From NCBI GenBank assembly GCA_029858345.1, contig JAOUFG010000008.1, forward strand, positions 1-45,131: a stretch of DNA of 45,131 nucleotides. Reading direction: 5' to 3'. Below the pieces are notes generated by a model. It saw only the letters and a program-made list of their open reading frames with translations, searched no databases and was not told the DNA's origin. Positions within the stretch are counted from its first letter, which is position 1; every line of letters starts with the position of its first letter. Below are positions 1 to 45,131 of the stretch, one piece after another. The translations under genes and the position numbers were made by a program. The stretch is from Phycisphaerae bacterium. Its GTDB lineage: Bacteria; Planctomycetota; Phycisphaerae; Sedimentisphaerales; Anaerohalosphaeraceae.

Positions 1-46
1 AGAATTTCTTGTTTTCGTATTTCAAATCGTCGCTCCATGACTTTTC

Positions 47-75
47 CTTTCCATGGGGACTATTCCCCTGGAAAG
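47..75. other. Stem-loop at the left edge
   Basis: CTTTCCA (47-53) pairs with TGGAAAG (69-75), and GGGG (55-58) pairs with CCCC (65-68), around the loop ACTATT with one bulged T. No T-run follows on either strand, so it is not a clear terminator. It lies about 150 bases past the end of the minus-strand glycosyltransferase. Confidence 0.45.
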
Positions 76-124
76 TTATTCGTATAAATGACTTACAAAA
101 CTTTAATTATGTTGGACAGTAAAA

Positions 125-172
125 ATACTTACATCCCTGTATACTTACATCCCTATATACTTGTGTTCCTGC
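125..172. repeat. Three copies of a 16-bp direct repeat
   Basis: Units starting at 125, 141 and 157 have the form ATACTTACATCCCTRT; the third has diverged (ATACTTGTGTTCCT). Spacing is exactly 16. The run lies in the non-coding flank downstream of the minus-strand glycosyltransferase. It resembles the short tandem repeats in the Tad locus spacers but has a different period. Confidence 0.6.
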
Positions 173-228
173 GTTCTTAACATTAAAATCTTACGGCTTT
201 TTTGTCTTTGTATATGGATTAGGGTTTC

Positions 229-1836
229 TTAATAATTGTTACGTTTGTAGATTAAAACATGATTTTTTGAAGACGGATTTGGTATTTCTTCGTCCCAATG
301 GTATATGCTTTTGTCCTCGTATATCTCCACCATTCCCGAAAGAGTGTAGTTAGAGCGAAGAAATATTTCTTTCCATTCGATAATATGTGTATTAGACAAT
401 ACATTTTGCGCCCATGAGGCCTGTACTTGCACATCAATAATATACTTCGGCGTTTTTTCTTCGATGTCACGTATAAAATCTTTTTGCATTTGCAGTGCAA
501 AGTCATGCGGTTCCATTAGAGGATACATATAGATCTGTCCGCTTGCGGAACGCCGTTTGGAGTAAAAAAAGATCTGCGGCTCAGAACCGAGAATCGCAAT
601 AGTGTCCTGTGGTTCCGTGTGTTCTTGCAGATAAGTCGCGATCGCCGGTGACTCATGAAATGGATTGCATCTATAAGTGGACCGGCACACTTCAAATGGT
701 GTCATTTTGAATAAATATCTATATTGCTGAATAACCGCGTGCCCTACGCAGATGCTAAAAAACAAAATGAATGCGATACGAGGAAAGTCCCCCTTAATCT
801 CTGTCCATAACCTCCAGGAGAAAGTACCTGCCAGTAGACTCGCACAAGGGAGTATAAGGACGAAATAGTGAGGGCGAAAGTAAAGGCCCGGGCAGATCGA
901 TAGGAAAGAAAATAGACAATAAAGATAAATAAAAAGCTTTCTGGGAGGATGCAATATTTGAAATGGCATCGAAAAGAAACCAAAGCACACTGTCACCCAA
1001 ATGAAGGGTGCTGACAATATAATAAATAAGAAGGTTATACGAAAAACTTGGATTCCAGTAACAAATGGTATCTGAGCTAGATAGGCTTTGGCGTAATCAA
1101 AAGTCCAGAACCAAAAACTGTCAAAGACTCCTGTTAGCGCTAGGATTAAAACTAGGATAACGAGTACACTCATCATGCCTATGGATAATACGGATAGGTC
1201 AAGAGTCAATTTTCGCCAGAAAACAGGTTTCTTGAGCAGTTCATTAAAAAGGACAATAAATATTGCCATACCACAAAACATTACTCCATGTTGCTTCATT
1301 GTAAATCCCAAAGCCAGGAGTATGCCAGAAACAAAAAGCTTCCAGCGGCTGTTTTGTTCACATCCCTTTAGCAATAACAGCAAACCGGCCGTAGAGAAAA
1401 GAATGACAAAATGCTCTGCGTTGGCAAAGACACCCTGTACACATTGGCTGACAGAGAGGACTGCAAACGATGCAGCAGAAACAATTCCGGCAAGCGAATT
1501 AAACAAGTGTCTGGCTAATAGGAACACCATGAGGATCGTGACACTATTTATTAACAACAGTCCCAAGTGGATTCCCTGATGCGTTTGTCCAAAAACGGCC
1601 AACAGTAAGGCATAGGCCGCATAGATCCCCGGCAGCTTCATGGAATAGACCCCCTCATAGGGCGGGATGCCTTCCAGGATCAACTGCCCGGTGTAAGCAT
1701 ACTCACCTTCATCACGCTCCAGTGGAACATCGATTAATCGATACCGCACAAGCCCGGCAAAGAGGACAATGATGATCAATAGGCCCCAGACAATCGGCTC
1801 TTTTGATACGGTAGTGGTCGAAGAGGTCATTGTCAT
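229..1836 (-). CDS. GT39/ArnT-like membrane glycosyltransferase
   Basis: A 535-residue polytopic membrane protein. It probably moves a sugar from a polyprenyl-phosphate donor to an acceptor on the outer face of the cytoplasmic membrane. After the first membrane segment (about residues 15-32) comes the acidic loop motif LERDEGEYAYTG (about 39-50), the DE signature of the GT-C fold in the PMT/ArnT group (GT39). About ten further hydrophobic segments follow, then a soluble C-terminal domain of roughly 150 residues. It starts 12 bases after the stop of the frameshifted glycosyltransferase, so they are probably cotranscribed. A second in-frame ATG lies two codons inside. The ribosome binding site is weak. 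Donor and acceptor cannot be read from the sequence. Confidence 0.8.
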   Translation of the reverse strand: MTMTSSTTTVSKEPIVWGLLIIIVLFAGLVRYRLIDVPLERDEGEYAYTGQLILEGIPPYEGVYSMKLPGIYAAYALLLAVFGQTHQGIHLGLLLINSVTILMVFLLARHLFNSLAGIVSAASFAVLSVSQCVQGVFANAEHFVILFSTAGLLLLLKGCEQNSRWKLFVSGILLALGFTMKQHGVMFCGMAIFIVLFNELLKKPVFWRKLTLDLSVLSIGMMSVLVILVLILALTGVFDSFWFWTFDYAKAYLAQIPFVTGIQVFRITFLFIILSAPFIWVTVCFGFFSMPFQILHPPRKLFIYLYCLFSFLSICPGLYFRPHYFVLILPCASLLAGTFSWRLWTEIKGDFPRIAFILFFSICVGHAVIQQYRYLFKMTPFEVCRSTYRCNPFHESPAIATYLQEHTEPQDTIAILGSEPQIFFYSKRRSASGQIYMYPLMEPHDFALQMQKDFIRDIEEKTPKYIIDVQVQASWAQNVLSNTHIIEWKEIFLRSNYTLSGMVEIYEDKSIYHWDEEIPNPSSKNHVLIYKRNNY

Positions 1837-1848
1837 ATTTTTCTTGGT

Positions 1849-3371
1849 TTAACGTATCTTTTCAAGTATAACGACATTAGGTTCGGATGTCACAGTTCTA
1901 AAGTGATGGATTTCAAGTGCCTCACGGTTTTCAAAAGGAATATCGGAATAATTAATCTCGATGGGTTGGTAGTTTTTAAGATTGACAATTTTTTTAAGTT
2001 GATTTCGAACCTCAGTATTTATTGAGCAAATCGTATGTTTTCGCAGAATCACCCATTTAGCGTTTTTGGCAATTGAGAGGTCCTCACCGGCATACCCGCC
2101 GACGATGCGCAAGTCCGTGTAAAATTTCAGTGGCATGTCCCCATAGGTGATGGCAATAATATCATCCGGTTTTGCATTCTTATCAAGAAATGCTACGATG
2201 CCCTCAATGGGCCCGTCATAGTTGTGTGTTAATTCATAAATGAAATCAGGTGCTGGTTGAGCAGTGATCACCAGTGCCAATACAGCGATGCCTGCACAAC
2301 GGAATATTCTATATGCCATATTTACGATAAATCCGGCTGTCATCAATAAGATTGGTATCACAGGACAAAGATAGCGTATATATGTATATGGCCAAGAGAA
2401 GGCTAGGGTTGCCACGGTGATACAAATAAACAACACAGGAATTGCGATGGCACTCCAGTCCGTTTTGTGTATTTGATAAGAGGGATGCTTCTTTGTTAGC
2501 TTTTGTAAAAGTAAAATCAAAATGGGAACAAGAAGCAAATATGCCGGAAAAATATATTTATGGGCTTTGGTAATATAAACGAGAGCAATTGCAACTGATC
2601 GGACAAAGTCGAAATTATGCTGTCCGTAACGTTGACTGAATTTTGCAGTTGACAGCCACAGGATCCAGGGGATAGACAGCGCAATTGATCCGGCACAGGC
2701 CAATCCGACGTGGCGCCATTGGTTTCGATGAAACAAAAGACAATGGATTCCGATGGTTGCAAAGACAGTGGCGAAATAAATATAATGGGTTTGGAACAAC
2801 AGCGTTGTTGCGATGATAAATAATAAAATGGAACATTTCCGTTTCTAAGAATATGATGATAAGCATAAAGACTCAGAACGGAAAAAAAGGCGGTCATGCT
2901 GTAGTATCGGCATTGACGCGAAAGGATCAAAAAAGGAATACAGCTTATGAGTAGAAGTGTTGTGAAGACGGCGATTCGTTTGTTTTTGAATAGGTCAGCC
3001 GTATAGAAATACAGAAGCGGAAAAGTGCCGATGCCGAACAAGGCAAAGGGCAGTCGGGCGGTAAAGGTGCTGATCCCAAAAATCTTAAAGACGCCCGCCA
3101 GGATGTAAAACGGCAGCCACGTGTGCCATTTCCAGATATAGTTCGGGCCGTATTCCGCTCCGTTTTCTTGGGAAAAGTAGTTCGTCCCGTCGGTCCCATA
3201 GGGCAGTCCACGCGCCATGACGGTCTTGGCAATGAGCGCGGTTTGCGCCTCATCCTGCCACAGGTAATGATTTCCCAGGTTTGCCAGCAGTAGAGCGCCT
3301 GCCAGTACAATAATGCATCCTAGAAAGACGTGTTCTTTATTAGACGGTTTTTTTATCAAATCTTTTTCCAT
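1849..3371 (-). pseudogene. GT39-like membrane glycosyltransferase split by a frameshift
   Basis: Two overlapping minus-strand reading frames make one protein of about 507 residues. The N-terminal part, from ATG at 3371, has the acidic GT-C motif YLWQDEAQTALIA and membrane segments as far as HHILRNG. After that it loses its hydrophobic pattern. The C-terminal part continues from about 2838 in another frame (KCSILLFIIATTLLFQTHYIYF) to the stop at 1849. Adding one base in the GGAAAT stretch (2840-2835), for example to make GGAAAAT, joins the two halves without loss. The region is 1523 bases long, one short of a multiple of three. It may be a real pseudogene, a phase-variable gene or a sequencing error in a short A run. 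The start overlaps the upstream gene's stop by 16 bases. Confidence 0.75.
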
Positions 3372-4642
3372 AACTCGAGTGAAAACCAATAGATCGCTCC
3401 GATCCAAAGTGTGTTCAAAAAGAAGACATTGAAAAGAGGAATATTTAAGTTGTTTTCATTTCCCAGGATGACAAGAGAACCTACAAGAGAATACAATAAA
3501 AAACCTTTGGTTGGTCTCAAACTTCCCAGTGCGATCGGCAACACGAAGTATTGAATACTCATTCCGGTACAAAAAGTCACAAAGAATAAAAAGCCCAAGA
3601 GACAGCGGCTGATGATGTCTTCACGTTTTAATAAAAATGGAAAAATACACATCCCTGCAATAAACATATACTTTAATTGGGGGAACCAGTGGTATGCGAT
3701 GTATGCCATACCGTAATTGACCTCATTCATGCCGCTGTATCCAAATACATTTTGTAAGATCCCGGTCTTTCCAGTTTCCCAATAAGGAATGAATAAGGAT
3801 AGAAATAAAATCAGCGAGACTGATAAAAGGAGGATCTTAATGGAGCAACGTTTGAATGCAGCGTGTAACCCGATAATCAACTCATAAAACACATTATGTT
3901 TGATAATAAGTCCCAGGGTCATAAAAATCCAAAGGAGTGTTTTGCCGCCGGGTGGATTGTTTTTTAGTTTGAGATAACAGAAAATCCCAATGACGACCAT
4001 TAAAACCGCAAGATTTTCAAATTGTCCATGATAACCCGTTAATAAAAAGGAAATAGGGTTTAAATAATAAAACACTGAAATCTTAATAAGCGAAGCACCT
4101 TCTATTCTGGCGATGAGAAGAAGAAATGTTAAAGTCAGCAGGTCGATCCCGGTAATCAAAGATTTCACGATAAAATGAAAAGGCAGTATGGATAGATGAC
4201 CATGTATTTTTGAAAATACCCCTAATAAAGTAAACCAGACCGGGGAATAGTTGTAACGATCTGTTTCTGCATAGACATTGCCGCCCTTAGAAACGATGTC
4301 TGAAACCAATTGATAAGAATGCATGTCGTAATTCCCAAAACAGTAATATGCGAGAAACAATCGAATGAGTGTGCCGTTAAGAATAATCAGTGCGAGTATC
4401 AAAGCCGTTTGTTTTCCAGAAGGAAGGTTCCCCTTCAGTGTTTTATTGTGAATGAGAAATAGTATGAAGGCAGTTTCAACCACGAAAAAGGCGGTAAGTC
4501 TAACCAGGATGGAGATTGAACGTTGACGCATATCCTCATCAAGTTTGGACAACACCCCATTGTAAAAAGTGAAACCGGAAAGAATAACCAGGGAAATGAG
4601 GCATATGAATAAGATCCTTAGAGTAATATTTGATTGTTGCAT
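3356..4642 (-). CDS. Polytopic GT-C type glycosyltransferase, family uncertain
   Basis: A 428-residue membrane protein with about ten to eleven hydrophobic segments. After the second or third segment comes the loop FGNYDMHSYQLVSDIV followed by YAETDRYNYSPVWF. An Asp in an early periplasmic loop followed by an aromatic P-x-W-type motif is the layout of the ALG6/ALG8 and GT87-type GT-C enzymes, so a lipid-linked sugar transferase is likely. It sits between the frameshifted GT39-like gene, whose start it overlaps, and an FAD oxidoreductase. I could not assign a specific family. Confidence 0.6.
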   Translation of the reverse strand: MQQSNITLRILFICLISLVILSGFTFYNGVLSKLDEDMRQRSISILVRLTAFFVVETAFILFLIHNKTLKGNLPSGKQTALILALIILNGTLIRLFLAYYCFGNYDMHSYQLVSDIVSKGGNVYAETDRYNYSPVWFTLLGVFSKIHGHLSILPFHFIVKSLITGIDLLTLTFLLLIARIEGASLIKISVFYYLNPISFLLTGYHGQFENLAVLMVVIGIFCYLKLKNNPPGGKTLLWIFMTLGLIIKHNVFYELIIGLHAAFKRCSIKILLLSVSLILFLSLFIPYWETGKTGILQNVFGYSGMNEVNYGMAYIAYHWFPQLKYMFIAGMCIFPFLLKREDIISRCLLGFLFFVTFCTGMSIQYFVLPIALGSLRPTKGFLLYSLVGSLVILGNENNLNIPLFNVFFLNTLWIGAIYWFSLELWKKI

Positions 4643-4673
4643 GTCCTATGTTTCTTTAATGAAAATACGATAT

Positions 4674-5996
4674 TTAATTGTTTGACAATTGTTTCACCAA
4701 CAGTTGTCCCAAATACATTCCTTCTCGAACGGCATAATTGATACCGCGGTCTTCCGGGTAAATCTGAGCCATGGTGGACAAATAGAGGCCGTTGATGGGG
4801 GTCCGGACAGAAGGAATGATCTGGCTGTAGTCCCTGCCAACAACCGGCTGTGAATAGGGCGATTTCCATAGATAGTAATTTTCAATCCAGGAGTCCTTGA
4901 AGTGTGGAAACATCCGCTTGATATGTGGCAAAAAAGAAGAAAGCACTTCGCTCCCTGTCATTTGGTAATAAGGATCCGAAACCGAAAGATACTTAGAAAA
5001 GTAGACTATTTTTTTGCCGGCATAATCTTCCGGCAGCTGAAAGTTCGTATGTTCGATCACGGCGACAAAAGGAACGTTTGGATCATTAACATTAAGCCAA
5101 TAAAAGCTCGAAAGACGTTCGGATAACTCCAGAACTAAACATAGGTTGGCGCGATGCTCAATGCGTCGCAGGCTGGCGATATAGTCAGAATCGATGCTTT
5201 CTGACAGTAGATCTGCTGCGACTGGCAATGCTGTAGCCACGACAACGCTTTGGGCTTCTATAGTCCCGTCAGATGTTTTTACGGCTTGGACTCGATTATC
5301 CGAACAGATAATTGAAGAAACATCGCAGCGGGTCCTGACATTCCCTCCTTTCTTGCAGATAGCGTGACTCAACCGATCAACCAATAACGCAAATCCCCCG
5401 CGATAGTATAACAGTTTCTCCTGTCGCTTCCAGTTTCGGCTTGTGCCTCGCAATTTAAGTTTATTCCAGATCCAAACTGCTGAAATAGTGTCGGCATGGG
5501 CCCCGAATTTCCCTCGCAGTAAGGGTTCCCAGACCACACGGTAAACCTCCGGGCCGCACTGACCCTTGAGCCATTCCATCGCCGTAAGAGATTCCAGCGG
5601 TTTCCAATCTTGGATACGAGAGGCTTTCAAAACAAGCAGCCCTAACCGAATTCGATCTCTAAAGTTCAACGGCTTAAACCGCAGCACATCCAAGGGTCCG
5701 GATAGCCGATAGAACTTTCCGTTGATATAAGTAGCCACGGAACTATGAGTTCCCGTAAGTTGGTCCCCGCAGCCCAGTTGTTGGGCTAAGTTTATAATAG
5801 AGTGGTCGTGGCAGAAGCAGTGGTGATAGAATTTTTCGATGTTTTTCCCTTTGATCTTGAAGCTTGAAGCCATGCCGCCTAAGTCCGATTCCTTTTCCAG
5901 AACGACGACAGAGACACCATTTTTAGCCAACTCGTAAGCGCAGGACAACCCTGTGAACCCTCCCCCAATGACGATTACAGGTGCTCTGTCAGCCAT
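4674..5996 (-). CDS. FAD-dependent amine-oxidase-like oxidoreductase
   Basis: A 440-residue soluble protein of the flavin amine oxidase/protoporphyrinogen oxidase superfamily. The N-terminal dinucleotide-binding motif VIVIGGGFTGLSCAYELA (about residues 7-24) is followed by an acidic residue in VVVLEKESDLGGMASS, as expected for FAD binding. The C-terminus has the usual flavin-contact segment (INGLYLSTMAQIYPEDRG, then INYAVREG). Members of this group in glycosyltransferase clusters often act on lipid or sugar intermediates; the HemY label that automatic annotation may give is not supported by context. It is the second gene of the minus-strand cluster, 31 bases before the next glycosyltransferase. 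The substrate is unknown. Confidence 0.7.
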   Translation of the reverse strand: MADRAPVIVIGGGFTGLSCAYELAKNGVSVVVLEKESDLGGMASSFKIKGKNIEKFYHHCFCHDHSIINLAQQLGCGDQLTGTHSSVATYINGKFYRLSGPLDVLRFKPLNFRDRIRLGLLVLKASRIQDWKPLESLTAMEWLKGQCGPEVYRVVWEPLLRGKFGAHADTISAVWIWNKLKLRGTSRNWKRQEKLLYYRGGFALLVDRLSHAICKKGGNVRTRCDVSSIICSDNRVQAVKTSDGTIEAQSVVVATALPVAADLLSESIDSDYIASLRRIEHRANLCLVLELSERLSSFYWLNVNDPNVPFVAVIEHTNFQLPEDYAGKKIVYFSKYLSVSDPYYQMTGSEVLSSFLPHIKRMFPHFKDSWIENYYLWKSPYSQPVVGRDYSQIIPSVRTPINGLYLSTMAQIYPEDRGINYAVREGMYLGQLLVKQLSNN

Positions 5997-6143
5997 AATT
6001 TTTTCATAGTAATAAAGTTAAAAATGAAAAGTAATACAGTAATATTCGGCTAAAATCACTTTTTAAGACAGTTTTCTTTGCGATGGCCTCATGAGATACG
6101 AGAGTCGATATAAAAACTTATGTTTCGTGCTTTTCGGGGCATC

Positions 6144-8042
6144 TCATTCCGTCAAAGGCAGTACGTCACGGTAGGGCAGGCCTTGTTGATACTGCTCTAG
6201 GCAGTCCGTGATCGTTTGGATCATTTCCGCGCTAGTAGTATTCTTGTTTATGGCTGTGTTCAAGGCTTTTTCGCCGGTTACAACTGCATCCTCAAACAGT
6301 CCGATTTCGGCATACGCCGCGGCCAGAACACAGAAATATTCTGCATCCGGTATTTCGAGAAAATCAAGCTTCTCGCAAAGTCCTACGGCCTCTTGTCCGT
6401 TTCGTATGGTCTCATCCGGATAAGTGGATAGAAGCCAGACGATTTGATATATTACTTTGCGGGATCCGGGTTTGAGGTTCTGGGCCCTTTGGAAATCAAC
6501 AAGAGCCTTCTCCGGGGAATGATCTGCATAATGCAGCTTTCCCATCTCGTAATAAATGAGAGCGCTATCGGGATTAATTTTCAATCCTTCCTGTAGAGCC
6601 ATGATGGCTTCATCTGTTTTTCTCTGCCCGGATAAACTTTGGGCCAGATTTACGAACATAAGACTCTCATTAGGTTCGACAGCAATGGCTTTCTTTAAGT
6701 GGATTTCTGCAGTCTCGAACTGTTTCTCTTGATTGAGGGCGCATCCGATTGCCCAATCTGCCTTCCAGTTGTTATCCGTGACCGATAGCGTATGGGAAAA
6801 CAATGTGATGCTGTCTTTCCAGCGATAGATCTGCATACGTGTTAAATAAAGACATCCGGCAAGGGCAACACACAAGCTGGCAAATATAAACGGTTTCAGG
6901 ACAGGGCGTTTGTTTGCGATAAATTCAAGACCCCATACCGCAATAATAAATATGCCGACCAGCGGGATATAAGTGTACCGGTCTGCCAGTGCCTGAACGC
7001 CGACTTGGACGATGCCGATGACCGGAACCAGCGTAATGACATACCAGAACCACCCGACCGTGAAAAAAGGATACTTTTTCCATATTCTGCAGGCCCATAC
7101 CGTAACCGCTATAAAGAGGATTGTGCAGAGTATTCCAGTGATCGGCCGGAGTTGGTGCGGATGCGGATAAATAACCGCTAAATCGACCGGCCAGACCATC
7201 ATGCGAAGATATGAAAGATAGGCGATGAAGGTGTTTGTGATGCGGGGCAGCGGCGATAAATAGTCAAAACTCTTGACCGCGCCGCTAAGATGCTGTGCTC
7301 GAAGTGTGAGAATGCAAGTGAACAGCACCGCAATAAAAAGAGCCGTCTTTTCAAGAATAAGCCGTCCGGCCTGCTGCCTTAGTGACCCACCAGTTTCAAT
7401 TGGCTTGCCAAATCGCTTCAATGGCCAGAAATCCATTAGTAAAAGGACGACGGGCAGCGTTACCGCCATCGGTTTGGCCATCAGGGCCAACAAGCAAAAC
7501 GCCAGAGTCAGCAAGTTACGCTTTGCACAGGGCTTAAGGGCGTAGCGCCAATGGGCCCACAGTGTTAGTATCCAGAAAAAGGCGCACAGGACATCCTTCC
7601 GTTCGCTGATCCACGCCACCGATTCCACGTGCAGCGGATGCCAGGCGAACAATGCGGCTACGAGAAAACTTTTCCATGTTGCCCCGGTCAGGCACCGCAG
7701 AACCCAAAAAAGCAGAATACCGTTAGCCGTGTGAAACAGAATATTGACTAAATGATAGCCTCTGGGATTAAGCCCGAACAGTTCATAATCCAGCATATAG
7801 GAAAGCCATGTGAGCGGATGCCAGTTTTTCTGAAAAAATGAAGTGAGTGCCATTTGCACATTCTGCAAACTCAGCCCGTATTCAATGAACGGATTGTCTG
7901 CAACATAGCTGAAGTCGTCTAAATGAACGAAATCAAAGTGAAGTGTCGGCAGGTATAGGGAAAACGTGACGATGCCCATTGCCAGACTCAGAACGATCGG
8001 CTGAAACCGGCACTTTTTGCATCCTTGCTCGAGTGTGTCCAT
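6144..8042 (-). CDS. TMTC-like membrane glycosyltransferase with TPR repeats
   Basis: About 632 residues. Residues 1-410 hold roughly ten membrane segments. The early loop FDFVHLDDFSYVADNP gives the paired acidic residues of GT-C enzymes, and AWHPLHVESVAWISERKD is typical of the eukaryotic TMTC O-mannosyltransferases and their bacterial relatives. The last 200 residues are TPR helices (for example AEIHLKKAIAVEPNESLMF and ALQEGLKINPDSALIYYEMG). A likely role is O-glycosylation of exported proteins, with the TPR part outside the membrane. I chose the ATG at 8042 over a TTG at 8066, because the latter would overlap the stop of the tadG-like gene at 8056. Confidence 0.75.
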   Translation of the reverse strand: MDTLEQGCKKCRFQPIVLSLAMGIVTFSLYLPTLHFDFVHLDDFSYVADNPFIEYGLSLQNVQMALTSFFQKNWHPLTWLSYMLDYELFGLNPRGYHLVNILFHTANGILLFWVLRCLTGATWKSFLVAALFAWHPLHVESVAWISERKDVLCAFFWILTLWAHWRYALKPCAKRNLLTLAFCLLALMAKPMAVTLPVVLLLMDFWPLKRFGKPIETGGSLRQQAGRLILEKTALFIAVLFTCILTLRAQHLSGAVKSFDYLSPLPRITNTFIAYLSYLRMMVWPVDLAVIYPHPHQLRPITGILCTILFIAVTVWACRIWKKYPFFTVGWFWYVITLVPVIGIVQVGVQALADRYTYIPLVGIFIIAVWGLEFIANKRPVLKPFIFASLCVALAGCLYLTRMQIYRWKDSITLFSHTLSVTDNNWKADWAIGCALNQEKQFETAEIHLKKAIAVEPNESLMFVNLAQSLSGQRKTDEAIMALQEGLKINPDSALIYYEMGKLHYADHSPEKALVDFQRAQNLKPGSRKVIYQIVWLLSTYPDETIRNGQEAVGLCEKLDFLEIPDAEYFCVLAAAYAEIGLFEDAVVTGEKALNTAINKNTTSAEMIQTITDCLEQYQQGLPYRDVLPLTE

Positions 8043-8055
8043 GTCGTTCGTTTCT

Positions 8056-9504
8056 CTATTCCACAAGATAGGATTTATTCGCCGGTTCGGGCTTGCCGTT
8101 GTAGTTAATGATCACTTCGCCGGTGCCGCCGATGCCAATTGTGTAGGCGATCAGTTGTGTTCCGATGCTGTCGCCGTTGCCCTGTACTTCGACATGATTT
8201 TCCGGAAAGTACAGTTTGCCGGCAAGATCCAGATCACCGGTTCCAATGATCGTGGCCTCATTATCATTGTCGCGACTTTGGAAAATGGAAAAGTCCTTGT
8301 AGGGATCGGATTGATAGGGTGATACTTCAATATGCCCGTTTCCGCCAAGATACAACTCACCATTGTCCACAATATGAAGCAAAACCCCATTGGCGTATAA
8401 ATCACCACCTAAGATTTTTAGGCCGCCGTTTGCTACATTCTTGGTCGTGTCACCGCCCAGATGATAAATCCCCGGTTCCATGATGAGTACACCGCCGTTA
8501 TTCTGGATACCCATCGAATAATACCCCGGTTGAACGGTAACGGTTTCGCCCGTGGTCACTTTGAGAAGCATTGGTTCGCCTGTATTTGGGTCTTTAGGTG
8601 AAAGATCGTCTTCAGGGGCATCGGAATAAACCGGTTCCGGCAGGAGTTCATAAGGATCCGGTTCGGCTGGCATGCCGGTGTTCAGCGACGACGTGATATC
8701 GTTATAGACAATATCCTCGCCGACATCAAAGCCCTTATCGATAAAGTCGCCGGTGATATTAATATCCTGGGCATTGATATCAATGCTTTGTCCTTTAAGA
8801 GTCAGCGCGTCAACATCAATGGAGTTGACTTGGATGGACCCGCCGTTGACATTTAAGTAGGGCGTGCCGTGAATCAGAAGCCCCGGTTGGTCAGGGTTGT
8901 GGGCCAGCGCGATCAGGCCTGCACCGGAGGCATTGTAGGTAAAGGCGATGGCATATCGCCGGATGCCGACATCGTCAATCCCAAAGATCGGACCGAAAAG
9001 CAGCGACAGTTTCTGGTTAATAATGCCGTCTTTTCGGGCAACGACCTTCATGGCGTTGGCCCCTTTGTTAATCAGCAGTTCGCTGGGGCTCATTACAAGG
9101 AAGGGTTCCGTATCAGGGTCATCATCGGTGGCGTACTGCATAATGTAGCGTCCGATGACGATGTCCCCGGCCAAGTTCCCGTTCTCATCAGGATCTAAAT
9201 CGATGTTGCCCATATTCAAGTCGAGATTGACTGGCAACTTGGTCACATAGTTTACTGCGGCGTATTCCTGCGCCTTGGCTCTTGCGTCAGGATAGTTGGG
9301 GTCTCCGTATACAGATACATATCGTGAGCCGGCCAAGGCTGCTGCGTCGGCGGTATTGTGTAACTCCTGGGCGGTCAGGTAGATGCGCGCAAGGTCGATC
9401 AATAATCCCGCGATGCCAATCAGGACCATAAAAAGAAGCATCACCCAAATGAGCGCAATACCGTGTCGTTTTTGATTATCGGTGAATTGTTTTGTAATCT
9501 TCAT
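8056..9504 (-). CDS. tadG: TadG-like pilus assembly protein
   Basis: A 482-residue protein divergent from the Flp/Tad operon. The N-terminus has the TadE/G-type anchor: a basic stretch, then HGIALIWVMLLFMVLIGIAG, then LIDLARIYLTAQELHNTADAAALAGSRY, the Flp-pilus TadG N-terminal domain. The middle is low in hydrophobicity. The last 170 residues are rich in Gly, Asn and Asp with repeated short strands (GGVLIMEPGIYHLGG, GGLKILGGDLYANG), suggesting a beta-rich or beta-helical extracellular domain rather than the von Willebrand A domain of some TadG proteins. GGGAG just before the ATG is a good ribosome binding site. It probably sits at the cell surface with the Tad pilus machinery. Confidence 0.8.
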   Translation of the reverse strand: MKITKQFTDNQKRHGIALIWVMLLFMVLIGIAGLLIDLARIYLTAQELHNTADAAALAGSRYVSVYGDPNYPDARAKAQEYAAVNYVTKLPVNLDLNMGNIDLDPDENGNLAGDIVIGRYIMQYATDDDPDTEPFLVMSPSELLINKGANAMKVVARKDGIINQKLSLLFGPIFGIDDVGIRRYAIAFTYNASGAGLIALAHNPDQPGLLIHGTPYLNVNGGSIQVNSIDVDALTLKGQSIDINAQDINITGDFIDKGFDVGEDIVYNDITSSLNTGMPAEPDPYELLPEPVYSDAPEDDLSPKDPNTGEPMLLKVTTGETVTVQPGYYSMGIQNNGGVLIMEPGIYHLGGDTTKNVANGGLKILGGDLYANGVLLHIVDNGELYLGGNGHIEVSPYQSDPYKDFSIFQSRDNDNEATIIGTGDLDLAGKLYFPENHVEVQGNGDSIGTQLIAYTIGIGGTGEVIINYNGKPEPANKSYLVE

Positions 9505-9619
9505 GATCTTCTCCCATGAATTCAGTCTTCAGGTTTCCGGTCTTCCCGCCGTGCCGTCGCCCGTCGCGGCAGGCGCTCTCTGAGCTGCGACCCGGCAAGC
9601 AGACATCAGTTTTAAGAAT

Positions 9620-9668
9620 ATAGGAATATAGAGAGGATATAACCATCCTTATATTCGCGTATTCCTAT
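9620..9668. other. Nested inverted repeat upstream of tadG
   Basis: ATAGGAATA (9620-9628) is perfectly complementary to TATTCCTAT (9660-9668). Inside it AGGAT (9634-9638) pairs with ATCCT (9645-9649). It may be a regulatory palindrome or a remnant of a short repeat element. Confidence 0.45.
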
Positions 9669-9720
9669 TAACTTTTCAAGCCGCAAATCTGTCCCGAGCG
9701 AAGCCGCACCTGCGAACCTC

Positions 9721-9748
9721 CTCAAGTCTCAAACCTCAAAGCTCAGGC
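9721..9748. repeat. Heptamer tandem repeat (CTCAAAC type), four units
   Basis: Four consecutive 7-nt units: CTCAAGT, CTCAAAC, CTCAAAG and CTCAGGC. Same period and style as the repeats in the downstream Tad spacers. Confidence 0.7.
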
Positions 9749-9984
9749 CTATTGTACCATCTATTATCACCCTTTACGCTAAAAAATCGGCGTATGGGGG
9801 CAAAAAAAACGAAAAAATCCAAAAAATATTTTCAGGGAAAGGCAAAAAATATCCGTGGAAATACGAATATCGGACCTTGTTGTCCGATAATGCCCCCTGT
9901 TCCGATGCTCGCTATCGCGTTTTATCGGTCAATTGTAAACGGCTGCAGACGGCTTTTTTTTTATTCAAAAACAGCTTGTTTTCC

Positions 9985-10013
9985 TTGTTATTTTATTTGA
10001 CATCGTGTACAAT
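9985..10013 (+). promoter_or_regulatory. Likely sigma-70 promoter of the flp/Tad operon
   Basis: TTGTTA (9985-9990), a 17-base spacer and TACAAT (10008-10013). Transcription would begin near 10020, giving a leader of about 265 bases before flp. A nearer TTGACA-like match overlaps the spacer but has no correctly spaced -10 box. Confidence 0.5.
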
Positions 10014-10065
10014 ATCAGCATTGATACGCCGGATTTTACGGGTGCTGTCGAAGGAGGGGTTAATT

Positions 10066-10131
10066 TTGAAGGATGATGAAAAGGGCCGATTGAAAACTGA
10101 AATCAATAAAACGAGATCATCAGGAGCTTAA
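10066..10131 (+). CDS. Possible 21-residue leader peptide in the flp leader
   Basis: A very strong ribosome binding site, AAGGAGGGG (10051-10059), lies just before the in-frame TTG at 10066. The frame then runs for 21 codons (MKDDEKGRLKTEINKTRSSG plus A) to TAA at 10129. The peptide is hydrophilic and charged, with no membrane segment. It lies between the likely promoter and the pilin gene, so it could be a translated leader or a decayed gene end. I know no family for it. The TTG start is the weak point. Confidence 0.35.
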   Translation: MKDDEKGRLKTEINKTRSSGA

Positions 10132-10182
10132 GAGTTCACTTTGTACTCTGTGAATGGAGCTTGCATCGGACTTGATCCGGGG
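10129..10182. repeat. Degraded copy of a TAAGAGTTCAC palindromic element
   Basis: It starts in the stop codon of the small frame with TAAGAGTTCAC, and continues with GTGAA, AGCTTG and GGACTTGATCC. The intact element at 31936-31991 starts with the same 11 bases and contains GTGAA and AAGCTGAGGCTTG at similar spacing. The pairing arms here are mostly lost. Homology is an inference from the shared blocks. Confidence 0.35.
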
Positions 10183-10284
10183 TGGCTGAAAAAAGCGAAA
10201 AGAACGCAGCTAACGATTAGCGGCGTAAAAAAAGAACTATGGAAGGGCGAAAACAAAAGCATTTTTTGTAGAAAGGGTTTGAAA

Positions 10285-10446
10285 ATGAACACATTCAAAA
10301 GATTTATCAAAGACGAACGTGGTTTGGAAACGGTTGAGTGGGCTGTCATCGCAGCGCTGATCGTTGCGGGTCTGATTGCGATCATCACAGGGCTTGGCCA
10401 GAATGTGGAAAACCGGTTCACGGCGCTTCGTGATGCAACAACCTAG
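10285..10446 (+). CDS. flp: Flp-type major pilin
   Basis: A 53-residue Flp pilin, the subunit of the Tad tight-adherence pilus. A short basic leader (MNTFKRFIKDERG) is followed by LETVEWAVIAALIVAGLIAI, a hydrophobic helix with the Flp processing layout G-XXXX-E, so cleavage is expected after Gly13. The residue after Glu is Trp where most Flp pilins have Tyr. The start is set by AAAGGG about eight bases before the ATG. It is the first gene of the Tad operon. TadV, encoded 29 bases downstream, is the probable processing peptidase. Confidence 0.9.
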   Translation: MNTFKRFIKDERGLETVEWAVIAALIVAGLIAIITGLGQNVENRFTALRDATT

Positions 10447-10475
10447 AAGAGACTTTTATTGTAAGTTTGCTGTTG

Positions 10476-11039
10476 ATGACTTCAACAACAGAAAGTGCTG
10501 CATTATTCCAGTGGGGCGTCGTTTTGGTCGCCTCACTGGTTGCGGCCCTGTGGGATCTTAAGAGCCGACGAATTCCGAATCTTTTGACATTGCCGCTGTT
10601 GGCAGCTGGTTTCATTCAGGCGGTGTGGTTCGATGGGTTTGACGGTTTGAAAAGTTCATTACTGGCGATGGTATTCTTGGGATTGCCCTATGTGGTGCTG
10701 TTTGTCTTTGCCGGCGGCGGCGCGGGCGATGCCAAGTTCATGGCGGCGGTTGGTGCCTGGCTGGGGTTGCCTGGCGGGGTTGTAGCCCTCGTGGCGATTT
10801 CGATTTGCGCGGTTGTTTTGGCTCTTTGTAAAGCGATATTTGCCCGGCGGTTCTTTGAGGTACTGAATAACATACGGGTTATGATGGTATCATTTATGTT
10901 CTTTCTCAGTACGCGAGGCGCCGCCAAATATGCGGCGCCCATGGAAACCGCCGACGACGAGACGGCCCTGACCATTCCCTACGGCCCGGCGATCTTTGCC
11001 GGACTGGTTGTCGCGGCCGTTTATTCCTGGCTAAGTTAG
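10476..11039 (+). CDS. tadV: Prepilin peptidase of the A24 family (TadV/CpaA)
   Basis: A 187-residue polytopic aspartic protease that cleaves the leaders of Flp, TadE and similar prepilins at the inner membrane. The two catalytic aspartates are visible: Asp27 in ALWDLKSRRIPN and Asp85 in GGGAGDAKF, the GxGD motif. Its short length, without the N-terminal methyltransferase domain of PilD, is usual for TadV/CpaA. I chose ATG at 10476; a TTG lies three codons upstream, and neither has a strong ribosome binding site. Translation may be coupled to flp, 29 bases upstream. Confidence 0.88.
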   Translation: MTSTTESAALFQWGVVLVASLVAALWDLKSRRIPNLLTLPLLAAGFIQAVWFDGFDGLKSSLLAMVFLGLPYVVLFVFAGGGAGDAKFMAAVGAWLGLPGGVVALVAISICAVVLALCKAIFARRFFEVLNNIRVMMVSFMFFLSTRGAAKYAAPMETADDETALTIPYGPAIFAGLVVAAVYSWLS

Positions 11040-11262
11040 GTCCACAGATTACACGGTTTAAAGTAGTAAAATCCGAAGCACGAAATCCGAAACAATATTA
11101 AAGGTTCAAAACACAAATGTTTAAAACAAAAACGCCGATTGCTGAGAGTTTGAGATTTTGGTCATTTGAATTTCGTGTTTGTTTCGTATTTCGATATTCG
11201 GATTTCGAGTTTGAGCAATAATCCGCGTAAATCTGCGGAATCCGTGGTTGATACTGAAATGA
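11040..11262. repeat. Large imperfect palindromic spacer made of short repeats
   Basis: The left half has CCACAGATTACACGG, then AAATCCGAAGCACGAAATCC and GAAAC. The right half has the same kinds of blocks in inverted order: GTTTCGTATTTCGATATTCG, GATTTCGAG, then CCGCGTAAATCTGCGG and ATCCGTGG. The centre is near 11130-11145. It looks like a folded, non-coding repeat element. Minus-strand frames in it are repeat translations, not genes. It ends just before the tadE ribosome binding site. Confidence 0.6.
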
Positions 11263-11272
11263 GGTGAGCATT

Positions 11273-11707
11273 ATGGATGATCCGAGAAACAACAAATCGC
11301 GTCGCGGCACAATGGTCGTCGAAGCGGCGCTCATCCTGCCGCTCCTGTTGATCTTGACCTTTGGTGGCATTAAGTACGGCTGGTTGTTCATCAAATGGCA
11401 GCAGGCCACCAATGTGGCCCGTCACGCTGTTCGCTATGCGATCCGCCCGACGATCGATTCCGCTCAGACAGTTTCCCTCATTGATGAACTGATGACCAAC
11501 GCGGAGATGGACAAAGGAAAAGTCAATTATACCCCTTCGGTGACGTATGGTGCGGACGATTATCCCACCGGTAACATCGTGGGGGATACGGTGACTGTGC
11601 AGATCATTGTTCCGGTGGCGGATGTCGACATTCTAAAACTGACCGGCCTGTTACCGACCCCGACAACATTGACTGCAAGAATGACAATGTCTAAAGAAGG
11701 CCCGTAA
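11273..11707 (+). CDS. tadE: TadE-like pseudopilin
   Basis: A 144-residue TadE-family protein, a minor pseudopilin needed for Tad pilus assembly. The cleavable N-terminus reads KSRRGTMVVEAALILPLLLI, with Gly followed by four residues and Glu, as in Flp and TadE prepilins. A globular C-terminal part of about 110 residues follows. The GAGGTG motif at 11261-11266 serves the ATG at 11273; the GTG inside it is less likely to be the start. The large palindromic spacer separates it from tadV. Confidence 0.88.
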   Translation: MDDPRNNKSRRGTMVVEAALILPLLLILTFGGIKYGWLFIKWQQATNVARHAVRYAIRPTIDSAQTVSLIDELMTNAEMDKGKVNYTPSVTYGADDYPTGNIVGDTVTVQIIVPVADVDILKLTGLLPTPTTLTARMTMSKEGP

Positions 11708-11735
11708 TCTGAATTCTGACATCTGAATTCTGAAT
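11708..11735. repeat. Heptamer tandem repeat (TCTGAAT), four units
   Basis: TCTGAAT, TCTGACA, TCTGAAT and TCTGAAT follow one another exactly, starting on the base after the tadE stop codon. The ribosome binding site of cpaB begins a few bases later. Confidence 0.85.
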
Positions 11736-11755
11736 ACTTAAAAAAGGGAGTCAAT

Positions 11756-12685
11756 ATGAAGATGACAATAGTTTTGCTGGTGGTTCTGGGGATTGTTGCG
11801 GGCATTTGCGCGGTGGTTTTGGTCAGTGCGGTACAGTCTAAGGGACTGTTTTCAGGTGGCGGCAGAGATATTGCGGTTGTCATGGCGGCTCGTAATCTGC
11901 CCAAGGGGACCCGTTTAACCGCTGACGATGTAACCATGGGAACGGTCAAACAGCACGAACTTTCCTCGGACAGATACATGTCCAATCTCGCCCTGGTGGT
12001 CAACAGAACCCTCTCGGAAGATGTTGTCAAAGGCGGCGTTTTAATGGCCAATTACCTTGAAACCGGTGGCAGTATCCCCGATCTTATTTCGAGACTGGAA
12101 CCCGGCATGCGGGCGGTCAGTGTATCACTGGCAAGCAGCCAGGTCACCGGTGGCCTGCTCTATCCGGGCTGTGTTGTGGACGTATTGGCTTCTTTCCAGT
12201 TGCGTGGCGGTTATGGCTCGAAAGATAGCAAAGGCGAGGCGGTTTCCACCACACTGTTGGAACGCGTCGAGGTCCTTGCCATCGAGGGGCAACTGGAAGA
12301 TATAAAAGATGAAGAGAAGGGGTCATCCAGAGCAGCTCGGTCGGCCCGTACCGTAACCGTAACCCTGAAACTGGACACCAAGCAGGCCGAGGCCCTCCAA
12401 CTGGCCGCGGCCAACGGGGAAATTTCCGTGTCGATACGCAGTCCGCTGGACAAGATGGCGATCGATCCGAATCCGACGGTCTTAAACCGGGGCAAACTGA
12501 CTCGCCGCGGGATGCTGATCGATCCGATCGTCCGGGGTCAGGCCGGCGGCGAAATGCAGCCGGGTATCGGAACAGCCCTCGATCCGGAGCCGTCGTCGGC
12601 TTGGGAAGTAACAGTGATCCGCGGAGCCAATGTTGAGGATACAGAGATTAAGGTAAAAGGCGAAGAAATCAAGGCCGCAGAGTAA
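11756..12685 (+). CDS. cpaB: Flp pilus assembly protein CpaB (RcpC)
   Basis: A 309-residue periplasmic protein anchored by one N-terminal membrane segment (about residues 3-25). The SAF domain follows (VVMAARNLPKGTRLTADDV, about 39-57), and then the RcpC/CpaB domain with GMRAVSVSLASSQVTGGLLY and VVDVLASF. CpaB proteins associate with the CpaC secretin and stabilise the pilus channel. Spacing and order (cpaB then cpaC) are standard for Tad loci. The ribosome binding site AAGGGAG lies six bases before the ATG. The C-terminal 60 residues are charged and probably disordered. Confidence 0.9.
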   Translation: MKMTIVLLVVLGIVAGICAVVLVSAVQSKGLFSGGGRDIAVVMAARNLPKGTRLTADDVTMGTVKQHELSSDRYMSNLALVVNRTLSEDVVKGGVLMANYLETGGSIPDLISRLEPGMRAVSVSLASSQVTGGLLYPGCVVDVLASFQLRGGYGSKDSKGEAVSTTLLERVEVLAIEGQLEDIKDEEKGSSRAARSARTVTVTLKLDTKQAEALQLAAANGEISVSIRSPLDKMAIDPNPTVLNRGKLTRRGMLIDPIVRGQAGGEMQPGIGTALDPEPSSAWEVTVIRGANVEDTEIKVKGEEIKAAE

Positions 12686-12710
12686 AAAATACCAAACGAA
12701 CCCATTTTGA

Positions 12711-12743
12711 AATAGGCAATAGGAAATAGGCAGTAGGCAATAG
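12711..12743. repeat. Heptamer tandem repeat (AATAGGC), nearly five units
   Basis: AATAGGC, AATAGGA, AATAGGC, AGTAGGC and AATAG lie in register in the cpaB-cpaC spacer. They are followed by the cpaC ribosome binding site AAGGGG. Confidence 0.85.
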
Positions 12744-12758
12744 TTTAAGGGGATACAA

Positions 12759-14264
12759 ATGCATAAGACAAAAAGGTACCGAAATGCGGGGGCAACGGTA
12801 AATGGTTTAATGTTGGCTGGTCTGCTGTTGATTTTCATGGCAGTGCCTGCCCAGGCCGTCGTGGGCCTTGCCACCGATGGCGCCGCTTCCGAGGTGTCGA
12901 TCCTGCACCGGCAGTCGCAGATATTGCAGACGCCGTGGAAGGTGGTTCGAGTCGCCGTAACCGACCCGGCGATTGCTGATATCAAGGTGCTGACCGCCGA
13001 TCAGGTGCTGATTCAGGGCCTGAAGATCGGCACGACCGACATCCTGCTCTGGAGCGAGGATGAAACGCAGGTGCTGCAGAAAAAAGTCAACGTGGTTTTG
13101 GATGTGGAGAAAATTCGTGCCACACTGGGCGACCTGTTCCCGCAGTCGTCGTTGCAGTTATCCGAATCCGGCGAAAATCTCATTATCCGCGGCTCGCACA
13201 GGAGCGCCGACAAGGCGGCTCAATTGCAGGAATTCCTGGACAAAAAGAATATCCAGTTTATTGACATGACCGATGTGGCGGGTGTGCAGCAGGTGCAGCT
13301 GCAGGTGCGTATCGCCGAAGTGACCAAAACGGGCCTGAGGAAGTTGGGGGTCGACTGGGTCCAGGCAGGGACGGATTTTCAAAGCGGGATTCGTCCGGGA
13401 GGGGCACTTGCGGATTCATATACGATTGCACCCGACTCAATAATGGACTACGAGGTTGGTTCGTCGGTAACCGCCTTTGGCGTTGTGACAAGAGCCGATC
13501 TTGCGTTTTTCCTGGAGGCCTTGGCTGAAAATCAATATCTGCGTTTATTGGCCAATCCGACCTTAGTGGCCCTCAATGGCGAAGAAGCCGGTTTTCTGGC
13601 CGGTGGTGAGTTCCCGGTGCCGGTGGTTCAGAGTTCAGGCACCGGTGGCGGCGGCGGCTCCGCTATTTCTATTGAATACCGGGAATATGGTGTGCGGCTG
13701 ACATTCAAGCCGGTTGTTCTCGGCGACGGGACGATTCGTCTGTATGCCTCGCCGGAAGTCAGCGAACTGGATTATGTCAACGGCACGACCGTCAACGGTA
13801 CCTCGGTTCCCGGCGTTCTGTCGCGAAAGGCCCAAACGACCGTCGAACTGAAAAGCGGTCAGAGCTTTGCCATGGCCGGCTTGCTCAGCGATTCGGCAAC
13901 GTCCACAAATTCGAGCATTCCCGGTCTGGGCGATCTGCCGGTCTTGGGCCCGCTGTTCCGGTCGGTTCGCTATCAGCAAAAAGAAACCGAACTGGTCATT
14001 CTGGTAACCGCCAATCTGGTCGAACCGATGAATATCGATCCGAACAAAGCGCCGTTGCCGGGACTTCTGCATAAGGCCCCGAACGATTGGAAACTCTATA
14101 TTGACGGCGATATCGAGGTACAGGATCTGAGCAAACTCGATATGATTGACGCCGAATGGTTGCGTAAACTGGGGCTGGACAACTTGAACGGCCCCGGTGC
14201 CTGGGATGAGTATGGAGATCAGGCACCGGCCAGCCAGGCGGACATGAACCCGGATACGATTTAA
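12759..14264 (+). CDS. cpaC: Tad pilus secretin CpaC (RcpA)
   Basis: A 501-residue outer-membrane secretin that forms the exit channel of the Flp pilus. It has a signal peptide (GLMLAGLLLIFMAVPAQA, cleavage near residue 34), then the pilus N-terminal domain (VTDPAIADIKVLTADQVLIQ and GTTDILLWSED). A BON-like segment and the secretin core follow: VQLQVRIAEVTKTGLRKLGV, VVTRADLAFFLEALAENQY, a glycine-rich lip (SSGTGGGGGSAIS) and IPGLGDLPVLGPLFRS, the classic secretin signature. It ends with ETELVILVTANLVEP. AAGGGG precedes the ATG. A C-terminal extension of about 70 residues follows the secretin domain. Confidence 0.92.
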   Translation: MHKTKRYRNAGATVNGLMLAGLLLIFMAVPAQAVVGLATDGAASEVSILHRQSQILQTPWKVVRVAVTDPAIADIKVLTADQVLIQGLKIGTTDILLWSEDETQVLQKKVNVVLDVEKIRATLGDLFPQSSLQLSESGENLIIRGSHRSADKAAQLQEFLDKKNIQFIDMTDVAGVQQVQLQVRIAEVTKTGLRKLGVDWVQAGTDFQSGIRPGGALADSYTIAPDSIMDYEVGSSVTAFGVVTRADLAFFLEALAENQYLRLLANPTLVALNGEEAGFLAGGEFPVPVVQSSGTGGGGGSAISIEYREYGVRLTFKPVVLGDGTIRLYASPEVSELDYVNGTTVNGTSVPGVLSRKAQTTVELKSGQSFAMAGLLSDSATSTNSSIPGLGDLPVLGPLFRSVRYQQKETELVILVTANLVEPMNIDPNKAPLPGLLHKAPNDWKLYIDGDIEVQDLSKLDMIDAEWLRKLGLDNLNGPGAWDEYGDQAPASQADMNPDTI

Positions 14265-14269
14265 AAACC

Positions 14270-14297
14270 ACGAACTACGAACTACGAACTACGAACT
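14270..14297. repeat. Four identical ACGAACT heptamers
   Basis: ACGAACT occurs four times in perfect tandem in the cpaC-cpaE spacer, a few bases after the cpaC stop codon. Confidence 0.9.
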
Positions 14298-14392
14298 AAA
14301 GAAAAGACAGGAACAGGAGTAATGGATAAGGATTCTTTCGGATGAGGGTCCTAAAACAAGATGAAAAAGGCTGACTTTTAATGAGGTGATTC

Positions 14393-15544
14393 ATGACTCC
14401 GAAAACAAAAATATTTTTAATCACGAAAGACCAGGATATGGTCTCTCAGATCGATGCGGTTGCCCGTAACGGCTCGCCGATCGAGGTCGATCAGGTTCTG
14501 CCGGATACCGGCCGGATAGACAAATATCTGGAAACCTCCGGGGTGTGCGCCGGCATCGTGGATATTGATCCGGACCCGCAGGCGGCCCTTGAAGATCTGG
14601 AATCCATGGTTCGCGACAATCCCCATCTGTGCACCATTGTGATCTCGGAGAATATGAATCAGGAACTGATTCTCTCGGCCATGCTGGCCGGCGCCCGCCA
14701 TTTTCTCCAGAAGGGCTCGATCCACGAACAGCTTTCCGGTGTGATGGCCCGTTTACTGACGCATACCGGCGTTAAACAAAGAACCGGCTCTGTTCTGACC
14801 GTATTCTCAGCCAGCGGCGGTTGCGGAGCTACGACGATCGCCTTGAATCTTGCCAATGAGCTGCGGCTCAAAACCTCCAAGGGGGTTCTGGTGATCGATC
14901 TGGACCGCTGTTATGGGGCTGCTTCAGCGTTTCTGGATATTAAGTCCGAATACGGTATTGACGATGTCCTGACCTACGAAGGCAAGATCGATAAACACCT
15001 GATCCAGTCCAGTTCCTGTGCCTATAAGGAGGACTTCCATATTCTGCTCAGTTCAGCGGGCAAGTCGAATAAGACTGAAAAAGGATGGGGTTCCCAGGGG
15101 TTGTCCGATGTACTCCATGCGTGCCGGCTGGCGTATGGCTATACCGTCGTAGATGCGCCGCGAATGGATGAACAGACGGTCAAGATGCTCAGTGAACTCA
15201 GTGATTTTACGATCGTGGTCTTCCAGTTGACGCTCAAGGACCTCAAGTTTGCCCGTTCGATCATCAAGATGTTTAAGGATTTGGGGCTTTCCGAGGACAA
15301 GATCATCCCCCTGGCCAATCGGTACACCAAAAGCCGGTTTGGCAAAAGCGGTTCCCTGATTAGTATTGATGACAGCAGACGTGTCTTGGGTGCTGACAAT
15401 GTGGTGTCAATTTGCAGTGACTGGCCGAATGCCGAAAAATCCTTGAATGTCGCAAAGCCGCTGGCCGATGCGGCGCCCCGTTCGGCAATGCGTAAGGATT
15501 TGCAGAAACTGGTCGACCGGATCCAATCACATTCAGACGAATAA
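14393..15544 (+). CDS. cpaE: CpaE/TadZ-like pilus assembly ATPase homologue
   Basis: A 383-residue protein of the CpaE/TadZ group, which places the Tad machinery in the cell. Residues 1-125 resemble a response-regulator receiver fold (IFLITKDQDMVSQID ... AGIVDIDPDPQAALEDL ... HFLQKGS). Residues 135-380 are a MinD/ParA-type domain. Its P-loop reads FSASGGCGATTIALNLA (about 138-154), where both lysines of the canonical KGGxGKT are absent (Ser and Ala). The switch-like segment VLVIDLDRCYGAAS is kept. Loss of these lysines suggests weak or no ATP hydrolysis, as in some TadZ proteins. GAGGTG sits a few bases before the ATG. Confidence 0.85.
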   Translation: MTPKTKIFLITKDQDMVSQIDAVARNGSPIEVDQVLPDTGRIDKYLETSGVCAGIVDIDPDPQAALEDLESMVRDNPHLCTIVISENMNQELILSAMLAGARHFLQKGSIHEQLSGVMARLLTHTGVKQRTGSVLTVFSASGGCGATTIALNLANELRLKTSKGVLVIDLDRCYGAASAFLDIKSEYGIDDVLTYEGKIDKHLIQSSSCAYKEDFHILLSSAGKSNKTEKGWGSQGLSDVLHACRLAYGYTVVDAPRMDEQTVKMLSELSDFTIVVFQLTLKDLKFARSIIKMFKDLGLSEDKIIPLANRYTKSRFGKSGSLISIDDSRRVLGADNVVSICSDWPNAEKSLNVAKPLADAAPRSAMRKDLQKLVDRIQSHSDE

Positions 15545-15551
15545 CATGACT

Positions 15552-15597
15552 ACGAACCACGAACTGAACACTACGAACTAATAGGCTAAGGACTAAG
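15552..15597. repeat. Mixed heptamer repeat with ACGAACT and AATAGGC units
   Basis: In register: ACGAACC, ACGAACT, GAACACT, ACGAACT, AATAGGC, TAAGGAC, TAAG. It joins the unit type found before cpaE with the type found before cpaC. It fills the cpaE-cpaF spacer, and its last AAGGA may serve as the cpaF ribosome binding site. Confidence 0.75.
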
Positions 15598-15602
15598 TTA
15601 TA

Positions 15603-16943
15603 ATGGATACAAGCGGCATTGGAAGCGGCGAACGCGGTGACGACAAAAAAAAGACGATGCACCGGATCAAGGCTGGTGTGCATCAGCGACTGTTAAGCGC
15701 CCTGAATCTTCACGAGGTGCAGAAGCTTCCTTTGGAACAGCTTCAGAAAGAGTGTTCGGCCAAAGTCGATGCGATGCTGACGCAGGAACAGTATCCGCTG
15801 ACCGGTCCGGAAAAACAGAACTTATTGCGTGAAGTGATGGATGAGATATTTGGGCTGGGCCCGATAGAGATTTTACTTAAAGACCCCCTCATCAGCGATA
15901 TTCTGATTAATGGTCCCAAGCAGGTCTATATCGAACGACAGGGTCGCCTGGAAAAGACAAGGGTGACATTTAAGGACGATGCGCACCTGATGCGGGTCAT
16001 TCAGCGCATTGCGACCAATGTGGGCCGCCGCATCGATGAAAGTACGCCGATGCTCGATGCCCGCCTGGACGATGGCTCCCGTGTCAACGCGATTATCGCG
16101 CCGTTGACGCTGGATGGCCCTTCCGTCAGTATTCGTCGGTTTGGGACCAATCCGATCGATATCCAAAAACTGCTGGAACTGGAATCAGTAACAGAAGATA
16201 TGGTATTCTTTCTGGAAGCGTGTGTCCAATGCAAGATCAATATCCTGATTTCAGGCGGTACCGGAACAGGAAAAACAACACTTTTAAATGCGCTGTCCAA
16301 ATGGATTCCTGCCGGAGAACGTGTGGTGACGATCGAAGATGCGGCTGAACTGCAGCTGCAGCGGGAACATGTGGTCCGTCTGGAAACACGCCCGCCGAAT
16401 ATCGAGGGCAAGGGTCGGATTGCTCAGCGCGATTTAGTCCGCAACAGTCTGCGTATGCGGCCCGACCGCATTGTGGTGGGCGAGGTACGAGGCGACGAGG
16501 CCTTGGACATGCTTCAGGCCATGAATACCGGCCATGAGGGCTCTATGACGACCATTCATGCCAACAGCCCCAGGGACGCACTCCGCCGCCTTGAAAACAT
16601 GGTCTCCATGGCAGGGATGAGCATTCCGGTTAAGGCGATTCGTGAACAAATCAGTTCGGCGCTGGATGTCTTGGTTCAGATCGGCCGGTTGGTGGGCGGT
16701 CGTCGTAAGATCGTCAATGTTTCTGAGATCACAGGGATGGAAGGCGATACAGTTTGCCTCAATGATATTTTTCGTTACCAGCAGCAGGGCGTGGATTCTG
16801 AGGGCAATGCATACGGGCAATTTGAGTGCTGTGGTGTGCGACCGAGACTTGTCGAAAAACTCCTTGCCTCCGGAGTGGAAGTTCCGGTAACGATGTTCCA
16901 GCGCAGAGTGCTGGAAACCGCCGCGGCTAAAAAAGAAAAGTAA
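15603..16943 (+). CDS. cpaF: Tad secretion ATPase CpaF (TadA)
   Basis: A 446-residue hexameric ATPase of the type II/IV secretion superfamily that powers Flp pilus extension (and retraction in some species). The N-terminal domain includes GLGPIEILLKDPLISDILIN. The Walker A motif is SGGTGTGKTTLLNALS (about 217-232). An acidic segment VVTIEDAAELQL follows, then the Walker B region DRIVVGEVRGDEALDML and GHEGSMTTIHANSPRDALRR with the His box. All signature residues are intact and the length is normal. It lies upstream of its membrane partners TadB and TadC. Confidence 0.95.
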   Translation: MDTSGIGSGERGDDKKKTMHRIKAGVHQRLLSALNLHEVQKLPLEQLQKECSAKVDAMLTQEQYPLTGPEKQNLLREVMDEIFGLGPIEILLKDPLISDILINGPKQVYIERQGRLEKTRVTFKDDAHLMRVIQRIATNVGRRIDESTPMLDARLDDGSRVNAIIAPLTLDGPSVSIRRFGTNPIDIQKLLELESVTEDMVFFLEACVQCKINILISGGTGTGKTTLLNALSKWIPAGERVVTIEDAAELQLQREHVVRLETRPPNIEGKGRIAQRDLVRNSLRMRPDRIVVGEVRGDEALDMLQAMNTGHEGSMTTIHANSPRDALRRLENMVSMAGMSIPVKAIREQISSALDVLVQIGRLVGGRRKIVNVSEITGMEGDTVCLNDIFRYQQQGVDSEGNAYGQFECCGVRPRLVEKLLASGVEVPVTMFQRRVLETAAAKKEK

Positions 16944-16957
16944 GGGCGAAGACAGGT

Positions 16958-17947
16958 ATGAATCCAGACCCAACGATCAATGTTGATTCTTTTATTAGTG
17001 TGGTGCTTTTTTTGCTGGTAGTGTCTGTCTGGTGCATTGGCGTGTTTCTGTGGCTGGGGCGGTATCTGTTTAAGCTCGAAGGGGTCCGAAGACGCCTCGG
17101 ACTGACCTCGGAGGCCAGTAAAGATTCCGAGACACTCCGTCTGTGGCGTGACCTGCAGATTGAGCAGACGCCGAGAGAAACCACCGAGAAAGAGACGTTT
17201 ACCCTCGCCGAGAGAGTAAATCACTGGATAAGTGATGCCGGTTGGAAAGTCCCATTCAGGGCGGTGGTCTTTGGGGTATTGGGTGCGGCGGTGTTTGCAT
17301 TCATCATTATTTACAATTTGCTTGGCGGCGTATGGTTGGGTGCATGCGGCGTGCTGGCTACGATTTACATTTTTCTGCAATATACACAAAATCGCATTCT
17401 GAAGCGGGCTAATCTTTTTGAGCGGCAGTTGGTGGATTCACTGGGCATTGCCGGACGCGCCCTGCGGGCGGGGCATCCGTTGATCGGAGCGTTCCAGTTG
17501 ATTGCAGAAGAGATCAGTGATCCGGTGGGAGTGATCTTTCGTCAGATCGTTCAGGAGCAGGCATTCGGCAGCGATCTCAAAGGGTCGTTAAAGAAGGCAG
17601 CAAAGGAAACTCGGAATACGGAATTTAAATTGTTTTCTACCGCGGTGACGGTGCAGGTCCAAAGCGGCGGCAATCTGGCGGACCTGATGGACAGTTTGTC
17701 TTCGGTCATACGGTCAAGGATATGGCTGAATAAGCGAATTCGTGTCCTGACGGCCCAGACGCAGTTCAGCAAGATAGTTCTGATTTCAATGCCGATTTTT
17801 TTGTTTTTTCTTCTGAACGCCATGAATCGTGAATATATGGAACCGCTTTACACAACTCGGACAGGCAATTTTTTACTGGTTCTGATGTTTGTCATGATTA
17901 TGCTGGGTTCATGGATGATGAATAAGCTGGCAAAAATAAAATATTGA
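16958..17947 (+). CDS. tadB: Tad inner-membrane platform protein TadB
   Basis: A 329-residue inner-membrane protein of the T2SSF/GspF family. One N-terminal membrane segment (about 8-30) and a pair near 95-140 precede the cytoplasmic domain, which has VDSLGIAGRALRAGHPLIGAF and the T2SSF core (EISDPVGVIFRQIVQEQAFG ... FSTAVTVQVQSGGNLADLMDSL). Two C-terminal membrane segments follow. Together with TadC it forms the platform on which CpaF acts. The start is 14 bases after the cpaF stop, consistent with cotranslation. Confidence 0.9.
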   Translation: MNPDPTINVDSFISVVLFLLVVSVWCIGVFLWLGRYLFKLEGVRRRLGLTSEASKDSETLRLWRDLQIEQTPRETTEKETFTLAERVNHWISDAGWKVPFRAVVFGVLGAAVFAFIIIYNLLGGVWLGACGVLATIYIFLQYTQNRILKRANLFERQLVDSLGIAGRALRAGHPLIGAFQLIAEEISDPVGVIFRQIVQEQAFGSDLKGSLKKAAKETRNTEFKLFSTAVTVQVQSGGNLADLMDSLSSVIRSRIWLNKRIRVLTAQTQFSKIVLISMPIFLFFLLNAMNREYMEPLYTTRTGNFLLVLMFVMIMLGSWMMNKLAKIKY

Positions 17948-18033
17948 TGTATTTGTTCCGCCGGCATCTTGCTAGCAGATGTGAGCTGTAAGTTGAGAAA
18001 AACCGTGTGAACCCGCGAGTTGGGCGAAGCGAA

Positions 18034-18051
18034 ATCCCGATGTGTCGGGAT
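18034..18051. repeat. TCCCGATG hairpin repeat, copy 1
   Basis: ATCCCGA (18034-18040) and TCGGGAT (18045-18051) form a 7-bp stem with loop TGTG. CGAGTT just upstream can pair with AACTTG just downstream. The core and the following AACTT are shared with the element at 40885, where the sequence continues TAAGTT. Confidence 0.6.
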
Positions 18052-18071
18052 GAACTTGTTTTCTGTTTTTT

Positions 18072-18136
18072 TATTTCGTGTTCGTTCGTGTTTTTCGTGG
18101 TTATAAAATCTGTGTTAATCAGTGAAATCTGTGGAT
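18072..18136. repeat. TTTCGTG/AATCTGTG short repeats before tadC
   Basis: Blocks TTTCGTG, TTCGTTCGTG and TTTTTCGTGG are followed by AATCTGTG, TTAATCAGTG and AAATCTGTGGAT. The same kinds of block occur at 11218-11250 and 19749-19811, in the spacers of tadE and the TPR lipoprotein. Confidence 0.55.
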
Positions 18137-18155
18137 GAAAACAGGATAGAAAGAG

Positions 18156-19070
18156 ATGGGATTTCCAGGAATTGAAATAGCGGTCGCGGTTCTTGTATTC
18201 TTTGCGGTGATCCTGATTGGATTTTCGATCATTTTATATCGTTCAGATAAAAAGAAATCCATTGAGACTCGAATGGTGGGTGTCTTCGAAGACGATCCGT
18301 TTTCCAAGAAGACTGAACAATCCGGGGGAATTCTCAAGTTTGTCGAGAAGATTGGAAATATCGCCTCTCACAGTCGTGCATCGTCCTCGCTGTGGGAACA
18401 GATGATCCAGGCCGGTTTCCTGAATCCCTACGCACCTGCCATTTATACCGGCGTTAAGGTCCTTTTATTTATGGTCGGTTTCTTGTTAACGGCGGTCCTC
18501 CTTATTCCGACGGAGATGATTTTTAGCTCAAAAATGACACTGATTTTTTTGGGAGCGACGGTTTCTTTTTTTCTGCCGAATCTCTTTCTTGTGTACCAGA
18601 TGAAAAAACGGCATGACGAGATTTACCGTCATCTGCCCGAAGCCGTTGATTTACTGGAGATTTGTGTCTCGTCCGGCTTAGGTCTGGATATGGCCTGGAA
18701 CATCGTGGCTGATGAAATCCGTCAGGTAAGTCGGGTCTTGTCGGGAGCAATGTCGTTGACCAATTTTGAGATGCATCTGGGCGTGACCCGTATTGAGGCG
18801 ATGAAACACATGGCTGATCGAACGGGGGTCGCCGAATTGAAGTCGCTGGCGGCGATTCTCATCCAGACAGACCGTTTCGGCACCAGTATTGCTGAAACCC
18901 TCCAAATCTTTGCCGCTTCAATTCGTGAAGAAAGAAGCTTCGTGGCTCAGGAAGTGGCGGAGAAAATGAGTGTCAAAATGCTTTTTCCCATGATCTTATT
19001 TATTTTTCCGGCGGTTCTGATTGTGTTGATCGGCCCGGCAATAATCTCGTTAGGTGAGGCATTACAATAA
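18156..19070 (+). CDS. tadC: Tad inner-membrane platform protein TadC
   Basis: A 304-residue T2SSF-family protein, the second platform subunit of the Tad pilus. An N-terminal membrane segment (about 6-26) is followed by a cytoplasmic part, a pair of membrane segments (about 100-150), the T2SSF domain (HLPEAVDLLEICVSSGLGLD ... AAILIQTDRFGTSIAETLQI) and a C-terminal membrane segment ending in IGPAIISLGEALQ. The 208-base spacer from tadB is filled with repeats. GAAAGAG lies just before the ATG. Confidence 0.9.
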   Translation: MGFPGIEIAVAVLVFFAVILIGFSIILYRSDKKKSIETRMVGVFEDDPFSKKTEQSGGILKFVEKIGNIASHSRASSSLWEQMIQAGFLNPYAPAIYTGVKVLLFMVGFLLTAVLLIPTEMIFSSKMTLIFLGATVSFFLPNLFLVYQMKKRHDEIYRHLPEAVDLLEICVSSGLGLDMAWNIVADEIRQVSRVLSGAMSLTNFEMHLGVTRIEAMKHMADRTGVAELKSLAAILIQTDRFGTSIAETLQIFAASIREERSFVAQEVAEKMSVKMLFPMILFIFPAVLIVLIGPAIISLGEALQ

Positions 19071-19097
19071 CCCATTTTATCATAGGAGAATCTGAAC

Positions 19098-19589
19098 ATG
19101 AGATTTAAAGAAATGTTTGTAATGAGTTTAGTTTGTGTCGTGGTCTTCTGTGGGTGCCAGGAGCAGCAGGCCGGTCCTACCGTGGACGAATCCCAGGTCA
19201 ATCGCAAAATTGTTGACACCTATTCGGATTTAATGATCCAGAATGCGGTCATTGCACAGCACACGCTGTATCCCTATCACTTTGTCAACAACAGCGCGCA
19301 ATTGAACGGCTTGGGCGAGCGGGATCTGGCGGCGCTGGTTCAGCATTTCCAGGAAAACCCGGGACAGATCACCGTCCATCAGGGTAAGACCGAACCGCTG
19401 TTGTACCAGTCTCGCGCACAGACGGTCTATGAGAAACTGCTGGCTGGCGGTATTTCTGACAGCAAGATCAAAATTGTCAGCGGAATGCCCGGTGGCGAAG
19501 GCATGAAGTCCAATGCCGTTATTGAAGTCCTTGAAACTGAGAAAACAACGGATATGGGCAAAGGGTATGATATGGGAGTTCAGTTTTAA
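19098..19589 (+). CDS. Tad-locus lipoprotein, possible CpaD/RcpB counterpart
   Basis: A 163-residue lipoprotein. The signal peptide ends in the lipobox VFCGC, with Cys20 as the lipidated residue. Residues 55-135 (FVNNSAQLNGLGERDLAALV ... YQSRAQTVYEKLLAGGIS) follow the pattern of CpaD or OmpA-like periplasmic domains, with hydrophobic strands and a conserved R at the start of a helix. The position after tadC is where other Tad loci place accessory lipoproteins. A CpaD-like role in outer-membrane secretin assembly is likely but not proven by sequence identity. The ribosome binding site AGGAG lies nine bases before the ATG. Confidence 0.6.
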   Translation: MRFKEMFVMSLVCVVVFCGCQEQQAGPTVDESQVNRKIVDTYSDLMIQNAVIAQHTLYPYHFVNNSAQLNGLGERDLAALVQHFQENPGQITVHQGKTEPLLYQSRAQTVYEKLLAGGISDSKIKIVSGMPGGEGMKSNAVIEVLETEKTTDMGKGYDMGVQF

Positions 19590-19653
19590 TCAACCCGGTA
19601 GGGTGGGCAGTTTGTCTGGCAGCATGCTGGAAGCGACGGTGGCACCCACGCGG

Positions 19654-19811
19654 TTTCTTGACTTCTTGGGTCCTTGTATCCTTAAAACATTAATCAGTGT
19701 CAAGACAATAGCGTCTATTGCGTCGCTTGCGTTAATTTAAGTTGTTTTTATCCGTGAAATCCGCGGTTCCTTGTATTTTTATTTCGTGTGTATTCGTGTT
19801 AATTCGTGGTT
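19654..19811. repeat. CTTG-type and TTCGTG-type repeats before the TPR lipoprotein
   Basis: From 19654, CTTG recurs at 7-8 base spacing (TTTCTTG, ACTTCTTG, GGTCCTTG, TATCCTT). From 19749 the blocks ATCCGTG, AAATCCGCGGTT, TTTCGTGTG, ATTCGTG and AATTCGTGG follow. The latter match the block types at 11218 and 18072. Confidence 0.55.
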
Positions 19812-19828
19812 CAGAACTGGTGCATAAA

Positions 19829-20443
19829 ATGCAGTTGAAACATTATTACATCATGGTGACGTGTGTCTCGCTTATCTTTTTGATGGCCGGTTGCGAACTG
19901 CCCCCCAATGGCAGCACGATGCAGGCCAGCAGGGCCGCCAATCAGCCGCCGATGGAGGATCCCTTTGACCCGGACCGGCCGCCGACGGCCAAGACCCTGT
20001 ATTTGATGGCCGATATGCAGTCGGCGCAGGGCAAAGACGGCGAGGCCGAACAGCTTTACGGGCGGATTATAGCACAGTATCCGGATTTCCTGCCGGCCTA
20101 TAACGACCTTGCGGCATTACAAATGCGTCAGCGGCGGGTTCCGGAGGCCATGAAAACTCTCCGGGCGGGCTTGGAATTGAGACCCAATGACCCGGTGTTG
20201 CTGAACAACATGGGCATGTGCTGCCTGATCCGAAAAGACTACCAAAGGGCGCTGTCTTACTTCACAGATGCCGCCGCAGTGAAGCCGGAAAACACACGCT
20301 ATCGTTCCAATATGGCCACAGCCCTGGCATTGCTGGGCAGGCGTGACGAGGCGCTATCCCTATACCGGCAGATACTGCCTGAAGAGGAGGCCATGGAAAA
20401 TCTCCAGGTTTTGTACAGAAGTGTTCAAGAGGATAAAAATTAG
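19829..20443 (+). CDS. TPR lipoprotein (TadD-like)
   Basis: A 204-residue lipoprotein. The signal peptide MQLKHYYIMVTCVSLIFLMA ends at the lipobox FLMAGC, with Cys22 lipidated. After a Pro/Gln-rich linker come about four TPR units (AEQLYGRIIAQYPDFLPAYN, AMKTLRAGLELRPNDPVLLN, ALSYFTDAAAVKPENTRYRS and a last one). TadD proteins of Tad loci have this architecture and help to localise or stabilise the secretin. I chose the ATG at 19829, since a longer frame from 19742 would cover repeat sequence; ATG at 19853 is a second option. It ends the operon. Confidence 0.72.
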   Translation: MQLKHYYIMVTCVSLIFLMAGCELPPNGSTMQASRAANQPPMEDPFDPDRPPTAKTLYLMADMQSAQGKDGEAEQLYGRIIAQYPDFLPAYNDLAALQMRQRRVPEAMKTLRAGLELRPNDPVLLNNMGMCCLIRKDYQRALSYFTDAAAVKPENTRYRSNMATALALLGRRDEALSLYRQILPEEEAMENLQVLYRSVQEDKN

Positions 20444-20471
20444 AGTCGAAGTTGCATTCCGCTAAAAAAAC

Positions 20472-20512
20472 AAAAGCCCCGGCATCGTTGAGTGTGGCGG
20501 GGCTTGGTTTTT
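20472..20512. terminator. Bidirectional intrinsic terminator
   Basis: AAGCCCCG (20474-20481) pairs with CGGGGCTT (20498-20505). T-rich sequence follows on the plus strand, and a longer T-run (the A-run at 20465-20475) follows on the minus strand. It separates the end of the Tad operon from the convergent carbonic anhydrase-like gene. Confidence 0.8.
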
Positions 20513-20539
20513 GGCTGCACCAGTCAGTTTTTTCGTTCT

Positions 20540-20914
20540 TTATGATAATTCACGGACATCCCGATTTGCGTCGATCCAGAGTATGACGATTTCCATGCCG
20601 GGATATCTTTCTCGTAACATGTCGGCCGCAGTGTTGAGTTGGATTTTTTGTGTTTCGTCATCAACAGGATTTCCCGCACAGTCAGCATGAGCGCAGATAG
20701 CGATGGATTTGCTGCCATGCTTGCCGATGGAGATGGAAACACGCTTGAAAATAGATTCCAGCAATGCTGAATCGGTCTGTTCAGCAAGGATTTTAACAGG
20801 CCCGGGTTCCGTAACTGAATCCACATAGTCAACCCCAAAACGTTCCTTGAGATAATGAATCACCGGCAGTTGAACCCGCCCGTCCATACAGTTAATTGCT
20901 GTGCAAAACGCCAT
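20540..20914 (-). CDS. Very small beta-type carbonic anhydrase-like protein
   Basis: A 124-residue cytoplasmic protein. It keeps the two zinc-site motifs of beta carbonic anhydrases: CxDxR as Cys9-Met-Asp11-Gly-Arg13 (INCMDGRVQLP) and HxxC as His76-Ala-Asp-Cys79 (AICAHADCAGNP). Ordinary beta enzymes are about 180-220 residues, so much of the dimer and active-site scaffold is shortened and catalysis is uncertain. The start is set by AGGAG eight bases before the ATG at 20914; the longer frame upstream is not coding. A terminator separates it from the transporter upstream on the same strand. It may interconvert CO2 and bicarbonate or only bind zinc. Confidence 0.6.
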   Translation of the reverse strand: MAFCTAINCMDGRVQLPVIHYLKERFGVDYVDSVTEPGPVKILAEQTDSALLESIFKRVSISIGKHGSKSIAICAHADCAGNPVDDETQKIQLNTAADMLRERYPGMEIVILWIDANRDVRELS

Positions 20915-20983
20915 ACAAAACTCCTGTGTTATGAATGATAATAATTGGTTTTCTCTTTTTCGATTGAAGTGACAAGGTAAGTA

Positions 20984-21016
20984 TAAAAAAACTGCCCGCA
21001 GGAAACGGGCAGTTTT
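20984..21016 (-). terminator. Intrinsic terminator after the OFA transporter gene
   Basis: On the minus strand AAAACTGCCCG and CGGGCAGTTTT (21016-20988) form an 11-bp stem followed by a run of seven T. It ends the transporter transcript ahead of the carbonic anhydrase-like gene. Confidence 0.88.
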
Positions 21017-21036
21017 GAAACGATTTCCGATTTTAT

Positions 21037-22341
21037 TTAACTTGCAGCTTGTAGCTTTGCGTGATCGATCGGCTTGAGCATTGTTGAAAGGCCCGCAGCA
21101 ACCAGACAGGCGATTCCACAGGGGATAAAGGCCCATTTCCAGAGTTGCTGATCGCCCATATAGCCCCCGAGGATCGGGCCGACCAAACCGCCCACACCAT
21201 AAGCCATAAAGACCCATGGGTAGTTCGTCCCAACGTTTTTGTTGCCGAAATAATCAGCGGTAGCAGCCGGGAACAATGCAAAATTGCCGCCGAAGTTAAA
21301 ACCGATGATGGCGGCCCCTATGTATAGTCCGGTCTCATTGCCGCCAATGAAATAGAAAATGATCATCATGACACCCTGGGCGGCACTCATTAGAATGATG
21401 GCGTTCTTGCGACCGGTCTTGTCACTGATAGCTCCCCAGGCAATACGCCCGAAACCATTGAGAAGGGCATAGAATAAGCCCATTGCAGTGCCCGCGATCG
21501 TGGCCGCGGAGACCGCCTCGATACCATTGGCCGTCAGAGAGTCAACGCCGAACAGGCGAATAATGCCAATGACCATGAGTCCCGCCATGCCCCCGGCTGT
21601 AAAGGTCAGGAACAAAATCCAGAATTGCGATGTTTGGGCCATTTGCTTTTCTGTCAAATTGATTCCACCCGAATTAGCGGCTTCATGGGCCTGCGGCGGC
21701 GTCCACCCTTTCGGAAGCCAACCCTCGGGCGGATCGACCATGAACATGGCTCCGATAATAACCAAAGCAGCAAAAAGAATACCATACAGCATAAAGACAT
21801 GGCTAATCGTCCAGCCCATTCCGTAGAGACCTTCCCATCCGGGTGTCAGATCAAGCGGGCCGAACTTAAATCCCCCGGTCAACTTGATCCAGATCAGTGC
21901 CCCGAAGCCAAATCCGGCAACAGCCAGACCTGTAATCAATCCCTTTTTGTCAGGGAACCATTTGACTAATGCGGCAATCGGACAAACATAGCCGAGGCCG
22001 ATTCCGGCACCGCCTAAAATGCCGACACCGATCAAAATGCCCCAGAAGTTATAGCCGGATAAACCGGCAACAATATAGCCAAGCCCCAAAACAAGTCCTC
22101 CTGCAATGGCGACTTTCTTGGGTCCGACTTTTTTCTGCCAACGTCCTGCGATCAGGGCCATAACGACGGCAAATGTGAGCAGGCCTACAGAAAAGATAAC
22201 CTGTGTTTGCCATTTAGCATATCCCTGCGCGGTTAATTTGTTTGTAAAAGCGGACCATGCATAAATAGCCCCCAGACAAAGCTGGATCATAATGCCTCCT
22301 AAAACAACCAGCCAACGGTTCATTACTTTTTGTTCGGACAT
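21037..22341 (-). CDS. OFA-family MFS transporter
   Basis: A 434-residue major facilitator of the oxalate/formate antiporter (OFA) family with 12 predicted membrane segments. The start RWLVVLGGIMIQLCLGAIYA, followed by WSAFTNKL, is the family signature. GIGLGYVCPIAALVKWFPDKK (helices 4-5) and a repeat half with LNGFGRIAWGAISDKTGRKN are typical. The family carries oxalate, formate and other monocarboxylates, and neighbouring acetyl-CoA synthetase fits a monocarboxylate substrate such as acetate, but the substrate cannot be read here. GAAAGGG lies seven bases before the ATG at 22341; an upstream TTG is less likely. Confidence 0.85.
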   Translation of the reverse strand: MSEQKVMNRWLVVLGGIMIQLCLGAIYAWSAFTNKLTAQGYAKWQTQVIFSVGLLTFAVVMALIAGRWQKKVGPKKVAIAGGLVLGLGYIVAGLSGYNFWGILIGVGILGGAGIGLGYVCPIAALVKWFPDKKGLITGLAVAGFGFGALIWIKLTGGFKFGPLDLTPGWEGLYGMGWTISHVFMLYGILFAALVIIGAMFMVDPPEGWLPKGWTPPQAHEAANSGGINLTEKQMAQTSQFWILFLTFTAGGMAGLMVIGIIRLFGVDSLTANGIEAVSAATIAGTAMGLFYALLNGFGRIAWGAISDKTGRKNAIILMSAAQGVMMIIFYFIGGNETGLYIGAAIIGFNFGGNFALFPAATADYFGNKNVGTNYPWVFMAYGVGGLVGPILGGYMGDQQLWKWAFIPCGIACLVAAGLSTMLKPIDHAKLQAAS

Positions 22342-22360
22342 GTTCAATCCCTTTCAATAA

Positions 22361-22399
22361 TGAAAAAATGCCGGACACGCGATACAGAGCGTGCCCGGC
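22361..22399 (-). terminator. Intrinsic terminator after acs
   Basis: On the minus strand GCCGGGCACGC pairs with GCGTGTCCGGC (22399-22370, one mismatch), followed by a T-run. It separates acs from the transporter gene. Confidence 0.82.
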
Positions 22400-22422
22400 G
22401 TTGTGCTTGAAAAATCGAATTC

Positions 22423-24402
22423 TTAACCGCGGCCGGCGATCAGTTTTTCAACGACGCCCGGGTCGGCCAGCGTGGTAATATCGCCTAAGTTGCCGGTGTC
22501 CTTCTCGGCGATCTTGCGCAGAATACGACGCATGATCTTGCCCGAACGGGTCTTCGGCAGGGCGGGTGCAAACTGAATGGCTTCCGGCGCCGCGATGGGG
22601 CCGATCTCCTTGCGGACGTGCATGATCAGTTCTTTCTTGAGGGCATCGCTTTCTTCGATGCCCTCGACCAGCGTGACATACGCATACAGACCCTGTCCCT
22701 TGATCTCGTGCGGGACGGGCGTAACAGCCGCTTCGGCAACCTTGGGATGGCTGACCAGTGCGCTCTCAACTTCGGCCGTACCGATACGGTGTCCGGAGAC
22801 ATTGACGACGTCATCAATGCGGCCCATCAGCCAGTAATCACCATCTTCGTCGATGCGGCAGCCGTCGCCGGCGAAATAGATGTCATCGTACATGGTGAAA
22901 TAGGTGTCAATAAAGCGGTCGTGGTCGCCCCACATCGTCCGCATCATCCCCGGCCAGGGTTTACGAATGCAGAGTTTTCCGCCTTCGTTCCGGCTGCATT
23001 CGCTTCTGTCGTCACGCAACACGATGGGGTCGACGCCGAAGAACGGACGGGAAGCACTGCCCGGCTTGAGCGTCATGGCGCCCGGCATCGGGGTAATCAT
23101 GAAGCCGCCGGTTTCGGTCTGCCACCAGGTATCCACGATCGGGCATTTGTTGCGGCCGACTTTTTCATAATACCACATCCACGCTTCCGGGTTAATCGGT
23201 TCGCCGACCGAGCCCAGAATCCGCAGCGAGTCCAGTTTATACTTCATGACCCATTCTTCGCCCAGACGCATCAGGGCACGAATCGCCGTCGGCGCGGTGT
23301 AAAAAACGGTAACTTTGAACTTGTCGCAAATCTGCCAGAAACGGCCGGCATCCGGATACGTCGGAACACCTTCGAACATCAAGCTGGTCGCGCCGTTGGC
23401 CAGCGGGCCGTAGACGATATAGCTGTGGCCGGTGACCCACCCGATATCGGCGGTGCACCAGTACATATCGTCGTCATGAATGTTGAAGACGGTCTTGTGA
23501 GTGATGGCGGTATGCAGGAGATAGCCGCCGGTGGTGTGAACCACGCCCTTGGGTTTTCCGGTCGAGCCGGAGGTGTACAGAATGAACAGCGGGTCTTCCG
23601 CATTCATCGGCTCAGCAGGGCAGTCCGCATCGACCTTGGCCATCTCGTCGTGATACCAGTGGTCACGATCGGGCTTCATCTCACAGGGTTCGTCATTAAC
23701 TTCGGTGACGATAACGTTTTCAATGGTGGGACATTTGTCAAGTGCTTCATCGGCGATGTTCTTCAGGTGGATATGCTTTCCGGCACGCAGCGAGACATTC
23801 GAAGTAATCAGCATCTTGCAGTCAGAGTCATTCACGCGGTCTTTAATAGCGTCTGCACTAAAGCCGCCGAAGATGATGGAGTGAATGGCGCCAATACGGG
23901 TGCAGGCCAGCATGACAATCGCCAGTTCCGGCACCATCGGCATATAGATCGCGACGCGGTCGCCTTTTTGGATACCTTTGGCTTTCATGACATTGGCAAA
24001 TTTACAGACTTCGGTGTGCAATTCTTTGTAAGTAAACTTCTTGACAGCGTCTTCGGCTTCACCTTGCCATACGATGGCGGTCTTGTTTTCGATCGGTGTG
24101 CCAAGATGGCGGTCGAGGCAATTGTAGGAAACATTGAGTTGTCCGTCAGCAAACCAGGTGTGCTCAATCTTGCGGGCCTTGGTGTCCCATGTATATTTCA
24201 GACTTTGGGTGGGCTCTTTGAACCATGTCAAACTCTTGGCTTGTTCCAGCCAAAAACCATCCGGGTCATCAATAGATTGCTTCCACATTGTTTCATACTG
24301 TTCCATGCTGTCAACCCATGCATTGGATTGAATGGCGGCCGGTGGGGGAAACTTCCGTCCTTCGGACTGTAGAGATTCCATACCCTTCTTTGTTTCAGAC
24401 AT
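22423..24402 (-). CDS. acs: Acetyl-CoA synthetase (AMP-forming)
   Basis: A 659-residue cytoplasmic enzyme that makes acetyl-CoA from acetate, ATP and CoA through acetyl-AMP. The N-terminal ACAS domain (EQYETMWKQSIDDPDGFWLE) is present. The adenylation core has the P-loop YTSGSTGKPKGVVHTTGGYL, then VDTWWQTETGGFM and the hinge GRIDDVVNVSGHRIGTAEVE. The C-terminal motif KTRSGKIMRRILRKIA holds the catalytic lysine, a known acetylation target. Full length for the family. I chose ATG at 24402 because AAAGGA lies upstream at good spacing; the frame also extends eight codons further. It probably links the monocarboxylate transporter to central metabolism. Confidence 0.95.
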   Translation of the reverse strand: MSETKKGMESLQSEGRKFPPPAAIQSNAWVDSMEQYETMWKQSIDDPDGFWLEQAKSLTWFKEPTQSLKYTWDTKARKIEHTWFADGQLNVSYNCLDRHLGTPIENKTAIVWQGEAEDAVKKFTYKELHTEVCKFANVMKAKGIQKGDRVAIYMPMVPELAIVMLACTRIGAIHSIIFGGFSADAIKDRVNDSDCKMLITSNVSLRAGKHIHLKNIADEALDKCPTIENVIVTEVNDEPCEMKPDRDHWYHDEMAKVDADCPAEPMNAEDPLFILYTSGSTGKPKGVVHTTGGYLLHTAITHKTVFNIHDDDMYWCTADIGWVTGHSYIVYGPLANGATSLMFEGVPTYPDAGRFWQICDKFKVTVFYTAPTAIRALMRLGEEWVMKYKLDSLRILGSVGEPINPEAWMWYYEKVGRNKCPIVDTWWQTETGGFMITPMPGAMTLKPGSASRPFFGVDPIVLRDDRSECSRNEGGKLCIRKPWPGMMRTMWGDHDRFIDTYFTMYDDIYFAGDGCRIDEDGDYWLMGRIDDVVNVSGHRIGTAEVESALVSHPKVAEAAVTPVPHEIKGQGLYAYVTLVEGIEESDALKKELIMHVRKEIGPIAAPEAIQFAPALPKTRSGKIMRRILRKIAEKDTGNLGDITTLADPGVVEKLIAGRG

Positions 24403-24842
24403 CGTCACTTTTCCTTTCCAGATCATAAAAAATAGTAATCATACACAGTTTCTTTTCGATAGGGTTTTTATACGCTAAGCCAAACAAGATACGTTTAAAC
24501 ACGCAAAAATCAACAAAAAATACTACTTATTGTGAAATTAATGACATTTTTCTTGTCAAAAAAAGCGACGGGAGGAATTTGTTTTGTGAATTAGGTGAGA
24601 ATACCGCGGGATTTTGTAATAATGGGCTTGGAAACACCACAATCTTGCCGTCGGCAAACGGTCTCTGAATCCCAAGAGAGGGCCGTTTGCCATGCCTCCA
24701 GCGGCGTCTAAGACGGGTTCGGCAGGTTTTCGGAATTATTCCGATTCTGCTGTTTTCAGATTTTCTGTAAAATGTTCTTGTGAGTTTGACAAAACCCCGC
24801 TATCTTTTCTGTCAGTTCTTTGAAAAATGTATAGAAGCATTT
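24403..24842. other. Intergenic region between acs and the cobalamin riboswitch
   Basis: It holds one strong stem-loop: GGCAAACGG (24653-24661) pairs with CCGTTTGCC (24683-24691), with TCTCT and AGAGA extending it inside. No T-run follows on either strand. No coding frame here has a recognised family or ribosome binding site. Promoters for acs and the riboswitch must lie here; TTGACA at 24786-24791 has no good -10 partner, so I do not call one. Confidence 0.5.
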
Positions 24843-25024
24843 TCAGGTTCGGCTGTGATTTTTCAGCCGGATAATCAAATGGGAACACGGTGAAAATCCG
24901 TGACGGTCGCGCCGCTGTGTGTGTTCGTTGTGCATCCGCACAAACCTTTGCAGCATTGTCCCACTGTCCATGTTGGATGGGAAGGGGTTGCAAAGCAGGA
25001 CACGAGTCAGAAAACCTCACCTGA
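24843..25024 (+). ncRNA. Cobalamin riboswitch aptamer
   Basis: The classic adenosylcobalamin-type layout is visible. P1 is TCAGGT (24843-24848) with ACCTGA (25019-25024). P2 is CGGCTG (24850-24855) with CAGCCG (24864-24869). The conserved AATCAAATGGGAAC core follows, then a P3 hairpin CACGG/CCGTG (24886-24902), GACGGTCGCGCCGCTGTG, the CCACTGTCC segment and the B12 box AGTCAGAAAACC near 25005-25016. It lies on the plus strand and controls the operon starting at 25409 through the downstream switch. Ligand type (adenosyl or hydroxo/methyl) cannot be told by eye. Confidence 0.93.
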
Positions 25025-25042
25025 GAGTTGCTTTGTGTTTGA

Positions 25043-25183
25043 GTTGTTCTCGCGAAAAGAACAACGGCACATCTGTTGGTCAGTGCAAATCGAGGAATTT
25101 CGATGCCACCTGTCCCCGACAGAAGATTATTTTTCCTAAATCATTAAGCCGTTGTTCTTCAAGCGAGAGCAGCGGCTTTTTTT
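25043..25183 (+). promoter_or_regulatory. Riboswitch expression platform with terminator and antiterminator
   Basis: The terminator stem is AAGCCGTTGTTC (25146-25157) with GAGCAGCGGCTT (25167-25178), fully paired with two G-U pairs, followed by T7 (25177-25183). GAACAACGGC (25059-25068) is the exact reverse complement of GCCGTTGTTC (25148-25157) and would block the terminator. GTTGTTC (25043-25049) can in turn pair with GAACAAC (25059-25065) and release it. This fits transcriptional OFF control by bound cobalamin. Confidence 0.85.
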
Positions 25184-25276
25184 ATTGGTTTTGTTTTTGG
25201 ATCTGCGCGAAACAGGTCAGAAAGGAATTGCCTATGGTCGAATACCTCATTGAAAGATGATATGTTATTTCCAAAC

Positions 25277-25348
25277 TCCGGTCCGGCGTAGGACCGGAAC
25301 ACGAACAAGGGTCGCTGCGGCGGTTTTTAATCTGCCAACCGCCGCAGC
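25277..25348 (+). other. Two perfect GC-rich hairpins between riboswitch and first gene
   Basis: TCCGGTCC (25277-25284) pairs with GGACCGGA (25291-25298), loop GGCGTA. GCTGCGGCGGTT (25314-25325) pairs with AACCGCCGCAGC (25337-25348), loop of 11. Neither is followed by a T-run, so they are not simple terminators. They could stabilise the mRNA or be a second control point. Confidence 0.6.
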
Positions 25349-25408
25349 ACTCTCATTTAAGGAATTCAGAAAAAATAAAGTTATGATGATACAAGTTCGG
25401 AGGACAAA

Positions 25409-26545
25409 ATGAAAAACAAAATGATGTATGTTGTGATGGGAGGCGCCATTTTGACGGCTGTAAATAGCACAATGGCAGCGGTATCGACTTTTGATGAAGA
25501 AGCATTGGATCCTGAGACGCACTGGGGTGGCGCTGGTACTGCGGTAACAGGTTTCATCAGCGGCGATGCCTATTTCCCGCACAACGCCGATGATTGGAGC
25601 TGGGAGGGCTTTGTGTATTCCAATATGACAGATACAACAACGCCTGGTTATATGAATCAGTTCAGTGCGATTACCGGGGGCGGTGTCGAGGACAGCAATA
25701 ATTTTGGTATTTGTGCAATTCCGCTGGATTGGATGACCGGAACTTATGATCCAATCCCTCAGTCGGTCTCGTTTGAAGAAAGCACTGAAGTGGCCGGGGC
25801 TTATTTTACCAATATCACTTTTCCTTATCTTTCCATGCGTGATGGCGACTTCTTTGCCAAAAAGTTTGGGGGCCCGGACGGTACCGATCCTGATTATTTC
25901 AGATTGATTATTACCGGTGTGGATTCATATGGGAATGAGACCGGCAGTGTTATTTTCTATCTGGCTGATTTCCGCGCCAGTAATGACAGCGAAGATTATA
26001 TCGTGGATCAGTGGACATGGGTTGATCTGTCACCGTTAGGGGCAGTAATCAGTCTTGAATTTACAATGGAGTCGTCGGATATGGGGGCTTTTGGGATCAA
26101 CACGCCGACTTATTTCGGGATCGATAACCTGACCACCGTTCCGAAACCGATTGATGTTGTAGTGGACATCAGGCCGGGTTCGCAAATCAATCCCGTAAGC
26201 ACCCGAAGCAATGGCTGTCTGCCAATAACGATTTCCGGAACGGAATCTTTCGATATTGAAAGCATCGACACCGACTTGCTTTGTCTGCAGGGCGTTGCAT
26301 GTTTACGAAGCTTCAAAGTAGACGTTTCTGCTCCAACCCCTGAATCAGAGAGTACACAGCCGACAACGCTCGGCGGAGATGGTTACGAAGACCTGGTTGC
26401 AGTATTTGATGTCCAGGAAATCATTGCGGCCTTAGGAGACGTTTCAGACGGCCAGGTATGGCAGTTGGCTCTGACCGGAACACTCAATGACGGCACCCCG
26501 ATTCAGGGCAGCGATGAAATTCTTATCAAAGGCAAGCATCGTTAA
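25409..26545 (+). CDS. Secreted DUF4465-like protein under B12 riboswitch control
   Basis: A 378-residue exported protein with a signal peptide (about 1-22, ending AVNSTMAA). Residues 25-245 match my memory of the DUF4465 family: WSWEGFVYSNMTDTTTPGYM, a tract around SNNFGICAIPLDW and the end MGAFGINTPTYFGIDNLTTV. Family members sit in B12-regulated surface loci of Bacteroidota, and, as I recall, the cobalamin-binding BtuH proteins belong to it. Residues 252-375 form a second domain starting VDIRPGSQINPVSTRS that recurs in planctomycete secreted proteins. No lipobox or membrane anchor is seen. GGAGGA precedes the ATG. The inferred role is cobalamin capture outside the cell. Confidence 0.7.
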   Translation: MKNKMMYVVMGGAILTAVNSTMAAVSTFDEEALDPETHWGGAGTAVTGFISGDAYFPHNADDWSWEGFVYSNMTDTTTPGYMNQFSAITGGGVEDSNNFGICAIPLDWMTGTYDPIPQSVSFEESTEVAGAYFTNITFPYLSMRDGDFFAKKFGGPDGTDPDYFRLIITGVDSYGNETGSVIFYLADFRASNDSEDYIVDQWTWVDLSPLGAVISLEFTMESSDMGAFGINTPTYFGIDNLTTVPKPIDVVVDIRPGSQINPVSTRSNGCLPITISGTESFDIESIDTDLLCLQGVACLRSFKVDVSAPTPESESTQPTTLGGDGYEDLVAVFDVQEIIAALGDVSDGQVWQLALTGTLNDGTPIQGSDEILIKGKHR

Positions 26546-26579
26546 GGGTTTTCAGAAATAGATCTCGAAACGATAAAGA

Positions 26580-27755
26580 ATGACGCGATCAGCTGTTAAT
26601 TTTGTTTTGATATTGATTGGCAGTTTGGTTCCGGTTGTCACGGCAGGCCCCTTTGCACCGGATGCCGGACAGCCCGGTTCGACGGCCATTCCGATTCCTG
26701 CTGACGTAAACGATGTATCTGTTTTTGTCGGATGGGTTGACGGGGTTGTTGTCGAGAGGGGGCTTAAGCAGATTGACGATCCCTCCCAAGGCTATGCTTC
26801 TCATGGAGTGCCGGATGATGCGCTGGGCTTTCCCGAAACGGCGCCCCAGTCGATTGACGGTGTTGTTTCATTAGGCGACGGCGGGATTGCTACGTTAACA
26901 TTCTCGAAACCGATTGCCGATGGGCCGGGATATGATTTTGCGATTTTCGAGAACGGCTTTACCGTGATTGCCCCCAATCAGATGTTTTTGGAACTGGCGT
27001 TTGTGGAAGTCAGCAGTGACGGCGTTCATTATGAACGCTTTTCCGCCATATCATTGACCCAGACCGAAAGCCAAATTCCAAACTTAGGGGCCATTGACAC
27101 AACGGATATTCATAATTTTGCGGGGAAATACCGCCGAGGATACGGCACCCCGTTTGACTTGGATGAAATTCGCGATGTTAACGACCTGGTTGATGTGACC
27201 GCAATCACCCATGTCCGTTTGGTGGATGTTGTCGGGACCTTACAGAGCCAATATGCCAGTTACGATGCTCTCGGTAACATTGTGAACGATCCCTGGAAGA
27301 CCAATTTTTCAACGGGCGGTTTCGATCTGGATGCGGTGGGAGTCATTCATGAAAAGACCCTGCTGGCCGATATCAACGGAGACGGCATTGTGAATCTGGT
27401 CGATTTTTCAGCTCTCAGTGCGGCTTGGCAGTCGGGTACGGAAAGCTCAAACTGGAATCATAAATGCGACCTGGATCCGTCTATTAATGATTTAATCAAC
27501 ATTGACGACGTGGTTGTTATGATGAACCAGTGGTTAATGACCGGAGTGTCCTTAGAAGCGGACATCAACGGTGACGGTATTGTGAATCTGGTTGACTATG
27601 CAGCTTTTAGTTTGGCTTGGCGGTCAGGCCCTGAAGATTCCGACTGGAACCTTAAATGTAATCTGGCGCCGTCGATTAATTATTTAATCAATATTCACGA
27701 TATGTTTGTTATGATGAGCCAGTGGTTAATGATGGAAACATGGTACACTGAATGA
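26580..27755 (+). CDS. Secreted protein with two dockerin-like repeats
   Basis: A 391-residue exported protein; signal peptide about 1-21 (LILIGSLVPVVTAG). Residues 25-255 form a domain I know only from surface proteins near B12 uptake genes (GHVPDDALGF-like SHGVPDDALGFPE, FAIFENGFTV, STGGFDLDAVGVIHE). Residues 264-325 and 328-389 are two copies of a dockerin-like, EF-hand module with calcium-loop motif DINGDGIVNLVD. The copies are 64 residues (192 bases) apart; the second copy has lost acidic residues in its second loop (NLAPSINYLINIHD). Dockerins bind cohesins, so the protein may be held on a surface scaffold. The gene starts 34 bases after the DUF4465-like gene and its stop overlaps the next start (ATGA). 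Confidence 0.72.
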   Translation: MTRSAVNFVLILIGSLVPVVTAGPFAPDAGQPGSTAIPIPADVNDVSVFVGWVDGVVVERGLKQIDDPSQGYASHGVPDDALGFPETAPQSIDGVVSLGDGGIATLTFSKPIADGPGYDFAIFENGFTVIAPNQMFLELAFVEVSSDGVHYERFSAISLTQTESQIPNLGAIDTTDIHNFAGKYRRGYGTPFDLDEIRDVNDLVDVTAITHVRLVDVVGTLQSQYASYDALGNIVNDPWKTNFSTGGFDLDAVGVIHEKTLLADINGDGIVNLVDFSALSAAWQSGTESSNWNHKCDLDPSINDLINIDDVVVMMNQWLMTGVSLEADINGDGIVNLVDYAAFSLAWRSGPEDSDWNLKCNLAPSINYLINIHDMFVMMSQWLMMETWYTE

Positions 27756-28585
27756 ACAAAAAGCATGGAAATGAGGTTGTTTACAAAACGCGGGCGTTTA
27801 CCCTGATCGAACTGTTGGTGGTCATCGGGATTATTGCGGTGCTGTTGGGTGTCATCGTTCCGTCGCTCGCCAAGGCAAAGGAGCAGTGCCGTGAGGTCAT
27901 CTGCCGCAGCAATCTGCGGCAGTTGGTGATGGCGAACCTGGGCTATGCCGCCGAGAACAACTCTGAGTTTGTCTTGGCTGCCCCGGATATTTTTACCAGT
28001 CAGAACTTAAAACGCTGGTTTGGCATGCGTGATGATCTGAACAGTTTTTTTGATTCTGCCCGCAGCCCACTGGCCGATTATATCGGGGACGGCGAGGTCA
28101 AGCAGTGTTTGAAGAAAGTCGATTTTCGAAACGGAGATCCATGGACCTGGAATTTCGAGCAGGGCTGCGGCGGCTACGGCTACAATATGACCTATATAGG
28201 TTCCCGCGTATGGGAAGAGTACACGTCTGACAATTGTACCCGTCCTACGCGAGAAAACGAGGTGGGGTCGCCCGTGTCGACAGCGATGTTTGCCGATGCG
28301 GCCATGACAAAATTAGATAGCGGACAACCTTATTATCTCGAATACTCCTTCATCGAGCCGTATTGTTTTGTTGTCAACGGAGAACCCGACGACAGTTGGG
28401 GGCGTCCCTCACCGTCCATTCACTTTCGCCATAACAAAAAAGCAAATATTGCCTGGTGCGATGGTCATGTCAACGCCGAAAAAATCGCTCCCGACGACAG
28501 CATCAATGTCTATGGCGTGTGTTCCTATGATATGCAGATCGGCTGGTTTGAGCCGTTGGACAATTCGCTTTTCGACTTGAAATAG
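27752..28585 (+). CDS. Prepilin-type N-terminal methylation domain protein
   Basis: A 277-residue pseudopilin-like protein. The N-terminal motif RAFTLIELLVVIGIIAVLLG fits cleavage before Phe and methylation of Phe by a type IV prepilin peptidase. The C-terminal HFRHNKKANIAWCDGHVNA is the H-X9-DG motif of the large planctomycete family of such proteins. Its function is unknown; many members are thought to be secreted or surface structural proteins linked to type II secretion. It overlaps the dockerin gene by four bases and so belongs to the riboswitch-controlled operon. Nothing in the sequence names a B12 role. Confidence 0.85.
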   Translation: MNKKHGNEVVYKTRAFTLIELLVVIGIIAVLLGVIVPSLAKAKEQCREVICRSNLRQLVMANLGYAAENNSEFVLAAPDIFTSQNLKRWFGMRDDLNSFFDSARSPLADYIGDGEVKQCLKKVDFRNGDPWTWNFEQGCGGYGYNMTYIGSRVWEEYTSDNCTRPTRENEVGSPVSTAMFADAAMTKLDSGQPYYLEYSFIEPYCFVVNGEPDDSWGRPSPSIHFRHNKKANIAWCDGHVNAEKIAPDDSINVYGVCSYDMQIGWFEPLDNSLFDLK

Positions 28586-28592
28586 GATTCTC

Positions 28593-29267
28593 ATGACCCC
28601 AAAAGAACCCATCATTTTCTGTTTCAGCAGCGGCAAGGACAGTTCCATCGCCATCCATACAATACGCCAGCAGGGTAAATATGACATCGCCACGTTGCTG
28701 ACAACCATCACGAAAGATTATGACCGGACAAGCATGCACGGGATACGAACGTCGATTCTTGCCCGGCAGGCCGAATCGCTGGGCCTGCCGCTTGAAAAGG
28801 TCTTTATTACCAAAAAATCCACCAATGCCGATTACGAGCGTCAAATGCAAATAGTCCTGCAGAAATATTTCGACTGCGGCATCCGCAAAGTCGCTTTCGG
28901 CGACATCTTTCTCGAGGATCTCAAACAGTACCGCCAGAACCAGCTCGCCCGCGTCCAAATGGAAGCAATTTTCCCCATCTGGAAAATCGACACCACCAAA
29001 CTGGCTAATGACTTCATCGACGCCGGGTTCAAGGCCCGAGTCACCTGTGTGGATACCGATGTGCTCGATCAAACATTCGCTGGCAGAAGCTTCGACAGGC
29101 AGTTTCTGGCCGATCTTCCCGAAAGCATCGACCCCTGTGGCGAAAATGGCGAGTTCCATTCCTTCGTCTATGACGGTCCGATCTTCAAAACCCCCATCGG
29201 CCACGAACCCGGCGAGACTGTCCTCCGCGATAACCGGTTCTGCTTCTGCGATATGATCCCCGCTTGA
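28593..29267 (+). CDS. Dph6-like PP-loop ATPase (diphthine-ammonia ligase family)
   Basis: A 224-residue cytoplasmic protein. The P-loop of PP-loop ATPases, FCFSSGKDSSIA (SSGKDS at about 12-17), is intact. The C-terminal motif DPCGENGEFHSFVYDGPIF is the hallmark of the Dph6/ATP_bind_4 family. In archaea and eukaryotes Dph6 makes the diphthamide amide; bacteria lack diphthamide on EF-G, so a different ATP-dependent amidation or ligation is likely. It starts seven bases after the pseudopilin gene and ends the riboswitch operon. An amidation step on a corrinoid or its precursor is a speculation from context only. Confidence 0.8.
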   Translation: MTPKEPIIFCFSSGKDSSIAIHTIRQQGKYDIATLLTTITKDYDRTSMHGIRTSILARQAESLGLPLEKVFITKKSTNADYERQMQIVLQKYFDCGIRKVAFGDIFLEDLKQYRQNQLARVQMEAIFPIWKIDTTKLANDFIDAGFKARVTCVDTDVLDQTFAGRSFDRQFLADLPESIDPCGENGEFHSFVYDGPIFKTPIGHEPGETVLRDNRFCFCDMIPA

Positions 29268-29275
29268 AAACAGAG

Positions 29276-29304
29276 GTTGTTTTTGACGGATTCTTTGTAT
29301 ATAA
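29276..29304 (+). promoter_or_regulatory. Likely comF promoter
   Basis: TTGTTT (29276-29281), a 17-base spacer and TATAAT (29299-29304). Predicted transcription start at about 29311, next to a GTG at 29312 in the comF frame. Confidence 0.5.
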
Positions 29305-29311
29305 TTGCTGT

Positions 29312-30070
29312 GTGAGTTTTCCAGGGTCAAATCATGTTTTCAGCACGGCAAAGACACTCTATCATGCGATGTGTCATTTGCTTTGGCCGGAGCGATGCCT
29401 CGTCTGCAAGGCAACTATACTGCCCGACGACGACCGGCTGTGCCGAACCTGCTGGCAGGAGTTGTCGGCGGCGGTTTCGGCGGATTACTGCCGTCGCTGC
29501 GGTCGCGATGTCAGTCCCTATGGAATCATTGCCGGTAAGTGCGGCCATTGTCAGGATCTGCAATATGAATACGACGGCGTCATCCGGGTGGGGCGGTATG
29601 AATCAACACTGCGGTCATTGACATTGTCGCTGAAGTTTGCCGAACGCACCGAATGGGCGGCGACGCTTTCCGGGATGCTGCGGCAGGCCGTGATGGCAAG
29701 CGGGATGCACGCGGCGTTCGATTACCTGGTGCCGGTTCCGCTGCATTGGAGACGCCGAGCCGGGCGGGGATTCAATCAGTCGCATCTGCTGGCCAGGGGC
29801 CTCAAACTGCCGTGGATTCCCGTTTCGACGGATCTGGTTCGCATCCGCAACACCGAACAGCAGTGGAACCTCAAACCGCCGCAGCGGCGGCGAAATGTAA
29901 AAGGCGCCTTCGCCGTTCGAAGGGGTCATCCGTTTGACGGAAAAACCATCGCCTTGGTGGACGACATCACCACCAGCGGGGCGACGCTGGAAGAATGCGC
30001 CAAGGTCCTCAAGCAGGCAGGCGCCCAAAAAGTCGTCGCCCTCGTCATCGCCGCCGCAAACCACGATTAA
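29312..30070 (+). CDS. comF: ComF family phosphoribosyltransferase-like protein
   Basis: About 252 residues. It has a zinc ribbon near the N-terminus (ERCLVCK ... RLCRTCW, then YCRRCG ... CGHCQ), a ComF core (YLVPVPLHWRRRAGRGFNQS) and the PRPP-binding motif TIALVDDITTSGATLEECAKVL. ComF is linked to DNA uptake and repair of gapped DNA; in planctomycetes its role is untested. The start is uncertain. The frame is open from TTG at 29264; GTG at 29312 fits a leaderless transcript from the promoter above; ATG at 29369 lacks a ribosome binding site. The window shows no other competence genes nearby. Confidence 0.8.
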   Translation: MSFPGSNHVFSTAKTLYHAMCHLLWPERCLVCKATILPDDDRLCRTCWQELSAAVSADYCRRCGRDVSPYGIIAGKCGHCQDLQYEYDGVIRVGRYESTLRSLTLSLKFAERTEWAATLSGMLRQAVMASGMHAAFDYLVPVPLHWRRRAGRGFNQSHLLARGLKLPWIPVSTDLVRIRNTEQQWNLKPPQRRRNVKGAFAVRRGHPFDGKTIALVDDITTSGATLEECAKVLKQAGAQKVVALVIAAANHD

Positions 30071-30085
30071 CAAGCGGTAATGCGC

Positions 30086-30114
30086 TTGACATTTCGCGGG
30101 CATCCTGATACTCT
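30086..30114 (+). promoter_or_regulatory. Likely lepA promoter
   Basis: TTGACA (30086-30091), a 17-base spacer and TACTCT (30109-30114). The first base of the transcript would fall on or next to the lepA ATG (30121), so the mRNA is probably leaderless. No ribosome binding site precedes the ATG. Confidence 0.5.
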
Positions 30115-30120
30115 CTCGCG

Positions 30121-31935
30121 ATGAAAACCGACCCTGTTCCAATTAAAAATATTCGCAATTTCTCGATTGTGGCTCATATCGACCACGGGAAGAGCACGCT
30201 GGCCGACCGTCTGATGGAGCGTACCGGTGCTATTACTGAACGTCAGATGAAAGAGCAGCTTCTGGATGATATGGATCTGGAACGCGAACGCGGTATCACC
30301 ATCAAGGCCTCTTCCGTGACGATGTACTACACTCACCAGGGTACCCAGTACATGCTCAACCTGATCGACACTCCCGGCCATGTGGATTTCCATTACGAGG
30401 TCTCCCGGTCGCTGGCCGCTTGTGAAGGGGCTTTGCTGGTGGTCGATGCCAGTCAGGGCGTTGAGGCCCAGACCGTTGCCAATACCTATCTGGCGGTCGA
30501 AAGCGGCTGTGAAATTCTGGGAGTCATTAACAAGATTGACCTGCCTGCTGCCCAGCCGGACCGGGTGATCGAGGAAACCGAGCATATCATCGGGATTACC
30601 GCTGAAGAATGTTTTCCCATCAGCGCCAAGACCGGCCAAGGCGTCAATGAGTTGCTGGAAGCGATAATCACCAAATTGCCAGCTCCGGAAGATAAGTCAG
30701 ACAAGCCCACCGCGGCGCTGATTTATGACAGCCACGCGGATGAATACCGCGGCGTGATTGTGTATGTACGTGTCTTTGAGGGCAAACTGACCAAACGCCA
30801 AAAAATCAGCTTCATGAGTTCCGGCAAGACGTACCTCATTACGGAACTTGGCAAGTTCACGCCGTATGCGACGCCGGTCGAGGAAATCGGAACCGGCGAG
30901 GTCGGCTATGTCATCGCCAACATCAAAAAGCTGGCCGATGTTACCATTGGCGATACGATCACGGATTTTACGGACCCAACAGACAAACCGCTGCCGGGCT
31001 ATCAGCCGCCGATGCAGATGGTGTTTTCCGATTTTTACCCCGGCGGCACGACCGATTACCCCAAACTGCGGGCGGCCTTTGAAAAGCTGGCCCTGAACGA
31101 TTCCAGTTTCAGCTTTACTCCGCAGAATTCGCCGGCATTGGGGTTCGGTTTTCGATGCGGCTTTTTAGGGCTTTTGCACATGGAAATCGTGCAGGAACGT
31201 CTGGAGCGTGAAAATGATGTCGATGTGCTGCAAACCGCCCCGACCGTCAGCTATGAAATCGTCACCACCGACGGCAAAGCCAAACGCATCGACTCGCCCA
31301 GTGAACTGCCGGATATGCAGAAAATCGACGAGATTCGCGAGCCGATTGTCAAGCTGGAGATCATCACGACCGCCGAAAGCATCGGGGGCGTCATGAAGCT
31401 GGCCGATGATCGCCGGTGCAAGCTGATTAAAACCGAATACCTCTCACCCACACGCGTGATGATGGAATATAAGGCCCCGCTGGCGGAAATCGTGTACGAT
31501 TTCTACGACCAGCTCAAGGGTATCAGCCATGGCTATGCGACCATGGATTATGAATTCCTGTCGTTTGAAAAGGATAAACTCGTCAAGATCGATTTTCTCG
31601 TCAACGGTACGCCGGTCGATGCGCTCAGCTTAATAGTGCATCGCTCCAAGGCCGAGCAGCGGGGCCGGCGTCTCCTGATTAAGCTGCGGCGGGCCATCCC
31701 GCGTCATCAGTTCGAAATTCCGCTGCAGGTGTGCATTGGCGGAAAGATCATCGCCCGCGAAACCATCAAATCCTACCGCAAAGACGTAACCGCCAAACTC
31801 TATGGTGGCGACGTAACCCGAAAAATGAAACTGCTGAAAAAGCAAAAAGAAGGCAAAAAACGCATGAAATCCATCGGCATGGTCAATATCCCACAGGAAG
31901 CGTTTATGTCAATTCTTGACACCAGCGAGGATTAA
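30121..31935 (+). CDS. lepA: Elongation factor 4 (LepA), GTPase
   Basis: A 604-residue translational GTPase that acts on ribosomes and supports translation fidelity and 30S assembly. The G1 motif is AHIDHGKST (18-26), then DMDLERERGITIKAS (G2), DTPGHVDFHYEV (G3) and NKIDLPAAQPD (G4). The end GMVNIPQEAFMSIL is the LepA-specific C-terminal tail. Length and all domains are normal, and no frameshift is seen. It has its own promoter and is followed directly by the three-armed repeat, which may end the transcript. The intergenic distance to comF is 50 bases. Confidence 0.96.
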   Translation: MKTDPVPIKNIRNFSIVAHIDHGKSTLADRLMERTGAITERQMKEQLLDDMDLERERGITIKASSVTMYYTHQGTQYMLNLIDTPGHVDFHYEVSRSLAACEGALLVVDASQGVEAQTVANTYLAVESGCEILGVINKIDLPAAQPDRVIEETEHIIGITAEECFPISAKTGQGVNELLEAIITKLPAPEDKSDKPTAALIYDSHADEYRGVIVYVRVFEGKLTKRQKISFMSSGKTYLITELGKFTPYATPVEEIGTGEVGYVIANIKKLADVTIGDTITDFTDPTDKPLPGYQPPMQMVFSDFYPGGTTDYPKLRAAFEKLALNDSSFSFTPQNSPALGFGFRCGFLGLLHMEIVQERLERENDVDVLQTAPTVSYEIVTTDGKAKRIDSPSELPDMQKIDEIREPIVKLEIITTAESIGGVMKLADDRRCKLIKTEYLSPTRVMMEYKAPLAEIVYDFYDQLKGISHGYATMDYEFLSFEKDKLVKIDFLVNGTPVDALSLIVHRSKAEQRGRRLLIKLRRAIPRHQFEIPLQVCIGGKIIARETIKSYRKDVTAKLYGGDVTRKMKLLKKQKEGKKRMKSIGMVNIPQEAFMSILDTSED

Positions 31936-31991
31936 CGTAAGAGTTCACACTTTAGTGTGCAGTGAAACAAGCTGAGGCTTGAACTCTTACG
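31936..31991. repeat. Three-armed palindromic element between lepA and kinase gene
   Basis: CGTAAGAGTTCA (31936-31947) and TGAACTCTTACG (31980-31991) are perfect 12-base complements. Within them CACACT/AGTGTG (31946-31959) and CAAGC/GCTTG (31968-31981) form two side hairpins, giving a three-way junction. It begins at the base after the lepA stop, and its right arm contains the stop codon (TAA on the minus strand) of the kinase gene. It resembles REP-type elements. Confidence 0.8.
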
Positions 31992-33285
31992 GGCTGATTG
32001 CGGTGAAGACTTCGGCTTCTTTTTCCACCATTTCCGGAGTGTATTTGGGCAGGAGGATTTTAAACACGGCGCCGCCGCCGGGGTTGTCTTCGATCCAAAT
32101 GCGTCCGCTGTGCAGTTGGATCAGGTCTCGGCAAATCGCTAATCCCAAACCGGTGCCATGCTTGCCGGGGCCAACATGTTTTTCGACCTGAACAAACCGG
32201 TCAAAGACCTTTTCTTTGTTATTGCCGTGGATGCCCGAGCCGTTGTCTCGAACATTTATCCCGATCCGATCGCCGCGTTCCTGGACTTCGATAGTGATTT
32301 TACCTGTTTTTTCGGGGACGAATTTGGTTGCGTTCTCAATTAAATTATTAATGATACGGGTGATTTTTTCATAATCCGCATTGATATAAAGCTTGTTTTC
32401 AGGCATAAGGCAATCAAGTTGGATATTTTTGGCGTCCGTGACGAAACGGATCATTTCGACGAGTTTGCAGATGGTTTCCTGGACGCAAAGAACCTCAGGG
32501 TAGAGCTCCATCTTGCTGACATCAAGCTTGGAGATATCCAGAAAGTCATTGATGAGGCTGGCCAGGCGTCCAATGGCTTCGTCCGCCATTTCGAGGTTAC
32601 ACAGCAATTTCGGCGGAACCTTGCCCATGACACCTGCCACGGCATTGGAGAGAATGTTCTTGAAGATTGTCAGGGGGGTTCGCAGTTCGTGAGAGACGGT
32701 CATCACGAATTCGCTTTTCAGGCGGTCGTGCTCTTGGAGATATGCATTGCTTTCTATCAGTTTCTGATTCTGCAAATGAAGCAGATAATCGGACTGCCAC
32801 TTGGCGGTCAGAGCCAGTGCGAATTGCCGGATTTCCTGGGAATGAATGGGTTTTTGCATATAAAGCAGCTTGTCTTCCGGTGGGATGCGGTGAGCGATTT
32901 CGCTGATATCAAAATCCGAGTAGCCCGTCATCATGACGATTTGGATATTAGGGTCCAGTTTTCGGATTTCCTCCGCGGCGAAAACACCGTCCGGGCCGGG
33001 AGGCATGCGAATGTCGATAAAGGCGACCGCAAAAGGTTCTTCTTTGGCAATGGCTTCACGGACTTTGTCTATTGCTTCATCACCCTGATGACAGCAACAG
33101 ACATCATAGACGGCAACGGGTTTTCGTTTTGTTTCGGGCTTGCTAAAAAGGCGGTTTTGCAGTTCGCTGAGTTCGGCGTTTCCACTTTGGGAAGGTGCCG
33201 CCAGGACCTTTTCCAGTTCTTCAAGAATCCGGGGCTCGTCATCCACCATCAGTATACGCCGGTTCAATTCTTTACTCAGATTCAT
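31987..33285 (-). CDS. Hybrid response-regulator and histidine kinase
   Basis: A 432-residue cytoplasmic signalling protein. An N-terminal receiver domain (about 10-160) has the phosphate-accepting Asp91 in FIDIRMPPGPDG and Lys145 in MQKP, with a 30-residue insertion after the first helix (around 28-57). A HisKA dimerisation domain follows with His199 in SHELRTPL, then an HATPase domain with NLIENATKFV, DNGSGIHG and GTGLGLAICRDLI. Its start overlaps the upstream kinase's stop by 14 bases, so the two probably form one phosphorelay. I chose ATG at 33285 for its AAAGG ribosome binding site. No output domain is present, so the target lies elsewhere. Confidence 0.85.
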   Translation of the reverse strand: MNLSKELNRRILMVDDEPRILEELEKVLAAPSQSGNAELSELQNRLFSKPETKRKPVAVYDVCCCHQGDEAIDKVREAIAKEEPFAVAFIDIRMPPGPDGVFAAEEIRKLDPNIQIVMMTGYSDFDISEIAHRIPPEDKLLYMQKPIHSQEIRQFALALTAKWQSDYLLHLQNQKLIESNAYLQEHDRLKSEFVMTVSHELRTPLTIFKNILSNAVAGVMGKVPPKLLCNLEMADEAIGRLASLINDFLDISKLDVSKMELYPEVLCVQETICKLVEMIRFVTDAKNIQLDCLMPENKLYINADYEKITRIINNLIENATKFVPEKTGKITIEVQERGDRIGINVRDNGSGIHGNNKEKVFDRFVQVEKHVGPGKHGTGLGLAICRDLIQLHSGRIWIEDNPGGGAVFKILLPKYTPEMVEKEAEVFTAISP

Positions 33286-35158
33286 TCGCTGGACCTTTCG
33301 CTGTTTCAACCAGCCCCTCTTCTGCGGTGACCGGTATGAGAATATGAAAAGCGGCACCTTGGTGAAGCCCGTTGCTTTCTGCCCAGATGCGGCCTTTCAT
33401 TGCTGTTACGGTGTTTGCGCACCAATGCAGCCCGATGCCTGTCAGCCCTTTTCGTTTGGAGGATGCGCCCCGTTCAAAAATTTGCTGGATTTTTTCCGCC
33501 GGAACCCCGGCACCGTTATCCTGAATTGTCCAGTGCAGCATCGGTTTATCGTCAATGGTTTCAATTTTCGTATGAATGTGAATTTTACGGTAGATGGGGT
33601 TTTCTCTTTCCAGGGACTCTGCGGCGTTGATCAACAGATTTTGCAGAATCTGGATAAATGTCGTCGGCTCGACCGGAATGACCGGAAGTTTCTTGATGCC
33701 GGAATCGATGGAGATGCGGCATCCATTCCTGAAGGACTCGGGTATGATATCCAGTGCATTGTTGAGCAGTTTCGACGGCTCAATGAACTGGACGGGTTTA
33801 TCTTCTTTGCCGAAGGTACGCTGCAGATTCAGCATATCTTCGATTTGAAAAACCTGATCAGCCAGGTCGTCCAAGCCCGACACCATTTCGTTCAGATTTG
33901 TCAGAACGTCCTGGAACGTTAAATCAACGAAGCGCATCAGGTCTTTGCGCCGCTCGTGATCCAGGGCATTTTGCTGTAATTCTGTTTGTGCCTGTTCGAG
34001 GTTTTTCAAGGGAATGGATTTAAACTGGTCCTTAATCCGTTCAATCCGCGTTGTGATCGGGCTGAGTGCGTTGCGAACATTATGCAGAATGCCGGAAGAC
34101 ATTTCAGTAACACCCGAAAGATAGGATTTTTCCATCAGCTTGACTTGGGCATTTTGGAGACGCAGGCACATTTCATTGAACTCGTTGGCCAGGGTTCCGA
34201 TCTCATCCTTACGGGATAGCGCCAGAATGTCTTTGCTTCTGCTGGGATGCTCTACGTTAACAACATACTTAATCAGTTTGATGATCGGATTGACAACAAT
34301 ACACTGCAATAACCAGGTCAGCAGCAGCAGCACGACGACGCCGGCCACAATTTTGCCGCAGAGTGTCATCATCATGACCTGAAGACTTTGCCGTGTGATG
34401 CTGCGATCCTGAAAGTATTTTATTAATAATACGGGCTGTTTTTGGTAATCATACAACACGGCGGACGCCTGAAGGAGTTCTTTGCCGAGCGGGATCAGGT
34501 CAAACGGATCGGTATCGCTGATACGACTGACAATTTCCTTGTTCTGGCCGATAAGCTGTTGGGGCTTTAAGAGGTCCCATTCGAAACTTAACTGGAGCTG
34601 ATTTCGAAGGGCCTCAAGGCGTTTTGTGTTTAAGATGCGTCCGGCGACGACGGTTCCCTCAACGGTCCGGCTCAGAGGTGATTTTGTGACGGGAGCGGAA
34701 ATAACGAGCCACAACCGACCCTGGTGACAGGCCAGTGCTTTGCGGGAGGAACCGGGGATATTTTTATTAATGAGGGGATTCTCAGCGGCAAAAAGAAAGG
34801 TGTCGATGTCGAGATCTGTACCGTCCGTTTTTTCACCGACCCGCTTCCAGGTATTGTTGTAAACAGCCAGAAAATCCATATTGAGACTGGATACGAACGC
34901 ATCGTTCAGGTCGGGCGAGGGGTGTGTTAGCTTCGCGTATAACTGTCCTGATTTGCTCCACGAGGAAAGGTTGCGGTGCAGTTCAGAAAGCGACGTCTGG
35001 ATCGCATTCTTGCAGCGATACAGATTTTCTATGGCCTGCTGCTGTTCCTGTCGTGACAATTCCGGAACGACAACCTTTTTTAATACAAAAAACTCCAGGC
35101 CTGCATAACAGCAGAGCATGGCGAGTAATACAATCAGGATTCTTTCGCGTAATGACAT
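33272..35158 (-). CDS. CHASE4-like sensor histidine kinase
   Basis: A 628-residue membrane kinase. Membrane segments at about 5-28 and 262-286 frame an outside sensor part of about 230 residues (CHASE4-like: ELHRNLSSWSKSG ... NNTWKRVGEKTDG). HAMP (about 288-340), a HisKA-like helix with His359 in GILHNVRNALSPI, and an HATPase with DNGAGVPAEKIQQIFERGAS and GIGLHWCANTV follow. The ligand is unknown. The frame is open from 35197; ATG at 35158 begins the first membrane segment and is a more natural start. It is transcribed just ahead of the REC-kinase hybrid. Confidence 0.82.
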   Translation of the reverse strand: MSLRERILIVLLAMLCCYAGLEFFVLKKVVVPELSRQEQQQAIENLYRCKNAIQTSLSELHRNLSSWSKSGQLYAKLTHPSPDLNDAFVSSLNMDFLAVYNNTWKRVGEKTDGTDLDIDTFLFAAENPLINKNIPGSSRKALACHQGRLWLVISAPVTKSPLSRTVEGTVVAGRILNTKRLEALRNQLQLSFEWDLLKPQQLIGQNKEIVSRISDTDPFDLIPLGKELLQASAVLYDYQKQPVLLIKYFQDRSITRQSLQVMMMTLCGKIVAGVVVLLLLTWLLQCIVVNPIIKLIKYVVNVEHPSRSKDILALSRKDEIGTLANEFNEMCLRLQNAQVKLMEKSYLSGVTEMSSGILHNVRNALSPITTRIERIKDQFKSIPLKNLEQAQTELQQNALDHERRKDLMRFVDLTFQDVLTNLNEMVSGLDDLADQVFQIEDMLNLQRTFGKEDKPVQFIEPSKLLNNALDIIPESFRNGCRISIDSGIKKLPVIPVEPTTFIQILQNLLINAAESLERENPIYRKIHIHTKIETIDDKPMLHWTIQDNGAGVPAEKIQQIFERGASSKRKGLTGIGLHWCANTVTAMKGRIWAESNGLHQGAAFHILIPVTAEEGLVETAKGPANESE

Positions 35159-35334
35159 AGCGAATCTTCTTATTTTTAAGTCTATTGCATGCCACAATCT
35201 TTATTGAATATCGGTGAAAGAGGATAAAGGATTTCCGTTCGAATCGGTGGGCCGATAAAAAAGATACGGAGACAAAAGAATTCAAGACGATATTTTATGA
35301 AAATTTTTTATCTCAAGAGATTGTCCGATAATGT

Positions 35335-36045
35335 TCAAGGCAGGGGGACATCCGCCCGCGTCTTTTCCGGTAATAGTGTAAGTGTTAGAATGTTGTTTTT
35401 GAGGGTGAAATGGGTAATTCGTACTAGGTGATCCGAAATCCAAAACACAGGATCAAACGGTTCGTTCAGAATGATTGCTTGAACGATGTGTTCAACTTCC
35501 GGGTCATCTTTGAAACCGTCCCGGTTATCATCGAGCGCTTTTTGGCTCAGTTTGGAAACAAGCGTCGTCACCGGTACCATACCGAGGTGAACCGATTGTA
35601 TATTCATGCATATTTGTTGATTGGCGTCCATGGTCGGAATCGCCAGAATCGAAAGAACCGAGGACACCCCCTTGTATTTGAGGGTTCCCATGAGCAGTAT
35701 GGAGCGGTCCGCAAAAATGATGTTGGGCTGTTGCAGGGAGAGCGGTCCCAATTGCTGTATCCAGTCGAGGCGGCTGATAATGTCATTGAGTCCCTGCTGC
35801 TCGATGATTAAATCAAACGGTTTATCCAGTTGCACCTGGTTGAAAAATTCCGGTCCAAGTTTATGGGTCAGATAAAGACTGACCTGTTGGGAGTTTTCCG
35901 GACGGAGCGGTTGGTAAGCTTTGGGTTTGTGCAAAATCAGAATGATTATTCCAATCAGTACACCCAACCCGACCGCACCGAGCCCCCAAAACCGGAAAGC
36001 CCTGTCTGATTTTCGATGATTGACTTTGGCGTTCTCTTTTTTCAC
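35335..36045 (-). CDS. Uncharacterised single-pass membrane protein
   Basis: A 236-residue protein I do not recognise. A basic N-terminus (KKENAKVNHRKSDRAFR) precedes one membrane segment (about 20-40, LGAVGLGVLIGIIILIL). The remaining 190 residues lie outside the cytoplasm and have a mixed alpha/beta pattern, for example FDLIIEQQGLNDIISRL and KYKGVSSVLSILAIP. It is vaguely reminiscent of DUF2140/YpmS-like proteins, which is weak. The start is a GTG with a GAGAG motif upstream. It sits downstream of no clear operon partner and is divergent from pyrF; a 176-base gap separates it from the kinase start. Confidence 0.6.
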   Translation of the reverse strand: MKKENAKVNHRKSDRAFRFWGLGAVGLGVLIGIIILILHKPKAYQPLRPENSQQVSLYLTHKLGPEFFNQVQLDKPFDLIIEQQGLNDIISRLDWIQQLGPLSLQQPNIIFADRSILLMGTLKYKGVSSVLSILAIPTMDANQQICMNIQSVHLGMVPVTTLVSKLSQKALDDNRDGFKDDPEVEHIVQAIILNEPFDPVFWISDHLVRITHFTLKNNILTLTLLPEKTRADVPLP

Positions 36046-36066
36046 AGCATACTCTCAAATTGATAC

Positions 36067-36095
36067 TTGCTCTGTTAAGGTATTCAGATTATAGT
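36067..36095 (+). promoter_or_regulatory. Likely promoter of the pyrF-murD-men-mur cluster
   Basis: TTGCTC (36067-36072), a 17-base spacer and TATAGT (36090-36095). It lies about 60 bases before the pyrF start and is divergent from the membrane protein gene. Confidence 0.5.
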
Positions 36096-36155
36096 AAACT
36101 CTCTTTATGATTAAAGCATAATATTGTCGGAATAAATATCTTGAAAGGAATTACA

Positions 36156-37097
36156 GTGGCGAGCCATTTTGCAGATCGTTTATCGGAAGCCGTGAAAAAG
36201 AAGAGCACCCCTCTGGTGGTCGGACTGGATCCCGTTTACAATCGTTTGCCGGAACAGATTCGCAACAACCCCCATATGAATGACGAAACGGATGTTGCAG
36301 CCTCCGTCGATGCGTTTTTTGAGTTTTGCTCCCGAACCCTCAAAGTGGTGGCTCCCCTGGTACCGGCGGTCAAAATCAACATTGCTTATTTTGAGCGCTA
36401 TTTATGGGACGGTTTGGAAACATATTACAACTTAGTCTCCGAGGCCGAGTCGTTGGGGGTGGAAGTGATTGGCGACGTGAAACGCGGCGACATCGGCCAT
36501 ACCGCGCAGGCATACGCCGAAGCCCATCTTCAGAATCCCGAGTTTACGGAGACGGAAGGCATTATTACCCCGGATGCGATTACCATCAATGGTTTTGCCG
36601 GAGCCGACGGCATTGTTCCTTTCGCGGATATAGCTTCCGAGCAAGGCAAAGGCGTGTTTGTCTGGGTACGCGCCAGCAATCCAAGTGCCGGCGCAATCCA
36701 GGACTTTGCGGATGCTTCCGGCGTTAAAATGTATGAAAAACTGGCAGAAGCGGTCGGGGAGATCGCCAATCAGAGTAAACGGTTGGGTGCCAGCGGTTAC
36801 AGTAATGTCGGCATGGTTGTCGGCGGAACCAGTCCGGAGGTTACGACCGCGCTACGGCAGCGTTATCCGAAATGCTGGTTCTTAGTGCCGGGATTCGGTT
36901 CGCAGGGGGCGTCAGCGGCGGATTGTATTCGCTTTTGCAATCGGGACGGGCTTGGGGCATTGATCAATGCGTCCCGCTCGATCATTTATGCCTTTGATGA
37001 CCCCAAATACAAAGATCAGTTTGGTGATAATTGGGAAAAATGTATCGAACAGGCTGCGATTGACGCCAAAATGGAGTTGGCTAAAGTGCGGGTTTGA
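36156..37097 (+). CDS. pyrF: Orotidine 5'-phosphate decarboxylase (type 2)
   Basis: A 313-residue cytoplasmic enzyme of pyrimidine synthesis that turns OMP into UMP. The long form, as in mycobacteria and planctomycetes, is seen: STPLVVGLDPVYNRLPEQI near the N-terminus and the catalytic segment GDVKRGDIGHTAQAYAEAHL. The active-site Lys and Asp of DVKRGDIG are intact. GTG at 36156 is chosen because AAAGGA lies at normal spacing; the frame is open to a TTG five codons upstream. It starts the cluster that continues with murD 22 bases later. Confidence 0.93.
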   Translation: MASHFADRLSEAVKKKSTPLVVGLDPVYNRLPEQIRNNPHMNDETDVAASVDAFFEFCSRTLKVVAPLVPAVKINIAYFERYLWDGLETYYNLVSEAESLGVEVIGDVKRGDIGHTAQAYAEAHLQNPEFTETEGIITPDAITINGFAGADGIVPFADIASEQGKGVFVWVRASNPSAGAIQDFADASGVKMYEKLAEAVGEIANQSKRLGASGYSNVGMVVGGTSPEVTTALRQRYPKCWFLVPGFGSQGASAADCIRFCNRDGLGALINASRSIIYAFDDPKYKDQFGDNWEKCIEQAAIDAKMELAKVRV

Positions 37098-37119
37098 TAC
37101 TAACAGGATACTGAAGCCG

Positions 37120-38493
37120 ATGGATCGGATGTTTTTTCAGGATAAGCGGGTTGTGATTATGGGCCTGGGCCGTTTTGGTGGCGGCCTTGATTCGGCCTTG
37201 TTTGCGGCTAAGGCGGGGGCGAGGGTTCTCGTGACCGACCTTGCTGGCCGGAACGATCTTGAAGATGCGATCTGTGAACTGAAGGATTACGATATTGAAT
37301 ATCGCTTAGGCGAACACTGTGAAGATAATTTTCATAACGCCGATGTTCTGATTGTCAATCCCGCCGTTCCCCCGGACAACAAGTTCGTCAAAATAACCCG
37401 CAAAGCCGGTGGATTGGTGACGTCTCAGATGGAACTGTTCTTCCAGATGTGCCCGGCCCGTATTGTCGGCATCACCGGCGCCAATGGAAAAAGTACAACC
37501 ACGTCGCTTACCGCGCATTTGTTGAAGTCGGCATGCGCCCAGCAGGGCATCGGGTACAAAAATGTCTGGCTGGGCGGCAATATCGGCTATCTGCCGCTGC
37601 TGGACATTGTGGACCAAATTCGGGACGATGATTTGGTTGTTTTGGAAATCAGCAATTTTCAGTTGGAACAGCTTGCTCAAATTCAGGCCGCTCCCGACAT
37701 CGCGCTGATTACTAACTTGACGGCGAATCACCTTGACCGGCATGGCACGTTCGAGTGCTACTGTTGCGTCAAGGAAGGCATTTTCAAATATCAAAAGACC
37801 GGGGAGACCGCTCCGGTGATATCAATTTTCAATGCCGAAGACGACATCACGCGAGCGTGGTATCAGAAATATCTCAACGACCCCGGACGAAAATGCCTGG
37901 CGTTCAGCGCGGATGATGTGCCGGACGAGTACAGGCAGGCGTTCCGGTTGCCGGGGCGAGCCAATCTATCAAATCTTGCGGCGGCTTTAACGATTGTGTC
38001 CTGTTTTGACATTGAGTCGGGTTGTATCGCCGGGGCGATTGAAGCGTTTGAGGGATTGCCGCACCGATGTCAGTTTGTCGCCGAGACGAACGGGGTTTGC
38101 TGGTATGATGACTCCAAGGCCACGACTCCGGTCAGTACGATGGCGGCCCTGAACGGGATCGACGAACCGAAGATTCTTATTGCCGGCGGTTACGACAAGC
38201 AAATCAGTTTTGCGGAATTAGGCGTTTGTATCGCCAAGCGGGCAAAGGCAGTTGTGCTGATCGGCCAGACGGCTCCGAAGATCGCCGAGGCCGTCAAATC
38301 CGTCGGTCCGTCGGACTGTGCCGTTCGGTATGCAGATTCGATGGAGCAGGCGGTTGCTGTTTCTGCCGAACTTGCCGAACTCGGTGATGTTGTACTAATG
38401 AGTCCGGCGTGTGCCAGTTACGATATGTTCAAAAACTACACCCAGCGTGCCGAGGCATTTGTCGATGCTGTCAAATCGCTGCCGCGGCATTAA
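37120..38493 (+). CDS. murD: UDP-N-acetylmuramoylalanine-D-glutamate ligase
   Basis: A 457-residue cytoplasmic ligase adding D-glutamate to UDP-MurNAc-L-Ala. The N-terminal Rossmann-like part reads VVIMGLGRFGGG; the ATP loop is GITGANGKSTTTSL (Lys124). EISNFQLEQL and NLTANHLDRHG are Mur-ligase central motifs, and WYDDSKATTPVSTMAAL and ILIAGGYDK the C-terminal ones. Normal length. I set the start at the ATG at 37120, since an upstream frame reaches into pyrF. AGGA lies about 12 bases upstream. Confidence 0.93.
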   Translation: MDRMFFQDKRVVIMGLGRFGGGLDSALFAAKAGARVLVTDLAGRNDLEDAICELKDYDIEYRLGEHCEDNFHNADVLIVNPAVPPDNKFVKITRKAGGLVTSQMELFFQMCPARIVGITGANGKSTTTSLTAHLLKSACAQQGIGYKNVWLGGNIGYLPLLDIVDQIRDDDLVVLEISNFQLEQLAQIQAAPDIALITNLTANHLDRHGTFECYCCVKEGIFKYQKTGETAPVISIFNAEDDITRAWYQKYLNDPGRKCLAFSADDVPDEYRQAFRLPGRANLSNLAAALTIVSCFDIESGCIAGAIEAFEGLPHRCQFVAETNGVCWYDDSKATTPVSTMAALNGIDEPKILIAGGYDKQISFAELGVCIAKRAKAVVLIGQTAPKIAEAVKSVGPSDCAVRYADSMEQAVAVSAELAELGDVVLMSPACASYDMFKNYTQRAEAFVDAVKSLPRH

Positions 38494-38511
38494 TTCGATG
38501 AGGATATAAAA

Positions 38512-39438
38512 ATGCAGGAAATTGTCATGAAAACACCGCAAAGTCAGGTCAAAGCATGGATTCAGGCATCCCGTCCGTTTTCGTTTACCGCGTCGATGGC
38601 GCCGGTCTTTCTCGGCGCCGCGCTTGTTCCGTTTCTGGAGCAATCCGCCCGATGGGAACTGATGCCGCTGATTGTCATCGCATCGCTGTTGATCCATGCG
38701 GCGACGAATATGGTTAGTGAATATTTCGATTATGTCAAGGGCGTTGACCGCCCGGACACCCACGGCGGCAGCCGGGTGATCGTTGATAAGCTATTGAGAC
38801 CCAAACAGGTGTTTTGGGGCAGTATTGTTCTGTTTGGTATTACGGCGTGTATCGGTCTGGTCTTTGTTGCCATTTGCGGCTGGCCGATTTTGCTGCTGGG
38901 GCTTATCGGCATCCTTGGCGGTTTTTTCTACACCGCCACACCGGTCGGTTACAAATATCTCGGTCTTGGCGACCTGCTCGTCTTTATCCTGATGGGGCCG
39001 TTGATGGTCATCGGCAGTTTCTACGTCCTGACGGATACCTATCAAAACGAAGTGCTTTTGATTTCGTTGCCGGTGGGATGTCTGGTCGCGGCGATTCTTT
39101 CGGGCAATAATCTTCGTGACATTCTGCATGACACACAGGCAGGCATTAACAGTACGGCTTCGGTTTTGGGCCACCGCTTGGCTCGTGTGGAATACAGCGG
39201 CCTTGTGGTTGGCGCTTATGTTGTGACCGTGGGGATGATTGCGTTCGGCGTTCTTCCGTTGTGGTCGGTGCTGACGCTGCTGACCGTTCCGGCCGCGGTG
39301 AAAAACATTAAGGCCGCAATGCAAAGCAATCTTCAAAGCCCGGAGCAGATTGCGTCACTGGACGTACAGACGGCGCAACTGCATTTGCCGTTCGGGGTAC
39401 TGCTGATGATTTCCGTGTTGTTGGGGGCGTTTTTGTGA
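38512..39438 (+). CDS. menA: Menaquinone prenyltransferase of the UbiA family
   Basis: A 308-residue integral membrane enzyme with about eight to nine segments that attaches the polyprenyl chain to 1,4-dihydroxy-2-naphthoate. The aspartate-rich motifs are NMVSEYFDYVKGVDRPDTHG and NNLRDILHDTQAGI. The distance pattern and the second motif favour MenA over UbiA or protohaem transferase. GAGGA lies at normal spacing before the ATG at 38512. It overlaps the next gene by four bases (GTGA), implying cotranslation. Neighbouring ubiE catalyses the final methylation, which supports MenA. Confidence 0.9.
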   Translation: MQEIVMKTPQSQVKAWIQASRPFSFTASMAPVFLGAALVPFLEQSARWELMPLIVIASLLIHAATNMVSEYFDYVKGVDRPDTHGGSRVIVDKLLRPKQVFWGSIVLFGITACIGLVFVAICGWPILLLGLIGILGGFFYTATPVGYKYLGLGDLLVFILMGPLMVIGSFYVLTDTYQNEVLLISLPVGCLVAAILSGNNLRDILHDTQAGINSTASVLGHRLARVEYSGLVVGAYVVTVGMIAFGVLPLWSVLTLLTVPAAVKNIKAAMQSNLQSPEQIASLDVQTAQLHLPFGVLLMISVLLGAFL

Positions 39439-40052
39439 AAGCGATCTGGGTTACAGTATCGATTGCTGCTGCGGCTTTTTTTGTCCTTTTTGGTCCATGG
39501 ACAAAAGCAGCGGTTTCTTTCTTCCCGATGATGACGTTAACGGCGTTTCTGCTGGCGTCTGTGTCGTTCATTTTGGACAGAAAGAGTACAGGCGGAATCT
39601 ATGCTTTTAAGCCGGTTTATATTCCTGTCGGACTTATCGCGGCGGCTGTTTTGTACAGCATGTTTTGGGTGGGGCATTTTGTGTCAATTCATATCCTGCC
39701 GTTTGCCGCTTCTCAGGTGGAATCAATCTATACCATTCGTGCTAATCAAAAGCCGTGGCTGATTGCGGCACTGCTGTTTTTTATCATCGGTCCGGCCGAG
39801 GAAATCTTCTGGCGTGGGTTTGTGCAGCGGCGATTGTCGAAAAGATGGGGGCTGTTTGTCGCCCTCATTGCCGCGGCGGCGATTTACACGCTGGTGCATG
39901 TCTGGTCGTTGAATTTGATGCTGATCGCCGCGGCGGGTTTGTGCGGTGTCTTCTGGGGACTGTTATTTGCCGTCACCGGCAATGTATGGCCCTGTATTAT
40001 TTCTCACGCGGCCTGGGATGTTGTGATTTTTATTCTGCTGCCGATTAAATGA
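39435..40052 (+). CDS. CPBP-family intramembrane metalloprotease
   Basis: A 205-residue polytopic membrane protein of the CPBP/Rce1 (ABI) family. The first motif is GPAEEIFWRGFVQRRLSKRW with the catalytic EExxxR pattern; the second His is in LVHVWSLNLM; a third motif is ISHAAWDVVIFIL. Such proteases process small proteins or peptides at the membrane; the substrate is unknown. It uses a GTG start overlapping the menA stop and shares an ATGA overlap with ubiE, so it is translationally coupled between two menaquinone genes. A link with menaquinone synthesis is suggested by position only. Confidence 0.8.
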   Translation: MKAIWVTVSIAAAAFFVLFGPWTKAAVSFFPMMTLTAFLLASVSFILDRKSTGGIYAFKPVYIPVGLIAAAVLYSMFWVGHFVSIHILPFAASQVESIYTIRANQKPWLIAALLFFIIGPAEEIFWRGFVQRRLSKRWGLFVALIAAAAIYTLVHVWSLNLMLIAAAGLCGVFWGLLFAVTGNVWPCIISHAAWDVVIFILLPIK

Positions 40053-40762
40053 ATAAGCCCAAAATAAAATATGACTTTGACGAGATTTCTGCTCAATATG
40101 ACCGGTGCAATCACCTGTTCAGTTTCGGGATTGATCATCTTTGGCGCAGGCATCTGGTTACGAGTGTCAATGCCCATCCGCGGCAGCATGTGCTGGACCT
40201 GTGCTGCGGTACGGGCGATGTTGTGTTCAGTTTTCTAAAGCATGGTTCGGTCGGGCATGTGACGGGGTTGGATATCAGCGAACGGATGATCGACCTGGCC
40301 CAGGAAAAACAGATTCGCTTCAGCGGTAATCCACGGATGCGGAACAAAATCCTTTCATGGAAGGTTGCCGACGCGGTCCAGACCGGGCTTGAGTCGAACA
40401 CGTTTGATTTTGTGACCTGTGCGTTCGGGATTCGTAATATCCCGGATCGGGCGGCGGCCCTGAAGGAGATGTGTCGAGTCCTGAAACCAAAGGGAAAACT
40501 CTGCATCCTTGAGTTCTCGCTTCCGTCCAATCCGCTCCTGCGTGGGCCGTATCAATTCTACCTTGGCCGGATAATGCCGCTGCTTGGCAAATGGATTGTC
40601 GGGGGGAAAGAACCGCTGCAATACCTGTCACAATCCATCCGGCACTGGCACAACGAGGTCCATTTTTCAACGGAACTGAGCCAGGCCGGTTTTAAGCTGA
40701 TTCGCAAGACCCCATTGACCTGCGGCCTTGCCGCATTGTGGGTCGCCGCAAAAAACGGATGA
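40049..40762 (+). CDS. ubiE: Demethylmenaquinone methyltransferase
   Basis: A 237-residue SAM-dependent class I methyltransferase, UbiE/MenG family, last step of menaquinone (or ubiquinone) synthesis. The N-terminal IKYDFDEISAQYDRCNHLFS, the SAM loop VLDLCCGTGDVVFSFLKHG, then FDFVTCAFGIRNIPDRAAAL and GKLCILEFSLPSNPLLRG are the family hallmarks. With menA upstream, a menaquinone role is most likely. The four-base overlap with the CPBP gene means it is cotranslated. The next gene is murE, 221 bases on. Confidence 0.93.
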   Translation: MNKPKIKYDFDEISAQYDRCNHLFSFGIDHLWRRHLVTSVNAHPRQHVLDLCCGTGDVVFSFLKHGSVGHVTGLDISERMIDLAQEKQIRFSGNPRMRNKILSWKVADAVQTGLESNTFDFVTCAFGIRNIPDRAAALKEMCRVLKPKGKLCILEFSLPSNPLLRGPYQFYLGRIMPLLGKWIVGGKEPLQYLSQSIRHWHNEVHFSTELSQAGFKLIRKTPLTCGLAALWVAAKNG

Positions 40763-40884
40763 ATTGATCAGGCAAGAGGTTGATTCGGCCGGATTCGGCT
40801 CTTGAATAACATTTCGATGGCCGATAGAATATTTATAGTGGTCACGATTGAAAATTTCCGTTGGGTCGCGGCTATGTAGGGTTG

Positions 40885-40944
40885 TCCCGATGCATCGGGA
40901 TAAGTTACCACTTCGCCCGCGGGAATTTACTACCCTGAAGGGTA
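40885..40944. repeat. TCCCGATG hairpin repeat, copy 2, with a second hairpin
   Basis: TCCCGATGCATCGGGA (40885-40900) is a perfect palindrome. It is followed by TAAGTT, as in the copy at 18034, where the sequence reads TGAACTT. TACCCT (40931-40936) pairs with AGGGTA (40939-40944) further on. The element occupies the ubiE-murE spacer. Confidence 0.6.
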
Positions 40945-40983
40945 TAGTTTGGTACTCAAAACAGGTTTCACCGAGGATTTTTC

Positions 40984-42423
40984 ATGACATACACGCAGTT
41001 ATTGGCGCTGGTACAATCCAACGGGCTTGGCGTCTGTGCCGATTCCCGGCAGGTACGGCAGGGCGATGTCTTTGTTGCGGTGTGCGGTACGCAGGTTGAC
41101 GGTCACGATTATATCGACACGGCCCTGTCCCAAGGGGCCGCCTATGTCGTGACCCAGCGTCCGGTTGACGGCATTAACTCTGTCATTGTAGAGGACAGCG
41201 CTAAGGCACTTGGGCAACTGGCGCAGGCCTCCTGCGGCAATCCCAGTTCCAAACTGACCAATCTGGCTGTCACCGGGACCAACGGCAAAACCACCGTGAC
41301 CTATCTTGTCCGCTCGGTGATTGAACATATCGGGGCCAAGTGCGGTCTGATCGGCACCATCGAGTACAATACCGGCACAAGTTCGGTTCCCGCGCCGCTG
41401 ACGACTCCGGATGCTGTTACGATTGCACGGGCGGCGTCGGAAATGGTGCTGAATGGGGCGGATTATATGGTGGTCGAGGCCAGCAGTCATGCATTGAGCC
41501 AAAAGCGGCTTGCGGGCGTTTCTTTTACCGCCGCGGTGTTCACGAATTTAACCGGTGACCATCTGGACTATCACCATAACGAGGATGATTATCTGGATGC
41601 CAAGACGTTGCTGTTTACGGGTCTGCCGCCGCATGGGTTGGCAATCTTGAATTATGAATCGGACGAGGCCCACACCATCGCCGAAATCATCGAGCCGGCA
41701 ACACGGATTCTCTGGTATGGTATTGGCTGCGATGTTGACATCAGTGCGAAGGTGCATCGCATGGACGCGGCGGGAAGCGAATTCAGCATCATCTTTAATA
41801 ATTACAGTGAAAAAGTGAACACGCGGCTCCCCGGCAGGCACAACATCCAGAACTGCCTGGCGGCGGCGGGGCTTTGTCTTTCGACCGGGATCGGACTGCT
41901 TGAGGTTGCAAAAGGGCTGTCCGAATTGGAATGTGTCCCGGGGCGGCTGCAGCCGATACGATCTGAGAACACCGCCCGCGCAGGGCTTCAGGTGTTTGTG
42001 GATTACGCCCATACGGATGACGCATTAAAGAACGTCCTGAATACACTAAAGCCGTTATGCAAGGGCCGGCTGATTGTATTATTCGGTTGCGGCGGAGACC
42101 GGGACAAGACCAAGCGGCCCCGCATGGCCAGGGTGGCGGAAGAACTGGCCGATGTTGTTGTTGTTACCAGCGACAATCCACGCACCGAAGATGCCAACGC
42201 GATCATTGCGGATATTCTGGCGGGGTTTGGGAAAATAAAAAGGGGGCAGACACTTTTTATCGAGCCGGACCGGGCCGCGGCGATTCAGCTTGCCATCGAG
42301 AAGGCGGAATCGGGCGATATTGTGCTTCTGACGGGCAAGGGACACGAAGATTATCAGATTGTCGGAACCGAAAAAAGGCATTTCAGCGATTTCGAGCAAG
42401 CCCAAAAAGCTCTTCAAATGTAA
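40984..42423 (+). CDS. murE: UDP-MurNAc-tripeptide synthetase, diaminopimelate type
   Basis: A 479-residue cytoplasmic ligase adding the third stem residue. The ATP loop is TGTNGKTT (97-104). The domain has GLIGTIEYNTGTSSVPAPLT (where the UDP-MurNAc part binds), EASSHALSQKRLAGVSF and FTNLTGDHLDYH. The substrate motif is DNPR (397-400, SDNPRTEDANAI), which marks meso-diaminopimelate rather than lysine. This supports a DAP peptidoglycan. GAGGA lies upstream of the ATG at 40984. Length is normal. It lies in the murE-murF-mraY order of the dcw cluster. Confidence 0.95.
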   Translation: MTYTQLLALVQSNGLGVCADSRQVRQGDVFVAVCGTQVDGHDYIDTALSQGAAYVVTQRPVDGINSVIVEDSAKALGQLAQASCGNPSSKLTNLAVTGTNGKTTVTYLVRSVIEHIGAKCGLIGTIEYNTGTSSVPAPLTTPDAVTIARAASEMVLNGADYMVVEASSHALSQKRLAGVSFTAAVFTNLTGDHLDYHHNEDDYLDAKTLLFTGLPPHGLAILNYESDEAHTIAEIIEPATRILWYGIGCDVDISAKVHRMDAAGSEFSIIFNNYSEKVNTRLPGRHNIQNCLAAAGLCLSTGIGLLEVAKGLSELECVPGRLQPIRSENTARAGLQVFVDYAHTDDALKNVLNTLKPLCKGRLIVLFGCGGDRDKTKRPRMARVAEELADVVVVTSDNPRTEDANAIIADILAGFGKIKRGQTLFIEPDRAAAIQLAIEKAESGDIVLLTGKGHEDYQIVGTEKRHFSDFEQAQKALQM

Positions 42424-42445
42424 TATAAGGACTGTTGATACATAA

Positions 42446-43831
42446 ATGAACCCCATCCGTGCGAATCAGGTTGCCCCAATCATCCAGGGCAGAATCTTTT
42501 CGGGAGAAGGCGAATCATCTTTGAACGGTGTCAGTATCGATTCGCGTACGGTTCAGGCCGGTCAGGCCTTCTTCGCGATTGCCGGCGAAAACTTTGACGG
42601 TCACGACTACGCCGCCGCTGCGATTGAAAAGGGGGCGTCCTGTATCGTTGTCGAGCGAGAAATTGACTTGCCTGCGGATTGTCCGGTTCCGGTGATCCAA
42701 GTGGACAACTGCATTACGGCCTTGGCCCGGTTTGCGGCTTGGTACCGTCAGCAGTTGGCAGCGAAAGTGATTGCCATTACCGGCTCGGTCGGCAAAACCA
42801 CCACTCGGAACATCCTCTATCAGATACTAAGTCGGTTTTTCAAATGCCGTCAAGCCCCCAAAAGTTTCAATAACCATATTGGTGTACCGTTGACACTATT
42901 GTCGGCTGAGAAGGAAGATGAGATCCTGTTTCTGGAACTGGGGAGCAACCATCCCGGCGAGATTCCGTATTTGGCACAGATCGCGAGTCCGGACATTGCC
43001 GTGATTACACATATAACCCATGCGCATTTGGAAGGATTTGGTACCATCGAGAACATTATCAAGGAGAAATCCTCGATTGCTCAGGGATTGTCCGCTGAGG
43101 GGATACTTATGATCAATGGGGATACCCCTGAATTGGTGGATCATGTCCGAACCACCTATGGTGTAGACATGATTACGGTTGGAACCAGCCGCCAGTGTGA
43201 TATTGTCGGCACAGATTTAAAAACATTTGGGCCTCATGGCTCTTTGGTCATAGAAGGCCGAACTGTCAGTGTTCCGCTGGCCGGAAAGGCCAATCTGCTG
43301 AATGTGCTGTTTGCATGGGGAGTGTGTCGTGAGTTCATTCCTCTGTCTGATTTTATTGAGGCGGTTGAGTTCCTTCAGCCCTATGAAAGAAGGTTGGTTC
43401 CGGTCAGTATAGGCCCTCTGGTGGTGTTAGATGACTGCTATAATGCTAATCCTGCCTCTATGGATAATGCCCTCTGTTGTCTCCGGTCAATAGCGAAAGA
43501 ATCCGGAAGGCGTTCTGTTTTCGTCGCCGGGTGCATGGCTGAACTCGGGCATGAATCTGTGCCGCTACATGAGAAACTCGGACGAAATGCCACTTGCCAG
43601 GAAGTTCAGGTATTGCTTTGTGCGGGTCCGTTTTCTAAACAGATTGTACAGGGGGCTCAAAAAACAGCTAAATACCCTTTAGAATCTCAGGCATTCGAAA
43701 ATACGGATCAATTATGTGATAATTTGCACAAATGGGTCCATCCTGACGATATAATATTGGTCAAGGGATCCCGATCTGCGAGTCTGGAAAAGGCGGTTCA
43801 GCGGCTTCGGGTGCTGTTTGGGAATCAGTAG
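42446..43831 (+). CDS. murF: UDP-MurNAc-tripeptide-D-Ala-D-Ala ligase
   Basis: A 461-residue cytoplasmic ligase that completes the pentapeptide with D-Ala-D-Ala. An N-terminal UDP-binding domain (SIDSRTVQAGQAFFAIAGEN) is followed by the ATP loop ITGSVGKTTTRNIL (Lys117), FLELGSNHPGEIPYLAQI and the C-terminal DDCYNANPASMDNAL and FVAGCMAELG. Normal length. It starts 22 bases after murE, and a weak AAGGA lies further upstream than usual, so translation may be coupled to murE. Confidence 0.94.
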   Translation: MNPIRANQVAPIIQGRIFSGEGESSLNGVSIDSRTVQAGQAFFAIAGENFDGHDYAAAAIEKGASCIVVEREIDLPADCPVPVIQVDNCITALARFAAWYRQQLAAKVIAITGSVGKTTTRNILYQILSRFFKCRQAPKSFNNHIGVPLTLLSAEKEDEILFLELGSNHPGEIPYLAQIASPDIAVITHITHAHLEGFGTIENIIKEKSSIAQGLSAEGILMINGDTPELVDHVRTTYGVDMITVGTSRQCDIVGTDLKTFGPHGSLVIEGRTVSVPLAGKANLLNVLFAWGVCREFIPLSDFIEAVEFLQPYERRLVPVSIGPLVVLDDCYNANPASMDNALCCLRSIAKESGRRSVFVAGCMAELGHESVPLHEKLGRNATCQEVQVLLCAGPFSKQIVQGAQKTAKYPLESQAFENTDQLCDNLHKWVHPDDIILVKGSRSASLEKAVQRLRVLFGNQ

Positions 43832-43859
43832 TATTTTTTTCGGATAATCGGAGTAAACG

Positions 43860-44999
43860 TTGATTTATCATTTGTTATGGTGGCTGCGGGATGTCTTTAC
43901 GCATAAAATCGGCTTATATGCGTATCAGGATGTTCTGTTTCGCGCCATATTGGCGGCATTGACGAGTTTGCTGATCGCCCTGTTTATGGCGCCGCGGATC
44001 ATTCGCTGGCTGATGCGGATGAAGATCGGCGACCGTCCCGAATTTCATCACGCCGCACTCAATGAACTGATGCGTGACCGGGCCAACACCCCGACGATGG
44101 GCGGCATTATCATCTTGTCGGCGGTTTTGGCCGGTACATTTCTATGGGCGCGTCTGGATAATCCGTTTATTCATAAAGCAATCTTTATCGTAATTTGGTT
44201 TGGCGGCATCGGTGCGGTGGATGATTGGCTCAAACTCACCAGTCAGAGCCGCCAGCGGAGTCGTGACGGCCTCAAGGCATGGGAAAAGCTGGTTTTTCAG
44301 TTCGGCGGGGCGGTTCTGGTGGGGATTTTTCTGTATTCGGATTTTCGCAATCTTGAAGATGCCCGGCGTTTATGGCTGCCGTTTTATAAAACCGGAATTC
44401 CGCTGGCGGGTTGGATGTTCGCGATTCTCTCGGTGCTTTACATCTCAGCTACCAGCAATGCGGTCAATCTGACGGACGGCATGGATGGGCTGGCTTCGGG
44501 TTGTCTCGGCATTGTTTCGACGGTTCTGGTGATCCTGTGTTATATTGCTTCAGAGTATATGTCCCGGTCGGTTCAGGTGACTTGGGCCAGCTATTTACTG
44601 CTGCCGCACGTTCCGCTGTCCGGTGAATTGTCGATTTTCTTTGCCTCGATCACGGGGGCGATTCTCGGCTTTTTGTGGTACAATTGTCATCCCGCTCAGG
44701 TGTTTATGGGGGATATCGGCTCGCTGCCGCTGGGTGCCGCGATGGGCTATGGCGCGATCGTGACCCGGAATGAAATACTCCTTTTTGTCATCGGGGGCGT
44801 TTTCATGATAGAATTGTTCAGTGTGGTTCTGCAGGTGGGGTATTTCAAATATAGCGGCGGAAAACGTATTTTTCGCTGTGCACCGATCCATCATCACTTT
44901 CACCTGTCGGGTTGGTCAGAACCACAGGTTGTGGTACGATTCTGGCTGCTTTCGATTGCCTTTGCGGTGATCGCTCTGGCAACGCTCAAACTGCGTTAA
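43860..44999 (+). CDS. mraY: Phospho-MurNAc-pentapeptide translocase
   Basis: A 379-residue integral membrane enzyme with about ten segments; it moves phospho-MurNAc-pentapeptide to undecaprenyl phosphate, giving lipid I. NTPTMGGIIILSAVLAG, WFGGIGAVDDWLKL, NAVNLTDGMDGLASG, NCHPAQVFMGDIGSLPLGA and CAPIHHHFHLSGW are the MraY signatures; the aspartates and the His triad are intact. The start is the TTG at 43860, since GGAG lies seven bases before it and the protein begins at the first membrane segment there. It is the last complete gene in the window. Confidence 0.95.
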   Translation: MIYHLLWWLRDVFTHKIGLYAYQDVLFRAILAALTSLLIALFMAPRIIRWLMRMKIGDRPEFHHAALNELMRDRANTPTMGGIIILSAVLAGTFLWARLDNPFIHKAIFIVIWFGGIGAVDDWLKLTSQSRQRSRDGLKAWEKLVFQFGGAVLVGIFLYSDFRNLEDARRLWLPFYKTGIPLAGWMFAILSVLYISATSNAVNLTDGMDGLASGCLGIVSTVLVILCYIASEYMSRSVQVTWASYLLLPHVPLSGELSIFFASITGAILGFLWYNCHPAQVFMGDIGSLPLGAAMGYGAIVTRNEILLFVIGGVFMIELFSVVLQVGYFKYSGGKRIFRCAPIHHHFHLSGWSEPQVVVRFWLLSIAFAVIALATLKLR

Positions 45000-45131
45000 T
45001 CACGATCCCGCACAGGTCTCTGTTATGAGGCCATCCGTCAAGTGGTAATTTGTTTTTTTGTTCTTTTACATTTTAGTTAGCTTTCGCACTTTTGAAAAGT
45101 ACAAAATCGGCTTTTACGGCACCAAAAAGGG

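Follow-up and report, generated by a model that had tools for sequence, protein, structure and literature searches.

In well-studied Gram-negative systems, cobamides pass the outer membrane through the TonB-dependent receptor BtuB. The question raised by the present locus, which lies in a window of 45,131 nucleotides from the genome of a Phycisphaerae bacterium, is what a cobalamin riboswitch controls in an operon that has no btuB in it or beside it, and so does not qualify as a TonB-dependent B12 uptake operon, and that encodes two secreted proteins, a pseudopilin, and a PP-loop ATPase. The operon very probably serves B12 acquisition, as indicated by the architecture of the switch, the B12-contacting tyrosines of the gene 1 product, the fold of the gene 2 product, the conserved gene order, the BtuFDC genes at two cassette loci, the restriction of DUF71-B12 to the cassette, and the absence of CbiC. 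The initial annotation had proposed that a cobalamin switch governs a B12 capture system in this planctomycete, an interpretation that the riboswitch, the DUF4465 binder family, and the link of the PP-loop enzyme to salvage support. We read the locus as a B12-repressed operon for surface capture and salvage in which the pseudopilin joins the binders to type II/IV machinery, a statement that, taken as a whole, can be given a probability of about 0.55. The parts are already known; their combination is unreported.

Riboswitch, leader, and gene order

The aptamer (positions 24828–25039, on the forward strand like all features described here) matches the RF00174 covariance model with 75.6 bits against a gathering cut-off of 31.5 (E = 5.7e-17), covers model positions 1–189, and is the sole cobalamin riboswitch found in a search of this genome, which is 99.5% complete. 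The start given in the initial annotation, 24843, falls 15 bases inside the aptamer model. Farther downstream, a predicted intrinsic terminator (25146–25178) consists of 14 pairs followed by a T run, and its 5′ arm (25148–25159) can be read from the sequence to pair perfectly over 12 bp with positions 25057–25068. This predicted antiterminator (25057–25159) is present in the minimum-energy fold of a leader that is much more stable than its dinucleotide shuffles (z about −5), and a hairpin that competes with it, also read from the sequence, lies at 25043–25065 (25043–25050 paired with 25058–25065). The aptamer score, the 12-bp antiterminator, and the terminator hairpin bear out the original description of a cobalamin aptamer with a terminator switch. 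When B12 is scarce, the leader would form the antiterminator and the genes would be read, and when B12 is bound, the terminator would form; this direction of switching, with B12 as the off signal, is suggested by the leader architecture and by precedents in Bacteroides thetaiotaomicron.

The coordinates of the four open reading frames (25409–26545, 26580–27755, 27752–28585, and 28593–29267) agree with the spacings of 34, −4, and 7 bases reported for them earlier. Recurrence of their order in relatives had been put forward as a check, and the cassette order was found again in relatives belonging to several families, about 36 in number, which is far beyond chance. The arrangement riboswitch-DUF4465-gene 2-pseudopilin holds in nearly all informative loci of the taxonomic order (33/33, 37/37, and 35/36), the riboswitch lying upstream of the cassette on the same strand in each of 33 informative relatives and the pseudopilin being present in 35 of 36 informative loci. 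At one locus (L062), BtuF-BtuD-BtuC follow directly 3′ of the pseudopilin, and a parallel cassette (L102) has BtuFDC together with a CobT.

Two secreted putative binders

Gene 1 (25409–26545) encodes a BtuJ-like secreted protein that is extended at its C terminus by about 130 residues and has a DUF4465 match (PF14717) of 181.7 bits against a cut-off of 25 (E = 2.2e-53). It aligns with 9hmu and 9fct, relatives whose structures were solved with bound B12, and in this alignment it keeps the B12-contacting tyrosines, Tyr235 of the HI loop (NTPTYF) and Tyr140 of the DE loop (PYLSM). B12 binding has been shown for eight other DUF4465/BtuJ members, including the planctomycete member “Pan” (PMC13398666), and the earlier suggestion that the DUF4465 protein binds B12 gains support from Pan and from the solved relatives. 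Judged from its sequence, the gene 1 product is probably a B12 binder of the BtuJ type.

The likely function of the gene 2 product (26580–27755), also secreted, emerged only from its fold. A search of the PDB with the sequence alone gave mainly dockerins, and a profile of gene-2 analogues gave dockerins only. The AlphaFold2 model of the N-domain (26646–27356; pLDDT 94) has its best fold match in 7biz_B (Z 12.1, rmsd 3.2, 160 residues) and its next in 8blw_B (Z 11.3), with other folds at 10.4 or below. The two structures represent, respectively, the domain of BtuH2 that binds B12 and the H-domain of BtuG1, and the N-domain thus has the fold of the C-terminal B12-binding domain of BtuH. The residues of BtuH2 that contact B12 are Tyr510, Trp511, Trp577, His476, Asn399, and Gln333. 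The relationship is structural, with 15% identity to BtuH; a profile search gave a weak match to the BtuG1 H-domain (E = 0.014, 45 positions), and 7biz was not among the matches listed. The model makes it probable that the protein is a B12 binder of the BtuH type. This separate domain, which forms the N-terminal two-thirds of the protein, was missed in the initial annotation.

The rest of the protein, from about position 27360, is a dockerin-type tail whose duplication is visible in an alignment of the family and whose Dockerin_1 match is real (PF00404, E = 1.9e-6, 28.4 bits against a cut-off of 22.9). It had been proposed from this tail that a dockerin-cohesin scaffold gathers surface B12-binding proteins in place of a TonB receptor, a model that is now scarcely credible: cohesin (PF00963) has no match in this genome and was found in just 3 of the 38 genomes searched, some cassette gene-2 proteins have no dockerin match, and the gene 2 C terminus differs between lineages in the manner of a tail for sorting or anchoring. 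Other C-terminal tails occur on the relatives of gene 2 and the X protein in Bacteroidota, planctomycete X proteins end in PEP-CTERM, and the top PDB matches of the X-protein profile are secretion-tail matches. The dockerin of gene 2 would be a lineage-specific tail for sorting or anchoring rather than a partner for cohesin.

The cobamide operons of B. thetaiotaomicron (btuJ, btuH, btuG, btuB, btuFCD; PMC12751083, PMC8941943, PMC10404256) share with the planctomycete locus the riboswitch, the DUF4465 protein (BtuJ), and a secreted BtuH-type domain. They differ in that the planctomycete site has neither btuB nor btuG and carries the pseudopilin in that slot, gene 2 has a dockerin tail rather than a lipoprotein anchor, and btuFCD-like genes lie elsewhere in the genome. 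Environmental Bacteroidota loci, such as L150 (riboswitch-DUF4465-gene 2-TonB receptor-DUF5074-DUF71), have DUF4465, gene 2, and DUF71 in the same order behind a cobalamin riboswitch, and their gene-2 domain is >50% identical to the planctomycete one, but a TonB receptor and a BtuG-like propeller stand where planctomycetes carry the pseudopilin. BtuH-like and BtuJ-like binders are thereby extended past gut Bacteroidota.

Probable salvage enzyme and transport genes

Gene 4 (28593–29267) matches Diphthami_syn_2 (PF01902, E = 2.9e-34) and has the DUF71-B12 signature of a PP-loop plus ENGE(F/Y)H, in the form SGKDSS and ENGEFH. Assignment as Dph6 (diphthine-ammonia ligase) was rejected, since the motif is not EGG(E/D)xE and the TIGR03679 score is 91.4 bits against an equivalog cut-off of 197.3. 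The DUF71-B12 subgroup of COG2102, with which gene 4 shares the ENGEFH motif and the linkage to B12 genes, was assigned a role in B12 salvage by a 2012 prediction (PMC3541065), the function being a prediction in both cases, and the signature supports the earlier view of a PP-loop enzyme tied to corrinoid salvage. Following that prediction, the gene 4 product would act in the cytoplasm on imported corrinoids. DUF71 was found in 5 of 38 genomes, in all five only within the cassette and directly 3′ of the pseudopilin, and it is thus linked to B12 transport or salvage genes, whereas most reported DUF71-B12 cases adjoin btuFCD or cbiB (PMC3541065); the enzyme gains a strict genomic association.

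The corrin-synthesis marker CbiC was absent from all 11 genomes searched, this organism included, which argues against de novo corrin synthesis; lacking CbiC, this organism depends on B12 uptake or salvage. A search of this genome gave no match to the activation domain of MetH. The initial statement that the operon has no transporter is correct for the site itself, where there is no TonB receptor, but does not extend to the genome, which encodes one BtuFCD-like importer (L115) and, on another contig (C1), one BtuB-like receptor (L073/L095), its single plug-domain receptor. Captured B12 may pass by way of this receptor to the importer, and in relatives with no detected TonB receptor it would reach the importer by some other route.

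The pseudopilin and its possible roles

Gene 3 (27752–28585) has the prepilin cleavage/methylation motif (RAFTLIE) and N-terminal hydrophobic helix of type II/IV (pseudo)pilins, with matches to N_methyl (PF07963, E = 3.5e-6, 26.8 bits against a cut-off of 21.2) and TIGR02532 (21.7 against 16.3). It shares its prepilin N terminus and an H-X9-DG-type C-terminal motif (TIGR04294, 21.5 against 19) with the H-X9-DG/DUF1559 pseudopilins of the PVC group, but its match to PF07596 (DUF1559, SBP_bac_10) is below the curated cut-off (14.2 against 23.3 bits), and the cassette pseudopilins form their own clade (support 100/99). Large and unexplained PVC pseudopilin families thus gain a testable ligand context, comprising B12, a riboswitch, and two binders. 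No other partner in the cassette is as conserved or as unusual as the pseudopilin, which was under-rated in the initial annotation; literature searches on a link between pseudopilins and B12 found no relevant paper. A deeply conserved, B12-regulated cassette that lacks BtuB has retained a pseudopilin specific to it, and in some relatives no TonB receptor was detected; surface handling of B12 in these cells may follow a previously undescribed way.

A tie between the pseudopilin and the binders is suggested by its tree, in which the clade tracks binder type, and by a locus of another class (L255) where a pseudopilin with its own cobalamin riboswitch stands beside a riboswitch-DUF4465 gene. In favor of our overall reading, the genome also encodes many type II/IV ATPases; the T2SSE-family count does not tell secretion from retraction ATPases. 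The BtuJ-like and BtuH-like proteins would be two secreted B12 binders held at the cell surface, and the gene 3 product a dedicated minor pseudopilin coupling both to machinery of the type II secretion/type IV pilus type. To judge from the genomic association, the coupling would most likely export and display the two proteins, a role that we place somewhat short of an even chance.

The pseudopilin holds the gene slot occupied in Bacteroidota (L150) by the TonB receptor and BtuG, and it might replace the receptor altogether. Modelled on DNA uptake by competence pili, this idea has a pseudopilus that would extend through a secretin, take B12 from the binders, and retract to periplasmic BtuF, so that in planctomycetes and some other PVC and Armatimonadota members a dedicated pseudopilin with type II/IV pilus-type machinery would move the BtuJ- and BtuH-captured B12 across the outer membrane. 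Pili-like fibres of planctomycetes do bind dextran, which appears to be internalised (PMC5394234). The TonB plug domain was detected in none of 17 among 53 genomes, which still have riboswitches and include two rated 99% complete, but several of the 17 are incomplete MAGs. The genome studied here does have a BtuB-like receptor, its ATPase count is ambiguous as to retraction, and we know of no precedent for retraction-driven uptake of a small molecule; uptake by this route is considered unlikely.

It is improbable that the pseudopilin is an inner-membrane-anchored periplasmic carrier that brings B12 to BtuF, with the corrin bound by its globular domain. That domain is strongly conserved and cassette-specific, being rich in conserved residues of aromatic and charged type, and the pseudopilin type switches along with the binder type; however, the protein has no similarity to known B12 binders, a simple carrier would need no conserved prepilin motif, and the structure model is unusable (prediction from six sequences reached a pLDDT of 39 and was left out of the fold search). 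That the pseudopilin is a passenger of the comF neighborhood, unrelated to B12, is very improbable even though comF adjoins the cassette in many relatives: the pseudopilin is kept at L062, where the cassette is followed by BtuFDC instead of comF, stays with the cassette in other phyla (L172, L147), persists when the cassette type is exchanged, and at L255 has its own riboswitch. The comF-like phosphoribosyltransferase gene of the present window (29264–30070; DZR_2 and Pribosyltran matches), which is absent from the initial annotation, overlaps the stop codon of gene 4 by 4 bases; it is possibly co-transcribed with the operon and probably lies outside the B12 function.

Leader and layout of the operon

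The full cobalamin aptamer (covariance-model family RF00174) occupies positions 24828–25039 of the window and is the only one found in the 3.0-Mb, 99.5%-complete genome. The terminator (25146–25178) competes with a perfectly paired 12-bp antiterminator (25057–25068 with 25148–25159), one arm of which can be sequestered by an additional hairpin (25043–25050 with 25058–25065); the leader fold is about 5 standard deviations better than those of shuffled sequences. Four open reading frames follow with spacings of 34, −4, and 7 bases, and the arrangement of aptamer, terminator switch, and four genes described in the initial annotation is thus confirmed.

A comF-like reading frame (29264–30070) overlaps the last stop codon of the operon, that of gene 4, by 4 bases; in most loci, from several families, a comF-like gene lies directly 3′ of the cassette. 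The riboswitch lies about 5 kb beyond the end of a Tad-type pilus cluster (11756–19589), which encodes RcpC/CpaB, a secretin, TadZ, a TadA-type ATPase, and two T2SSF proteins. Genome G034, a relative, seems to have a similar gene run upstream of its locus, L097, and the presence of the run in both may be plain synteny.

Two putative B12 binders

Gene 1 (25409–26545) encodes a DUF4465 protein (Pfam domain search, E 2.2e-53) that can be aligned with 9hmu (Coraliomargarita D5EK51) and 9fct (BtuJ1) and retains the tyrosine of the HI-loop NTPxYF motif as well as the DE-loop tyrosine. B12 binding has been demonstrated for eight divergent DUF4465 proteins, including a planctomycete one (PMC13398666), and BtuJ1 and BtuJ2 also bind B12 (PMC12751083). 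Because these relatives bind and the loop tyrosines are retained, the sequence makes it very likely that the gene 1 product binds B12. Its C-terminal extension of about 130 residues (residues 246–378; 26147–26545) has no Pfam match and is found elsewhere only in the DUF4465 protein of one close relative (L055, 271–1422).

The N-terminal domain of gene 2 (26580–27755), about 235 residues, matches no Pfam family. Among known structures, its predicted model (pLDDT 94, pTM 0.92) is closest to 7biz, the BtuH2 domain that binds B12 (Z 12.1 over 160 residues, 3.2 Å), and then to the H-domain of BtuG1 (8blw; Z 11.3), with PAPP-A and CBM32/discoidin folds ranking below (Z ≤10.4); a profile search also gives a weak match to the BtuG1 H-domain (E 0.014). 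BtuH2 binds B12 tightly and has homologs in many B12 loci of gut Bacteroidetes (PMC8941943). The gene 2 domain is itself widespread in Bacteroidota, with 512 confirmed candidates in the genome collection; of the best 80 loci, at least 42 have a TonB receptor nearby, 26 a DUF4465 gene, and 7 a DUF71 gene, counts that are lower bounds set by BLAST sensitivity. Gene 2 is a putative BtuH-like B12 binder. In six loci (L033, L043, L044, L067, L068, and L069) DUF4465 and the gene 2 domain are fused in a single protein, which points to a direct working partnership.

The C-terminal tail of gene 2 is a dockerin. Since Bacteroidota relatives carry different tails, and X, the secreted protein that takes the place of DUF4465 in some relatives, ends in PEP-CTERM, this tail looks like a sorting module. 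The dockerin-cohesin scaffold originally envisaged for the operon is not borne out, no cohesin having been found in the genome. The dockerin-type segment (27360–27755) is duplicated in the window's copy and single in the relatives of the protein alignment.

The pseudopilin and its proposed role

In a survey of the surroundings of DUF4465 in 40 relatives, with loci cut at contig ends left out of the counts, gene 2 is present in all 37 uncut loci and the pseudopilin in 35 of 36 (the exception is L032). Each of the 33 informative loci has a same-strand upstream cobalamin riboswitch; the remaining seven have either the gene right at a contig end or the switch on another contig. The grouping thus recurs beside cobalamin riboswitches in other planctomycetes, a recurrence that the initial annotation had proposed to check. 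One locus, L063, has the order gene 2, DUF4465, pseudopilin, and the three genes also adjoin in records labelled Akkermansia (L172), Chthonomonas (L147), and Phycisphaerae KatS3mg104 (L179). In L255 (6491–8271; G282, a planctomycete of another class), two cobalamin riboswitches lie back to back, one before DUF4465 and the other, a partial model match on the opposite strand, before a DUF1559 pseudopilin.

The 35 cassette pseudopilins, the homologs of gene 3 (27752–28585), form a single clade (100/99). Another 25 pseudopilins, taken from four genomes, fall outside it and match the cassette protein mainly within the N-terminal 60 residues. In genomes of the same genus and family that have no DUF4465, the riboswitch precedes a parallel cassette made up of the small protein X, a gene 2 analogue, and a pseudopilin. 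Five of the six pseudopilins sampled from such cassettes group in a second clade (100/99), that of L100 lying elsewhere on a long branch, and the parallel cassette of G034 occupies the same acs-comF site as that of the window. Binder and pseudopilin are therefore exchanged together.

Gene 4 (28593–29267) contains ENGEFH, the signature that distinguishes DUF71-B12 from Dph6 (PMC3541065). Within the order, a PF01902 gene is present in 5 of the 38 genomes searched and always directly 3′ of the pseudopilin, so that DUF71 is tightly associated with the cassette. The riboswitch, BtuJ, the BtuH-like fold, the pseudopilin, and DUF71-B12 are each of a known kind; the literature searched holds no account of a conserved B12-regulated set in which two binders are accompanied by a dedicated pseudopilin instead of BtuB.

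The regulatory RNA, gene families, conserved order, joint exchange, and DUF71 association are computed features, beside which a mechanism may be proposed. B12 would repress the operon, genes 1 and 2 would capture B12 at the surface, a pseudopilus machinery would handle their products, and DUF71 would remodel corrinoids; the T2SSE ATPase family has 14 matches genome-wide. As both binders are secreted and the type of pseudopilin follows that of the binder, we favor, with a probability of roughly 0.45, a role for gene 3 as a cargo-specific minor pseudopilin in the export and display of both binders. A bolder and rather improbable reading is that a retracting pseudopilus takes up B12 in place of TonB. 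It draws on gene position, since a Flavobacteriales locus (L150) has the order riboswitch, DUF4465, gene 2 homolog, TonB receptor, BtuG-like DUF5074 protein, DUF71, whereas in the window (riboswitch, DUF4465, gene 2, pseudopilin, DUF71) the BtuB/BtuG slot is taken by the pseudopilin. It is also consistent with a report that planctomycete fibres bind ligand (PMC5394234) and with the existence of apparently TonB-free genomes: of 53 genomes searched, 17 yielded no TonB plug domain, among them G006 and G048, both rated 99% complete, an absence to be taken with care for several of the others, which are incomplete MAGs. Riboswitches and FecCD permeases remain in the genomes in which no plug domain was found.

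B12 genes elsewhere and in relatives

The lack of a transporter remarked on in the initial annotation holds at the cassette site but not for the organism. Another contig (C65, L115) carries a run of genes for a BtuF-like protein, a FecCD permease, and an ABC ATPase, and the sole TonB receptor of the genome is encoded near an ExbB-like gene on a 5-kb contig (C1, L073/L095). The best NCBIfam model for this receptor is a B12 receptor, with a score well under the cut-off of the model; it could be a true BtuB or, less likely, belong to a contaminating contig. De novo corrin synthesis is unlikely because CbiC is absent from the genome. In relatives, the cassette of L062 runs on into BtuF-BtuD-BtuC, and the parallel cassette of L102 is followed by CobT, two genes read as CobS and CobC, and then BtuF-BtuD-BtuC.

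Some relatives have a head-to-head pair of cobalamin riboswitches (L106, 2071–9120; L111, 5991–13095), one of which precedes genes that, judged by eye, resemble those of late cobamide assembly, suggesting salvage of incomplete corrinoids. Protein X (L097, 9355–10017; L099, 10533–11093; L102, 10195–10815; and others) is a secreted family of 190–260 residues with no Pfam match other than PEP-CTERM; it replaces DUF4465 behind the riboswitch in relatives, occurs also in B12 loci of Bacteroidota, and is a candidate new B12-binding family.
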